64,000 bases of DNA from Frankia casuarinae (GTDB taxonomy: Bacteria; Actinomycetota; Actinomycetes; Frankiales; Frankiaceae), in contig NC_007777.1 of the NCBI RefSeq assembly GCF_000013345.1, positions 62,001 through 126,000 on the forward strand. The letters are read 5' to 3'. The translations under genes and the position numbers were made by a program. Below are positions 1-64,000 of the stretch, one piece after another (position 1 is the first letter of the stretch; every line of letters starts with the position of its first letter). Under the pieces are notes generated by a model, which was not told the DNA's origin, did not search any database, and saw only the letters and a list, made by a program, of their open reading frames with translations.

Positions 1-473
1 GAGGCGACGTTCACCGGATCGCCGGTGACGCCACCGCCTGCGACGGTCACCTCGCCGGTGTTGATCCCGATCCGCACCCGCAGTTTCAGGCCCCACTCGC
101 GCTGCAGGTCGGCATTGAGCGCCTCCATCGCCGCCCGGATGTCGAGGGCGGCGCGAACCGCGCGCAGCGCGTCGTCCTCGTGCAGCACGGGAATGCCGAA
201 GACGGCGAAGACGGCGTCGCCGATGAACTTCTCGACCGATCCGCCGTGGATGTAGATCACTTCACGGACGGTGGTGAAGAACCGCCACATGACCTGCTGC
301 AGCGGTTCGGAGTCGATTCTCTCGCCGATGTCGGTGGACCCGGTGATGTCCACGAACATGATCGTCACGGTCTTCCGGGCGCCGCTCCCCGGGGTGGGAA
401 GGGGGTTCCCACATCCGGAGCAGAAGCGGGCCCGCTCGTGGTTGTCCTCCGCGCATGTCGGGCACGGCACCAT
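1..473 (-). CDS. Adenylate/guanylate cyclase, N-terminal part (cut by window start)
   Basis: Class III nucleotide cyclase, expected to make cAMP or cGMP in the cytoplasm. The protein starts MVPCPTC and has a zinc ribbon with Cys4, Cys7, Cys18 and Cys21. The catalytic domain follows: a metal-binding FVDITGS segment, then KFIGDAVFAVFG, then a GDPVNVAS motif at the window edge (family form GDxVNxAxR). The 3' end lies outside the window, so total length and any downstream ATPase or TPR domains are unknown. No good ribosome site is visible before this ATG, so the start is tentative. Many actinobacterial relatives continue into an AAA/TPR half, but that cannot be tested here. Confidence 0.85.
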   Translation of the reverse strand, partial: MVPCPTCAEDNHERARFCSGCGNPLPTPGSGARKTVTIMFVDITGSTDIGERIDSEPLQQVMWRFFTTVREVIYIHGGSVEKFIGDAVFAVFGIPVLHEDDALRAVRAALDIRAAMEALNADLQREWGLKLRVRIGINTGEVTVAGGGVTGDPVNVA

Positions 474-628
474 GTGCCGGATGGTAGGCCGATCGCGACC
501 CGATGCGGTGGGGGATGCGCGTACCCGACGCGCCTGAGGTGACCCATCCCACGCCGGTGCCACCGCCGGGTCCCGGCCGGGACGGCGCGACCCGGACGGC
601 TCATCCGCCGGCGGCCAGCCTGGCGCGG

Positions 629-964
629 TCATGACGGCAGCTCCCGCCGCACCGCGAGGAGCGCCGCCACCTGGGCCAACACTCCCCAGCCGACTACTCT
701 CCAGCCGGCCGCGTTCACCTCGACCGCCCCGCAGCCACCGAAGACCAGCACACTGCCGGAACCAGGGGTGACCAGACTCAGCAGGATGCGCAGCGTCGTT
801 GTCTTGCCGGAGCCGTTCGGCCGCAGAAAACCGGTGATGTTCCCTTCCCGCACCGTGAAACTCACGTCCCGGACGGCGCGCTGGGACCCGTATCGCTTGG
901 CCAGATGGTCTATTTCAACGACGGCGGTGACGAGAGCCTCCCGGCGGAGGTCCGAGCGGGGCAA
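629..964 (-). pseudogene. ABC transporter remnant: ATPase N-terminus joined to a permease-like tail
   Basis: The first 70 or so residues are a standard ABC ATPase N-terminus (VVEIDHLAKRYGSQRAVRDV) with a Walker A at RPNGSGKTT. Soon after Walker A the homology stops, before the Q-loop, signature and Walker B. The remaining residues (WRVVGWGVLAQVAALLAVRRE) look like the last membrane helix and charged tail of an ABC-2 type permease. The simplest reading is one internal deletion that removed the rest of the ATPase and most of the adjacent permease while keeping the frame. At 111 residues it cannot be a working transporter. The only start is TTG. The permease identity of the tail is inferred. Confidence 0.65.
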
Positions 965-1094
965 TATCTACGGTAACCTGTCACCGTTCCAGATCCACCG
1001 GCGGCTGTCACCGCTGGCTGGGTCGCGGTCGCCGGCCGGGAGATCGGTACTTCCCGCGGGGGCTCCCCGAACCGCGATCCCCCGAGGAGTTTTC

Positions 1095-1721
1095 ATGGAC
1101 GCTCTCGCCTGCCTGATGACGCGCCGCACAGCGACCCGGCTCGTCGAACCCGGTCCGACGGTGGAGCAGATTATGATCATGCTTGGCGCCGCCACCACGG
1201 CGCCGGATCACAAGATGCTGCGGCCCTGGCGCTTCGTGGTTGTGCGGAGCGATGCCCGCGCCACCCTGGCTGCGGCGATCAAGCGGGCCGCCGAGGCCCT
1301 CGGCGGGTTGCCCGAGCCGGTCATCCGCAAGACCGCGGGCAAGGCCACCCGTTCCCCGGCGCTCATCGCCGTCGTCGCATCCCGTGTCGGTTCGAAGGTT
1401 CCGGTCGCCGAGCAGGACGCCTCGGCCGCGGCAGCGGCGCAGAACATCTGCCTGGCCGCGCACGCGCTCGGCGTCGCCTCGGCCTGGAAGTCGGTGCCGA
1501 TGCAGGACAGCGCCGAGGTCCGGGGGGCGTTCGGGCTGACGTCGGACGAGGTGCTGGTCGGCTGGGTGGAGCTCGGGACCCAGGCGGACACCGCGCCGCT
1601 GCCGGCGCGGCCCGCCGTTCGGCTGGCCCAGGTCGCGACGGAGATGGAGGTCGACGGGACGCTGGTTCCCGTGGCGGCGGACGATCGGATCTCCCAGTTC
1701 GGGCAAGTGACCACGGTGTGA
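1095..1721 (+). CDS. Nitroreductase family protein
   Basis: A 208-residue FMN-dependent nitroreductase-like flavoprotein, expected to use NAD(P)H to reduce nitro, quinone or similar substrates in the cytoplasm. The N-terminal RRTATRLVEPGPT region followed by AATTAPDHKMLRPWRFVVV is the FMN-phosphate-binding pattern of the short YdjA-like branch. The middle QNICLAAHALGVASAWKS motif is also typical. The start is the ATG with GAGGAG about 6 nt upstream; the reading frame is open much further 5' but overlaps the ABC remnant on the other strand. It is transcribed alone. Its substrate cannot be read from sequence. Confidence 0.85.
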   Translation: MDALACLMTRRTATRLVEPGPTVEQIMIMLGAATTAPDHKMLRPWRFVVVRSDARATLAAAIKRAAEALGGLPEPVIRKTAGKATRSPALIAVVASRVGSKVPVAEQDASAAAAAQNICLAAHALGVASAWKSVPMQDSAEVRGAFGLTSDEVLVGWVELGTQADTAPLPARPAVRLAQVATEMEVDGTLVPVAADDRISQFGQVTTV

Positions 1722-1816
1722 GCGGCAGGTTACCTAAGCTGGAACACAGGTCTTGAGATCGGGCGGCCTGGACCGGGGTATGACTCCGGCTCCCGAGGTG
1801 CGACGGGAGGTACGCC

Positions 1817-2413
1817 GTGTATGGCGGTCTTCGAGGCCGTGGTGGTCTTCGAGGCCGTGGCCGTCTCGGCCTGACCGTGGCCGGAGGGCTGCTGCTCGCG
1901 CTGGTCGTCGGATGCTCGGAGCCGGGGTCGAGTGGGTCCGGCGGCTCGGTCGCCCGGCCGGGCTCGGTGGTCACGCCGAGTGCGTCGTCTCAGGACCCGG
2001 GCGGCCCGGGCGCGCTCGGGACCTCCGCCGCGGCTGCGACGCCTGACGTCTCACGGGCGCCGGGCCCCTCCGGAACCTCCGCCGCCCCGGACGGTGTCGC
2101 GTCACTGCCGGTGCCGACTCCGCGAGCATCCTCCGTCTTCGTCGGAGAGGCCTGTTCCCCCGCCGAGGACACCTCGCCCGCGACCGCCGTCAACGGCCTT
2201 GTGCTGTTCTGCGCGCCCGTCGGCGGGACCGGCCCGGCCGGCATCGGTCGATGGTCCACGGAGCCGCCCGCCCCGGCTCCCGTGGTTCGGCCGGATGAGG
2301 GCGGGAACTGCGACCCCGAGGACGTCGGGCGCATCGTCCAGGACTCCGCCGGCCGCCCGGTGTCCTGCCTTCGGGACCCGACGGGCACCCTGACCTGGTC
2401 CGACATCTCCTGA
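1817..2413 (+). CDS. Putative lipoprotein, unknown function
   Basis: A 198-residue predicted lipoprotein. GTG start with GGGAGG 6 nt upstream. An Arg/Gly-rich N-region precedes a hydrophobic stretch LTVAGGLLLALV and a lipobox VVGC with the acceptor Cys at residue 33. A Ser/Pro/Gly-rich linker follows, then a small C-terminal domain with four Cys residues that may form disulfides outside the membrane. The N-region is extended by a tandem 18-bp duplication at 1826-1861 (GLRGRG twice). No known family recognised. It is convergent with the patatin gene; the 34-bp gap carries an 8-bp tandem repeat (2419-2442). Confidence 0.6.
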   Translation: MYGGLRGRGGLRGRGRLGLTVAGGLLLALVVGCSEPGSSGSGGSVARPGSVVTPSASSQDPGGPGALGTSAAAATPDVSRAPGPSGTSAAPDGVASLPVPTPRASSVFVGEACSPAEDTSPATAVNGLVLFCAPVGGTGPAGIGRWSTEPPAPAPVVRPDEGGNCDPEDVGRIVQDSAGRPVSCLRDPTGTLTWSDIS

Positions 2414-2447
2414 ACTACGTCGCCACGTCGCCACGTCGCCGGGATGA

Positions 2448-5400
2448 TCAGCCGTTGCGGCGGGCCCGGCGGGTGGTGAGGGCCTCGGCGACGGACCAGA
2501 GAGCCGGCAGCACCAGGGCTCCGAAGACGGTCGCCCATGCCCACGGATGATCGGCCAGGTAGGGCACGACATCGTCGTGTAGCCAGGGGAAGAGCCGGTC
2601 ATGGATCACCGGAACGACACCGGCCGCCGCGAACACCGCGATGAGCCCCGCTCTCACGACCGCCAGTCCTCCGGGCAGGTGCCGCCAGCCGGTAAGTCCG
2701 ATCATCAGCAGGCCGATCAGGCCGACGACGATCCCCAGGCCGCCGACGATGCCCGAACCGGTCAGCCCGCCGGCCGTGCCGAGGCCGACCAGCGCTGTTC
2801 CCACCGCGATCGTCATCCGCCGCCGGCCGTGCGTGACATCCCGGATCATCTCGAAGGCGAGACGGGTGACGGTCCGGGCGAGGAACGCGACCGGCCGCAG
2901 GGGCCGTGGCAGCCGGCGGGTCGATGTGGCCCAGGCGACGACCACGGCCACGATCTGGGCCAGGGCGGTCACCAGAACCGGGCCCTGCGCCGCGTCGGTG
3001 ATGCGCTCGTCCGAGACGCGGCAGGCCTCGAGTACCTTGTCCACCGCTCGCGGGGGCAGCGCGCCGGGCGTGACGGGGACGCCGCTGAGCCCGGGTGGCC
3101 GGGGCGGTCGGCGCGCCAGAGCCGAACTGTCGACGCCGGCAGGCCGGTGGGCACCGGTCTGTCCCGCGGCGATCCTGGCGGCCACGGCCGCGGCCAGCGA
3201 GATGACCTCGGCGCCGCGCGGCTCGTCCAGGTTCGGGGAGCCTGTCCCTTCCGGTACCGCCGAGGCCCCCGGTCCGGTCGTCGTCCCGGGCCGGCTCGGT
3301 TCCACGGTCAGGGCCCGGTCGACGGCGGCGAGGAAGTCGGCGGTGGGCCGCGGATCGACCCCGGCCTTGTTGTCGCGCCGCACCGCCTCGGCGACCCCCA
3401 CCAGCTCCTTGGCCGCGATGTCCCGTTGGATGCCGGCGGCGACCCAGGTCGCCGTGACCGGAAGGTTCGGCGGCACGGGGGCGTCCGGATCGGTCAGAAA
3501 GCCAAGCTCGTCGAGTACCTCCCGCGGCGCCGGGATGCCGGCCACCTCGGTGAGATCGTCGACCAGATCCACCAGCCAGCCCCGGCGGGCCAGCGCCGCG
3601 GCGTGGGCGTGACCGGCGGGGACGGCGGTGTCCCGGCGGATCACGAGCCGGCGTGGATCCAGCATGATCCGGACCAGCCAGCCCGCACCGTCCAGCCGTC
3701 CCCACATCCAGTCGTTGGCCCGCCACGAGGACTTCGCGAAGGCGCCGAAGTTTCCCAGCTGCAGGCCTGTGACCTTCTCCTCGGCCAGTGCGCGGGCGGG
3801 ATCGAGGCGGTTCGGTAGATCCGCGCTGATCTGGACGAGCTCAACCGGTTGGTCGAGGACCGCGGCGCCGGTGCTTCGTTCGACCAGGTGCACGTCGAGC
3901 ACGGCGATCAGGGCGTCCGCGGGAGTCGACGGGAGGTACCCGACGAAGTCCGCGAGGGTCCGGGCCGCCACCGCCCGGCGCTGGCCGACGCTGAGACCCT
4001 CGGGCCTGGTCTCTGGTCCCGCCGGAGGCCGGGCCGCGGGGGACCGCCGGTCCACGAGATCGGTGAGCTCGGTCCGCAGGGTCTCGATCATCCGCTCCAG
4101 GGAGCGCCAGGCCCGGGTGAGCTCGTCCTGCCCCGCGTCGCCCTCCGGGTCGGTCCGCAACCAGCGGCGGGCAGCCTCGGCGATGACGTCGAGCAGCGGT
4201 GCCCCGGCCATCGCACCGAGGGTCTCGCTGACCGTCGTGAAGACGCCGGGCCGCAGGGCCGCGGTGGCTGTGGTGGCTGTGGTGTCGGTGGTGTCGGTGT
4301 TCCGGATGGTGGCGTGCGATGCGCCGTGCACGGCCGCCGCGAGCCGGGCAAGTCGGATCCGGTCCGCCGGCTCGGGGGAGAGGACGTACCCTTCGTTGAT
4401 CATGTTGATCAGTAGACCCTTGGCGGCGTCGAGCGCGGGTCGGCCCAGCCGCCACAGGTCGGCGAGGTCGGCCGTGGTCGGCAGCCGGTCGGGAAGCATC
4501 TGGATCACGGCGTTGACCGCGGCGTTCGTCATCCGGGCGGGTCCGGCCGCGTCGGTGCGCAGCGCTTCGGTGTCCGGGGGACGGGGCAGATCGAACCGAC
4601 CACCGAGGACGCGCAGCAGCGCCTCGATCACCGGTGGGGCGATCTCCTCTGCCAGGCTGCGGCGGTAGGCGTCATAGACGCTCTCGTCCGCTAATCGGGG
4701 ACCACCGGCCGGGGCGAGGCGCAGCAGCCGTCGCCGGTTCGCCCGCGTACCGCGTACGGCGCTGTTGTGGTCGCGCAGCGTCGCCAGATCTGTACCGATC
4801 GACTGGTTCAGCGCCGCGCCGAGCACCTGGAGAAGGGTGGGGATCACCGTGGGTGGCACAGGCAGGGCGGGCGGTGTGGACGTCCTGGTTGGTGCCGCCG
4901 GATTCGTTGGTGCCGCCGGATTCGTCGGTACCGGCATCCGCGGCGAGGGCACGACGTAGGCGAGCACGCGACGGACTTGGCGTTCGGCGGGCCGGTCGAA
5001 GATGGCCGCCAGCGCCGGTCCGATCGGGCGGTTGACCAGGATCCCGCCGTCCGATGCGTGGAATCCGTGGGAGGCGTTGACGTAGCGGGCCATGTCCGGG
5101 TGCGCGGCGTCGACGGCGTGCCCCACCGGCACGTAGGCCGGCTCGAAGGCGCCCGGAAAGGCGGAACTGGCCCGTGCGGCCAGGGCGAGACGGGGGACCG
5201 CGCCAGGGTCGGTCAGGTCCTGCGTGCCGAAGGCGAACAGGCCCCGGTGGTCGACGTCGTACATGGTGCCGCCGAGTGAGTCGGCGTGCTCGGCGACCTC
5301 GCCGCGCAGGATCGTCGTAGTGATGAAGACCGATGTCGGGCGGTCCATGCCGGCTCGGTCCATGCCGGCTCGGTCCATGCCGGCTCGGTCCATGCCGGCT

Positions 5401-5876
5401 CGGTCCATGCCGGCTCGGTCCATGCCGGCTCGGTCCATGCCGGCTCGGGCCGTCTCCCCCACCGCTGTCAAGGCGGTGTGCAGCGCGGGCAGCACGGCGG
5501 TGTCCCCGTGCAGCAGCGAGGGATACGTCTTCTCGTGGGGGGTGCGCATGAGCGCGTCAAACGAGCCGAGGGACAGCCACAGGTCCCGCAGCGGGGTGAG
5601 ATCGGCGTGGTGGGTGTTCGCGTAGCCCAGCATGGCGGCGTTGATGCCACCGGCCGAGGTGCCGGCGAGTACGTCCACACTGACCTCGACGTCGAGGATG
5701 GTCGCCAGCCGGGCGTAACGGGCAGCGACGGCGGCGTCCGCGTCGTCGGCCCGGTCACGGTCCGGGCTGGTCGCAAGGTTGATCTCGGTGGCGACCCCGC
5801 CCATCCAGACGGCGAGGCTCGCGCCACCGGTCATGACGACCGCGAGCCGTACCTCCTGGGTGGCCGGGTCGCGCAT
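2448..5876 (-). CDS. Patatin-like phospholipase with C-terminal membrane segments
   Basis: A large (about 1140 residues) serine lipase/acyl hydrolase. The patatin domain at the N-terminus has the oxyanion-type TGGASLAVWMGG, the nucleophile elbow GTSAGG (Ser near residue 74) and the catalytic Asp in DGGILVNRP. The long remainder resembles the actinobacterial patatin-like DUF3376 architecture. Near the C-terminus are hydrophobic helices (for example IVGGLGIVVGLIGLLMIGL) that should anchor it to the membrane. Between the elbow and the Asp lies a run of seven GMDRA repeats, encoded by a 15-bp tandem array. Start is ATG 5876; a TTG three codons upstream is possible. Physiological lipid substrate unknown. 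Confidence 0.85.
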   Translation of the reverse strand: MRDPATQEVRLAVVMTGGASLAVWMGGVATEINLATSPDRDRADDADAAVAARYARLATILDVEVSVDVLAGTSAGGINAAMLGYANTHHADLTPLRDLWLSLGSFDALMRTPHEKTYPSLLHGDTAVLPALHTALTAVGETARAGMDRAGMDRAGMDRAGMDRAGMDRAGMDRAGMDRPTSVFITTTILRGEVAEHADSLGGTMYDVDHRGLFAFGTQDLTDPGAVPRLALAARASSAFPGAFEPAYVPVGHAVDAAHPDMARYVNASHGFHASDGGILVNRPIGPALAAIFDRPAERQVRRVLAYVVPSPRMPVPTNPAAPTNPAAPTRTSTPPALPVPPTVIPTLLQVLGAALNQSIGTDLATLRDHNSAVRGTRANRRRLLRLAPAGGPRLADESVYDAYRRSLAEEIAPPVIEALLRVLGGRFDLPRPPDTEALRTDAAGPARMTNAAVNAVIQMLPDRLPTTADLADLWRLGRPALDAAKGLLINMINEGYVLSPEPADRIRLARLAAAVHGASHATIRNTDTTDTTATTATAALRPGVFTTVSETLGAMAGAPLLDVIAEAARRWLRTDPEGDAGQDELTRAWRSLERMIETLRTELTDLVDRRSPAARPPAGPETRPEGLSVGQRRAVAARTLADFVGYLPSTPADALIAVLDVHLVERSTGAAVLDQPVELVQISADLPNRLDPARALAEEKVTGLQLGNFGAFAKSSWRANDWMWGRLDGAGWLVRIMLDPRRLVIRRDTAVPAGHAHAAALARRGWLVDLVDDLTEVAGIPAPREVLDELGFLTDPDAPVPPNLPVTATWVAAGIQRDIAAKELVGVAEAVRRDNKAGVDPRPTADFLAAVDRALTVEPSRPGTTTGPGASAVPEGTGSPNLDEPRGAEVISLAAAVAARIAAGQTGAHRPAGVDSSALARRPPRPPGLSGVPVTPGALPPRAVDKVLEACRVSDERITDAAQGPVLVTALAQIVAVVVAWATSTRRLPRPLRPVAFLARTVTRLAFEMIRDVTHGRRRMTIAVGTALVGLGTAGGLTGSGIVGGLGIVVGLIGLLMIGLTGWRHLPGGLAVVRAGLIAVFAAAGVVPVIHDRLFPWLHDDVVPYLADHPWAWATVFGALVLPALWSVAEALTTRRARRNG
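5341..5445. repeat. 15-bp tandem repeat, 7 copies, inside the patatin gene
   Basis: Seven identical head-to-tail copies of CGGTCCATGCCGGCT. The unit is a multiple of three and adds seven GMDRA pentapeptides to the catalytic domain without shifting the frame. Perfect identity between copies implies recent expansion. Confidence 0.95.
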
Positions 5877-5966
5877 GAGTGGCAAGAGTAGACGTGCCCG
5901 GCCCCGGGCCTTCCCCGTTTGTCGGAGAAAAGTTGGATCGCGACGACTTCTTCCCAGCCGCCACTC

Positions 5967-6016
5967 TTGTCAACGGGTTACTCGTGAGTAGCATGGGAAC
6001 AACGTACTCACGAGTA
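5967..6016 (+). promoter_or_regulatory. Promoter with paired palindromic operator before the acyl-CoA dehydrogenase gene
   Basis: TACTCGTGAGTA at 5979-5990 and its exact reverse complement TACTCACGAGTA at 6005-6016 are separated by 14 nt. Each half is also a near palindrome (TACTC-N2-GAGTA). A plausible promoter, TTGTCA (5967) - 16 nt - TAGCAT (5989), places one half between -35 and -10 and the other just downstream. This is the usual geometry for a TetR-type repressor that senses acyl-CoA, which would fit the downstream fadE gene. The regulator is not encoded next to it; its identity is inferred. Confidence 0.6.
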
Positions 6017-6070
6017 GCTAGCCGGCATCGGCCGATCACGGTGTCCGGCGGTCCCGGGAAGGAGCCGTTG

Positions 6071-7915
6071 ATGGGCCACTACCGGAGCAATCTGCGAGAC
6101 ATCGAGTTCAACCTGTTCGAGGTGTTCGGGGTCGATCGCACGCTCGGCACCGGTCCCTTCGGGGAGATGGACGCCGAGACCGCGCGCGAGGTGCTGGCCG
6201 AGCTCGATCACCTCGCCTCCGGACCCGTTGCCGAGTCCTTCACCGACGCCGACCGTCATCCACCGACCCTGGATCCGGCGACCGGGTCGGTGACCCTGCC
6301 GGAGTCGTTCAAGAAGTCCTACCAGGCCGTTCTGGACGGTGAGTGGTGGCGGCTCTACCTTCCGCCGCACCTGGGTGGGCTGGGTGCGTCTCCGACCGTC
6401 GCGTGGGCGGCCTCGGAGCTGCTGCTCGGAGCGAACCCGGCCATCTTCATGTACATGGCCGGGCCGACGTTCGCGGCGATCCTGCACCGGCTCGGCAACG
6501 AATGGCAGCGCCAGCTCGCCGAGTTCGCCATCGAACGGCACTGGGGCGCGACGATGGTGCTCACCGAGCCGGACGCGGGTTCCGACGTCGGGGCCGGTCG
6601 TACCAGGGCGATCGAGCAGCCCGACGGCACCTGGCACATCGAGGGCGTGAAGCGGTTCATCACCAACGGGGACTGGGATGTCCCGGAGAACATCATCCAC
6701 CTCGTGCTCGCCCGGCCGGAGGGGCACGGCCCGGGGAGTAAGGGCCTGTCGATGTTCGTGGTGCCGAAGTTCATGCCCGATCCGCGGACCGGCACGCCCG
6801 GCGCCCGTAACGGCGTCTACGTGACGAACATCGAGAAGAAGATGGGCCTGAAGGTCTCCGCCACCTGCGAGCTGCGGTTCGGTGAGCGGGCGCCGGCGGT
6901 CGGTTGGCTGGTCGGTGACGTCCACGAGGGCATCGCCCAGATGTTCCAGGTGATCGAGTACGCCCGGATGATGGTGGGCAGCAAGGCCATCGCCACGCTG
7001 TCCACCGGATATCTCAACGCGCTCGAGTTCGCCCGCACCCGCGTCCAGGGTGCGGACCTGGCCCGCGCGTCGGACAAGACGGCACCGCGTGTCACGATCA
7101 TTCATCACCCGGATGTCCGCCGGATGCTGATGATGCAGAAGGTGTATGCGGAGGGCATGCGTTCACTGGTGCTCTACACCGCGACGTTCCAGGACCGGGT
7201 TGCGCTGGCCGGCGAGCGGGGGGAGGCCGACGAGCTCGCCGAACGCATCAACGACCTGCTGCTCCCGATCGTCAAGGGGGTCGGCTCCGAACGGTCCTAC
7301 GAGCTGCTCGCCTCTTCACTGCAGATCCTCGGTGGTTCCGGGTACCTGCAGGACTATCCGATCGAGCAGTACATCCGCGATGCCAAGATCGACACTCTCT
7401 ACGAGGGCACCACGTCGATCCAGGGCCAGGACCTGTTTTTCCGGAAAATCGTCCGGGACCAGGGGCAGGCGCTGGCCTCCGTGCTGGGCGAGATCCAGAC
7501 GTTCGTGAAGGGCGAGGCCGGCAACGGCGCGCTGCGGGCGGAGCGGGAGGCGCTGGGGGTGGCCCTTGAGGACGTCCAGAGCATGGTGAATTCGCTGGTC
7601 GGGTTCCTCACCGGCGCCGCCGAGGAGGCCGCCGCGATCTACAAGGTCGGCCTGAATACGACGAGGCTGCTGATGAGCCTCGGTGACCTGATCATCGGAT
7701 GGCTGCTCCTGCGCGGCGCCGAGGTAGCCCTGCGGACCCAGGATTCTCCGGCGTCCGCCGGGGCCCGGCCCGCTCGGGACGCCGCCTTTTACCAGGGCAA
7801 GGTGGCCGCCGCGCGCTGGTTCGCGGCCAATGTGCTACCGGAGTTGACGGCGCGCCGGGTAGCGCTGGAGTCCACCGGCCTCGGGCTCATGGAACTGCCG
7901 GAGGAGGCGTTCTGA
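6071..7915 (+). CDS. Acyl-CoA dehydrogenase, FadE5-like
   Basis: A 614-residue flavoenzyme that oxidises acyl-CoA to trans-2-enoyl-CoA in beta-oxidation, with electrons passing to ETF. Long form of the family: the N-terminus ([22 protein letters not shown]) closely follows mycobacterial FadE5. Visible signatures are [16 protein letters not shown] for FAD/substrate binding, [10 protein letters not shown], and the C-terminal [32 protein letters not shown] containing the catalytic Glu region. An additional C-terminal domain follows, as in FadE5. Start is ATG after GGAGCC; the frame is open further 5' through the operator. Palindromic operator sites upstream suggest control by a fatty-acid-responsive repressor. 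Confidence 0.93.
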
Positions 7916-7966
7916 TGTTGCCGCGGCGGGGTTGCGTTCTTGCCGCGGAAGGGTATATGGACCGGT

Positions 7967-8365
7967 ATGGGAATCCCGTTGAGTCTTTTACTCTTGGCCC
8001 TCGGCGCCATCCTCGCCTTCGCGGTCCGCTCCGAACCGTCCGGGCTCGACATCACGGCCGTGGGCATCATCCTGATGTGCGTCAGCGCCATTGGGCTCGG
8101 CCTCACCCTGTACCGCGACCAGTGGCGCAGGAAGATCGTCGAAGAGTCGGTCGAGAACGGCGTGCCCGCGCCCAGACCGCTCGATGACGGCATCATCGTC
8201 GACCCGTCCGCTCCGTTCGAGGCCCCGCACCGGCGCGAGCTGGGACTGACCCCCGAGGAGGATCGTCGGCTGAACCCCTCACGCCATCCGGAGGCGACCT
8301 ACGGTGACGGGCAGCCGGCCATCCACGTGCACGTCGAAGGGGACCACCCCCTGTCGCCGCACTGA
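7967..8365 (+). CDS. DUF6458-type small membrane protein
   Basis: A 132-residue protein with two N-terminal membrane helices (GIPLSLLLLALGAILAFAV and ITAVGIILMCVSAIGLGLTL) and a soluble acidic/His-containing tail. The GxxxxLLxLGAILAFAV start matches the short actinobacterial family annotated DUF6458. ATG 7967 fits the family N-terminus; an upstream in-frame start at 7940 would add nine residues before the first helix and is less likely. Function unknown. It lies 51 bp after the acyl-CoA dehydrogenase stop and may be cotranscribed. Confidence 0.7.
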   Translation: MGIPLSLLLLALGAILAFAVRSEPSGLDITAVGIILMCVSAIGLGLTLYRDQWRRKIVEESVENGVPAPRPLDDGIIVDPSAPFEAPHRRELGLTPEEDRRLNPSRHPEATYGDGQPAIHVHVEGDHPLSPH

Positions 8366-8486
8366 ACCGTGCTCGTTCACCGGTCCGCCTGCCCACCGCC
8401 CGGTCCGGTTCCCTGGACGGTCCGTGGGGACGGACCAGGGAACCCGGCCGGGCGCTCGTCCGCGGGGGCGAGCCGGGATGGTCGGT

Positions 8487-8723
8487 TCAGGAGGTGCGTA
8501 GCGGCGGGAACGCCTGATCGAGCTCGTTGCGCATGTCCCGCTTGAGGATGTCGTCGGCGTCCGAGGAGGACTGACCCTCGAGCAGAAACCGAGCCACTCG
8601 TAGGGTGAGGTCGACCCGCTCAGCCAGGTTGAGCGTGCCGGTGAACCGGCCGCTGGAGTTGGCGGAGGTCAGAACCTTGGCGACGAACTCGTCCGCGGCC
8701 TGCAGTGCCTCCACTCGCGTCAT
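8487..8723 (-). CDS. Small conserved hypothetical protein
   Basis: A 78-residue, mostly helical protein starting MTRVEALQAADEFVAKVLTS. The ATG is preceded by AAAGAGGTGG at ideal distance, which separates it from a longer in-frame reading upstream. No Cys, no membrane segment and no recognised domain. It lies between the DUF6458 gene (convergent) and the dehydrogenase operon. Likely real because of the strong ribosome site and normal codon bias. Confidence 0.6.
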   Translation of the reverse strand: MTRVEALQAADEFVAKVLTSANSSGRFTGTLNLAERVDLTLRVARFLLEGQSSSDADDILKRDMRNELDQAFPPLRTS

Positions 8724-8853
8724 GGTTCCACCTCTTTGTGCCGGAAGCCGGTCAGAGGCGCAACCGTACCAGGGAGCGGAATCTGGGCCGTTGTGTGCCC
8801 CTCTTGCGTGCAGTGTGCCCGTTTGTGGCCAACTGGTGGATCCGATGAGTCGA

Positions 8854-10428
8854 TCAGGACCAGGCGAGTGCCACCGTGGGATCGGTGATGACGGCACCCA
8901 CGTCGGCGAGGACCGCGGAGCCCAGCGCGCCGTCGACGATGCGATGGTCGAACGAGAGTGCCAGCTGTACCACCGTACGCACGGTGAGCTGGCCCTCGTG
9001 CACCCAGGGCATCGGTCGGATCGAGCCGAGGGCGAGGATCGCCGCTTCGCCCGGGTTCAGGATCGGGGTGCCGATGTCGACGCCGAGGACGCCGACGTTG
9101 GTGATGGTGATCGTGCCGCCGCGCAGATCCGCGGGGCTGAGCCGGTCCGCCCTCGCCGCGGTGGTGAGGCCGGCCAGGGCGTGAGCCAGCCCGACGACGT
9201 CGAGCCGGCCGGCATCCGGGATGGTGGGCACGACGAGCCCACGCGGGCCCGCCACGGCGATGCCGAGGTTCACCCGGTCGTACACATGTATCTCCGGCCG
9301 GCCACCGTTCTCCGGCCGGCCACCGTTCTCCGGCCGGCCACCGCCCGCGTCCTCGACCCAGGATGAGTTGATCATCGGATGTCGGCGAACGGCGATGAGC
9401 AGGGCTCTGGCGACGAACAGCAATGGGGTGATCTTGATCCCGGTGAACTCCGGCAGCGCCGCGATCCGGTCCCGGGCGGCCATCGTCGCCGTCGCGTCGA
9501 CGGTGAGGAACTCGGTGACATGCGGGGCAGCCGAGACGCTGGCGACCATCGCCTGCGCCATCGACCGCCGGATGCCGGTGACAGGCACGTGCCAGGTACG
9601 CGTCTCGGCGGAGAAGGTGGCCCCGGCGGGGATGACGCCGATCGGCGGGGCATCGCGCGTGGGCGGCGCCGCGAGGGGCGCGGTACGGGCGGCGGCACGC
9701 ACCGCGGCCTCGACGTCGGCCCGGCTGATCGTGCCGTCCGGGCCGGTGCCGGCGAGGGATGCGAGGTCGACACCGAGGTCACGGGCGAGCTTGCGGACCG
9801 GCGGTTTGGCGAGCACCGGACCGGCTGTGTGGACCGGACCGGCTGTGTGGACCGGACCGGCTGTGTGGACCGGACCGGCTGTGTGGACCGGACCGGCTGT
9901 GTGGACCGGACCGGCTGTGTGGACCGGACCGGCTGTGTGGACCGGACCGGCTGTGTGGACCGGACCGGCTGTGTGGACCGGACCGGCTGTGTGGACCGGA
10001 CCGGCTGGCGTAGGTGGTCGTCGAGGGCGGCGCCGGCGGCTCTCGGCCGTCCTCGGTCCATAGCCCACGAGGACGGGGGTGCGCTCGATGCTGCCAGCGT
10101 CCCGGGATGTCGGCAGGCTGTTCGCACCCGTCCCGTTCCCACCCGTCCCGTCGGCGTTGGTGTCGGTGTCGACGTAGGTGTCGGTGTCGGCGGTCTGGAT
10201 GGTCAGCAGGGGTGCGCCGACCGCGAGGGTCGTTCCCTCGGCGCCGTGGGTCTCGACCAGGATCCCGGCGAACGGGCTGGGGACCTCGACGACCGCCTTC
10301 GCGGTCTCGACCTCGACGAGGGGCTGGTTCACCGTGACGGTGTCCCCGACCTGGGCAAGCCACCGGACGATGTCCGCCTCGGTCAGACCTTCGCCGAGGT
10401 CAGGGAGCCGGAACTGTCGCTGCGTCAC
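8854..10428 (-). CDS. bkdC: Dihydrolipoamide acyltransferase (E2) of branched-chain 2-oxoacid dehydrogenase
   Basis: E2 core of a 2-oxoacid dehydrogenase complex: it carries acyl groups on lipoate and transfers them to CoA. Domains in order: lipoyl domain (residues 1-80, lipoyl Lys44 in [10 protein letters not shown]), a linker, peripheral subunit-binding domain ([20 protein letters not shown]), and acyltransferase domain with the catalytic SFDHRIVDG near the C-terminus. The linker is stretched by ten copies of GPVHTA, and the catalytic domain carries three GGRPEN units (9291-9344). Third gene of an operon after E1 alpha and beta; starts with GTG. The pair of separate E1 subunits points to branched-chain rather than AceE-type pyruvate dehydrogenase, but a pyruvate role is not excluded. 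Confidence 0.93.
9815..10008. repeat. 18-bp tandem repeat, 10 copies plus partial, in the E2 linker
   Basis: Ten perfect copies of ACCGGACCGGCTGTGTGG followed by a partial copy. On the minus strand they encode GPVHTA hexapeptides. The array sits exactly in the flexible linker between the lipoyl and subunit-binding domains, where length can change without breaking a fold. Confidence 0.95.
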
Positions 10429-10480
10429 GGTAACCCCAGTCAGATAGCCGGTTGGTCGGTCCTCATGCTTCTCAGTACGC

Positions 10481-11542
10481 TCAGTACGCGAAAGAACGGT
10501 CCACGGCGTCGAGGATGCGGTCGACGTCGGGGAGGTAGTGATCTTCGAGGCGGGCCGGGGGATACGGGGTGTCGAAGCCGGTGACCCGCAGGACCGGCGC
10601 CTCCAGGGAGTAGAACGCCCGCTCCGTCACCCGCGCGGCGACCTCGGCCGACACCGAGACGTTGGACGGTGCCTCATGGACCACGACCAGCCGGCCGGTC
10701 CGGCGTACCGAGTCGAGCACGGGTTCCAGGTCCAGGGGTGAGAGCGTCCGCAGGTCGATGACCTCCAGCGACCGGCTGTCGTCCGCCGCGCTGATCTCGG
10801 CGGCGTCGAGGCAGGTCCGTACGGTGGGGCCATAGCCGACGAGGGTCGCGTCCGTGCCGGTGCGCACGACCCGGCTGGCGTGCAGCTGGGTGAGCTCGCC
10901 CGCGGGCAGTTCGGCGAGGGGGCGCGGGTCGACCACGCCCTTCTCCCAGTACCGCCGTTTCGGTTCGAGGAAGATCACCGGATCGTCGGACCGGATGGCC
11001 TGCTGGATCATGTGATGGGCGTCGACCGGGTTCGAGCAGGCGACAACCTTCAGGCCGGCGGTGTGACAGAAGTACGCTTCCGGCGACTCACTGTGATGCT
11101 CGACGGCGCCGATCCCGCCGCCGAAGGGGATGCGGATCGTCACCGGCAGCCGGATCCGGCCGGCCGACCGGTAGTGCAGCTTCGCGAGCTGGCTGACGAT
11201 CTGGTCGAACGCGGGATAGACGAACCCGTCGAACTGGATCTCACAGACCGGCCGGTAACCGCGCATGGCCAGCCCGATCGCCGTGCCGACGATCGCCGAC
11301 TCGGCCAGCGGGGTGTCGATGACCCGGGCCTCGCCGAACTCCTGTTGCAGCCCGTCGGTCACCCGGAAGACCCCGCCGAGCTTGCCGACGTCCTCCCCCA
11401 TGATCAAAACCTTGGGATCGGCTGCCATCGCCGAACGCAGCCCGAGGTTCAACGCCTTGGCCATGGTGACCGGGGCGCGGGCAACCCGCTCACCGACCTC
11501 GTCGGAGCGCTGCTCCCCGGCGACGACGGCCCCGCTGGTCAC
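10481..11542 (-). CDS. bkdB: 2-oxoacid dehydrogenase E1 component, beta subunit
   Basis: A 353-residue E1 beta subunit that pairs with the alpha subunit to decarboxylate branched-chain 2-oxoacids with thiamine diphosphate. The MAKALNLGLRSAMAADPKVLIMGEDVG start, the LAESAIVGTAIGLAMRGYRPVCEIQF segment and RIPFGGGIGAVEHHSESPEAYFCH are diagnostic. The GTG start overlaps the alpha-subunit TGA (GTGA), so the two are translationally coupled. The last codons and stop are duplicated by a 9-bp tandem repeat (10472-10489), giving two in-frame TGA codons. E2 follows 53 bp downstream. Confidence 0.95.
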   Translation of the reverse strand: MTSGAVVAGEQRSDEVGERVARAPVTMAKALNLGLRSAMAADPKVLIMGEDVGKLGGVFRVTDGLQQEFGEARVIDTPLAESAIVGTAIGLAMRGYRPVCEIQFDGFVYPAFDQIVSQLAKLHYRSAGRIRLPVTIRIPFGGGIGAVEHHSESPEAYFCHTAGLKVVACSNPVDAHHMIQQAIRSDDPVIFLEPKRRYWEKGVVDPRPLAELPAGELTQLHASRVVRTGTDATLVGYGPTVRTCLDAAEISAADDSRSLEVIDLRTLSPLDLEPVLDSVRRTGRLVVVHEAPSNVSVSAEVAARVTERAFYSLEAPVLRVTGFDTPYPPARLEDHYLPDVDRILDAVDRSFAY

Positions 11543-12738
11543 CGGTTCCCCTCGGGTACGCCCATCTCGTCCTCCACGCCGGGCCCCTCCACGTCGAACA
11601 TGGCCGCCAACGCCGATCGCTGGGCCGTCACGAGTTCATTCTCAGCCACCTGCACATGGTCGAACAGGCTGGCCGGGATCGGATCCGGCAGCGCGACGCA
11701 CTGCGCGCGCAGCTCGTGCGCGAAGGAGTCCGCCTCGATGGCCAGCTGCCGCAGACTCTCCTCGGTGAGCAGGCCCCGCGCCGTCAGGTAGGCGCGCATC
11801 CGGTCCAACGGATCACGCCGACGCCACATGTCCAGTTCACCCTTCGGACGGTAGCGGCTGGGATCGTCTGCCGTGGTGTGTGGATTCATCCGGTAGGTCA
11901 CGGCCTCCACCAGCACCGGACCACGCCCGGCACGCGCGGTCGCCAGGGCCCACCGGGTCACCGCGAGACACGCCAGCACGTCGTTGCCGTCCACCCGCAC
12001 GCCCGGGAAACCGAAGCCCGCGGCCCGGTGGACGATCTCGATCCGGCTCTGGCGCCGGGCAGGTGCCGAGATGGCCCACTGGTTGTTCTGGCAGAAGAAC
12101 ACCAGCGGGGCGGCGAACACGCTCGCCCATCCGAACGCCTCGCTGACATCGCCCTCGCTTGACGCCCCGTCACCGAAGTACGCAATGGCCGCGTCGTTGG
12201 TGCCGTCCCGGGCGATTCCCATCGCGTAGCCGGTGGCATGCAGTGCCTGCGAGCCCACGACGATCGAGTAGAGGGCGCACCCGTGGGTGCCCGGATCCCA
12301 GCCACCGAGCGTCGTGCCGCGATAGATCGCCAGGATTTCCCTCGGCCTGACTCCCCGGCACCAGGCCACCCCGTGTTCCCGGTACGACGGGAACACCATG
12401 TCGCCGGGCCTCAGCGCCCGGCCGGATCCGACTTGGGCCGCCTCCTGGCCCCGCAGGCTCGCCCACAGCCCCAGCTCGCCCTGGCGCTGCAGGCTGGTCG
12501 CCTCCTCATCGAACCGGCGGATGAACACCATGTCCCGATACAGCCCGTACAGGTCGTCGTCGGTCAGGTCGGCGATCTGGGCGGCCAGATCGACGGCTGT
12601 CCGGGGCGGGTCCGCTCCCGCGGCGTCCACCCCGCCGGCGCGGGCTCTGGAGGGATCGGGTCCCGGCGCGTCGGGTCCGGCTGCCGTCGTCGTGGACGCG
12701 GTGGTGATCCGGTGGCCGGTCGGGGTGAGCAGCTGCAT
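11539..12738 (-). CDS. bkdA: 2-oxoacid dehydrogenase E1 component, alpha subunit
   Basis: E1 alpha subunit (about 399 residues) binding thiamine diphosphate. The ThDP motif is intact: GDGASSEGDVSEAFGWASVF running to NNQWA. YRMNPHTTADDPSRYR is the phosphorylation-loop region of the family. The frame stays open for over 400 codons upstream, but that part is antisense to the LLM gene and compositionally wrong, so the start is taken at ATG 12738, or GTG 12750 four codons earlier. First gene of the E1 alpha-E1 beta-E2 operon. The N-terminal 60 residues are Ala/Thr/Pro-rich and not conserved in the family. Confidence 0.93.
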   Translation of the reverse strand: MQLLTPTGHRITTASTTTAAGPDAPGPDPSRARAGGVDAAGADPPRTAVDLAAQIADLTDDDLYGLYRDMVFIRRFDEEATSLQRQGELGLWASLRGQEAAQVGSGRALRPGDMVFPSYREHGVAWCRGVRPREILAIYRGTTLGGWDPGTHGCALYSIVVGSQALHATGYAMGIARDGTNDAAIAYFGDGASSEGDVSEAFGWASVFAAPLVFFCQNNQWAISAPARRQSRIEIVHRAAGFGFPGVRVDGNDVLACLAVTRWALATARAGRGPVLVEAVTYRMNPHTTADDPSRYRPKGELDMWRRRDPLDRMRAYLTARGLLTEESLRQLAIEADSFAHELRAQCVALPDPIPASLFDHVQVAENELVTAQRSALAAMFDVEGPGVEDEMGVPEGNR

Positions 12739-12846
12739 GAGCTCCGTCACACTTGCCAACGATAGACCTTGGACGGACAGTGGCAACCGGATCCGGCGGT
12801 CCCGCCGTGACGAGTGACCATCGTTCCTGCTCGGTACGGTTGCGCG

Positions 12847-13776
12847 GTGACGAGTGCGCAGCACATGAGCCGCCCGCCGGCCCGGCGTGAGATCGGCAAG
12901 GTGGGGATCTGGAGTGGCCAGTTCGACTTCTCCCCGGCCGCGGTCGTCCGGGAGGCGGTCGCGGAACTCGACGATCTCGGTTATCCGACGTTGTGGACCG
13001 GTGAGGTCAAGGGGCGCGAGGTGCTGGTCACCGCCGCTCTGGCGCTCGCGGCCACCTCCCGGATGACGATCGCGACCGGGATCGCGCAGATCCTCGCCCG
13101 TAACCCGCTCACCATGACCGCCGGTCAGCTGGCCCTCGCCGAGGCGTACCCGGACCGGTTCCTGCTCGGGCTCGGGGTGTCCCACGCCGAGCTGATGCAC
13201 ATCCGGGGCGCCTCCTACACGCGCCCACTCGCCCAGATGGCGGCGTACCTCGACGAGATGGACCGGATGGCGGTCGAGCAGTACCGGGCCGTGCCACCGC
13301 CCGGTGTCCCGCCACGGGTGCTCGCCGCGCTCGGTCCGAAGATGCTCGGCCTCGCCCGGGACCGGGCCGACGGCGCCCACACCTATTTCGTGCCACCCGA
13401 GCACACCGCTGCCGCCCGGGACATCCTTGGGCCCGGCAAGCTGCTCGTCCCCGAGCAGGCGTTCGTCTTGCACACCGATCCGGAACAGGCCCGTGAGCTC
13501 GCCCGCCGGCACACCGGGTCCTATCTTCGGCTGCCGAACTACACGACGAACCTGCGGCGCTTCGGGTTCGACGACGACGATCTCGCCGGCTCGGGCTCGG
13601 ACCGCCTGGTCGACACGATCGTCCCCTGGGGGGACGCGGACGTCCTGCTCGGGCGGATCAAGGAGCATCTCGACGCCGGGGCCGATCAGGTGGCCGTGCA
13701 GGTGCTTGACTTCGACCGCCGTGGGCTGCCGCGTCGGCAGTGGCGCGAACTGGCACCGGTGCTGTCGGCACTCTGA
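12847..13776 (+). CDS. LLM class (F420-dependent type) oxidoreductase
   Basis: A TIM-barrel luciferase-like enzyme of about 309 residues. VGIWSGQFDF, LDDLGYPTLWTGEVKGREVLVTAALALAATSRMTIATGI and AYPDRFLLGLGVSH are typical of F420-dependent actinobacterial members annotated TIGR03620 (probable F420-dependent oxidoreductase). It should transfer hydride between F420 and an unknown substrate. Candidate starts are GTG 12814, GTG 12847 and ATG 12865, none with a strong ribosome site; 12847 is a compromise. Divergent from the bkd operon with only about 110 bp between them, so promoters probably overlap. Confidence 0.85.
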   Translation: MTSAQHMSRPPARREIGKVGIWSGQFDFSPAAVVREAVAELDDLGYPTLWTGEVKGREVLVTAALALAATSRMTIATGIAQILARNPLTMTAGQLALAEAYPDRFLLGLGVSHAELMHIRGASYTRPLAQMAAYLDEMDRMAVEQYRAVPPPGVPPRVLAALGPKMLGLARDRADGAHTYFVPPEHTAAARDILGPGKLLVPEQAFVLHTDPEQARELARRHTGSYLRLPNYTTNLRRFGFDDDDLAGSGSDRLVDTIVPWGDADVLLGRIKEHLDAGADQVAVQVLDFDRRGLPRRQWRELAPVLSAL

Positions 13777-13884
13777 CCTCGGACGGACCACGGCGGTCGA
13801 GTTCGGGATCATGGGAACGGTCGGGACGCGGCCGGTTTGCGAGTGGCTCGTCGTGGCGCGGTCGTCACGGAGGGGGAGCCTGGG

Positions 13885-15102
13885 GTGGAGCGGGGTGCAG
13901 TCAGCCGGCGTGTTCGGCGTGTTCGGCGTGTTCGGTGCAGACGCGGGCGCACGGCCGTCGCCGGTGGCGTCGCCGTCATCGTCGGATTCATGTTCGTGGC
14001 CTGCGCCGTGCCCTACGGCGAGGACCATCCGAGGCCGACGCCGACGACTCATGCCGATGGTGCCCCCGTCACCACCGGTCCCTCCGCCTCAGCCGCGGCC
14101 ACCGGGGGAGCCGGGGGAGCCGGGGGAGCCGCCCCCGTCGGTGACGGCCCGCGGCGGCCGACGGGGCAGCCGGTCACCATCGCCTTCGGCGGCGACATCC
14201 ACTTCGCGGGTGCTCCCGGTCAGCGGCTCGCCGCCGATCCGCGGACGGCGATCGGACCCATGTCGGCGGCCCTGAGCGCGGCCGATCTTGCGATCGCGAA
14301 CCTGGAGACGGCGGTGACGGACCGTGGCACCGCGGCCCAGAAGGCGTATGTGTTCCGGGCTTCGCCCACCGCGTTCACCGCGGTACGGGCGGCCGGCATC
14401 GACGTTGTCACGATGGCCAACAACCACGGCATGGACTACGGCATCGAAGGCCTGCAGGATTCGCTGCGTTACGCTCGGGAGGCGCACTTCCCGCTCGTCG
14501 GCATCGGCGTGGACGACACCGCCGCGTACGCCCCGTACACGACGACGGTCAAGGGGCAGCGTATCGCCGTCCTCGGGGCCACCCAGGTGCTCGACGACGA
14601 GTTGATCGCGGCCTGGACGGCGGGTCCGCACAAGCCCGGCCTGGCATCGGCCAAGGAGGTCGATCGGCTGGTGCGAGCCGTGCGGGCCGTGCGGGCCGCG
14701 GCGGACACGGTCATCGTCTTCCTGCACTGGGGGACCGAGCAGCAGCAGTGCCCCAACGAGGCACAGCGCGCCCTGCTCCCCCGGCTGGCGGCCGCGGGCG
14801 CGGACGTCGTCATCGGGAGCCACGCCCACGTTCTGTTGGGCGCTGGATGGAACTCCGATGGAGTGTACGTCGGCTACGGGTTGGGGAACTTCGTGTTCTA
14901 TTCCTCCGGCGCCGGCCGGAACACCGAGTCCGGGGTGCTGGAACTGACCGTCGCCGGCCGGGCGGTCACGGCCGCCGCCTGGCTACCCGCCCGGATCGTG
15001 GGGGGCATCCCCCAGCCGGTGACCGGTGCCGCGGGAGCCCGGGCCCTGGCGAGTTGGAACGCTCTGCGCGCCTGCACCGGCCTCTCGGCGACGGCACCCT
15101 GA
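13885..15102 (+). CDS. CapA-like metallophosphoesterase family protein, membrane-anchored
   Basis: CapA/PgsA-type protein (PGA_cap domain), related to poly-gamma-glutamate capsule synthesis enzymes and to a calcineurin-like phosphoesterase fold. GTG 13885 is preceded by GGAGGGGGAG, 6 nt away. A basic N-terminus and one hydrophobic segment (VAGGVAVIVGFMFVACAV) export or anchor it. The catalytic domain shows FGGDIHF, NLETAVTDRG, ANNHGMDYG, FLHWGTE and IGSHAHVLLG. Nine-bp tandem repeats expand the RVR run (13910-13936) and a Gly/Ala linker (14102-14131). No other capsule genes are adjacent, so the true substrate is open. Confidence 0.85.
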   Translation: MERGAVSRRVRRVRRVRCRRGRTAVAGGVAVIVGFMFVACAVPYGEDHPRPTPTTHADGAPVTTGPSASAAATGGAGGAGGAAPVGDGPRRPTGQPVTIAFGGDIHFAGAPGQRLAADPRTAIGPMSAALSAADLAIANLETAVTDRGTAAQKAYVFRASPTAFTAVRAAGIDVVTMANNHGMDYGIEGLQDSLRYAREAHFPLVGIGVDDTAAYAPYTTTVKGQRIAVLGATQVLDDELIAAWTAGPHKPGLASAKEVDRLVRAVRAVRAAADTVIVFLHWGTEQQQCPNEAQRALLPRLAAAGADVVIGSHAHVLLGAGWNSDGVYVGYGLGNFVFYSSGAGRNTESGVLELTVAGRAVTAAAWLPARIVGGIPQPVTGAAGARALASWNALRACTGLSATAP

Positions 15103-15111
15103 CCGACGGCT

Positions 15112-15187
15112 GCGCGCACTGTGCTCCGCCGCGCGCACTGTGCTCCGCCGCGCGCACTGTGCTCCGCCGCGCGCACTGTGCTCCGCC
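15112..15187. repeat. 19-bp tandem repeat, 4 copies, between capA-like and zur genes
   Basis: Four identical copies of GCGCGCACTGTGCTCCGCC fill most of the 96-bp gap between the convergent stops at 15102 and 15199. The unit is not a multiple of three, as expected outside coding sequence. GCGCGC and GTGC motifs could pair between copies, so the array may also act as a structured 3' end. Confidence 0.95.
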
Positions 15188-15198
15188 GGGAACCTCGC

Positions 15199-15708
15199 TC
15201 AGGTGGCTGGTCGGGCCGCGCAGATGGTGCAGGTGCCGTAGATCTCCACGGTGTGCACGACGTCGACGAATCCCTCGGCGTTGGCGACCTTGGCGGTCCA
15301 CGCCTCGATCTCCGGTCCGGCGATCTCCACCGTCCGGCCGCAGGAGCGGCAGACAAGGTGATGGTGATGGTCGTCGGAGGCACAGCGCCGGTAGACCGTC
15401 TCACCGTCGTCCCGGCGGATCATGTCGACCTCGCCGCGGTCGGCCAGCACCTGCAGATGGCGGTACACTGTCGTGAGCCCGACCGCGGCGCCCTGCGCCC
15501 GTAGCCGGGCGTGCAGATCCTGGGCGCTGGTAAAGGCGTCGGTCTCGGCAAGCGCGGCGGAGACGGCGTCGCCCTGCCGGGTGGCACGCACGGCCGTCCC
15601 CCGGCTCGGCGCCGGACGGCGCTCCACCGTCTCATCCCGATGGTTGCAGGGGTCGCGGGCCGGCCGGCCCGCGCCGGCCGACCTGGTGTCGTTCCCCGCG
15701 GTGCTCAC
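15199..15708 (-). CDS. zur: Fur-family regulator, Zur (zinc uptake) type
   Basis: A 169-residue Fur-family repressor. Winged helix: FTSAQDLHARLRAQGAAVGLTTVYRHLQVLADRGEVDMI. The metal-binding dimer domain has DDHHHHLVCRSC and GTCTIC, giving the two CxxC structural zinc sites. The HHHH plus CxxC arrangement matches Zur-type actinobacterial proteins better than iron Fur. Start chosen at GTG 15708 because GAAGGGAG lies 4-5 nt upstream; a longer frame exists but is low complexity. A candidate Zur box about 245 bp upstream suggests autoregulation or a long leader. Confidence 0.85.
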   Translation of the reverse strand: MSTAGNDTRSAGAGRPARDPCNHRDETVERRPAPSRGTAVRATRQGDAVSAALAETDAFTSAQDLHARLRAQGAAVGLTTVYRHLQVLADRGEVDMIRRDDGETVYRRCASDDHHHHLVCRSCGRTVEIAGPEIEAWTAKVANAEGFVDVVHTVEIYGTCTICAARPAT

Positions 15709-15952
15709 GTTGCTCCCTTCGCCGCCGTTCAGGCTGTCTGGTCGGTTCAGTCTGTTGCCGGAGGCGCCCTTACCGTCCGTGCCTCTCATCCCGACTGTGC
15801 CGTCCGTCCCGCCCGGGGTGCGCGCCAGCCGTGGGGTCGGCTCGGACCCATGAGCTTCTTGGGGTGTACGGGCCACGTTCTCACTTTCTCATCTCCTCGT
15901 CGCGCTGGGCGTGCCTGTCGATGGGAATGGGCACGCGTCCGTTTGTCATTAT

Positions 15953-15967
15953 TGAAAATGGTTTTCA
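15953..15967. promoter_or_regulatory. Candidate Zur box
   Basis: TGAAAATGGTTTTCA is a 15-bp palindrome (TGAAAA-N3-TTTTCA) and very close to known actinobacterial Zur sites (TGAAAATCATTTTCA type). It is an AT-rich island in GC-rich DNA. It sits in the 460-bp gap between zur (minus) and the hypothetical gene at 16169 (plus), so it could control either; no other gene is visible in the gap. Confidence 0.6.
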
Positions 15968-16168
15968 TCTCGGAGGCGCTGGGTGTGGCACGACTCCGCC
16001 GGTGGCGAGCAGTACCGGCGTTTCGTCTCGATCGGAGCGCAGGTGCTCAACCAGAAACCCGAACTCGCCAACTGCTGACGGCCGCACGCTGACGGTCGCA
16101 CCCACCGATGATCTGCAACACTCCGAGGCATAACCTTCGCCCAGAGTAGATCCAGGACGGAGGGATGC

Positions 16169-16789
16169 ATGGCGGGGCGTAGCGGCCGACCTGGGTGGTT
16201 GCGGGAACCGGATCCGCTCCAGAACCCCCTCGGTAGTCGGCTCGCCATCCTCGGCGCGATCGTGTTGGTGATCGGCGGGGGAGCGGCGACCCTGGCGGGC
16301 GGTGCGGATCCGGCGTCCGGGCTGCCCACGTCCACCGCTGGCGATTCTGTGTCCACCGCTGGCGATTCTGTGTCCACCGCGAACGACTCTGCCGAGCTGG
16401 CCTCCTGGTACCACGGCAGCGAGGGTCTGCGGGCCCGGGTCGCCACGGACGTCGCGGCGGCCCGGGCGTATCTGGCCGCCCAGGACGGCGCTTCCCTGCA
16501 GCCCGTCTGTGTCTCCCTCGGCACCGACACGCAGGCGGCGCTGACCGCGCCGGTGCCGCCGACCGTGGCCGCGCAGGCGCGGTTCGATGCCGGCGGCAGG
16601 GACTACGCCGCCGCTGCGGCGTCCTGCAAGCAGCTCTTCGATGGCACCCGGATCCAGGTCGGCGTGCTGCAGCAGCGCATCGCGGCGTCGTTGGCGGACG
16701 GTGACCGGGAATGGGGGGCACTGGCCGCTCTCATCGGACAGCCGATGGCGACCGCGAGTCCCCCCGCGGCGTCGGGGCGCAGCGGGTGA
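16169..16789 (+). CDS. Membrane-anchored hypothetical protein
   Basis: A 206-residue protein with a short cytoplasmic N-terminus, one membrane helix (RLAILGAIVLVIGGGAATLA, about residues 24-43) and an extracytoplasmic Ala-rich helical domain with two Cys residues that may pair. A 21-bp tandem duplication (16331-16372) doubles a STAGDSV segment just after the membrane. ATG follows AGGACGGAGGG. No family recognised. Its last 59 bp overlap the 3' end of the convergent glycosyltransferase gene. Confidence 0.65.
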   Translation: MAGRSGRPGWLREPDPLQNPLGSRLAILGAIVLVIGGGAATLAGGADPASGLPTSTAGDSVSTAGDSVSTANDSAELASWYHGSEGLRARVATDVAAARAYLAAQDGASLQPVCVSLGTDTQAALTAPVPPTVAAQARFDAGGRDYAAAAASCKQLFDGTRIQVGVLQQRIAASLADGDREWGALAALIGQPMATASPPAASGRSG

Positions 16790-18380
16790 GGCCGTGCAGG
16801 GTGCCGGTGAGCGGAAAGGTCCGGATCTCTTGCTCACACCATCCGGCCTGCCGCAGGGACGCGAGTTCGGCGGCCGTGCCCCGGAGGTCGTAGGCGAGGA
16901 TGAACAGCAGGATCCGGTTCGGCGGTTGCGGGCGGCTGCGGATCGCGCTGTCCGCGCCGTCCGCGCCGTCCTTCCCGATCACGCTCAGGAAGGTCGTCGC
17001 CGATCGGGGTACCCGGGGCCCGACCGGCGGTTCCCCGGACGATGCGTCGTCGCTGAGGTCCATGGCGTAGAGCCAGCCCGCCCGTGCCAGTCGGCCGCCG
17101 ACGATGACGAGATCGCCCGCCCGATACTCGGCGCGGGCGGCGATCGTCGCGTCGACCATGGCCTCGATCGGACGGGGATCGTGGCGTTCGTCCCATAGCG
17201 TGACGGTCCCGCCGACCGCGCAGACCGGCATCACCGCCAGCGCGATCAGGCCGACGGCCGCGGGAAGCCGCGCCGGCCCAACCAGCCTGGCTGTCTGGGC
17301 CGTGCGGGCCAGGTCGGCGACGCCGACCGCGACGATGATGGTGAGCAACGGAACCAGAAACAGGTTGGTCCGACAGGCCCCGAAGGGCCAGTAGCGTCCG
17401 GCGCTGGCCGCGAGTTGGAGCAGTTCGGCGCCGACCAAGGCGACGATAAGGATCATCCCGTCGGGGCGCCGGCGCAGTACCCGGACTCCGAGCGCCAGCG
17501 CAACCGCCGTGGCCGTCCCGACGAGCAGCGTCGGGAGGCGATGCCCCTCGAGGAGGGAGTGCACCAGATTGGGGTCATAACGGTCGATCCCGGGCGGGAC
17601 GCCACCGAGAATCGCGCCGGTCTGTTCGAGCGTGAACCGCAGGCCGCCAAGGATCCCTCGACCGGCGAGGAAGTGATCGTCCCAGAAATGGCTCGCCCGT
17701 TGGCTGGACTGGTGCGCCACAAAGATCATCATGTGGGTGCCGGTCAGGAGGAGGGCGGGGCCCACCCGTCCGGCGGTGCGCACCACGGTGCGTCGGGGCA
17801 CCGCGCGGACCAGGTCGTAGCCAGCGAGGGGAACCAGCAGAAACACCGCTGGCAGCGACAGCAGCGCCAGCGCCCCGGCCGCGGTCCGGCGTGGGAGCGT
17901 GGCCTGTCCCGTCCACAGCGCGACCACCGCGAGGGTGACCACCGCATCGAGGACGTAGGGCTTGAGCTGCGTGCCGGTGTCGACGACGGTGCCGGCGAGG
18001 GCGGTCGTCACCGTGGCGGCCACGGCCGGTACCCGGCCGGTGAACCGCCGCGCGAGCAGGAAGCCGCCCGTAGCGAGAAGCGGTAGCCAGATTCCCGCTC
18101 CGACGAGCCGGAGCGACCAGCTGTGCCAGCCGAGGATGGTCCCGGTCAGCCGGGTCAGTGCCAGTGAGCCGACCGAGGACGGGGTGTTGGCCGCCGTCAG
18201 CTCCGACCAGAACGTCGGCCACGGTTCCCCCGCGAAGTGCGGGCGCCACAGCTCGTCGTACCAGAGCGGACGATCGATCCGGGCTCGCAGCGCGATCTGC
18301 ACCCCGATCGTGGCGGCGACCAGTAGACCCACGAGCAGGACGTCGCCATGCCGTTTTTCCACAGGTTGTCCACAGGACAC
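16731..18380 (-). CDS. GT39-like integral membrane glycosyltransferase
   Basis: A 549-residue polytopic protein of the GT-C type (ArnT/PMT-like, glycosyltransferase family 39), expected to transfer a sugar from a polyprenyl-phosphate donor at the outer face of the membrane. After the first helix (GDVLLVGLLVAATIGVQIAL) comes RPLWYDELWRPHF, holding the Asp-Glu pair that marks GT-C catalytic loops. About ten further helices follow. Start is GTG 18380 or GTG 18362; both lie inside or beside the DnaA-box hairpin. Acceptor unknown. The 3' end overlaps the preceding convergent gene by 59 bp. Confidence 0.75.
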   Translation of the reverse strand: MSCGQPVEKRHGDVLLVGLLVAATIGVQIALRARIDRPLWYDELWRPHFAGEPWPTFWSELTAANTPSSVGSLALTRLTGTILGWHSWSLRLVGAGIWLPLLATGGFLLARRFTGRVPAVAATVTTALAGTVVDTGTQLKPYVLDAVVTLAVVALWTGQATLPRRTAAGALALLSLPAVFLLVPLAGYDLVRAVPRRTVVRTAGRVGPALLLTGTHMMIFVAHQSSQRASHFWDDHFLAGRGILGGLRFTLEQTGAILGGVPPGIDRYDPNLVHSLLEGHRLPTLLVGTATAVALALGVRVLRRRPDGMILIVALVGAELLQLAASAGRYWPFGACRTNLFLVPLLTIIVAVGVADLARTAQTARLVGPARLPAAVGLIALAVMPVCAVGGTVTLWDERHDPRPIEAMVDATIAARAEYRAGDLVIVGGRLARAGWLYAMDLSDDASSGEPPVGPRVPRSATTFLSVIGKDGADGADSAIRSRPQPPNRILLFILAYDLRGTAAELASLRQAGWCEQEIRTFPLTGTLHGLTRCAPTPRGDSRSPSAVR

Positions 18381-18400
18381 TGGCGTCCTGTGGACAACCT
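18355..18400. promoter_or_regulatory. DnaA-box cluster forming a 16-bp perfect hairpin
   Basis: TTGTCCACA (18366-18374), the actinobacterial DnaA-box consensus, lies opposite its inverted copy TGTGGACAA (18389-18397). Both are inside a perfect inverted repeat, 18363-18378 and 18385-18400, with a 6-nt loop. A third DnaA-like box, TTTTCCACA, abuts it at 18355. The element is 24 bp beyond the aminotransferase stop and overlaps the start of the glycosyltransferase. It could be a transcription terminator, a DnaA-binding site outside oriC, or both; no U-tract follows the hairpin. Confidence 0.6.
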
Positions 18401-18423
18401 CCCCGATGGTGTCGATTGCTCCG

Positions 18424-19671
18424 TCAGTTCCGTCGTTGGGAGGGGCACTGTTGTTGGGAGGGGCGTTTGTAGGAGGCCAGGAAGCGATCGATCCGGCCGA
18501 TGGCGTCCGTGAGATCGTCCACCGCGGGCAGGGTCACGATCCGGACATGGTCGGGATGCGGCCAGTTGAAGCCGCTGCCCTGGACGAGCAGGATCTTCTC
18601 GGCCAACAGCAGATCGAGGACGAAGCGCTCGTCGTCCCGGATCGGGTAGACGGCGGGGTCCAGCCGGGGGAAGGCGTACAGCGCCCCCCGCGGCGGGACG
18701 CACGACACCCCGGGGATGTCGTTGAGGAGCTTCACGACCGTGTCTCGTTGTTCGCGCAGCCGGCCGCCGGGCAGGACGAGGTCCCCTGCGCCGCCGTCCT
18801 CCGTGAGGGCGGCGACCGTGGCGAACTGCCCGGGCGCGTTGGCGCACAGGCGCATGTTCGCGAGGATGTTCACTCCCTCGATGTAGCTCGAGGCGTGGCC
18901 GCGCGGACCGGACATCACCATCCACCCGGCCCGGAACCCGGCCAGCCGATAGGACTTCGACAGCCCGTTGAAGGTCATGCAGACCAGGTCCGGCGCGAGC
19001 GCTGCGGTCGCGATGTGCTCGGCGTCCTCGTAGAGGATCCGGTCGTAGATCTCATCGGACAGCAGCATCAGGTGGTGGCGGCGGGCGACCTCGACGATGT
19101 TCTCCAGCACCTGCCGGTCGTAGACGGCACCAGTCGGGTTGTTCGGGTTGATGACGACGATCGCTCGTGTCCGCGGGGTGACCTTGGCGGCGATGTCGTC
19201 GAGGTCGGGCGCCCAGCCGGCGGACTCGTCGCAGAGGTAGTGCACGGGCCGGCCACCGCACAGGCTGACCACGGCCGTCCACAGTGGATAGTCGGGCGCG
19301 GGGAGCAGCACCTCGTCGCCGTTGTTGAGCAACGCCTGCAACGACATCATGATCAGTTCGGAGACGCCGTTGCCGAGGTAGACCCCGCCGGGGTCGATGC
19401 CGGTGACCCCCTTGCGGAGGTGATAGCGCACGACCGCTTCCCGGGCGGCGAGTAGTCCCTTGGAGTCGCTGTAACCCTGTGCATCCGCAAGGTTTGCCAC
19501 GACGGCCTCGAGTACCTCCGGCGGTGCGGAGAAGCCGAACGGCGCGGGATTGCCGATGTTCAGCTTGAGGATGCGCGACCCCGCAGCTTCCAGCCGGGTC
19601 GCTTCGTCGAGGACAGGCCCACGGACGTCGTAGCAGACGTCGGCGAGCTTGTCGGACTGGGTGAACTCCAT
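18424..19671 (-). CDS. PLP-dependent aminotransferase, AlaA-like
   Basis: A class I/II aminotransferase of 415 residues, most like glutamate-pyruvate (alanine) aminotransferase AlaA. Diagnostic segments are KLNIGNPAPFGF, QGYSDSKGLLAAREAV, PDYPLWTAVVSLCGG, VINPNNPTGAVYD and the PLP lysine in LSKSYRLAGFRAGW. The start MEFTQSDKLADVCYDVRGPV matches the family; the frame continues 5' without support. The gene stands alone, with a strong hairpin beyond its stop. Upstream 19672-19904 holds no convincing gene. Confidence 0.92.
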   Translation of the reverse strand: MEFTQSDKLADVCYDVRGPVLDEATRLEAAGSRILKLNIGNPAPFGFSAPPEVLEAVVANLADAQGYSDSKGLLAAREAVVRYHLRKGVTGIDPGGVYLGNGVSELIMMSLQALLNNGDEVLLPAPDYPLWTAVVSLCGGRPVHYLCDESAGWAPDLDDIAAKVTPRTRAIVVINPNNPTGAVYDRQVLENIVEVARRHHLMLLSDEIYDRILYEDAEHIATAALAPDLVCMTFNGLSKSYRLAGFRAGWMVMSGPRGHASSYIEGVNILANMRLCANAPGQFATVAALTEDGGAGDLVLPGGRLREQRDTVVKLLNDIPGVSCVPPRGALYAFPRLDPAVYPIRDDERFVLDLLLAEKILLVQGSGFNWPHPDHVRIVTLPAVDDLTDAIGRIDRFLASYKRPSQQQCPSQRRN

Positions 19672-19904
19672 CTGCCCAGGGTAGGTGGGCTGTCCAGCGG
19701 ATTTTCGACCGGTCGGCGGCGTGCCGGCGAGTTCACCCCGAGGGAGTGACTCCGAACTCGACGGTTGCGTGCTCGTCCGGCCTGATCGGCTGATCCCTGT
19801 CCGGTCACCGAGAGCCGTGCCGCTCCTTGGCACGAAGATTGACGATATTCGCCTTGAGATCGATCGTATCGATGAGACCGATCTTGACCTGTGATGGAGC
19901 TGGA

Positions 19905-19949
19905 GTCACCTGCACTCCGGTCACCTGCACTCCGGTCACCTGCACTCCG
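19905..19949. repeat. 15-bp tandem repeat, 3 copies
   Basis: Three perfect copies of GTCACCTGCACTCCG. The end of the small ORF at 19936 runs into this array and its TGA stop comes from the repeat itself. Confidence 0.95.
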
Positions 19950-20115
19950 GCAATCTTGTCACCGGTCGCCGCAGGTTTCCCGTGCCGGGCAAGCTGCGGC
20001 ATCTGGTGAGATCAGGTGAATACGCACTGATCAGATCCGGTTCGGCAAGCGCACACGTGGAGAGGTCGATGCGTCGACCGGCGTCTGGAGGCGGGCAGAG
20101 CACGACGTCGTCCAT
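19936..20115 (-). CDS. Small protein (59 residues) behind a putative iron box
   Basis: ATG 20115 has AAGGAG 5 nt upstream and opens a 59-codon frame beginning MDDVVLCPPPDAGRRIDLST, with three Cys residues and no membrane segment. The stop lies in the 15-bp tandem repeat, so the C-terminus may be recently altered. I recognise no family. Evidence for reality is the good ribosome site and the iron-box-like sequence 16 nt before the start codon. It could also be a leader ORF or not translated. The iron link rests only on the box. Confidence 0.35.
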   Translation of the reverse strand: MDDVVLCPPPDAGRRIDLSTCALAEPDLISAYSPDLTRCRSLPGTGNLRRPVTRLPECR

Positions 20116-20130
20116 GGAATCTCCTTGGCA

Positions 20131-20149
20131 TCAGGTTAAGCTTACTTAA
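20131..20149 (-). promoter_or_regulatory. Iron box-like operator (IdeR/DmdR type)
   Basis: Read on the minus strand, TTAAGTAAGCTTAACCTGA matches 14 of 19 positions of the mycobacterial consensus TTAGGTTAGGCTAACCTAA and 16 of 19 of the degenerate form TWAGGTWAGSCTWACCTWA. It is an AT-rich island just upstream of the ribosome site of the small ORF at 20115. It may also serve the divergent gene at 20327. Confidence 0.5.
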
Positions 20150-20326
20150 GTCATGCCTGGCTGTGAGATCGGGAGAAGGGGTGCCAGCTGGGGGCATCTG
20201 ACCTGCAGCCGTGGTCCGGGTGTCCACGCGGCTCGATGCTGCGGGGCCACCGGGGTCTTATAGGAGGGGCGGGGATTCTAGGCTGTCGTGGTCGGAGAAT
20301 GTCTCGCCCTCGAGGAGGAGGTGCCG

Positions 20327-20662
20327 GTGATCTTCAGATTGGTCGGAGACGGTCGCCCGTACCCCGAGCACGGCCTTGGCCAGCGGGACTGGGCGGCCAT
20401 TCCCCCTCGCCAGGTTCGGCTTGACCAGCTCGTCACCACCAAGCGAGTGCTCGCACTCGATGTTCTCCTCGATGAGGACTCGACCTTCTACGGTGACCTC
20501 TTCCCTCACGTCGTCGAGTGGGACGGAGCCCTCTACCTGGAGGATGGCCTGCACCGTGCTGTACGGGCCGCGCTGCAGCAGCGCACGTCCATACACGCCC
20601 GCGTCTACGTTCTGACCGGCCCGGCCCTGACCGGTCCGGCTCAGTCGTCGGCGGCGCGGTAG
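20327..20662 (+). CDS. ParB N-terminal-like conserved actinobacterial protein
   Basis: A 111-residue protein, GTG start with GAGGAGGAG about 7 nt upstream. PPRQVRLDQLVTTKRVLALDVLLDEDSTFYGDLFPHVVEWDGALYLEDGLHRAVRAALQQRTSIHARVY has the logic of the ParB/Srx fold: a 'position-determining' V-x-L-x-x-L, then DGxHRxxAA. ParB-like relatives bind CTP or DNA; here only the small core is present, with no HTH. Similar short proteins are widespread in actinomycetes, but the function is not known to me. Convergent with the next gene, overlapping by 22 bp. Confidence 0.65.
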   Translation: MIFRLVGDGRPYPEHGLGQRDWAAIPPRQVRLDQLVTTKRVLALDVLLDEDSTFYGDLFPHVVEWDGALYLEDGLHRAVRAALQQRTSIHARVYVLTGPALTGPAQSSAAR

Positions 20663-20997
20663 ATGACGAAGACGTCCTTGCCGATCCTGGCGAAGAGGTA
20701 GCGCGGACAGTCTGATGTCGGACGGTACGCCATGATCGGGCGGAACACCGGTGACCGCCTGACCTCCTTGAGGCTGCCACCTGCCATCTGGCGTGCACGG
20801 CTTCCTGCGATGTCCAGCTCGTCTGAACGCTTGTACCATCCGCCGCAGTAGCGGATCTCGTCCGGTCGTGATGTCCACGCGGGGGTGCGGAAGAACCACA
20901 TCAGATACACCGTCCGCATCAGCAGCACAAGCAGCAGGATGATGAACAGGGCTCGGATGAAGTTCCCAGCTCGTCCGGGCGCGAGGATGGGGCTCAC
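20641..20997 (-). CDS. Small single-pass membrane protein
   Basis: A 118-residue protein with one N-terminal helix (FIRALFIILLLVLLMRTVYLMWFF) and a basic soluble tail with two Cys residues. The GTG start has no strong ribosome site. Composition is less GC-rich than the core genome. Upstream (21051-21123) are a 15-nt homopolymer tract and a GC-rich palindrome that may influence its promoter. No known family. Confidence 0.5.
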   Translation of the reverse strand: MSPILAPGRAGNFIRALFIILLLVLLMRTVYLMWFFRTPAWTSRPDEIRYCGGWYKRSDELDIAGSRARQMAGGSLKEVRRSPVFRPIMAYRPTSDCPRYLFARIGKDVFVIYRAADD

Positions 20998-21050
20998 AAG
21001 GTTGGGAGCCTACGGGCATCCCGTTCGTAGCTGAGCATCGGCTCTCGTGT

Positions 21051-21123
21051 CCCCCCCCCCCCCCCATCGGGTCGCGGTACGCCGAGGCAGACATTTGGAT
21101 CATGTCCATACCCCCTGGGGGTA
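21051..21123. promoter_or_regulatory. Poly-C15 tract and TACCCCC-T-GGGGGTA palindrome
   Basis: Fifteen consecutive C residues (21051-21065; poly-G in the sense of the minus-strand membrane gene starting at 20997), then TACCCCCTGGGGGTA at 21109-21123. The palindrome resembles operators of CsoR/CstR-type repressors (ATACCCC...GGGGTAT), and it also lies 3 bp after the stop of the HNH gene, so a simple hairpin is an alternative. No CsoR gene is in the window. Confidence 0.45.
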
Positions 21124-21125
21124 AT

Positions 21126-22496
21126 TCAGGCTACTCGTCTTGTCGGGACGGTCTCAGCTGGCGCGGCTGAGGTGTTATCGCTGAGGAGCTCCAACAGATC
21201 CGGACCCAGATGCAGCCGTGGCGCCTGCTGCATCAGCGTTCCGTCACGATGGCGGGCGACAATCGAACCGTCGCGTCCGCGCTGCAGAACAATCCGCCTT
21301 TCATGAATAGTCCGATGATGAAGGGAGCAGATCAGAACGAGATTATCAAGATCTGTATTTCCGCCTCCGGATGCCCATTCCTTCATATGATGTACCTGGA
21401 GCCAGCGGGTATGATGGCAGCCCGGATACTGGCATACCCCTCGGTCGCGTGCATAAATTGCTAGCCGCAATCTCGTGGTTGGGTTTCGGCGGGTGCGACC
21501 CAGCATGAGAGGGTTTCCCTTGGAGTCTATAATAAGTGTCCGAAGGAGGCTGTCGCAGGACAGTCTTCGAACGACGTTCGGTAGAACGGGGATATGGTCC
21601 TTCACATCACACCTTCGGGTATTCAGTCCATTCCCTTCATGTCGCTGGAGGGGGGATCCATGGTTCTCTCGGCTTGAACCGATAAGTGTATCAATATCTA
21701 TGTGTACATTTATCGTGTGAGATGTGGAGCTCATCAGCGTGGGAGCGCCGGTGGAGAGGAAAGATTCGGACATAGCCGTCAAGGCATCGGCTTTCATCTC
21801 AGGACCTGCGTGTGTTATCGAGGTGTCATTGATCGAGCCCTCGGCATCGGATGTCGTGGAAGAATCTTCCCGGTTAGAGTCTCGGGAGTCGTGCAGGCTT
21901 GACATGGCCATGACGAGAGCGCTCTCAATGATCGCACCACGGGCTGGATCGAGGCGGACGGACAGTGAAAATGTTCCATCTTCGTTCCACCGCCAAGAGC
22001 ACCGCGTATTGTTCGGGCCATCTTCGTCGCGCCCCCCGTTCTCATCTTTTTGATCATGATTGATTTTGGCATGCAAGGACACGAGTCTCTCGAGCTTCTG
22101 CGCTGTGCACTGTGCGGCCTGCTCAACCCACCTTGCTTCCGTCTCCGGCTCGGCGACACGTGTTATAGCCCGAACCTTTGAATAGGAGATCTCTCCTTTG
22201 GAGAAGGACTCGCGAATGAGGGGAAGGAGTTCTAGTGCTCGGGCGACTCGAAGGTAGTCGTAGCTGGCGCGAAGTCCGAGTCCGCACCGCCAGGACAACC
22301 AGTGCGCGCAGGTCGGCATGCCGCTGGCGGACCAACCTTTGCGGCGATCGAAGGCAGCGAGCAGAATCAGCCAACGGCAGGTGGCGGCAGCCAGTCGACC
22401 CGCCCAGCTGCAGAGTTCCGTCTCGAGGGCAGGGAGGGGAACCGTCTCCAGATCTTTACCGAACATGTGTTCGATTATGGCGCGCGATGGGACCAT
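21126..22496 (-). CDS. DUF222 / HNH endonuclease domain protein
   Basis: A 456-residue member of the DUF222-HNH family (the 13E12 repeat type of mycobacteria), common in multiple copies in actinobacteria and suspected to be mobile. The DUF222 part includes CAHWLSWRCGLGLRASYDYLRVARAL. The HNH nuclease is at the C-terminus: YARDRGVCQYPGCHHTRWLQVHHMKEWASGG and DLDNLVLICSLHHRTIHE, with Cys pair and catalytic His intact. The coding sequence is clearly poorer in GC than its neighbours and uses AT-ending codons, a sign of transfer. Start ATG 22496 or TTG 22502; neither has a good ribosome site. Confidence 0.85.
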   Translation of the reverse strand: MVPSRAIIEHMFGKDLETVPLPALETELCSWAGRLAAATCRWLILLAAFDRRKGWSASGMPTCAHWLSWRCGLGLRASYDYLRVARALELLPLIRESFSKGEISYSKVRAITRVAEPETEARWVEQAAQCTAQKLERLVSLHAKINHDQKDENGGRDEDGPNNTRCSWRWNEDGTFSLSVRLDPARGAIIESALVMAMSSLHDSRDSNREDSSTTSDAEGSINDTSITHAGPEMKADALTAMSESFLSTGAPTLMSSTSHTINVHIDIDTLIGSSRENHGSPLQRHEGNGLNTRRCDVKDHIPVLPNVVRRLSCDSLLRTLIIDSKGNPLMLGRTRRNPTTRLRLAIYARDRGVCQYPGCHHTRWLQVHHMKEWASGGGNTDLDNLVLICSLHHRTIHERRIVLQRGRDGSIVARHRDGTLMQQAPRLHLGPDLLELLSDNTSAAPAETVPTRRVA

Positions 22497-23039
22497 CGTC
22501 AACCGCGTCTGGTGGGCGAACCATCTCAGCGTAGATCGCGTTATAGATCGTCAGCGGGGGCGACATCGAGAATTCTGTTTGCTTGAGGATGCGGTCGCCA
22601 CAGCCGCAAGTCATGCGCTGTTCCGCGGTGCGGTCTTCCTCGACGGGCGTAGGGGTTGACGCCGTGGCGAGTGTGACGCAGAATCGACCATGTGTTCGGT
22701 TGGCTCCTGTCATCCTTTCAAGTGCGCGGGATTTCAAGTACGCGAGCACAGCCAGAACACGGTGATGATCTTCCGTGAGAGGTAGCCAATTATGCCAGCT
22801 CATCGGCGAGAAACTCTGCGGCATATTTCTTTTCGACATACTGGCGGAGAACGGGGCCGGGGACCCTGCGTGGGCAATGCGTGATTATGGCGCCGACGGG
22901 TCCGGGACCGAACCGCAGTCCCTTCTAGGCCGAGTATCGGCACTCGGCGGATCTCGGGCCTTTTAACGTCTCTCGACCTGGCAGCTTTTGAGTATGCCCG
23001 TACCCACATTGTTGTGCAATGTGTACTAGAGAGAGAAGA
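22497..23039. other. 543-bp intergenic stretch without a convincing gene
   Basis: Lower GC than the rest of the window. Short frames on both strands lack ribosome sites and family resemblance. The 22503-23039 stretch probably belongs with the HNH gene as acquired DNA. Confidence 0.5.
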
Positions 23040-24416
23040 CTAGATGAAAATGGGCAGCGGTATTGTGATCGTATTGGTGATCCAGCCGCCCGTGCTGGGT
23101 GAACTTGTCCCTCCGGTGGAGAAACTGCTGGGGGCAGGTCCGGTACTTGGGCTCCCGGGGTTGCCACTCGGCGGGGACGTCGGCGTCGGAGCGTCCACCC
23201 CGGTCGGTGTCGTCGAGGGTGGGGTGCTGGTGGGTGCCGTCGTGGGTCTGCTGGCTGGCGATGGAGCCGTGGTTGGCGGCTGTGTAGGAGTCGTGGTCGG
23301 TGGCTCCGTCGTCGGCGTGCGTGGCGCCGGGGCGGTGGATGGCGAGGACGGAGGCGATGTCGCAGGCGTCTTGACAAAAGCAGGGTCGGGACGGTGGGTG
23401 GCGGAGGGCGAGGGCTTGCTGACCTGTCGCGCGATGGGCTCCATGAGGTGTGGTTCCAAGCCTCCGGGCGATGCAGCCCGGCTGGTAAACGCTCCGGCAA
23501 CCGTCGGGACGACTGTCGAGGACGTCGCGGCCGCATTGCTGGGTGCGGCCGCAGGCATGGGCGGACGTATCGCGTCCGGGGTCGGTGCCTGCGTCACCTG
23601 CCCCTGCGTCACCTGCGTGATATTCGGCTCGTCCTCCGACAGCAGCTGGGCATCGGAGGTGGGCCAGTTCATGGCCGCCGTGAGGCCGGCGACGGCGATG
23701 GCCGTCACCGCGGCGACTGCCACCGCCGACCGCCTGCGCCATCCCGCGCTGCCGCGGCCAGCATGAGTCTGCGGTGCGTCGGTGAGGTCGTTGTCGGAGT
23801 CCATGCGCATGAGCGGGAGTACACGCACGGAGTGCGTGGTGGCGGCGATGATGGTTTTCTCGGCGTCGGCGTACCTGTCACCGCTGGGTGGAGCCGTCGG
23901 TACCTTGACGAGATTGACCTTCGGTGTCTCCTTGGTGGTCTCGCCGACTTCGCTCTCAGTATCGGCTGCCGCTGCCGCTGCCGCTGCCGCTGCCCGCCGA
24001 CTGGCGGCTGAGGCTGCGGCTACAGCCGCGACAGCGGCGCGATCGAAGGTGCGCGCGAGGCCGACCCGCAGACTCGCTGGCGCCGGAACCACGGCACCGG
24101 CGAGGAGCTCTTCGGGCGAGACTCCATGGGGTACCGGGATGCTGCGCGCCTGGGGCGATCCAGACCAGGCCAGAGCGCTTCCTCGAGCAAGCTCGAGTAG
24201 CCAGGACCGCAGCCGGGTGGGATCGCTCAGAGGATTTAGACGAGTGCGGGCGACGAGGGCGAACGCCGTCCCGGCCGCTGCGCGGGCCACGGTGGGATCG
24301 CCCAGAATCAGCAGGCACATCGAGAAGACATCATCGGCGTACAGATCGTAGAGATCGTCGAACGCCTGTCGGTCACCACGTCGGACACGGGCCACCAGGT
24401 CCGCGTCGTCGTCCAT
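23040..24416 (-). CDS. ECF sigma region 2 domain fused to a membrane helix and Pro/Thr-rich exported tail
   Basis: A 458-residue protein. Residues 1-80 (MDDDADLVARVRRGDRQAFDDLYDLYADDVFSMCLLILGD...) match region 2 of ECF sigma factors; residues 33-77 cover the usual core-binding helices. No region 4 follows. Instead come an Ala-rich helix (125-151), a charged linker, one membrane helix (about 230-249) and some 200 residues rich in Pro, Thr and Ser, ending GGWITNTITIPLPIFI. This would put a sigma-like domain in the cytoplasm and a disordered stalk outside. Start ATG 24416 with GGGGAGAAG about 8 nt upstream. It could regulate another sigma factor or sense the envelope; both are inferences. Confidence 0.7.
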   Translation of the reverse strand: MDDDADLVARVRRGDRQAFDDLYDLYADDVFSMCLLILGDPTVARAAAGTAFALVARTRLNPLSDPTRLRSWLLELARGSALAWSGSPQARSIPVPHGVSPEELLAGAVVPAPASLRVGLARTFDRAAVAAVAAASAASRRAAAAAAAAAADTESEVGETTKETPKVNLVKVPTAPPSGDRYADAEKTIIAATTHSVRVLPLMRMDSDNDLTDAPQTHAGRGSAGWRRRSAVAVAAVTAIAVAGLTAAMNWPTSDAQLLSEDEPNITQVTQGQVTQAPTPDAIRPPMPAAAPSNAAATSSTVVPTVAGAFTSRAASPGGLEPHLMEPIARQVSKPSPSATHRPDPAFVKTPATSPPSSPSTAPAPRTPTTEPPTTTPTQPPTTAPSPASRPTTAPTSTPPSTTPTGVDAPTPTSPPSGNPGSPSTGPAPSSFSTGGTSSPSTGGWITNTITIPLPIFI

Positions 24417-24819
24417 ACTCAGCTTCTCCCCGGGGACTAGCGGCGGCCCCGGAACGGGCCGGCATCGCCCCATCGGTAGCCCGGTGAGGCAGTCCCAATG
24501 CTAGAAGTTCGTCCCCCGCAGCGGGTGAACGTCGTGAAGATTTTGTTGTCGCCGATTCGACAGTCGATAACGCTTGACTACTGATGCCGTCGCACTTTGA
24601 TCCTCATCGACTACGGCTGGTTACTTTGCCTGGTAGGTCCCACGGCAGGGTGGCCATGTCCCGTCGGAGACGGGACCAATCCGCCATGGACGAATCTGCC
24701 TTCAATGAGTATAAGTCGAAATCTGTCACCAATTCGGCGGAACCGGCGTTCGGAACCGGACCGGCCATTCGCGGCCTTCCACCGGATGGCACCATGCTTC
24801 TTGCGGGTCGGGACATAGC
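24417..24819. other. 403-bp intergenic region
   Basis: Upstream of the sigma-like gene and downstream of the protease stop at 24820. Holds no supported gene; short frames lack ribosome sites. Some AT-rich stretches (24535-24600) may carry the promoter of the sigma-like gene. Confidence 0.4.
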
Positions 24820-26559
24820 TCAGGATGCCGGTGGTTGTTGGGCGAGCCGGGCCTTGACGGTGCCGCTCTGTCCATCACGGGTATAGGTCACTTCCACCTC
24901 GTCGCCGATGGCGTGGGACCGGACCGCCGCGATGAGGGAGTCGACGTCGTTGACGGCACGGTTGCCGACCTTCGTGATGACGTCGCCGGTGCGAAGGCCG
25001 GCCCTTTCGGCGGGTCCACCCGGAACCATGGAGCGGATCTGTGCACCGTTGCCGCTGGAGGCGGTGGAGCGGGTGTTCTCCTCCGCGGTGGAGGCGCTGA
25101 CGCCCAGGTACGGGTGCCGGGCGCTTCCCGTGGAGATCAACTGGGTGGCCACCGACTCGGCATAGTTGCCCGGAATAGCGAAACCGACGCCGATGTTGCC
25201 GGACTGCTGGCCGCCACCGAAGGGACTTCCACCACCCACGGTCGCGATCGCGCTGTTCACGCCGATGATCTCGCCGCGACTGTTGACCAGCGGACCACCG
25301 GAGTTACCGGGGTTGATCGATGCGTCGGTCTGGATTGCGTCGAGCACGGTGTTCTGCTGATCCCGCACGGTTGAATCCCCGGTGCGCACCGGGCGATGCA
25401 CGGCACTGACGATGCCGGACGTGACCGTACCGTTCAGCCCGAGCGGACTGCCGACCGCTACCACCAGTTCCCCGATGTTCAGCGTGTCGGAATTGCCGAA
25501 CGTGGCCGCAGTGAGACCGGTGGCATTGATTTTGATCATCGCGAGGTCCGAGCTCGGATCCGTGCCTACGACCTGCGCATCGAAGGTACGACCGTCCTGC
25601 AGGGTGACCGTCAGCGAACCGCCGTTCGCGGCACCCGAGACCACATGGTTGTTCGTCAGGATATGCCCGTCCGAACGGATGATGGTGCCGGAGCCGGTGC
25701 CCGACTCGCTGCTCGATTCCTCGGAGATTGTCACGACACTCGGCAGGATCTTCTGCGCCGCGGCCGACACGGTGTTCGCGGCTGCCGGCGACGTTCCACC
25801 GGAACTGTCCACGGTGTTGTGCAGACCGGCGGATGTGACGATGGTCTGCCCCCCGTTGTTATCGGCGACCAGCGCTCCGACACCGCCACCTACACCAGCT
25901 GAGACCAGGGCAATGGCGAGTCCGGCGGCGACGAGCCGCCGTCGGCGCCAAGGCGGCGAGGCGGCCATGGTTGTCCCGTTGCCGTAGAGGTCCTGGGCGG
26001 GTGGCGAGCCGGCGCCGCTCGGGGAACTCCACGGCGGTCCCCAGGAATGCCCTCCGGTCGGGGGTCCCGCGGGGGGGCCCGCGGGGCCGGCCGCGCCGTT
26101 CAGAGCTCTCGGGGCAGCGGGACCACTGGGTGGCGGGCCTGAAGGTGGTCCCCACGGGCCGCCGGGCGGCGCCGCCGGAGGTGGGCTTCCCGCGGAGAAC
26201 GCGGCCTGCTGCTGGCTGGCCTGGGACGGCCCGGCCGGGTACGGAGAATCCGGATACGGACGAGGATCCCCATGCGGGGGATGGGGATTCGGATACTGAG
26301 GATGCTGGCCGGAGGATGGCCCCAGCGCCGGCGGTTGGCTGTACGGCGAGCCGGGCGGACGGGAAGGCGGGCCCGCCGGGAGGTCGGGTTCGGAGCTGGC
26401 GGGACCAGCCGGGTGAGCTTGGCCGGCTGGTGTCCCGGCCGCGCTGCCGATGGGCGGAGCCCAGGGGGAGGGGGAGTCATGCCCGGCGCCGGACCCCTCC
26501 CTGCCGCCGCCCCCGGGGGCGGCCTCGGCGCTACTGCTGAAGGGGAGACGCGGTGTCAT
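24820..26559 (-). CDS. HtrA/DegP-type serine protease with PDZ domain
   Basis: A 579-residue membrane-tethered protease for envelope protein quality control. N-terminal 200 residues are Pro/Gly-rich and cytoplasmic, one membrane helix lies at about 208-230, then the trypsin-like domain with His305 (LTNNHVV), Asp338 (SSDLAMI) and Ser420 (NPGNSGGP), all intact. A single PDZ domain follows (HPYLGVSAST to the C-terminus, PGGPAERAGLRTGDVITKVG). This is the layout of actinobacterial PepD/HtrA proteins. ATG 26559 is in frame with GTG 26568; AAGGGAAAG lies just upstream. The extra upstream frame is not supported. Confidence 0.92.
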   Translation of the reverse strand: MTPRLPFSSSAEAAPGGGGREGSGAGHDSPSPWAPPIGSAAGTPAGQAHPAGPASSEPDLPAGPPSRPPGSPYSQPPALGPSSGQHPQYPNPHPPHGDPRPYPDSPYPAGPSQASQQQAAFSAGSPPPAAPPGGPWGPPSGPPPSGPAAPRALNGAAGPAGPPAGPPTGGHSWGPPWSSPSGAGSPPAQDLYGNGTTMAASPPWRRRRLVAAGLAIALVSAGVGGGVGALVADNNGGQTIVTSAGLHNTVDSSGGTSPAAANTVSAAAQKILPSVVTISEESSSESGTGSGTIIRSDGHILTNNHVVSGAANGGSLTVTLQDGRTFDAQVVGTDPSSDLAMIKINATGLTAATFGNSDTLNIGELVVAVGSPLGLNGTVTSGIVSAVHRPVRTGDSTVRDQQNTVLDAIQTDASINPGNSGGPLVNSRGEIIGVNSAIATVGGGSPFGGGQQSGNIGVGFAIPGNYAESVATQLISTGSARHPYLGVSASTAEENTRSTASSGNGAQIRSMVPGGPAERAGLRTGDVITKVGNRAVNDVDSLIAAVRSHAIGDEVEVTYTRDGQSGTVKARLAQQPPAS

Positions 26560-26698
26560 GGTAGGCACTTTCCCTTGAAAGCCTGAGCGATTCCTGAATG
26601 CCGACCAACGTTCGGGTAAGCGATCCGGCGTGGAGCCGCGCCGCGCCGGGTCGGCCCGACCCGGGCCGACCCGGCCCGGCCCGGCTGGGTCAGCTGGG

Positions 26699-27094
26699 TC
26701 AGCCGGTGGGACGGTGTTCCGCCAGTAGATCACGAATTTCCGTGAGCAGGCGTGCCTCGTCGGTGAGTGCCGGGTCCTCCTCCGGCGGGACCTGCCCCCG
26801 CGTCCGCCGCTCGTTGATGGTGTTCAGGGGGAGTACTACCACGAAGTAGATCACTGTAGCGACTGAGAGGAATGCGATGACGCTGTTGATGAACTCGCCG
26901 TACCGAAACACGCTGCCGTTGATGGTGAAGGTGAGGGCCGAGAAGTCGGGTTTGCCGAAGATCGCGGCGATCAGCGGGGTGAAGATGGTCTTCACCAGCG
27001 ACGTCACCACTGCGGTGAAGGCGGTGCCGACCATGACCGCGACCGCCAGGTCGACGACGTTCCCTCGCATCAGGAACTGCCTGAAGCCCTTCAT
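26699..27094 (-). CDS. mscL: Large-conductance mechanosensitive channel MscL
   Basis: A 131-residue MscL: it opens under membrane tension to release solutes on hypo-osmotic shock. The N-terminal amphipathic helix MKGFRQFLMRGNVVDLAVAVMVGTAFTAVVTSLV leads into TM1, FRYGEFINSVIAFLSVATVIYFVVV is TM2, and a charged C-terminal helix bundle ends at HRPTG. Length and motifs are standard. ATG with GGGGGGACG upstream. Lies upstream of the HtrA gene on the same strand but 139 bp away. Confidence 0.97.
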   Translation of the reverse strand: MKGFRQFLMRGNVVDLAVAVMVGTAFTAVVTSLVKTIFTPLIAAIFGKPDFSALTFTINGSVFRYGEFINSVIAFLSVATVIYFVVVLPLNTINERRTRGQVPPEEDPALTDEARLLTEIRDLLAEHRPTG

Positions 27095-27296
27095 GTGGCG
27101 TCCCCCCTGAAATATGTGCCTGATGACATGGGAGGATATCGACGCAGATCAGTGGGTGACCGGCGAGGTGCCTGGCCGATCCCTTTACGCCTTCGGGGGG
27201 CTACTGTCAACTAAGCTCGCGCAACGTCGACGCAACGCCGTGGTACACCGGTGGCACGGGTGGACGCAAGCGGAGCTCGGGATCGGAGGTCGTCTG

Positions 27297-28892
27297 GTGA
27301 CGGACGGTGTGCGACGGACCGAGTGGGACGACGACGACCGGCAGTCTCCCTACTATCAGGGGAGCGGCAGGGGTCCCTCGATGGAGCCGTACCAACCAGC
27401 GGGGCCGGATCCGCGGCCTAGCGGCTACGGCCCTCCGACCGGGCCATATGACGCCGCGGGCCCGGTGACCGGGCCCTACCACCCGGTACCGGCGAGCCAT
27501 GGCGATCCCGGCCATGGCGATCCCGGCCATGGCAGTCCACGTCAGGGCAGTTCGATACAGCCCGAGGATATCGATTCCCCGTCCACCGGCACCTCGATGC
27601 GCCGGGCGCTCGTCCCGCCCGCTCGGACCGCTCGGACCGCTCGGGCTGAGAGCCCGCGGTCCCGAGCCGTTCCTGGTTCCACTCCCACTCCCGCACCCGC
27701 ACCCGGTTCCACTCCCGGGCGTCGACCACCCGGATGGGCTACCGATGGAAGGTCGGCTCCACGAGGTGGACCGGATCGGCAGAATGAGGTCGGTCTGCCG
27801 CGGGCCAGAAGGGCGATGCCGACACGTCGGGCCGACGGTGCCTCCACAGGCGGTCCGCCGACCGGCGGCGCCGGGATGAGAGACGGTGGAACAGGCCCGC
27901 GGATGCCCTACGGCAGGGATGCCGGCGACGACCTCGGACTCGACCGACGCCATGCCGACCGCACCGATCCTGATCGGCCCGGTCGGCCCGGTCGGCCCGG
28001 TCGGCCCGGTCGGCCCGGTCGGCCCGGTCGGCCCGAGGCTTACCCGCCGGGCGCGGGGCGGAGCCGGCCGAGTCCGGCGCGGTTCGGAGCCGATCAGCGG
28101 GTCGCGGCGCGTCGCTCGGGGAGCCTGGCCTCCGCCGCGGGCACAGCCGATTTCCCCGACGATGACGACGCTCGCGATTCCCGACAGGGAGATCGTGATT
28201 CCGACACCATGCCTTTCCTGCATCGGGTCGGGGTGGCCCTGGTGGTGCTGGCCGTGGCACTCGGGGTGGGCGTCGGGGCCGGTGCCGTCTGGGAAAAGGT
28301 CCGGCCCAGCGGCCGGACCGCCAATGCGGCCCCGGCGCCGACGGCAGCATCGTCCGGCGGCCCCGCAGCGGCCGCGCCCAGCCCAAGCACAGGGGCGGCT
28401 GGCGGTCAGGCAGCTGGCGGTCAGGCGGCTGCGGGCCAGATCGCGGTGCCGGCGGACTGGACCTCGTTCACCGACACTGTGCAGAAGGCCACCTTCTCCC
28501 ACCCGCCCGTGTGGAAGCAGCGGCGCGACAACACCGGCATCTTCTACGGCGAGCCCGGCACCGTCTCGGAGTACGGACCGCAGATGATCGGGGTGGCCCG
28601 GGTCGCGGTGCAGGATCCGGTGGCAGCGCTCACGCAGGTCCAGTCCGCCGAGTTCAACACGGTCCCCGGTCTGACCAGGGACCATTCCGGTCCGGCGACG
28701 GACACCAGCGATCAGCCCACCCAGGAACTTGCCGGCTCGTACGACCGGGAGGGGCAGCGGGTCTCCTACCTCATGCGCACGGTGTCGGTGGCCGGTGCCG
28801 TGTACGTGCTCATCGCGCGAGTGTCGACCAACGTCCTGGCGTCGCTCAACACGCTGATGGGCGCACTGCGGTCGTCGTTCGCGCCGGCCTGA
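27297..28892 (+). CDS. Pro/Arg-rich protein with one membrane helix and small C-terminal extracytoplasmic domain
   Basis: A 531-residue protein. GTG 27297 has GGAGG 7 nt upstream. The first 340 residues are a disordered cytoplasmic Pro/Gly/Arg-rich region with tandem repeats (GHGDP-type, 27496-27540; GRP, 27974-28036). One helix (VGVALVVLAVALGVGVGAGAV) crosses the membrane, an Ala/Ser/Pro linker follows, then about 140 residues (VPADWTSFTDTVQKATFSHPPVWKQ...) that resemble the LpqN/PsbP-like sensor domains found at the C-terminus of actinobacterial Ser/Thr kinases. No kinase domain is present. Function unknown. Confidence 0.7.
   Translation: MTDGVRRTEWDDDDRQSPYYQGSGRGPSMEPYQPAGPDPRPSGYGPPTGPYDAAGPVTGPYHPVPASHGDPGHGDPGHGSPRQGSSIQPEDIDSPSTGTSMRRALVPPARTARTARAESPRSRAVPGSTPTPAPAPGSTPGRRPPGWATDGRSAPRGGPDRQNEVGLPRARRAMPTRRADGASTGGPPTGGAGMRDGGTGPRMPYGRDAGDDLGLDRRHADRTDPDRPGRPGRPGRPGRPGRPGRPEAYPPGAGRSRPSPARFGADQRVAARRSGSLASAAGTADFPDDDDARDSRQGDRDSDTMPFLHRVGVALVVLAVALGVGVGAGAVWEKVRPSGRTANAAPAPTAASSGGPAAAAPSPSTGAAGGQAAGGQAAAGQIAVPADWTSFTDTVQKATFSHPPVWKQRRDNTGIFYGEPGTVSEYGPQMIGVARVAVQDPVAALTQVQSAEFNTVPGLTRDHSGPATDTSDQPTQELAGSYDREGQRVSYLMRTVSVAGAVYVLIARVSTNVLASLNTLMGALRSSFAPA
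27974..28036. repeat. 9-bp tandem repeat, 7 copies, coding
   Basis: Seven copies of TCGGCCCGG (last one degenerate) encoding a run of GRP tripeptides in the disordered cytoplasmic region of the preceding gene. Confidence 0.95.
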
Positions 28893-28920
28893 TCCGTCCC
28901 CGCCGGCTGGCCGTCATGGG

Positions 28921-30099
28921 TCACATCCGTGGGCCGGGCCGCGCGGAACGGGCCGGAGCCAGCAGATTCCAGATCACCCTGCCCGTGGCGAAGGCGGCCG
29001 GTCCGGAGACGGCCGGCCAGCCGTGGGCCAAGGCGGGCAGCAGGAACTGCACGACCCGGGCCGAGGAGGCACAGGGGGTCTCCTTGCGCAGGGCGACGGC
29101 CGGTGACGTCACTGCGGTCGAATTCGCGGGCACACCCGGGACGGCACTCGGCATCAGGACCCGCGGGGCGGCGTTCACCGGCGCGCTTGCCGGGTTCACC
29201 GGCGCGCTTGCCGGGTGCACTGGGGGCACGGCGACGGGCGCGGCCACGTCCGCATCCGTTCCAACGCTCAGCGCGGACGGTGATGCCACCGGAGCGTGCC
29301 ATGGCACGCCGGCCGAATCCGTGAGGACAGTGTCCGTAGGCCGGCTCGGGACGGGGCAGCGATCCACCGACCGGAACGGGATCATGCTCTCCTCGACCGA
29401 CGTGATCGCGGTCCGTAGCACCGGCGACCAGGGGGTCCCCTGGTAGGGGATATGGCCGTCCGCCCCGCCGTGGACGTCCACGACGGTCAGTGGGGCGCCC
29501 GGATGGCAGTCCGACACCTGACGGCTGGCCGCCACGACGGCGATGCCCGCGAGTTCGTCTCCGTGTTCGCAGGCGTACCGGTAGGCCAGCATGCCACCGT
29601 TGGACAGACCGATCAGGCTGACCCTGTTCCGGTCGATCGGGTAGTGCTCGCTGAGATGCGCGATCAACGCGCGTAGCCAGCCGACGTCATCGGTATGGTT
29701 GGTCACGGCGGGTTCGCAGCAGGTTCCAGCGTTCCATGCCCTGTTGAGGCCGTCCGGGTACACGACGGCGAGGCCGGCGGTACGGGCGAGGCCGTCCAGG
29801 TCCCAGTGCTGCTCGGGATCCGTGCCGTCGTAGTACAGGCTGTGCAGCGCCACGAGCAGGGGATAGGGCTTCGGGGCGTCGGACGGGGGCAGGGTCACCC
29901 GGATGTGGGCGCCCCGTCCGGAGCGTTCGAATGCATCGGGACCCGTGGTCGGCGCGGGGGTGGCGGCCAGGACCACATGACCACGTCGGGGACCCTCCAG
30001 CACGCCGCAGCCGGACGTCGTCAGCAGAAGGGGAACCAGGAGGGCGAGGAGCCAGGCCGCGGCGACGCGGCGGCGACGGACGGCTGGCACGAGGGCCAT
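28921..30099 (-). CDS. LpqC-like esterase / PHB depolymerase family lipoprotein
   Basis: A 392-residue secreted alpha/beta-hydrolase of the poly(3-hydroxybutyrate) depolymerase/carbohydrate esterase 1 group. Lipobox LLTTSGC in a typical lipoprotein signal. Core motifs: YPDGLNRAWNAGTCCEPA (disulfide-forming CC typical of LpqC), nucleophile SLIGLSNGGMLAYRYACE, acid segment VVDVHGGADGHIPYQGTPW, and a late AHGWP that fits the catalytic His. Between acid and His is a low-complexity Ala/Pro/Val insertion of about 80 residues containing a 21-bp tandem duplication (29173-29214). Convergent with the preceding gene, 28 bp apart. Ester substrate unknown. Confidence 0.85.
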   Translation of the reverse strand: MALVPAVRRRRVAAAWLLALLVPLLLTTSGCGVLEGPRRGHVVLAATPAPTTGPDAFERSGRGAHIRVTLPPSDAPKPYPLLVALHSLYYDGTDPEQHWDLDGLARTAGLAVVYPDGLNRAWNAGTCCEPAVTNHTDDVGWLRALIAHLSEHYPIDRNRVSLIGLSNGGMLAYRYACEHGDELAGIAVVAASRQVSDCHPGAPLTVVDVHGGADGHIPYQGTPWSPVLRTAITSVEESMIPFRSVDRCPVPSRPTDTVLTDSAGVPWHAPVASPSALSVGTDADVAAPVAVPPVHPASAPVNPASAPVNAAPRVLMPSAVPGVPANSTAVTSPAVALRKETPCASSARVVQFLLPALAHGWPAVSGPAAFATGRVIWNLLAPARSARPGPRM

Positions 30100-30126
30100 T
30101 CTGACGCGCGTCCAGCGCCCCGGGCG

Positions 30127-30525
30127 TCACCGGTGTCGGTGATTGCTCTTCGTGTTCGATCTACTACGAGCGAGATCGCCTTCGGGGGCGCGGACCACAT
30201 TGAGTCTGGGACGATCCGCGTCGGAAGGTACCCAGCGGCCCGATGACCGTGCCTCCGTGTTCTCCGCGGCCGTGCGGTAACGGTCGAACGCCTCCTGGGC
30301 GCGGCTTTCCAGATCGTCCACGAGAGCGAGTGACTCGCGTACCCGCCGCTCCCCGGCGGGACCGGCGGCGAGCAGGTCCGACAGACAGTTGTCCACGGCA
30401 CGCCGCGCCGCCAGCCAGCCGAGGAGCAGTCGGGAGCGCTCCATATCCGAGAGCTCGTCCACCGAGATGTCCCTCCGCTCGCCACTCGTGACGTTGATGA
30501 GGTTTCCGCCGTGAGGATCGGCCAC
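30127..30525 (-). CDS. Hypothetical helical protein downstream of the CmpX-like gene
   Basis: About 132 residues from GTG 30525: INVTSGERRDISVDELSDMERSRLLLGWLAARRAVDNCLSDLLAAG... A helical, charged protein without Cys or membrane segments; the tail is Arg/Ser-rich. The reading frame is open far upstream, over the membrane gene on the same strand, so the exact start is uncertain. It could be cotranscribed with 30722-31810. No family recognised. Confidence 0.5.
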   Translation of the reverse strand: MADPHGGNLINVTSGERRDISVDELSDMERSRLLLGWLAARRAVDNCLSDLLAAGPAGERRVRESLALVDDLESRAQEAFDRYRTAAENTEARSSGRWVPSDADRPRLNVVRAPEGDLARSRSNTKSNHRHR

Positions 30526-30721
30526 ATGCGGACCGATCCGGCGGGGTCCCCTGGCTGGGTCAGGTGTCCGGGTCAGGGCGATATGCGTGGTCGAGGTCAG
30601 TGACCGACTTTTACCGTCCGTCCTCTTCCAGAGTGCCCCACCTGGGGCCCGAACGCGCCGCAGTTCGCCGAACGCACATCCACCGGTCGACGCGACCGGG
30701 ACGTGGGGGACGGACCACACG

Positions 30722-31810
30722 TTACGTGGGTCCCCCCGGAAGCGGTCGGTCGGCGGTCGGCGGGGGCTCGTCCACCGCGGACGGTGGAGGTCGTTCGGAG
30801 GAGCCGGTTTTGGACAGTGGTCCCTCACCCGGTGGCGGGATCGGGGGTCGGGGCGAGGCGACGGCCGGCGGTGGCAGCGGCTGTTTCGGCGCGTGTGCCG
30901 AGGAGTCTGTGTGTCCCGGGGAGTCTGCGTGCCTCGGGGAGTCTGTGTGCCTCGGGGAGTCTGTGTGCCTCGGGGAGTCTGTGTGTCCCGGGGAGTCTGC
31001 GTGTCCCCGGGAGGTGTGTGGGCTCGGGGGACCGGTGGGACCGGCGGGACCCGGGAAGCCGTGGGGTGTGGACGGGCGGTGAGAGACCGACGATACCTGG
31101 GGCACCGTGGTGGGGCGGCGATCGTGCCACTTCGCCCGAGCCTCGGCGGCGGTGTCCTCGACATGATCGAGGATCTCCTCCCATCGGATCTGCATGGGTC
31201 GAATGAGGCCGCCTCCCACGCCGACGACGATCACACCGGTGAGGGAGGCCAGGATCGCCCAGAGGAGCGGTGTGGTGACCGACGTCGCGAGTCCCACCTC
31301 GTCCAACGCCGCCTTGCCGAAGGCGACTACGAGCACGGTGGCCACGATGTTGCCGGCCGCCCGTCCGTACGCGAGGTCGCGTAGTGCCTCCGTGACGAAG
31401 GTCCGGACGACCCGGCCGAGGCCGACCCCGATCATGATGACCAGCGTCGCGAGCAGGGTGTGGAGCAGCAGAGCGAGTAGATCGGTCACGGTGTCCTCGG
31501 CCGCGTTCGGTCCGAAGACCCCCAGCGCGATCCGCAGCACGCCGAGCAGGCCGATGCCCATGAGCACCCGCAGCCCGCCCGCACGCACGCTCGGGGCCGG
31601 CTGGTGCAGTAGCCGCGGCAGGCCGGCGCGATCGATGATCCGATCCAGGCCGGCGCGTTCGGTCAACCGGGTGACGAGGCGCGTACCCGCCCGAACCAAC
31701 AGCCAACCGAGCAGACAGATCGCGAGGAAAAGGCCAATTTTCGGGGCTGTCGCGGCGATTTGCGACCAGGCGTCGGAGAAGCCCCGATCCCACTCCACGG
31801 CAAGCGTCAC
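30722..31810 (-). CDS. CmpX-like (mechanosensitive channel-related) membrane protein
   Basis: A 362-residue protein with the 'conserved TM helix' arrangement of CmpX/MscS-related proteins: four or five helices including IGLFLAICLLGWLLVRAGTRLV, VLMGIGLLGVLRIALGV, LLALLLHTLLATLVIMIGVGLG and LLWAILASLTGVIVVGVGGGLI. GRAAGNIVATVLVVAFGKAALDEVGLA is typical. No MscS beta domain follows. The cytoplasmic tail is a Pro/His/Ser-rich sequence with six HTDSPR-type hexapeptides (30903-31010). GTG start. Probably a membrane tension or stress factor; channel activity is not demonstrated for this branch. Confidence 0.75.
   Translation of the reverse strand: MTLAVEWDRGFSDAWSQIAATAPKIGLFLAICLLGWLLVRAGTRLVTRLTERAGLDRIIDRAGLPRLLHQPAPSVRAGGLRVLMGIGLLGVLRIALGVFGPNAAEDTVTDLLALLLHTLLATLVIMIGVGLGRVVRTFVTEALRDLAYGRAAGNIVATVLVVAFGKAALDEVGLATSVTTPLLWAILASLTGVIVVGVGGGLIRPMQIRWEEILDHVEDTAAEARAKWHDRRPTTVPQVSSVSHRPSTPHGFPGPAGPTGPPSPHTSRGHADSPGHTDSPRHTDSPRHTDSPRHADSPGHTDSSAHAPKQPLPPPAVASPRPPIPPPGEGPLSKTGSSERPPPSAVDEPPPTADRPLPGGPT
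30903..31010. repeat. 18-bp tandem repeat, 6 copies, coding
   Basis: Six 18-bp units beginning GAGTCTG, slightly divergent, encoding six HTDSPR/HADSPG hexapeptides in the tail of the CmpX-like protein. Confidence 0.95.
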
Positions 31811-32013
31811 CCGTACAGCACAACAGCAAACGCTGTGTAGTTGAATGATGACACGCCGCTATTTTGTGGGGGTGGTCCCGTGGTTTGCCCCGACCGCCGG
31901 GGGCCAGATATCCGGCCCCGGCACCCCCGGCACCCCCGGCACCGGGTTCCCGGCACACCGGGTCTCCCAGGGCTCGTGCGGACGGGCGAGGGCCCGTCCG
32001 GTTGAATCGGTGG

Positions 32014-32670
32014 ATGAGCATGCAGCCCGTACACATACCACCACGGGCGGACCTGCCGACCCTGGCGGCGGCCGCCGCCGACTGCCAGGGATGCGACCTC
32101 GCACAACTGCCCGGCACCCGCACGGTCTTCGGGGTCGGCCCCGCGCATAGCTGGCTCGCCCTCGTCGGCGAGCAGCCGGGCGACATCGAGGACCGGCGGG
32201 GTGTGCCGTTCGTGGGCCCCGCCGGCAAGCTGCTCGACCGGGCCCTCGGCGAGGTGGGACTCGACCGTGCCGAGGTGTACACGACGAACGCCGTCAAGCA
32301 CTTCCGGTATCGCACCGGCAACGGTCCGCGGCGGATCCATCAGACCCCGGACCTGCGGCATGTCACCGCGTGTCGTCCCTGGCTATCCGCGGAGCTCAAC
32401 CTCGTTCGGCCGGCGATCGTCGTGATCCTGGGGGCTACGGCCGGCATGTCGCTGCTCGGACCGTCGTTCCGGGTGACGAAGATGCGTGGCCGGCTGCTCC
32501 CCGGGCCGGCAGGCTCCGGGGCTCAGCTGCTCGCCACGCTGCATCCCAGTGCGGTGCTACGGGCGGATCCTGCCCGCCGTGACGAGGTCTACGCCGGCTT
32601 CGTCAACGATCTGCGGATCGCCGTGGCGGCCCGTCCCACCATGGACCCGTCCGCCTCGGTGGACGCATAG
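32014..32670 (+). CDS. udgX: UdgX-type uracil-DNA binding/glycosylase protein
   Basis: A 218-residue uracil-DNA glycosylase superfamily protein. GEQPGDIEDRRGVPFVGPAG (motif A), then TNAVKHFRYRTGNGPRRIHQTPD, then ACRPWL and HPSAVLR. The RRIH loop places a His at residue 109, as in mycobacterial UdgX, where this His forms a covalent bond with the sugar after uracil excision. Iron-sulfur ligand candidates Cys24, Cys27 and Cys120 are present. ATG 32014 (or 32020). Divergent from the CmpX-like gene; a 9-bp repeat (31919-31945) lies upstream. Confidence 0.92.
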   Translation: MSMQPVHIPPRADLPTLAAAAADCQGCDLAQLPGTRTVFGVGPAHSWLALVGEQPGDIEDRRGVPFVGPAGKLLDRALGEVGLDRAEVYTTNAVKHFRYRTGNGPRRIHQTPDLRHVTACRPWLSAELNLVRPAIVVILGATAGMSLLGPSFRVTKMRGRLLPGPAGSGAQLLATLHPSAVLRADPARRDEVYAGFVNDLRIAVAARPTMDPSASVDA

Positions 32671-32743
32671 TCCGTCCGGGCCCCGGCGATCCTCCACCGG
32701 GAAGGGCCTCGTTACCGATCTTCGTCTAGGTGACGATCTTCGT

Positions 32744-33502
32744 CTAGGCGACGATGTCGATCGGCGTGCCGAGGGGAACGGTCTGGGCGAGTCTGGTGAT
32801 CGCGTCGTTGCTCAGGCGGATGCATCCGTGGCTGACGTCCTTGCCGATGAGCTTTGGTTCGTTCGTCCCGTGCACGCCGATGACCGGCTTGTGGCCGCCG
32901 AACGAGCTGAGTGATGTCGAGAAGCCGTTGAGCCCGAAGGCATACGGCCCGTACGGACCGTTCGGATCACGCGGCTTGAGCAGCTCCATGAGATAGAAAC
33001 GCCCGCCCGGCGTCGGGGTGTCGGCGGTGCCGATCCCCACCGGCTCCTCGGCGATCTGCGTCCCGTTGCTGAACACCTGGAGTCGGTGCCTGCTGCGGGA
33101 GACAACCAGCCGGTACGGCGTCTCGGACGCGGTGACCTGGTCCGCCTTCAACCATCCGGTGCTGCCGTTCGGCTGCACCGGCAGCAGTACCTGCCACCAT
33201 CCCGACAGCTTGGCCTGGACGAGGAAGACCCGCTTGACGCCGTTCTCATTCGGACTGGCCAGAGTGGAGGAGGGTTGGGTGTCGGTCGGGGCGCTGTAGA
33301 CGTCGACGCTGGCACCCACGGCCGTGACCACGGTGCTCTTTCCCTGGCCGAGTCCGGCGGCGGCGGCGAGCTGGTTGCGCACCTGCGGGGAGAGATCGGT
33401 GGATGCGTTCCTGGCGCCGTCGCCGCAGCCGGTCAGCACGACGCCACCCAGGATGGCCGCGAGGGCGCCCGCGGCCATCCTGGGACCAGGTCCGGAGCTC
33501 AT
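32744..33502 (-). CDS. L,D-transpeptidase (YkuD) lipoprotein
   Basis: A 252-residue cell-wall enzyme making 3-3 peptidoglycan cross-links. Lipobox VVLTGC with acceptor Cys26. An SH3-like N-terminal part (VGASVDVYSAP...GWLKADQV) precedes the YkuD domain with catalytic motif HGTNEPKLIGKDVSHGCIRLSN (His211, Cys227). The start ATG overlaps the stop of the upstream secreted-protein gene (ATGA), so both are coupled. An 18-bp tandem duplication (32716-32751) spans the stop codon and gives a second in-frame TAG. Confidence 0.93.
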   Translation of the reverse strand: MSSGPGPRMAAGALAAILGGVVLTGCGDGARNASTDLSPQVRNQLAAAAGLGQGKSTVVTAVGASVDVYSAPTDTQPSSTLASPNENGVKRVFLVQAKLSGWWQVLLPVQPNGSTGWLKADQVTASETPYRLVVSRSRHRLQVFSNGTQIAEEPVGIGTADTPTPGGRFYLMELLKPRDPNGPYGPYAFGLNGFSTSLSSFGGHKPVIGVHGTNEPKLIGKDVSHGCIRLSNDAITRLAQTVPLGTPIDIVA

Positions 33503-34299
33503 CGCGTGTAGTGCGGATCGGCCGGGACGGCGCTCGTGGCGGCGGGCACCGCGACGGGTAGCGGAGCGGGCGGTGCGAGCGGCGGCGGGGCCGATCCGCC
33601 CGTGCAGTTGGAGACACCGACCGTCGGCACGGTCACGAGCAGAACCTTGGTCTTGGCGTCCCAGGGGGAGCCGATTACCGCGAGTGCCTTCGAGGGGAGG
33701 TCAACGGTCTGCTTCGGCCCGATGTCCAGAATCCCGCCGTGCAGGCTGGTGTCGAACCAGCCGAATCCAAAGGCCTTGTCCGCGGTGTTCTTCAGTTTCC
33801 AGGAGGGGACGGAGCCGTCGCAGGTGAAGGTGAGGAACAACGGGTTGACGTCCATGTCGTCGATGCTGTTGATCTGCTTGTCCAGCGGGACCTTGAAGGG
33901 CAGCAGGTCGAGGAAACCATCGAGTGTCGGCTTGCCGGTGCCGTTGGTCGGGGTCGCGGAGGACGCCGCGCTCGCCGTCGCGTCCAGAATCAGAGCCGCG
34001 GCGTCGGTGGGCGTGGCGCTCGGCGTGGCGCTCGGATCGAGGCTCGCAGTGGCGGTCGGGCCGGCCGACCCGGTCGGCTTGCCCGCCGAGTCCAGGCCGG
34101 CCAACGGCCCTGTCTTCGGGGTCGCCGTCGGGGTGTCGGAGACGAGGGGGGACGGACTCGACTGGGTGACGGCGGCCGTGGCCGTCGCGATGGCGGTGGG
34201 CGACGGTTCCGGAGTTTCGGCGAGCGCCGGGGAGGCCAGTGCGATGGTCGCCATGCCGAGAACGCCGGCCACCGCGGCACGCATTCTGGTGATACGCAT
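33499..34299 (-). CDS. Secreted low-complexity protein coupled to L,D-transpeptidase
   Basis: A 266-residue exported protein with a clean Sec signal peptide (MRITRMRAAVAGVLGMATIALASPALA). A Thr/Pro/Ser/Ala-rich stalk is followed by a folded domain of about 110 residues (LPFKVPLDKQINSIDDMDVNPLFLTFTCDGSVPSWKLKNT...) with two Cys that could form one disulfide, and a Pro/Ala tail. ATG 34299 has GAGGAG 8 nt upstream. The 4-bp overlap with the transpeptidase suggests a joint role at the cell wall. No family recognised. Confidence 0.7.
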   Translation of the reverse strand: MRITRMRAAVAGVLGMATIALASPALAETPEPSPTAIATATAAVTQSSPSPLVSDTPTATPKTGPLAGLDSAGKPTGSAGPTATASLDPSATPSATPTDAAALILDATASAASSATPTNGTGKPTLDGFLDLLPFKVPLDKQINSIDDMDVNPLFLTFTCDGSVPSWKLKNTADKAFGFGWFDTSLHGGILDIGPKQTVDLPSKALAVIGSPWDAKTKVLLVTVPTVGVSNCTGGSAPPPLAPPAPLPVAVPAATSAVPADPHYTR

Positions 34300-34549
34300 A
34301 AATCCGTCTCCTCGACGTGTGCCGAGCACGTTGATTGCGGGCAGGAGCGATTGCAGCCAAGAAGGTAGCAACGCGCCGTTCGTCCCCGGCGGGCCGGGTC
34401 CGGCGTAGCGGAACTGTTGGGTCGAAGAGGGACGGAGGACGGGCGCGACCCCTTTGTCGATCATGGAGTTCTCGACACTTCATGTTCGACAGGGAAGGGG
34501 AATGGGCCCGGGACGCCCGCACCGGGCGGCGTTGGAAAGAGCTGCCGAA

Positions 34550-35083
34550 GCCTGGATCCAGGCTCACTGGCGGCCCTCGACGCCGCCCCACACCGCCCGA
34601 CATGGCGGGCGGGCCGGGTACGGCGCGTGCTCACGGTAGATGGAACGACGATGCGCCCCCAGCACGGCAGCCGCCACGTGCACCTGCCCGAAGGCCTCGC
34701 CCACGCCTGCGGCGTGCTCCTGACACAGGTCGACGTCGACGAGAAGACCAACGAAAATCCCTTTGTTCTCCGCGGTTTAGGCCAGATTCCTGACCTGACC
34801 GGCGTCCTGATCACTGCTTTCCCGGCCCCGCCCTCACACGCCCAGGCGGCAGGATCAAACGGCCACCAGCTCAACACACTGGAGCCCGGGGAACCGTGCC
34901 CGCAGAGCCTGGCAGATCTGCTCCGGCCTCCACCGTATGGCGAGGTGGTCCTGGATGAGGTCCCGCAGCTACGAGTTACGGATGATCTTGCTGGTGTCCG
35001 AGAAACGGGCCGCACCTCAGTTCACTCGCGTCAGCATTTCGTTGTCCGGTGCCGTGGACCAGTAGCACGGGAACGAGAACAGT
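34550..35083 (+). pseudogene. ISAs1-family transposase relic
   Basis: In one frame, residues read LDPGSLAALD...RVLTVDGTTMRPQ, HVHLPEGLAHACGVLLTQVDVDEKTNENPFVLRGLGQIPDLTGVLITA. These align in order with the ISAs1 DDE domain (AVDGKTLRG, HLxAALDHxTGxVLxQVxVDxKTNEI, LxxLDLxGxVITxDA). The N-terminal domain and the later catalytic motif (KxNQPTL) are missing or unrecognisable, and 34300-34550 holds nothing else. No ends or terminal repeats were found. It is an old, decayed insertion between the secreted-protein gene and pdxH. Confidence 0.6.
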
Positions 35084-35223
35084 AGTCACAGCTACAACGG
35101 AGAGCGCCCAGAAGGCAGGGTCTTCTCGATGCGAGGACGGGGCCCAGCCAGAGCCACCGGAGCCGGCACCTGTGGATTTGTGTACGCGCCCTCAGCCAAA
35201 GTTCTCCCAAGATCGGCGAGACT

Positions 35224-36060
35224 TCAAGGGGCGAGGCGTTCGACGACCCAGAGATCTTCGGCCGCGGTCGGGACGCCGCCGCCCGCATCGCCGCCGCCCG
35301 CATCGCCGACCCGGACACCGGTGGCGTCCGGGTCGGCGACGGCGAGGGAGTCCGTGCCGCCGCCGTCGGCCGGTACCGACACCCGCCGGTACCGCAGCCG
35401 GTCGTGCAGCCGGTCCGCGCGGCCCTGCCAGAACTCCACGGTGTCCGGCACGATGCGTAGCCCACCCCAGAACTCCGGTGTCGGCACCCGGGTGCCCTCG
35501 GGCCAACGGGCCGCGAGCTCGGCGGCGCGGTCGTCGAGCACCGTACGGGACTCGATGATCGTCGACTGGTGGCTGGCCCAGGCGCCGAGCTGCGAACCAT
35601 GCGGACGCGACTGGAAGTAGCGTTCCGTCTCGGCCCGGCTCACGCGCTCGATCGATCCGATGACGACGACTTGGCGCTCGAGGGCGTACCAGGGGAAGAC
35701 CAGCGAGCCGAAGGGGTTCTCGGTGGCCTCACGGCCCTTGCGCGAGGCGTAGTTCGTGTAGATCACGAAGCCCCGCTGGTCGAACCCCTTGAGCAGCACG
35801 GTCCTGGCACTGGGCCGCCCAGCGGCGGATGCCGTCGCGAACACGGCCGCGTTGGCCTCCGGAACGCCTACCCCGGGGGTGGCCGCGTCGATGAACCAGG
35901 CGGCGAACTGTTCGACCCAGGTCGGCGCGAGATGCTCCGGCTCCAGACGACCGGCGCGGTAGCCCTGGCGGAGCAGGGCGGGATCGGGGACGTCCAGATC
36001 GGGGACGTCCGGGTCCGGACCGCCCACCGGCGGCTCGTCGGCAGCGGAGGCTGGGGCCAC
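35224..36060 (-). CDS. pdxH: Pyridoxamine 5'-phosphate oxidase
   Basis: A 278-residue FMN enzyme that makes pyridoxal 5'-phosphate. Motifs: PNAxxVATAS-like [74 protein letters not shown], then [16 protein letters not shown] and [35 protein letters not shown]. Close to the C-terminus an insertion of about 30 residues ([20 protein letters not shown]...) precedes the conserved W-x-x-x-RLAP end. Start GTG 36060; the frame continues 5' without support. It lies 83 bp after the TIR gene on the same strand. Confidence 0.93.
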
Positions 36061-36143
36061 GCCCCGATCCTGCCAGGCAGGCCGCGCACCCCAGCGGGAC
36101 GGTCCCGAGAGTGATCCCGCCGGGCCAGGGTCCGTCGTCCTGG

Positions 36144-36539
36144 TCAGGAGAGCTCGGCCAGGATCTCGCGGACGCCGAGGTCCCAGCGAACCGTGAGGTC
36201 GGTGCACCGTCGGCCGGCCAGCCGATATGGCGCGTCGCCGCCCGACGACCCCGACAACAATGCTGGTAGCAGGGTGATACCGCGAGCGGCGAGATCATCG
36301 GCCAGCGCGGGCAGCCATTCCTGGACGATCCACGGCGTGTGGATTCCCAACGTTGAGTATCCGAGCACGAGAAAGTCGGCGACGGCGAGCGTCTCATTCA
36401 TGAACATGGACACGGTGTCGCCGATGCGTATCTCCCAACGGTCCAGGTGCACCGCGTGCCCCGCCGCGCCGATCGCCCGGCCCAACCGTTCGGCGGGTGC
36501 GATGTCCGCTGCGCGATGACTGATGAAGACGAACGCCAT
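36144..36539 (-). CDS. Stand-alone TIR-domain protein
   Basis: A 131-residue protein consisting only of a TIR domain: [81 protein letters not shown]. The WxxxE pattern (Trp70, Glu74) is where bacterial TIR NADases carry the catalytic Glu. The ATG follows GGGAGG closely. TIR proteins of this type occur in anti-phage systems as effectors, but no partner (Thoeris ThsA/SIR2, STING, nucleotide cyclase) is adjacent; the neighbours are pdxH and citrate synthase. Signalling or NAD cleavage is inferred from the fold. Confidence 0.75.
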
Positions 36540-36650
36540 GATCCTCCCGTCGTGTTCGCGCTGCGTGACTGCCGCCGGTCAGGCGTTCCAGGCACGAGGC
36601 CCGACCGTAGCGCGGAATGATCTCAGTTGACCAAACTTTCCATTCACGAC

Positions 36651-36716
36651 TTTCGGCATATTCGTATAAATAGTAATATGATAGATAAAACTGCTGTGAC
36701 TTACGTCATATTTTAT
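36651..36716. promoter_or_regulatory. AT-rich divergent promoter region with a CRP-like site
   Basis: A strongly AT-rich island between the TIR gene and citrate synthase 2, with several TATAAT-like hexamers (36665-36685). TGTGACTTACGTCATA at 36695-36710 resembles a CRP/FNR-family site (TGTGA-N6-TCACA, 8 of 10 arm positions). The long leader before citrate synthase carries three AGCACCGACGAAGC repeats (36841-36890). Confidence 0.45.
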
Positions 36717-36965
36717 GGGTTTCGCGTTGCCCGGTGCGTCGGTCTGTGCGCGGTCGGCCCCAGATAAGGGTTGGATGGAGCATCGCGGGGCACCTGCGCC
36801 CTGGCGCGCTGGGAGGCCTCACGGCAGGATCGGACGGAGCAGCACCGACGAAGCAGGCAGCACCGACGAAGCAGCACCGACGAAGCAGGACGCGGACGGG
36901 CCGCCGGCGGGACCATAGAGACAGAACCGGTGGGACCAAGAGACAGAAGCGGAGATCCGGACTCG

Positions 36966-39192
<2,227 letters not shown>

Positions 39193-39250
39193 GTGGTCGA
39201 GCACCTGTAGGCGCCGGGAACCGGCGGGAGCCGCCGGCCAACCACAAGGG

Positions 39251-39280
39251 CCGGGGCCGCGGGAGACGCCGCGGCCCCGG
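39251..39280. terminator. Bidirectional terminator between serC and gltA
   Basis: Perfect 12-bp stem CCGGGGCCGCGG / CCGCGGCCCCGG (39251-39262 and 39269-39280) with a GAGACG loop, midway between two convergent genes. Very stable; no U-tract, as usual for GC-rich actinobacteria. Confidence 0.85.
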
Positions 39281-39295
39281 TGGGGCCGCATCCGG

Positions 39296-40663
<1,368 letters not shown>

Positions 40664-40900
40664 GCCGGGCTCCTCTCGCTGTGGCGGTGCCGCAATGACG
40701 GCACTAGCCCAAGTCGGGGCGCGCGTCCGGGTACGGAGCGCTCACGCCGGTTCGCTGGCTCACATGGTTGTTCCCAAGTTTGGCCGTTCGTGCCTGCACA
40801 TGCCCGTGATCGGTGAGCTCCGTCCCACGTGTGCTACACCACCCCCGGTGGGACAGAGTCTCCCGTGGCTGCGCTCGGGGTTGGAATCACGCTTCGATGG

Positions 40901-41620
40901 TCACCGCGGCTCGCCCAACCGGGTGGACCGCTCCTCGCAGAGCGAGGAGCGGTCCTCGCCGCCGGCCTCGCCGCCGGTGGCTCGGAGCCAGGCGAGCACG
41001 GCCAGCACCCGACGGTTGTCGTCCGCGGAGGCCGGCATCCGCAGCTTTGTGAAGACGTTGGCTACGTGGTTCTCGACGGTCTTCGGCGCCAGATGGAGTT
41101 TGGCGCCGATGCCCTGGTTCGATCGTCCCTCGGCCATGTGCCGGAGCACGGCCCGCTCCCTGGCGGTGAGGCGTTCCAGTTCGTCGGCCCGCCGGCGATG
41201 GGCCAACAGGCCGGCGATGACCTCCTCGTCGACGACGAGCCGGCCGCTGACCACCCTGCGTAACGCGTCGTGCAGCGCGGTGATGTCGTCCACCCGGTCC
41301 TTGAGCAGATATCCGATGCCGCCGCCCCCGTCGCCCAGCAGCCGCAGCGCGTACGGCGTCTCGGCGTACGTGGACAGCACCAGGATGCCCATCGCGGGAT
41401 GGGCCGCACGTATCGTCTCGGCCGCTATCAGCCCCTCGTCGGTGAACGTCGGAGGCATCCGGATGTCCAGGATGACGGCGTCGGGCCGGTTGCCGGCGAG
41501 CTGGTCGATGATCTCGTCCGCAGTCCCGGCCTGCGCGACGACCTCGACTCCCGCGGCGGCCAGCAGCATGGCCAGCCCCTCGCGGAACAGGGCCGAGTCG
41601 TCCGCGACGGCTACCCGCAC
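40901..41620 (-). CDS. NarL/LuxR-family response regulator
   Basis: A 239-residue response regulator. Receiver: acidic pair at residues 7-8 (VAVADDSALFREGLAM), phospho-acceptor Asp52 in AVILDIRMPP and Lys in YLLKDRVDD. C-terminal LuxR-type helix-turn-helix: LTARERAVLRHMAEGRSNQGIGAKLHLAPKTVENHVANVFTKL. The GTG start overlaps the upstream histidine kinase by 10 bp, so this is its cognate partner. The last codons contain a perfect 12-bp hairpin (40926-40954) that may end transcription inside the gene. Confidence 0.93.
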   Translation of the reverse strand: MRVAVADDSALFREGLAMLLAAAGVEVVAQAGTADEIIDQLAGNRPDAVILDIRMPPTFTDEGLIAAETIRAAHPAMGILVLSTYAETPYALRLLGDGGGGIGYLLKDRVDDITALHDALRRVVSGRLVVDEEVIAGLLAHRRRADELERLTARERAVLRHMAEGRSNQGIGAKLHLAPKTVENHVANVFTKLRMPASADDNRRVLAVLAWLRATGGEAGGEDRSSLCEERSTRLGEPR

Positions 41621-43374
41621 GGGATGCTCGCAGTCAGCCGGGTGCCGCCGCCGGACGGGCTGACGATGCTCAGGTCGCCGCCGAGCGCACGTACCCGATC
41701 CGTGAGACCCGCGAGCCCGCCACCCTCGACCACGACGGCACCGCCCTTACCGTCATCGGTGACTTCGATCAGGATGCCGCCGTCCACGCACCGGACCGTC
41801 ACCCGGACCTGGGCCGCCCCGGCGTGTTTGACCGTGTTCGTCAGCGCCTCGCAGATCGTGTAGTAGGCGCCGGCCTCCAGGATCGGCTCGAACCGGACGG
41901 TCGGGATGTCGAACTCGACCTTGACGGGGAGGGGCTCGATCACCACCTCCAGGGCTGGGCGCAGCCCACCCTGACTCAGCATGGCCGGGTGGATTCCCCG
42001 GGCCAGACTGCGCAGGTCCTGGAGAGCATGATGCAGATCCTCGCGAGCGGCTTCGATGGCAGAGATCGTATCGGGGTCGGAGGTCTTTGTCCGGGCGAGT
42101 CCCAGTCTGGTGGCGAGGGCCAGCAGCCGTTGCTGGACGCCGTCGTGCAGATCGCGCTCGAGGCGGCGCCGTTCGATCAGGCCGGCCTCCACGATGCGGG
42201 CCCGGGAGGCGCGTACGGCGTCCAACTGCGCGGCCACGGCGGCGTGCAGCCGGGCGTTCTCCAGCGCCATGGCGCTGGCCTGCAGGGCGACCGTGACCAG
42301 GTCGCGGTTGCGCTCCTGGGCGGCGGTGGCGGAGATCAGCGCCAGTGGCGCGCCCGACGAGGTCGTCACCGGCACGAGCAGCCGGCCGGCTCCGGGGCGG
42401 GGCGGGGTGGCCGTGGCGCCGTCGGCGTCGACGTGCCGCCGCTCCTGCGGCATCCATAGGAAGAGCTCGGCGGAGTCGTCGTGCAGAGCCGTACGCAGGA
42501 TGTCCCGTACGGCCGGGACCGTCGGTGGCATCGGCAGCGTCGCCAGGATCTGGGCGATGCGGGCGCGGGCGAGCTGGCGGCGTACGCCTGCCGCGGCGAA
42601 GGCCAGGGGGATGGTCAGCAGCGCGAGCGCGATGAGGATGAAGGCCGGCGGGACGTAGGCTCCGCTGGGGTTGCAGACGAAGATGTTGACCGTGGCGGCG
42701 AGGGTGAACGCGACCAGCAGCGCGATGGCGACCGGTCCGAAGATCCGGCGGTCGAGCGCGGAGTAGCGGCGCAGCCGCACGCGGACGACCCAAAAAAAGG
42801 CCGCGGCCAGCACGAGGGTCAGGCTGTCGAGGACCCAGATGATCTCCTCGAAGGCATCCCGGTCGATCGGCGAGCCATACCACCAGACATTTCGGGAATA
42901 TCCGAACCAGGTCGGGTCGGAGATGCCGACCAGTCCCAGGTTTGCCACCGGGATGAGGAGGACGGCGCTCGCCAGCAGGGCGCGCTCGCGGTTGCTCTGC
43001 AGTCGCCCGACCGGATATCGCAGCGCGCCCCAGCCGAGACAGACCCAGAAATGCGTGTAGGCGAACGTGGAGATGAAAGCCGACGGACCCTCGTCCCACG
43101 CCACGGTCCAGGTCAGTGCCCACAGCAGACCACTGAAGATCATGGCTCCGGTGGCGCTGCCCAACGCGTCCTCACCGTTCAGCAGCACTCCGGTGAGGAC
43201 GAAGGTGAGCGCCACCGAGACGTTGATGCCCGCCGTCACCGGGTTGTCGGAGAATGCCGGCCACTGGCAGGCGACCGTTCCGGCCGTGGTGGCCACACCC
43301 CCGATGCCGAAGCACCATGAGCGGTGGCGGGCGGCGCAGGCGGCCAGCCGGCGGGGTACACGCGGATGAGGCAC
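41611..43374 (-). CDS. Membrane sensor histidine kinase (HisKA_3 / NarX type)
   Basis: A 587-residue two-component sensor. About ten helices fill residues 1-280 (for example VSVALTFVLTGVLLNG, FILIALALLTIPLAFAAAGV), followed by a GAF-like segment (PRPGAGRLLVPVTTSSGAPLALISATAA), then the HisKA_3 motif LIERRRLERDLHDGVQQRLLALATRLG with the phospho-His, and an HATPase domain (ICEALTNTVKHAGAAQVRVTV, GGAVVEGGGLAGLTDRVRALGGDLSI). GTG 43374. Operon with the NarL-type regulator. The signal is unknown. Confidence 0.92.
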   Translation of the reverse strand: MPHPRVPRRLAACAARHRSWCFGIGGVATTAGTVACQWPAFSDNPVTAGINVSVALTFVLTGVLLNGEDALGSATGAMIFSGLLWALTWTVAWDEGPSAFISTFAYTHFWVCLGWGALRYPVGRLQSNRERALLASAVLLIPVANLGLVGISDPTWFGYSRNVWWYGSPIDRDAFEEIIWVLDSLTLVLAAAFFWVVRVRLRRYSALDRRIFGPVAIALLVAFTLAATVNIFVCNPSGAYVPPAFILIALALLTIPLAFAAAGVRRQLARARIAQILATLPMPPTVPAVRDILRTALHDDSAELFLWMPQERRHVDADGATATPPRPGAGRLLVPVTTSSGAPLALISATAAQERNRDLVTVALQASAMALENARLHAAVAAQLDAVRASRARIVEAGLIERRRLERDLHDGVQQRLLALATRLGLARTKTSDPDTISAIEAAREDLHHALQDLRSLARGIHPAMLSQGGLRPALEVVIEPLPVKVEFDIPTVRFEPILEAGAYYTICEALTNTVKHAGAAQVRVTVRCVDGGILIEVTDDGKGGAVVVEGGGLAGLTDRVRALGGDLSIVSPSGGGTRLTASIPCG

Positions 43375-43748
43375 CTCAATCCACCGTATGTAGCCGGAAT
43401 CTCACCGAACAAGCGTCGCACATGGCGACCGGGGGTTTCGAGGGTTCCCCCCTAATCTCCCGGCGGCAACCCCCCGAAGAACTCTGGAGCTGCCCCCGAA
43501 GCCAGCGGTGGCATCGAAGGTGGAGGCTGGGAGAAACGGGTCGGTGTCCCTCGGGGACCGGGCCTTCGGGGCCGGGTCTTCGGGGTCGAGCCTTCGGGGT
43601 CGAGCCTTCGGGGCCGGAGCTCGCGAGAGGCCGCCTGTGGTGGTGGGTCGGCTGCCGCTGGGGGGTGGCCGGCCCACCTCCTGCTGTTTTCGGCGGTTCA
43701 CCAGAATGTCATTCGTTTCTGAGTGTCGCTAACGAGTACCGTCGTGAG
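43375..43748. other. 374-bp divergent intergenic region with 14-bp tandem repeat
   Basis: Lies between the kinase and MarR genes. Contains four 14-bp units (CTTCGGGGTCGAGC type, 43564-43619). Just before the MarR start, TCGTT (43712) - 13 nt - AACGA is a weak inverted repeat that might be an autoregulatory operator. No gene seen. Confidence 0.5.
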
Positions 43749-44180
43749 ATGGAGACCGAGACGGCACGTGAGGCCGAACTCGCGTCCGCGCTGCGCCTGT
43801 CGGTGATGCGGCTTTCCCGGCGCATGCGCCAGGAGCGGTCGAGCCGGCTCACCCCCACGCAGACCTCCGCGCTTGCCACGCTGGAGCGGCACGGCCCCAT
43901 GACGCTCGGGGAGATCGCCGCCCACGAGCGCGTCCAGCCGCCGTCGATGACCCGGGTGATCGCGCATCTGGCCGTCACCGGGCTCGTCGAGCGCCGGCCG
44001 CATCCCACCGACGGCCGTCAGGTGATCGCCGAGGTGACCGAGGCGGGTCGAGCCCTGCTCGAGGACGACCGTCGGCGCCGGGACGAATGGCTGACCGATC
44101 GGCTGGCCGAGCTCTCACTCGAGGAGATCGCCGCGCTGAACCGCGCCGCACCGATCCTGGACGCGCTTGCCGGCTCGTAG
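43749..44180 (+). CDS. MarR-family transcriptional regulator
   Basis: A 143-residue winged-helix repressor. The HTH is LTPTQTSALATLERHGPMTLGEIAAHERVQPPSMTRVIAHLAVTGLVERRPHPTDGRQVIAEVTEAGRALLEDD, a complete MarR signature including the DxRxxxxxLTxxG wing. ATG 43749; the open frame upstream runs through repeats and is not coding. Target genes unknown. It ends 36 bp before the convergent oxidoreductase stop. Confidence 0.93.
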   Translation: METETAREAELASALRLSVMRLSRRMRQERSSRLTPTQTSALATLERHGPMTLGEIAAHERVQPPSMTRVIAHLAVTGLVERRPHPTDGRQVIAEVTEAGRALLEDDRRRRDEWLTDRLAELSLEEIAALNRAAPILDALAGS

Positions 44181-44216
44181 GCTGCCCGCCGATCCGAGCA
44201 TCGTTCCGACCGCCGT

Positions 44217-45230
44217 TCAGAGCTCCACCCAACCGCCCTGCTGATGGGAGGTCTGCGCGGCGGCCATCAGGTGGTTCGCGGTGAGCAGGTCGTGGAAGGT
44301 GGCGCCGCGGACCAGCCGGGCGTCGTCGAGTTCGGTGGCACGCACCACGTCGTAGGTGGCCTCCATCAGCCCCGGCCGGGAGGTCGGTACGGTCGGCATC
44401 ATCAGATCCCGGATGCCGCTGCCGTCCTGGCGGCGGACCAGACGGCCCCGGACGACGATGCGTCCGGAGTCGCCGCATACCGTGAGGGTGGCTGTGCCGA
44501 GGTTCCCGCCCATCTGCTCGTTGATCAGGACCGTCGCGCCGCTCGCCGCCAGCAGGGCCAGCGTCACCGGTGCGTCCGGGGTGAGCGCCGGGGCGGGCAT
44601 CGCGGCCGGATCGGCGCAGACCGCGAGGATCTCGCCGCACCAGCGCATCGCCAGATCGATGATCTCGACTCGCCCGGCGGGCCCGTTCGGCGCGCCCACC
44701 ACGGTCATCTGGGTGAGCCGGCCCAGGGAGGGAACGGTCGCCGCGACGTGGGTGGCAGCCGGCCAGGCCCGCCCGTCGAGCGCGACCACGTGGGCGAGAT
44801 CACCCTCCTCGGCGAGGTCGGCGACCGCGCGCAGGGCCTCGGCCTCGACGGTCGCCGGCCCGGCCAGGAGCACGTGCAGGCCGATCTCGGCCGCTTGCCG
44901 GGCGACGATGTCGGAGGCGGGCGGCGGCATCTCCACGCAGACCGCCTCGATGTCGTCCGAGAGCAAGGTGAGCAGATCGGCGTACGCCCGTCGGACACCC
45001 GCCTCGGCGGCCCAGGCCAGGGACTCCAGCGGCTCCGGGGCGAGGAGACCGACGACGTCGACCCCGGCATCGCGCAGCACCTCGGCGGTAGTGCTGTCCG
45101 AGCCGTCGGTGACCAGGGCCATCGCGAGGGGCAGGTCCGGCTGCCGCCGACGCACGACGCGCCGCAGCTCCCGCCAGGCCTGAGAAAGGGCGGGATCGCG
45201 CGGCGGCACCAGATCGGGGAGCGTCGTCAC
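44217..45230 (-). CDS. Gfo/Idh/MocA-like oxidoreductase (divergent)
   Basis: A 337-residue protein with the outline of a Gfo/Idh/MocA dehydrogenase: an N-terminal Rossmann-like half (VDVVGLLAPEPLESLAWAAEAGVRRAYADLLTLLSDDIEAVCVEMPPPASDIVARQAAEIGLHVLLAGPATVEAEALRAVADLAEEG), then a C-terminal alpha/beta half ending in DARLVRGATFHDLLTANHLMAAAQTSHQQGGWVEL, typical of the family's last helix. The glycine-rich dinucleotide loop and the EKP lysine motif are absent, so catalytic activity is doubtful. GTG start with GGGGAG 12 nt upstream. Confidence 0.65.
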   Translation of the reverse strand: MTTLPDLVPPRDPALSQAWRELRRVVRRRQPDLPLAMALVTDGSDSTTAEVLRDAGVDVVGLLAPEPLESLAWAAEAGVRRAYADLLTLLSDDIEAVCVEMPPPASDIVARQAAEIGLHVLLAGPATVEAEALRAVADLAEEGDLAHVVALDGRAWPAATHVAATVPSLGRLTQMTVVGAPNGPAGRVEIIDLAMRWCGEILAVCADPAAMPAPALTPDAPVTLALLAASGATVLINEQMGGNLGTATLTVCGDSGRIVVRGRLVRRQDGSGIRDLMMPTVPTSRPGLMEATYDVVRATELDDARLVRGATFHDLLTANHLMAAAQTSHQQGGWVEL

Positions 45231-45419
45231 AGCATTGATAGTGCTCCCCGTCCGGTGGCGAGGGTCGCCGGTCAACCCGATTGTCGCCGAGAACCGATCG
45301 GAGGCCGAGCGCTCGCCATCCGAGCCCGGAGCAGGTCCGTGCCGCACTGTTCGTCTCGTCCCAGGGAGACTGTCGTCTCGTCCCAGGGAGAGGGAGCCTG
45401 TCGTTCCAGGGAGGTTGAG

Positions 45420-46103
45420 CTGGCAACCAGACTGTTCGTGGCGGCCGTCCCACCCCCCGAGGTCGCCGAGGCGCTGCTCGCGGCCGTGCGCAGGACGCGC
45501 GCCGCGGCGGCGGATCTGCGCTGGACCACGCCGGACCAGTGGCACGTCACGTTCGCCTTCCTCGGGCCGGTGCCGGACGACCGGCGCGCCGAGCTCGGCG
45601 TGAGACTGGCGCGGGTGGCACGCCGGCACGGCCCGTTCGCCGTCGAGACGGTCGGCGGCGGACGGTTCGGCGATCGGGTGCTGTGGACCGCGGTGCGGCA
45701 GCCACCGCCGGTGACCGCGGACGCATCCGTCGACGGCATTGCCGCGGCCGCCGCCGCGGCCGCCGGTGACGTGGCAGGCTCGCGAGCCAGCCCACGCCTG
45801 ACGGCGCTGGCGGTCGGGGTCCGGCGGGCCGCCGAGCGTGCCGGGGCGGCCCGCCGGAACACCCGTCCGTTGCGCGCACATCTGACACTCGCCCGGGTGC
45901 CGAACGGACGCGGGCGAGCACTGGAACCGCTCGTCGAGCTGTTGCGTGCCGATGTCCCACCGCTGCCCTGGAGCGTCGAGCGGCTCATCCTGATGAGCAG
46001 CTCGGGCGGCGGCGAGTCCGGATCATCCCCCACCTACCGGGCGGAGACGGTCTGGGACCTCGTCGGCGGTCAACCGTCGGTCGAGGGATCCGCCGGGCGG
46101 TAG
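45420..46103 (+). CDS. thpR: RNA 2',3'-cyclic phosphodiesterase
   Basis: A 2H-phosphoesterase of 227 residues. N-terminal RLFVAAVPPPEVAEAL, first His motif WHVTFAFLG (HxTxxFLG), second RAHLTLAR (HxTLAR): both catalytic His intact. Between them an Ala-rich insertion. No standard start codon lies at the expected position: GGGAGG is followed 5 nt later by CTG 45420, the next in-frame candidate being GTG 45435. Upstream a 22-bp tandem duplication (45351-45394) lies in the leader and may have displaced the original start. The 3' end overlaps the convergent regulator gene by 34 bp. Confidence 0.85.
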   Translation: MATRLFVAAVPPPEVAEALLAAVRRTRAAAADLRWTTPDQWHVTFAFLGPVPDDRRAELGVRLARVARRHGPFAVETVGGGRFGDRVLWTAVRQPPPVTADASVDGIAAAAAAAAGDVAGSRASPRLTALAVGVRRAAERAGAARRNTRPLRAHLTLARVPNGRGRALEPLVELLRADVPPLPWSVERLILMSSSGGGESGSSPTYRAETVWDLVGGQPSVEGSAGR

Positions 46104-46618
46104 CGGTAGCCCACGCGGCGGATGGTCTCGATGCGGTCCCGGTGCTCCGGGCCGAGCTTGCGCCGCAGCCGCGTCACCAGGACATCCACCGTGCGGATGT
46201 CGGGAGCCGACTCGTCGTCGACCTGATGGCCCCAGACCGAGCAGAGCAGTGCCTCCCGGCTGTACGCCTGCCCGGGATGGCGGACGAAGAAGTCCAGTAC
46301 CTCGAACTCCAGGTAGGTCAGCTGCAGGGTCCGGCCGTCAACGGTGGCGAGCCAGGCGGTGCGGTCGACCCACACCCCGCGCTGGGGCGGCGGCGCGATC
46401 TCCCACTGGCCGGTCCGGAGGCCGGCGTCGGGCGTGTGCGTGGGCGCCGTCGCGGGCAGGGACGGTCTCGGCAGGGACGGTCTCGGCCGGGACGGTCGTG
46501 GAAGGGACGCCGCCGGAACGGACGCCGCACGGGAGGGCGCGGTGTGGGGCGTCCGGTACGGGAGGACGGTCGTCTGCGGGGGCATTGCTGGCCTTTCGGT
46601 CAGGTTTCTCTCGGTCAC
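46070..46618 (-). CDS. Winged-helix (OmpR/PhoB-type) DNA-binding protein without receiver domain
   Basis: A 182-residue protein. The C-terminal 100 residues are a Trans_reg_C domain: VWVDRTAWLATVDGRTLQLTYLEFEVLDFFVRHPGQAYSREALLCSVWGHQ...RTVDVLVTRLRRKLGPEHRDRIETIRRVGYRYRP. No receiver precedes it; instead a Pro/Arg/Ser-rich N-terminus with three 15-bp repeats (46456-46500, RPSLP units). It may act as an orphan regulator. Start GTG 46618 or ATG 46585. Confidence 0.85.
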   Translation of the reverse strand: MTERNLTERPAMPPQTTVLPYRTPHTAPSRAASVPAASLPRPSRPRPSLPRPSLPATAPTHTPDAGLRTGQWEIAPPPQRGVWVDRTAWLATVDGRTLQLTYLEFEVLDFFVRHPGQAYSREALLCSVWGHQVDDESAPDIRTVDVLVTRLRRKLGPEHRDRIETIRRVGYRYRPADPSTDG

Positions 46619-47229
46619 CGAAGATCGGGTGGGCGGCGAGATGCCGTCGACGTGTCAGCGTTCTGGCCGGTGGGTCCGCCGGGTACGCGGCGCGGTGGCG
46701 CGAAGATGGTGGCGGTGTCTCTCACCGGCGGCGGCGGGGGAGGGCGGGGCCGATGTTGTTCGGGGGAGGTCGGCATGTGCAGCTACCAGCGATGACGCTG
46801 CCCGGTGGGGCTTTCCTGGCGATGCTTGCCGGTTCGCGCGAGACGAGGCAACGTCGGTTGACAGACGGTGGCGTGCCCTGGTGCGGCGTCCGGACCGACT
46901 GACGCTTCGTGAAGCGCCGTGCGGGAGGTAGGCGGCTGCCCGTCAGGCCGCCGGACAGGCGGCCGAGGCAACGCGGAGCAGATCAATGTGGCCCCGGGTG
47001 ACCAGGATCAGCCGCTTCAACACAAGAGCAACGGAAGCACACTGCTCCGGTGGTCGCCAAGCATTGAAAAGTATGACTTATCTCACCTCTTGGTCTTTCG
47101 GTGGAATCCGTGGTGCATGACGCCGGCCGTGGAGGTCCCGGGATATCCATCTTCCCGATGGAGAAGCGTGAATATACTCACGGACTGTTCCAGGAACCGC
47201 GGCCGGGGACGTCAGGAACAGGAGATGCC
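46619..47229. other. 611-bp intergenic region
   Basis: No supported gene. Several frames are open but have no ribosome sites or recognisable products. AT-rich patch at 47060-47090 may be the promoter for the sulfotransferase gene. Confidence 0.45.
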
Positions 47230-48144
47230 GTGGCTCTGCCTGATTTCTTCGTGATCGGTGCTCCCGACGCGGGTACGGAGGTCCTGCACGAGGAACTCGG
47301 CCGCCATCGATCCGTCTTCATGTCCGAGATCCCGCAACCGGGGTACTTCCTGGCCGGGCGCATCCTGGAAAGCGGGCTCGACGTCACCACGGCAGGCCGG
47401 GCCGGCGTCGTCTGTTCCGTTTGGGACAAAGCCGGCGGGAGTGCCGGTCGTCCGGGCTGTGTGGCTCGCGCCGGGCCGGGCGAGCGATCACCTGTCCGTC
47501 GGCGATCCGACTACGAGGCGCTGTTCGACGCGGCTCCGGCGGGTGCGGTGCGCGGCGAGAGCACCCCGTACTATCTCGCCGACTTCACGGCGCTGCGGCA
47601 TATTCACGAACTGCTTCCCTACGCGAAGCTCATCGTCGTTCTTCGTGATCCGGTGGAGCGGGCCTATGCGAACTGGGTCCGGATGCGGCTGGCCGGTCTT
47701 GAGGACCTCGACGATTTCGAACGTGCCGTGGCCGCCGAGGCCGCCCGGACGGCCGCGTGCTGGCCATGGCCGTGGCGCTACCTGGCCCTGGGCAGGTACG
47801 GCACGCAGCTGCAGCGGCTGTTCACGCTGTTCCCCCGCGAGCAGGTACTCCTGACGGCGCACCGCGATCTGATCGGGGATCCCGCCGCCGTCATTCGACG
47901 GGCCCACGGTTTCCTGGGGGTCAAGCTGGGGGTCAAGCTGGGGGTCGAGCGCCGAGGCCGTCCCGGGCCACCCGGGACGTCCGTGCCGACGCCCCCGTCC
48001 GTGCCGGCCTTCCCGGCCCCCCGGCTGGATCCGGCGATCGGGGCCCGGCTGCGGGACGGGTTCCGTTCCGATATCGCCCTGCTGAGCGACGTGACGAGAC
48101 GCCGGTTCGACGAGTGGCTCGTCGAACCGGCGGACGACTCCTGA
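47230..48144 (+). CDS. Sulfotransferase-family protein
   Basis: A 304-residue protein of the PAPS-dependent sulfotransferase fold. LPDFFVIGAPDAGTEVLHEELGRHRSVFMSEIPQPGYF corresponds to the 5'-phosphosulfate loop and RGESTPYYL...IVVLRDPVERAYANWVRMR to the 3'-phosphate site (RDPVxRAxSxW). The 5' loop usually reads xPRSGTT or PKxGTT; here it is APDAGTEVL, lacking the basic residue, so activity may be altered or absent. GTG 47230 follows AGGAG. A 12-bp repeat adds GVKL units (about 47915-47950). Other in-frame starts upstream are unlikely. Confidence 0.75.
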   Translation: MALPDFFVIGAPDAGTEVLHEELGRHRSVFMSEIPQPGYFLAGRILESGLDVTTAGRAGVVCSVWDKAGGSAGRPGCVARAGPGERSPVRRRSDYEALFDAAPAGAVRGESTPYYLADFTALRHIHELLPYAKLIVVLRDPVERAYANWVRMRLAGLEDLDDFERAVAAEAARTAACWPWPWRYLALGRYGTQLQRLFTLFPREQVLLTAHRDLIGDPAAVIRRAHGFLGVKLGVKLGVERRGRPGPPGTSVPTPPSVPAFPAPRLDPAIGARLRDGFRSDIALLSDVTRRRFDEWLVEPADDS

Positions 48145-48201
48145 CTATCATCCCGGCCGCGAGCAGCCCGGCCGCGAGCCGAGAGGGTAGCGTCGAGCGG
48201 G

Positions 48202-48540
48202 ATGAGCGTCTCAGCAAGCAGCGATTCCACGGGTGGTGCGCACGCCCCCGAGGTACCGCCCGTCCCGGAGGGCGGCGAGCCCGCCGCGACAACCCGCCCG
48301 TCCGCGCCCGAACCGTTGCCCTACGACGGGGTCGCCTCCGTCGCGGTGGGAACCGTGCTGTGGGCCATCGCCGCGCTGGTCATGGCGTTCTTCCTCGACG
48401 AGCTGCGGGGCGACGGCCGGCTCTGGTGGTTCGCGACGGCGATCTGCGGCTTCGTCCTCGGGCTCGCCGGCCTGTGGATCGTGATCCGCCGCCGCAACCG
48501 GCTGCGGGCGCGGGGAAACCCTGACCACGCGGATCGATAG
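48202..48540 (+). CDS. DUF2530 small membrane protein
   Basis: A 112-residue protein with two helices (VAVGTVLWAIAALVMAFFL and WFATAICGFVLGLAGLWIVI) followed by a basic RRRNRLR tail. The YDGVASVAVGTVLWAIA ... GRLWWFATAICGFVLGLAGLWIVIRRRNR pattern is the DUF2530 family, confined to actinobacteria. ATG 48202, with AGCGGG upstream. Function unknown. It is convergent with the large ATPase gene. Confidence 0.8.
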   Translation: MSVSASSDSTGGAHAPEVPPVPEGGEPAATTRPSAPEPLPYDGVASVAVGTVLWAIAALVMAFFLDELRGDGRLWWFATAICGFVLGLAGLWIVIRRRNRLRARGNPDHADR

Positions 48541-48568
48541 TCCGGCGACCGGAACCCAGCGGCGCGGC

Positions 48569-51500
48569 TCAGGTCTCGTCGAGGTCGTCCTCCGCGGCTC
48601 GGAAGGCGGCACCGTCGGGGTCGCGCAGCGCCGCGGCCAGCGCATGCCGCCGGTCCCACTGCCCGCCGCGCCAGGCCAGGGCCCGCGCGAGCGCGTCCGA
48701 GCCGGCCTCGGCATCCACGTGGATCTCGCCGCCGATCCCGCCGAGTACCCGCCAGGGCACCCGGGTTGGCCTGCCGGCGAGATCCTCGACCAGCAGCGGG
48801 TCGTGAACCCGGTACGGTGTGCCGTCCGGTGCCTGCCGGGCCTCGCCGGGGCCCGCCGAGGCGATCTCGCAGGTGCCCGCCTCGGCGGTGAGGCGCACGC
48901 CGAGGACGTGGGCCACCTCGGCCGCCCGGTCCAGCGGGAGACGCAGCCCGAAGCGGTCCGCGCCGAGCAGCCCCAGCATGTCCGGTGCGTCCACCACGAC
49001 GACGTCGGCGCAGGCCCGGACGCCGTCCGGGGTGCGGACGGTCAGCGGCGGGTCGAACCGCCCGTCGTGGGCGGAACCGTCCGGCGCCGTCAGGACCCGG
49101 GCCACCGCGTCGACCGCGGCGATGTACAGCGTGCGAGCCGCGGGCCACGGCACGTCCCGGTCAACGTCGCCCAGCCGGTCGAGCAGGTCCATCACCGCGC
49201 CCAGGTCGCCGAGGACGTCCTCCAGCGTCAGCCGGCAGCCGAGGTGGCGCAGGAACTCGTCGTCGACCCCCGGGAGCGGTGCCGCCGGCGCGAACAGCCC
49301 GGTGAGCAGGGGGTCCGCGTCGGGTAGGACGAGCTCGCCCGGAGGCAGAACCCTGCTGTCCCGGTGCGCCGGGTGTTCCGCGGAGCGCTCCGCCGGGTGT
49401 TCCGCGGAGCGGGGCACCCGGCCGTCGCCACCGACGGGCAGCACCGCGTGCCGCGCCAGCCACCAGCGCGTATAGGACGGCTCGGGGGCGAACACGATGT
49501 CCCGCAACGGTGGTCGGGCGAGCTCGGCGAGCGCCTCGGGCCAGGCGGTCCGGTCGACGAGTTCGAGGTCGCGTACCGCCGCGAACACCCCGATCATGGC
49601 GGGTGCCGGTGGCCCGCCGGGAGGCGGCCGACGCAGGTTCGCCGAGCCGCCCGGCGCGCCGTGGTCGTCCGCCGCGACGTCGTCAACCCAGATGTCGCTG
49701 TCGTCGAGGTCAAGCAGGATCTGCTCGTCGGGATCCAACGGCAGGTCGTGGGCGTGCAACACCCCGAAGGTGCGCAGCACACCGACCTTCGCCAGTACCT
49801 CGGCGGGCCAGGCCCGCGCGACCTCGGCGCTCAGGGTGCCGAAGGGCGCGTCCTCGGCGAGCACCCGATCCAGGGGGCCTCCCTGGATCAGCAGCTCGCC
49901 GGCCGGGGTGAAGTCACCGTCGCCGTCCGGCAGCAGCAGCTCGTCGAGCCAGCTCAGGTCGGCCGCGGACTCCTCGCCCGCGTCCCGGACCAGCGCCAGC
50001 ACCGCGTTCGCCAGGGCGGTGAGATCATCGGGATCGTCCTCCGGATCGGCGTCCAGGACCGCCTCGCGTACCGCCGCATCCCTTAGGACACCCGCTGGAG
50101 TGCCCTCAAGCGCGCCGAGGGTGCGCAGGGCATCCCGCGCCGCGTCCTGGGCGCAGGCGTCGGGATGCACGACCCGCAGCGGCAGCCCCGATCGGGCCAG
50201 CGCGACGATGTCGAGGTCGGCGGTGGGCAGCAGGGTCCCACGCGGACCGGTGACCATCCGCGTCCGCAAGGCGCTGGACCCGGCTGCCCCGCGCGGCTCG
50301 GTGTCCTCCCAGGGCGCGGGAACCTCCGTGACCGGTACCGGAAGCGCGCCGAGCGCATCCCGGTCCGGCGCCCCGACCAGGAGCGGATAGAGACGTCCCC
50401 ACCAGTGTGGCGGGCGGGGCACCCCGGAGAGCAGCTCGACTAGGGCGGCGCTGTCCACCCGTCGAACGCCCAGGGCGGAGAGTGCGGTACGCCACCGGCG
50501 GGCCGCATAGGCCGCCGGGAGCAGGCCGGGAACCTGCCCATCGACCTTCGCCGCGACGGTGTCGTCGCTATCCGGACCCGCCCCGTCCGTGCCGGCGATC
50601 TCGGCCGGGTCGGCCTCGGTCCAGGCCTCGGCCGGGTCGGCTCCGCAGGAGCGCAGCAGCTCGGTGACCGCATCGGTCGCGGGGCCGAGATCGCAGACGG
50701 AACAGTCCCGGCCACGCAGACCGGCGGGCAGCATCGCCGCGTCCGGGAGAAGTCGGGTCAGCACGTCCCGTAGCCTGCCGTCGACTTCGCCCACCGGCAG
50801 CCCCGTCGGCACGAGGGCCAGCGCGGCCAGCGGGTCGCCGGGTGTCTCGTCTGGGTTCCTGCCGGCGTCTGGGTTCCTGCCGGCGTCTGGGTTCCTGCCG
50901 GCGTCTGGGTTCCTGCCGGCGCCCAGGTATTCGGCCAGCGCCACGGTGGCCGCGCTCAGCTGATCGGTGAGCCAGTCTCGTAACGGACCCGATACCGTGT
51001 GTCGACGCGAGGGATCCAGTGGCAGCTCGACGCTCGCCAGGATCGGCAGCGAGATCGGTTCGTCCGTCGGCTGAGGTGCCCGCACGACCCGGGCGACGCC
51101 CTCGGGCCATCCGCCGTCGCGGACCATGACCCGGGCGGTGAAGCGGTTCCGGCCGCGCTCCTCTACCGGGCGGTCGGCCAGCAGGTTGGCCGGGATCACG
51201 CCGCTACGGGCGATGCCGCGCCAGCGCTCGCCGTCGAGATCGGCGATCTCCACGCGGGTCGCCGTCACGCCCGGCGCGGGCTGGGATGAGCCGCCCCCGC
51301 GGATCCATCGACAGGTGATCGTCCGAACGGCTCCGTCGACGTCAACCACGATCTCGCTGGGACCGCCGAGGACGAGCGGCAGGGTCGGATCGAGCCCGGC
51401 CAGCAGATCCCGGGCCGCCGTGGCCGCCGCGACGTCCCGCAGCGGGAGGCGGATCACGGTGTCGTACCCGTCCGGCGGTGCGGGCGGCGCGGGAAGATCG

Positions 51501-52120
51501 AATGGCAGCCGGAGGATGGGTACCGCCCCGTCGCGCCGGGCCAGTTCTTCGGTCAGGCCCGGCGCCGGCGTCGTGGTGCCGGCGCAGCCCACCCCCGCGG
51601 CCGTCACGGCCTTGATCACCCTGCTCTTCGACCAGGTGACTCCGGACGCCCTCCCGCCCGGGCGGGACCGGGAGACGATCGAGGGATCGTCGCTCACCGC
51701 GAGCACTGCGGCGAACCCGGCGCCGAACCGCCCTACCGACGTGGTGTCCCGTTTCGCCGAGGCACGCAGGGTCGACAGCGCCTCCACCCCCGCCGGGCTC
51801 AGCGGTGCCCCCGTGTTGGCGATCTCCAGCAGGCCCCCGGGACCGGCGCCGGTCTTCGAAGCATCCGGAGCATCCGACTCCGAAGCGGAGGTGCGCAGCC
51901 GCAGGTACACCCGGGCCGGGACGCCGGCCTCACGCGCGGCGTCGACCGCGTTCTGCACAAGTTCGACGACGAGGCGGTCGCGGTAGGCGCCGAGAGCCGC
52001 GTCCTCCTCGGCATTGGCGTCTTCCCGGAAGCGGGCCGGGGAGGCGGCCCAGGCGTCAAGAACCCGCTGCCGGATCGCGGCGGTTGCGTACTCGTCGGCG
52101 GGAGCGCGCGGGATCGTCAC
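48569..52120 (-). CDS. Sacsin/HSP90-like GHKL ATPase, large protein
   Basis: A protein of about 1183 residues. The N-terminus is a GHKL (Bergerat) ATPase: N-box ELVQNAVDAAREAG (53-66), LLEIANTGAPLS as G1, GRFGAGFAAVLAV as G2. Layout resembles the sacsin N-terminal ATPase-like proteins conserved in actinobacteria. The rest is acidic, Leu/Asp/Pro-rich and has no domain I can name. The NPDAGR hexapeptide is repeated four times (50849-50920), and an 8-residue unit twice (49367-49414). GTG 52120 with GGACGG 6 nt upstream. Probably a chaperone-like ATPase; the frame 5' of the start is not coding. Confidence 0.8.
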   Translation of the reverse strand: MTIPRAPADEYATAAIRQRVLDAWAASPARFREDANAEEDAALGAYRDRLVVELVQNAVDAAREAGVPARVYLRLRTSASESDAPDASKTGAGPGGLLEIANTGAPLSPAGVEALSTLRASAKRDTTSVGRFGAGFAAVLAVSDDPSIVSRSRPGGRASGVTWSKSRVIKAVTAAGVGCAGTTTPAPGLTEELARRDGAVPILRLPFDLPAPPAPPDGYDTVIRLPLRDVAAATAARDLLAGLDPTLPLVLGGPSEIVVDVDGAVRTITCRWIRGGGSSQPAPGVTATRVEIADLDGERWRGIARSGVIPANLLADRPVEERGRNRFTARVMVRDGGWPEGVARVVRAPQPTDEPISLPILASVELPLDPSRRHTVSGPLRDWLTDQLSAATVALAEYLGAGRNPDAGRNPDAGRNPDAGRNPDETPGDPLAALALVPTGLPVGEVDGRLRDVLTRLLPDAAMLPAGLRGRDCSVCDLGPATDAVTELLRSCGADPAEAWTEADPAEIAGTDGAGPDSDDTVAAKVDGQVPGLLPAAYAARRWRTALSALGVRRVDSAALVELLSGVPRPPHWWGRLYPLLVGAPDRDALGALPVPVTEVPAPWEDTEPRGAAGSSALRTRMVTGPRGTLLPTADLDIVALARSGLPLRVVHPDACAQDAARDALRTLGALEGTPAGVLRDAAVREAVLDADPEDDPDDLTALANAVLALVRDAGEESAADLSWLDELLLPDGDGDFTPAGELLIQGGPLDRVLAEDAPFGTLSAEVARAWPAEVLAKVGVLRTFGVLHAHDLPLDPDEQILLDLDDSDIWVDDVAADDHGAPGGSANLRRPPPGGPPAPAMIGVFAAVRDLELVDRTAWPEALAELARPPLRDIVFAPEPSYTRWWLARHAVLPVGGDGRVPRSAEHPAERSAEHPAHRDSRVLPPGELVLPDADPLLTGLFAPAAPLPGVDDEFLRHLGCRLTLEDVLGDLGAVMDLLDRLGDVDRDVPWPAARTLYIAAVDAVARVLTAPDGSAHDGRFDPPLTVRTPDGVRACADVVVVDAPDMLGLLGADRFGLRLPLDRAAEVAHVLGVRLTAEAGTCEIASAGPGEARQAPDGTPYRVHDPLLVEDLAGRPTRVPWRVLGGIGGEIHVDAEAGSDALARALAWRGGQWDRRHALAAALRDPDGAAFRAAEDDLDET
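50849..50920. repeat. 18-bp tandem repeat, 4 copies, coding
   Basis: Four perfect copies of GTCTGGGTTCCTGCCGGC, encoding NPDAGR units on the minus strand in the large ATPase gene. Confidence 0.95.
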
Positions 52121-52313
52121 TGGCACCCGTCCATACTCGTCTTCCTGCCCGGCAGGGCGGGGGATCGGGTCCGGCACACCGGCGCGCGCGGACAGCCGGA
52201 TATAACCGCGTACCGGTTTGTACCGGTTTGTACTAGATGTTATCGGGTGGTGCCTGGTGGTATCTGGCAGGTAGGCTATCCGGCCGGGACGCGGCGCCGG
52301 GCAGGATGGAGGG

Positions 52314-53126
52314 GTGCCACCCCGCGGACGCCGCCAGGATCCCAGGGCGACCGGTACCGAGCTGGCCGCGACGTTGGCGGACCAGTGGCAGCGGATCGTC
52401 GATGCGGTGAGTGTCCTGCCCGACGGGGCCCTCGGGGTGCCGAGTCCGCTGCCCGGCTGGACGGTCGGCGACCTCGTCCTGCACGTCTCCCGCTCCGCGT
52501 CCGCGCTCACCGAGGCCCTGGCCCCCGCGGTCCCGGCGTCCCGGCGCACGACGGATCTCGTCACGGCGAGGGATCTCGTCACCGCGAGCGGCTACCTGAC
52601 GGGCGCCGGAACCCGGACGGAGGCCGTCGCGGACACCGCCCGCTCGCTGGCGGCGAACCGTGGGCCGGCCGAGATCAGAGGCCGGCTGGCCGGCGAGGTG
52701 TCGGCCGCGGTGGCCGCCATGGCCGCGGTGACTCAGGAAGCGGTGGTCCCGACGCCGGGCGGCCCAATGCGACTGGCGGAGTTCCTGCGCACCCGAGCGG
52801 TCGAGGCGGTGGTGCACGGCCTCGATCTAGGCGTCACGCCGGTCCGGGATGCGCTCAGGGCGGCGACGAAGGTGTTCGCGGAGATGTTCGCCGAGCGGGC
52901 ACCCGGACGCTCGGTGGAACTGCGGGTGCCGCCGTTCACAGCCGTGCAGATCGTCGAGGGTCCACGCCATACCCGGGGCACACCGCCGAATGTCGTCGAG
53001 GCCGAACCCGTCGCCTTCGTCCTGCTGTGCGCGGGCCGCCTGCCGTGGGCCGAGGCGGTGGCCGACGGCCGGGTCGCGGCCAGCGGCGAGCGCGCCGACC
53101 TCAGTTCCTACCTGCCCCTCCTGTAG
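52314..53126 (+). CDS. Mycothiol-dependent maleylpyruvate isomerase-like / sterol carrier family protein
   Basis: A 270-residue protein of the DinB/MDMPI fold with SCP2-like C-terminal half. The metal triad is visible: His57 (GDLVLHVSR), Glu164 and His168 (AVEAVVHGLD). GWTVGDLVLH is the family signature (PGWTxxDLxxH). The C-terminal half (RSVELRVPPFTAVQIVEGPRHTRGTPPNVVEAEPVAFVLLCAGRLPWAEAV) matches the 'sterol carrier family protein' found beside purF in actinomycetes. A tandem 18-bp duplication (52553-52588) gives DLVTARDLVTAS. GTG start directly behind GGAGGG, so spacing is tight. Confidence 0.85.
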   Translation: MPPRGRRQDPRATGTELAATLADQWQRIVDAVSVLPDGALGVPSPLPGWTVGDLVLHVSRSASALTEALAPAVPASRRTTDLVTARDLVTASGYLTGAGTRTEAVADTARSLAANRGPAEIRGRLAGEVSAAVAAMAAVTQEAVVPTPGGPMRLAEFLRTRAVEAVVHGLDLGVTPVRDALRAATKVFAEMFAERAPGRSVELRVPPFTAVQIVEGPRHTRGTPPNVVEAEPVAFVLLCAGRLPWAEAVADGRVAASGERADLSSYLPLL

Positions 53127-53383
53127 ATGCGGGTTGGCTGGTCCGGATGATCTACCAGGGACGATCTGGTCCGTCCGGGCATGCGCGCACAACGGCCGAT
53201 GCGCGTCCTCACTGCTAGCGTGGTGGAAGGTAGCTGCCGGGGTGAGGCGGTGGTCGGAGTGGTCGGCGCGTCTCGGCACGTCTCGGCACGTCAGCGGACG
53301 AGCCCGGCACCTCTGTGGTCCCGCATGGTCCCGCGCGAGATCGTCCGCATTCTTCGGTGTCCCTGACCTGTCGAGGAGTCCTG

Positions 53384-55018
53384 GTGCCAGACGTCGCACC
53401 CCGCTTCGGCGCCACCCCCGGATGGGAATCAGACCTCTCCGACGAGCCGGGGCCGCGTGACGCCTGCGGTGTGTTCGGGGTGTGGGCGCCCGGTGAGGAC
53501 GTGGCGAACCTGGCCTACTACGGTCTGTACGCGCTGCAGCACCGCGGGCAGGAGGCTGCCGGCATCGCGGTCGGGGACGGTCGGACCGTGGTGGTCTTCA
53601 AGGAACTGGGGCTTGTCGCTCAGGTCTTCGACGAGGTCACCCTGTCCAGCCTGAGCGGCCATGTGGCGGTCGGTCACACCCGGTACTCGACGACGGGCTC
53701 CTCCACCTGGGAGAACGCCCAGCCGTCGTACCGCACCGCCCGCTTCGGCGGCCCCATCGCGCTCGGGCACAACGGCAACCTCACCAACATCGTCGAGCTC
53801 GCGCGGACGCTCGGCGCGGAGCGGGACCGCCTGCGGGCGACCACCGACTCGGACCTCATCACCGCCATGCTCGCCGACCATCCCGGCCCGACCCTCGTCG
53901 ACGCGGCGATGGACGTGCTGCCCCGCCTGACCGGGGCCTTCTCGCTGGTCTTCTCGGACGCCTCGACGCTGTATGCCGCCCGGGACGCGCACGGGATCCA
54001 CCCGCTCGTGCTCGGCCGGCTCGACGGCCATCCCGACGGCGCGTGGATCATCGCCAGCGAGACGGCCGCCCTCGACATCGTCGGCGCCACCCTCGTACGG
54101 GAGATCGTTCCCGGCGAGCTGGTCGTCATCGACGCCGAGGGGGTGCGTTCGCGCACGTTCGCCCGGCCCGATCCGCACGGCTGCCTGTTCGAGTACGTCT
54201 ATCTCGCCCGCCCGGACACGTCGATCGCCGGACGTTCCGTGCACGCCACCCGGGTCGATGTTGGCCGGCAGCTGGCCCGCGAGGCGCCGGTGGAGGCCGA
54301 CCTGGTCATCCCCGTGCCGCAGTCCGGGGTACCCGCCGCGGTCGGCTACGCGGAGGAGTCGGGTATCCCGTTCGGTGAGGGCCTGGTCAAGAACTCCTAC
54401 GTCGGGCGCACCTTCATCCAGCCCTCGCAGACGATTCGGCAGCGCGGGATCCGGCTCAAGCTGAACCCCCTGCGGGATGTGATCGAGGGGCGTCGCCTCG
54501 TCGTGGTGGACGACTCGATCGTCCGCGGCAACACGCAGCGCGCGCTGGTGCGCATGCTGCGGGAGGCCGGCGCCGCCGAGGTCCACATCCGGATCTCCTC
54601 GCCGCCGGTACGGTGGCCCTGCTTCTACGGCATCGACTTCGCGACCCGCGCCGAGCTGATCGCCAGTGAGGCGGGCATCGAGGAGATCAGAGCCTCTCTC
54701 GGGGCCGACTCGCTGGCCTACGTCTCGTTGGAGGGCCTCGTCGAGGCCTCCCGCCAACCGGCCGGCACGCTCTGCCGGGCCTGCTTCGACGGCGTGTACC
54801 CGGTTCCGCTGAACGATTCCGACAAGCTCGGCAAGCATCGGCTGGAGGCGACGGGCGGCGCGGAGACCACCGAGGACATGATCGCCGAGGCGTTGCGGCG
54901 CGGCGTGACGCTGGGCATGAACGGTGCCGATCCCTCCCCGGACAACCACGACGCCGAGCCTGAGCCCGAGCCCGATCTTGAGTCCGAGCCCGAGCCGGCC
55001 GGGGTGAGGCCCGCATGA
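53384..55018 (+). CDS. purF: Amidophosphoribosyltransferase
   Basis: A 544-residue enzyme for the first step of purine synthesis (PRPP + Gln to phosphoribosylamine). GTG 53384 with GAGGAG 5 nt upstream. A 27-residue propeptide precedes Cys28 (DACGVFGVW), the mature N-terminal glutaminase nucleophile, as in the B. subtilis-type enzyme. GHTRYSTTGSS and GHNGNLTN are glutaminase motifs. The PRPP motif is RRLVVVDDSIVRGNTQRALV. Iron-sulfur ligands are likely WPCFYGID and CRACFDG. An acidic PE-rich tail ends the protein. Overlaps purM (ATGA). Confidence 0.97.
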   Translation: MPDVAPRFGATPGWESDLSDEPGPRDACGVFGVWAPGEDVANLAYYGLYALQHRGQEAAGIAVGDGRTVVVFKELGLVAQVFDEVTLSSLSGHVAVGHTRYSTTGSSTWENAQPSYRTARFGGPIALGHNGNLTNIVELARTLGAERDRLRATTDSDLITAMLADHPGPTLVDAAMDVLPRLTGAFSLVFSDASTLYAARDAHGIHPLVLGRLDGHPDGAWIIASETAALDIVGATLVREIVPGELVVIDAEGVRSRTFARPDPHGCLFEYVYLARPDTSIAGRSVHATRVDVGRQLAREAPVEADLVIPVPQSGVPAAVGYAEESGIPFGEGLVKNSYVGRTFIQPSQTIRQRGIRLKLNPLRDVIEGRRLVVVDDSIVRGNTQRALVRMLREAGAAEVHIRISSPPVRWPCFYGIDFATRAELIASEAGIEEIRASLGADSLAYVSLEGLVEASRQPAGTLCRACFDGVYPVPLNDSDKLGKHRLEATGGAETTEDMIAEALRRGVTLGMNGADPSPDNHDAEPEPEPDLESEPEPAGVRPA

Positions 55019-56124
55019 GCGGTGGATTGAACTCGTACCGGGCGGCCGGGGTCAACGTGGCCGCGGGCGAGCGTGCCGTCGAGCTGATGCGCGGTCACGT
55101 CGCGCGCGCGATCCGGCCCGAGGTCGTCGGTTCGCTCGGCGGATTCGCCGGCCTGTTCGCGCTGGATACGGCGCGGTACCGTCGGCCGCTGCTCGCCTCG
55201 TCGACCGACGGTGTGGGCACCAAGATTGCCGTTGCCCGGGCCCTGGACACGCACGACACCGTGGGCATTGATCTGGTCGCCATGGTTGTCGACGACCTCG
55301 TGGTGTGCGGCGCGGAGCCGCTGTTCCTGCTCGACTACATCGCGTGCGGCTCCCTGGTCCCCGCGCGCGTGGCCGAGATCGTCTCCGGCATCGCAACCGG
55401 CTGCGAGCAGGCGGGGGCGGCGCTGGTCGGCGGGGAGACCGCCGAGCACCCCGGGCTCATGGGTAGCGACGACTACGACCTGGCCGCGACGGGGGTCGGG
55501 GTCGTGGAGGCCGACGACGTGCTCGGGCCGGAGCGAGTCCGGCCCGGGGACGTGGTGGTCGCGATGGCATCATCCGGCATCCACTCCAACGGCTTCTCGC
55601 TCGTACGGCATATCTTGTTCGGTCCTGTCGATTCTGGCCAGCCCGGTGGGATTCCCGAGACCGCGCGGGAGGATCTGGAGGCATACGTCCCGTCCCTGGG
55701 GGGCACGCTGGGCACGTCCCTGCTGGTTCCGACCCGCATCTATGCTCGGGACTGCCTGGCGCTGGCCGCGGCTGTCGAGGTGCACACCTTCGCCCACATC
55801 ACCGGCGGCGGTCTCGCGGCGAACCTCGCCCGGGTCATCCCGCCGGGCCTGCTGGCCACGGTGGACCGGGCGTCGTGGTCAGTGCCCCCGATCTTCGGTC
55901 TGCTCGCCGAGCGCGGCGAGGTGACCCAGGCGGACATGGAAGCCACCTTCAACCAGGGAGTCGGCATGGTGGCGGTCTTGCCGGCCACCGCGGTCGCCGA
56001 CGCTCTCGCGCTGCTCGCCGCGCGGGACGTGCCGGCCTGGGTGGCAGGGGAGGTCGGCACGGCGGACGCTCCGGAGCCAGCCGGCGTGGCCAGGGCCCGG
56101 CTCGCCGGCCGGCATCCACGCTGA
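55015..56124 (+). CDS. purM: Phosphoribosylformylglycinamidine cyclo-ligase (AIR synthase)
   Basis: A 369-residue PurM making AIR from FGAM with ATP. Motifs: GGFAGLFAL, LLASSTDGVGTKIAVARALDTHDTVGIDLVAMVVDDLVVCGAEPLFLLDYIACG, LVGGETAEHPGL, DVVVAMASSGIHSNGFSLVRHIL, FAHITGGGLAANLARVIPPGL and FNQGVGMVAVLP. Complete. ATG overlaps the purF stop, so both are coupled. Confidence 0.97.
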   Translation: MSGGLNSYRAAGVNVAAGERAVELMRGHVARAIRPEVVGSLGGFAGLFALDTARYRRPLLASSTDGVGTKIAVARALDTHDTVGIDLVAMVVDDLVVCGAEPLFLLDYIACGSLVPARVAEIVSGIATGCEQAGAALVGGETAEHPGLMGSDDYDLAATGVGVVEADDVLGPERVRPGDVVVAMASSGIHSNGFSLVRHILFGPVDSGQPGGIPETAREDLEAYVPSLGGTLGTSLLVPTRIYARDCLALAAAVEVHTFAHITGGGLAANLARVIPPGLLATVDRASWSVPPIFGLLAERGEVTQADMEATFNQGVGMVAVLPATAVADALALLAARDVPAWVAGEVGTADAPEPAGVARARLAGRHPR

Positions 56125-56132
56125 GGCGGCCC

Positions 56133-56174
56133 GTCCGGGACAGCACGTCCGGGACAGCACGTCCGGGACAGCAC
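56133..56174. repeat. 14-bp tandem repeat, 3 copies, after purM
   Basis: Three perfect copies of GTCCGGGACAGCAC, 8 bp beyond the purM stop, followed by degenerate GTCCGGGCAGGGCAG units. Not a multiple of three, non-coding. The gap 56125-56387 holds nothing else except a weak hairpin (56304-56320). Confidence 0.9.
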
Positions 56175-56387
56175 GTCCGGGCAGGGCAGCCCCTCCGGGC
56201 AGGTTGGGCAACCTGTCCGGGCAGCCTGGGCTGATCAGGAGTGAACTGGCGAAGAAGCATGCAGCGCGGCCAACATCACGGCAGCACGTTATGGCGGTGG
56301 GAGCCCGGGCCTGAGCCCGGACGACCACCGTCGGCGACGACCACCGCGGTGAGCCTGCCGCGGTGAGCGACTACCGAAGCGACGCTG

Positions 56388-56594
56388 TCAGCGGGAGGAA
56401 CGTCGATCGTCCTCGTCGTCTGCGTAGGCGTCGTATCCGTAGTCGTCATCTACGTACGAGTCGTCGTTGTTGTTCTCGCGCGTCGAGCCCGCGCCCAGAT
56501 CCGCCTTCAATCGGTCGAGATCCATAGTGGGCGAGTTGTACTTGAGCTCGCGGGCGACTTTCGTCTGCTTGGCCTTAGCTCGGCCGCGCCCCAT
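56388..56594 (-). CDS. DUF3073 protein
   Basis: A 68-residue protein: MGRGRAKAKQTKVARELKY with a basic N-terminus, a middle DLDRLKADLGA segment and an acidic, Asp/Tyr-rich tail. This is the actinobacterial DUF3073 family, regularly found after purM. GAGGGGG lies before the ATG. Function unknown; the basic/acidic split suggests a nucleic-acid or protein binding role, which is inference. Confidence 0.9.
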   Translation of the reverse strand: MGRGRAKAKQTKVARELKYNSPTMDLDRLKADLGAGSTRENNNDDSYVDDDYGYDAYADDEDDRRSSR

Positions 56595-56883
56595 GGCTCG
56601 ACCCCCTCGAACATGACGACGGGGACCCGCCCCGGTGCTCTCACTGTCTCGTGCTTCCCGAGACTACAGGGACCGGAGGCTTCTCGGCACGCCAACCCGA
56701 CAGTTGCCTGTCCCCGGACAAGGTGTCCGCGATCGGAAACGGTGTATGAACCCGCTTGTCCGGTGGGTTCGATCGGGGATATCCGCTCGTCCCCGCCGTC
56801 GGCGGCCCGTTTGACGGGGCCTGGATGTGATCACCGTCACCTGTTCCCATTGACGTTCAGGCCTCCGCCGGGCGGGTGATCGT

Positions 56884-56951
56884 GCCTCGCCTCACGGTGT
56901 GCCTCGCCTCACGGTGTGCCTCGCCTCACGGTGTGCCTCGCCTCACGGTGC
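56884..56951. repeat. 17-bp tandem repeat, 4 copies
   Basis: Four copies of GCCTCGCCTCACGGTGT (last base of the fourth differs), 24 bp from the dehydrogenase stop. Length 17 is not a multiple of three, consistent with a non-coding position. The rest of 56595-56883 has no supported gene. Confidence 0.95.
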
Positions 56952-56975
56952 GTCTCGCCCCATCCGCGGTCGGCG

Positions 56976-64000: not shown

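Follow-up and report, generated by a model that had tools for sequence, protein, structure and literature searches.

A conserved array of three putative DnaA boxes about 80 kb from oriC in Frankia casuarinae

On the chromosome of Frankia casuarinae, the junction between an aminotransferase gene (AT) and a predicted membrane-protein gene ("GT") carries two exact TTGTCCACA boxes, which face each other within a 16-bp perfect inverted repeat, and a third box, TTTTCCACA, 11 bp off (start to start). Is this an RNA hairpin that happens to resemble DnaA boxes, or a site at which DnaA acts outside oriC?

The array and its surroundings

The window, that is, the whole stretch of 64,000 nucleotides analyzed, runs from base 62001 to base 126000 of one 5,433,628-bp contig, on which the site lies at G000:C1:80366 in genome coordinates. 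Read from the AT side, the array is written > N14 < N2 <, with start-to-start steps of 23 bp from box I to box II and 11 bp from box II to box III (Table 1). A sequence-only reading had described the facing pair, the repeat and the adjacent third box, and we found all of them where it had placed them. That reading had also noted that dnaA, dnaN and rpmH were not near. None of them lies in the window, but the site is not remote from the origin: the start of dnaA is at about base 116 of this chromosome and a facing pair of boxes lies at rnpA near the other end (5432503), so that oriC falls where the contig begins and ends, about 80 kb from the site.

Table 1. Features of the array and its neighboring genes, in window coordinates
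Feature	Position	Strand	Remarks
Box I, first after AT in AT/GT transcription direction	18389..18397	-	exact TTGTCCACA; 98% column identity in Frankia relatives
N14 spacer between facing boxes	18375..18388	.	fixed length in 13/13 Frankia; sequence divergent (70%)
Box II, faces box I	18366..18374	+	exact TTGTCCACA
N2 spacer	18364..18365	.	GG on +, CC on -; invariant in Frankia alignment
Box III, in tandem with box II at an 11-bp step	18355..18363	+	TTTTCCACA; relatives usually TTGTCCACA or TTATCCACA
16-bp perfect inverted repeat, 6-nt loop	18363..18400 (arms 18363-18378 / 18385-18400)	.	RNA fold z = -3.96; part outside boxes unconserved
AT, class I/II aminotransferase gene	18424..19833	-	upstream neighbor in all examined Frankiaceae keeping the array
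GT, predicted membrane-protein gene	16731..18380	-	candidate starts: GTG 18380 or box III GTG (18362)

The longest reading frame of GT does begin at a GTG inside the repeat (18380), as had been proposed, but another in-frame GTG lies within box III, and in other Frankiaceae the gene starts up to ~150 bp further on. Its earlier label of glycosyltransferase found no backing, as profile searches with the protein returned no Pfam or NCBIfam match. A paralogue of GT, whose protein is 41% identical, is located at G000:C1:5427812-5429539, no more than about 6 kb from oriC.

TTGTCCACA is the listed high-affinity DnaA box of S. coelicolor (Streptomyces) and M. tuberculosis (Mycobacterium) (PMC4285127). 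It occurs twice in the window, where 0.08 copies are expected, and 24 times in the genome. The genome-wide search for the motif pair suggested by the sequence-only reading recovered only two facing exact pairs at most 30 bp apart, one at this site (80366) and one at rnpA/oriC, whereas the density of boxes predicts about 0.0008. These two excesses rule out chance, and a repeat family was rejected as the strict triad is found once in this genome. Exact boxes cluster toward the origin: 10 of 24 are no farther than 100 kb from oriC (p 6e-9), and 4 of 18 when the ±5 kb around oriC are left out (p 0.003). Tandem DnaA boxes TTATCCACA, TTTTCCACA and TTGTCCACA, 45 and 84 bp apart, are also present at G000:C1:35671-35808, 36 kb from oriC.

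Conservation and recurrence of the triad

The arrangement > N14 < N2 < was found between AT and GT in 13 of 13 Frankia genomes. In a 12-genome Frankia alignment, from which all identity figures derive, mean column identity was 98% for box I, 97% for box II, 94% for box III and 100% for the N2 spacer, while the N14 spacer (70%) fell below the flanking sequence (73-82%). Genome G005, whose arrangement was read from its printed sequence, has the same inner arrangement plus one extra box, and the more degenerate triad of G007 keeps the spacings of 14 and 2. The Frankiaceae genera g2 (5/5 checked) and g6 (7/7 checked) carry > N12-14 < N4 < at the AT-GT junction. Distances to AT and GT vary in three Frankia genomes (G001, G005 and G007) and again in g2 and g6, with the triad geometry constant throughout. 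In genus g3, all five genomes checked have neither the triad nor a GT adjoining AT. A TTATCCACA N14 TGTGGATAA version was found nowhere else in Frankiaceae. The triad lies 73-85 kb from dnaA in Frankia and ~110-120 kb in the other genera, where it is on the other chromosome arm. The AT-GT block and dnaB are on different sides of oriC in Frankia (g1) but share one side in g2 and g6, which is consistent with an inversion around oriC.

The locus thus has the features of a DnaA-box cluster outside oriC, namely several near-matches to the host's high-affinity box, nearness to oriC (~80 kb from dnaA) and retention of boxes and arrangement in relatives (13/13 Frankia, 5/5 g2 and 7/7 g6, but 0/5 g3). 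The conservation check suggested earlier was borne out, with the triad in every Frankia genome and boxes and arrangement also in g2 and g6.

These comparisons bear directly on whether the element is an RNA hairpin or terminator following AT, its likeness to DnaA boxes being incidental, which we regard as very improbable. The inverted repeat folds strongly in this genome (z -3.96), and some double changes in spacer pairs (columns 16-18 with 25-27) give a weak covariation signal. However, the box columns show zero compensated changes across relatives, the outer spacer pairing is missing in most relatives, perfect pairing is lost between the g6 boxes, and conservation extends to the unpaired third box. 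Pairing outside the boxes is specific to few genomes. The hairpin lacks the U tract that follows the stem of an intrinsic terminator, no terminator-like site was detected there, and a search of Rfam gave no match. In view of the uncompensated box changes, the missing U tract and the empty Rfam search, we rejected a hairpin or terminator as the conserved unit. On the aligned genomes, the conserved unit is the three-box array and the hairpin is not, so that the perfect hairpin emphasized by the sequence-only reading gives way to the boxes.

To gauge its spread, we scanned 84,980 species genomes with the strict pattern TTGTCCACA N14 TGTGGANAA N2 TGTGGA and obtained 27 matches, a figure that under-samples other spacings as the pattern was built from Frankia. 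The Frankia matches lie at AT-GT, the matches that carry the labels Nocardiopsis, Streptomonospora and Glycomyces fuscus lie at a dnaB-MATE junction, and the one remaining match is in an unrelated Desulfitobacteriaceae MAG; reversed-pattern controls gave almost no matches. In a class-wide search with free spacing, N14/N2 was the commonest arrangement, yet it was confined to Frankia and the Nocardiopsis-type groups. The Nocardiopsis-type triad lies 35-37 kb from dnaA and is an independent instance of the arrangement, at a different locus and in a different family. That the Frankia triad is chance sequence carried along by conserved neighbors is scarcely credible: the flanking genes are indeed syntenic, but the boxes outconserve their surroundings while the fixed-length spacer diverges, and the triad recurs independently in another family.

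Comparison with characterized DnaA-binding sites

The best experimental parallel, by analogy, is mycobacterial. DnaA pull-down in M. tuberculosis recovered five genomic regions, including the region upstream of dnaB and the Rv0010c-Rv0011c palindrome, which consists of two DnaA-like boxes; ChIP-seq in M. smegmatis recovered homologues of the same five regions, and variants of the palindrome change growth and isoniazid response (PMC7738170). Like the Frankia triad, this crgA palindrome is intergenic, holds two DnaA boxes and lies outside yet near oriC. It differs in its gene junction and in its distance of ~14-16 kb from dnaA. At the crgA junction of one mycobacterium-like genome (L200), TTATCCACA N14 TGGGGATAA has the same 23-bp step as the Frankia triad; in three other mycobacterium-like genomes in which crgA was found, only the first box was recognized, without a partner. 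The crgA array of other families reads > N1 < N4 < (0/10/23), unlike the Frankia triad, and tblastn did not find crgA in the oriC-proximal stretches of the Frankia genome. In several families of actinomycetes, DnaA-box arrays occupy the junction of crgA and ppiA (L041, L042, L051, L052 and L053), some beside a ACACGCGTGT-like palindrome; they are probably the counterpart of mycobacterial Rv0010c-Rv0011c.

Clusters of DnaA boxes are reportedly named D78, H24 and H69 in Streptomyces (attributed to Smulczyk-Krawczyszyn 2006) and DBC in Bacillus (attributed to Okumura 2012). These resemble the Frankia triad as oriC-proximal clusters, a likeness drawn from their description in passages of PMC5742627 and PMC4585315, according to which the S. 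coelicolor and B. subtilis clusters repress untimely initiation. A Streptomyces-like genome (L100; G051:C1:4406103-4406414, 4415483-4415516) has three facing pairs, each with a step of 25 bp from start to start (N16), at a distance of about 90-100 kb from oriC; they may be related to the known D78-type clusters. E. coli datA is likewise a DnaA-box cluster outside oriC, which itself lowers ATP-DnaA, but it comprises five boxes and an IHF site more than 450 kb from oriC (PMC4585315, PMC4451416), compared with three boxes at ~80 kb in Frankia.

The topology of the triad recalls a system of opposite effect. Both E. coli DARS elements place box I opposite boxes II and III with equal spacing in each (PMC5742627), and the DARS1 and DARS2 cores read > N5 < N3 <, with start-to-start steps of 14 and 12 bp. 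The Frankia triad, known from its core boxes alone, likewise has one box opposite two tandem ones and a similar tandem step (11 versus 12 bp), but its box I-II step is 23 bp instead of 14; it therefore resembles the DARS core while departing from its fixed spacing. A DARS-like array would bind ADP-DnaA, and its facing protomers would force ADP release, regenerating ATP-DnaA and promoting initiation. The array at rplI-dnaB in this genome, almost exactly DARS-spaced (15,11; 14,12 in g3), lends this idea some weight, but any facing assembly could use such a topology, DARS2 requires IHF and Fis, and the literature that we found reports no DARS in Actinomycetes, so we consider a DARS-like role unlikely. 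The rplI-dnaB intergenic region (G000:C1:5394606-5394693) itself holds an array of 3-5 DnaA boxes conserved across Frankiaceae. Its last three boxes are spaced 15 and 11 in Frankia and 14 with 12 or 13 in g3, in some g3 genomes matching the E. coli DARS core (14,12); outlying boxes lie about 53 and 65 bp further, with near-constant spacings of about 65, 53, 11 and 15 bp in Frankia and g6. In mycobacteria, DnaA binds upstream of dnaB (PMC7738170).

It is also doubtful that the triad is an operator through which bound DnaA represses or activates GT, so that a cell-surface gene would follow the cell cycle. In most Frankia the GT start falls within the triad or directly after it, and g3 has neither the boxes nor a GT adjoining AT. 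On the other hand, the triad lies at differing distances from AT and GT in G001, G005, G007 and g2/g6 while its geometry holds, Nocardiopsis carries the same triad at dnaB-MATE, and the M. tuberculosis genes beside the bound palindrome are unchanged in expression in dnaA mutants (PMC7738170). The coupling of DnaA to GT proposed by the sequence-only reading thus stays possible but is weakened by the constant geometry. Its central proposal of functional DnaA boxes outside oriC is, by sequence and by analogy, well supported by the conserved boxes and spacing, their uniqueness, the proximity to oriC and the experimentally bound mycobacterial counterparts.

A putative brake on re-initiation

Taken together, the sequence comparisons indicate that the triad very probably serves in the control of chromosome replication and is not a mere hairpin. 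Given its bound mycobacterial counterparts, it is highly likely to be a DnaA-binding site. That it acts as a negative regulator of initiation, in the manner of D78, DBC or datA, we put by analogy at a probability of about 0.5. On this preferred reading, a compact site outside oriC, three boxes arranged as > N14 < N2 < about 80 kb from the origin, would bind three DnaA protomers in a fixed geometry, a tandem pair plus one facing protomer about two helical turns off. Duplicated early in replication, the triad would hold or inactivate DnaA and so limit re-initiation at oriC. We favor a negative role because the characterized oriC-proximal clusters of Gram-positive bacteria act negatively, and because a locus so close to oriC is duplicated shortly after initiation. 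By analogy, datA-like titration is plausible.

Several points count against a negative role. Three boxes alone would titrate little DnaA, the topology is like that of DARS, whose action is opposite, and the nearness to oriC is partly inherited synteny. Judging from the genomes compared, the triad is also dispensable in g3, since that genus is without the site.

Domain I of Actinomycete DnaA forms a head-to-head dimer (PMC13270200), and such a dimer could bridge the facing boxes of the triad. A broader idea, which we hold to be distinctly improbable, is that Actinomycetes have a portable, geometry-defined DnaA module, in which two facing boxes lie 22-23 bp from each other and a third stands in tandem. 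Such a module would change the nucleotide state of DnaA in a DARS-like or datA-like way without E. coli architecture, sit at oriC-proximal junctions that differ by family, and act together with the DARS-spaced array upstream of dnaB.

The limits on initiation in Actinomycetes are poorly understood. A short site of fixed geometry, conserved across Frankiaceae and found at another locus in the Nocardiopsis-type group, offers a defined DNA target on which titration and control of nucleotide state may be told apart. The triad may also help in understanding the DnaA palindrome of mycobacteria, which influences growth and drug response.
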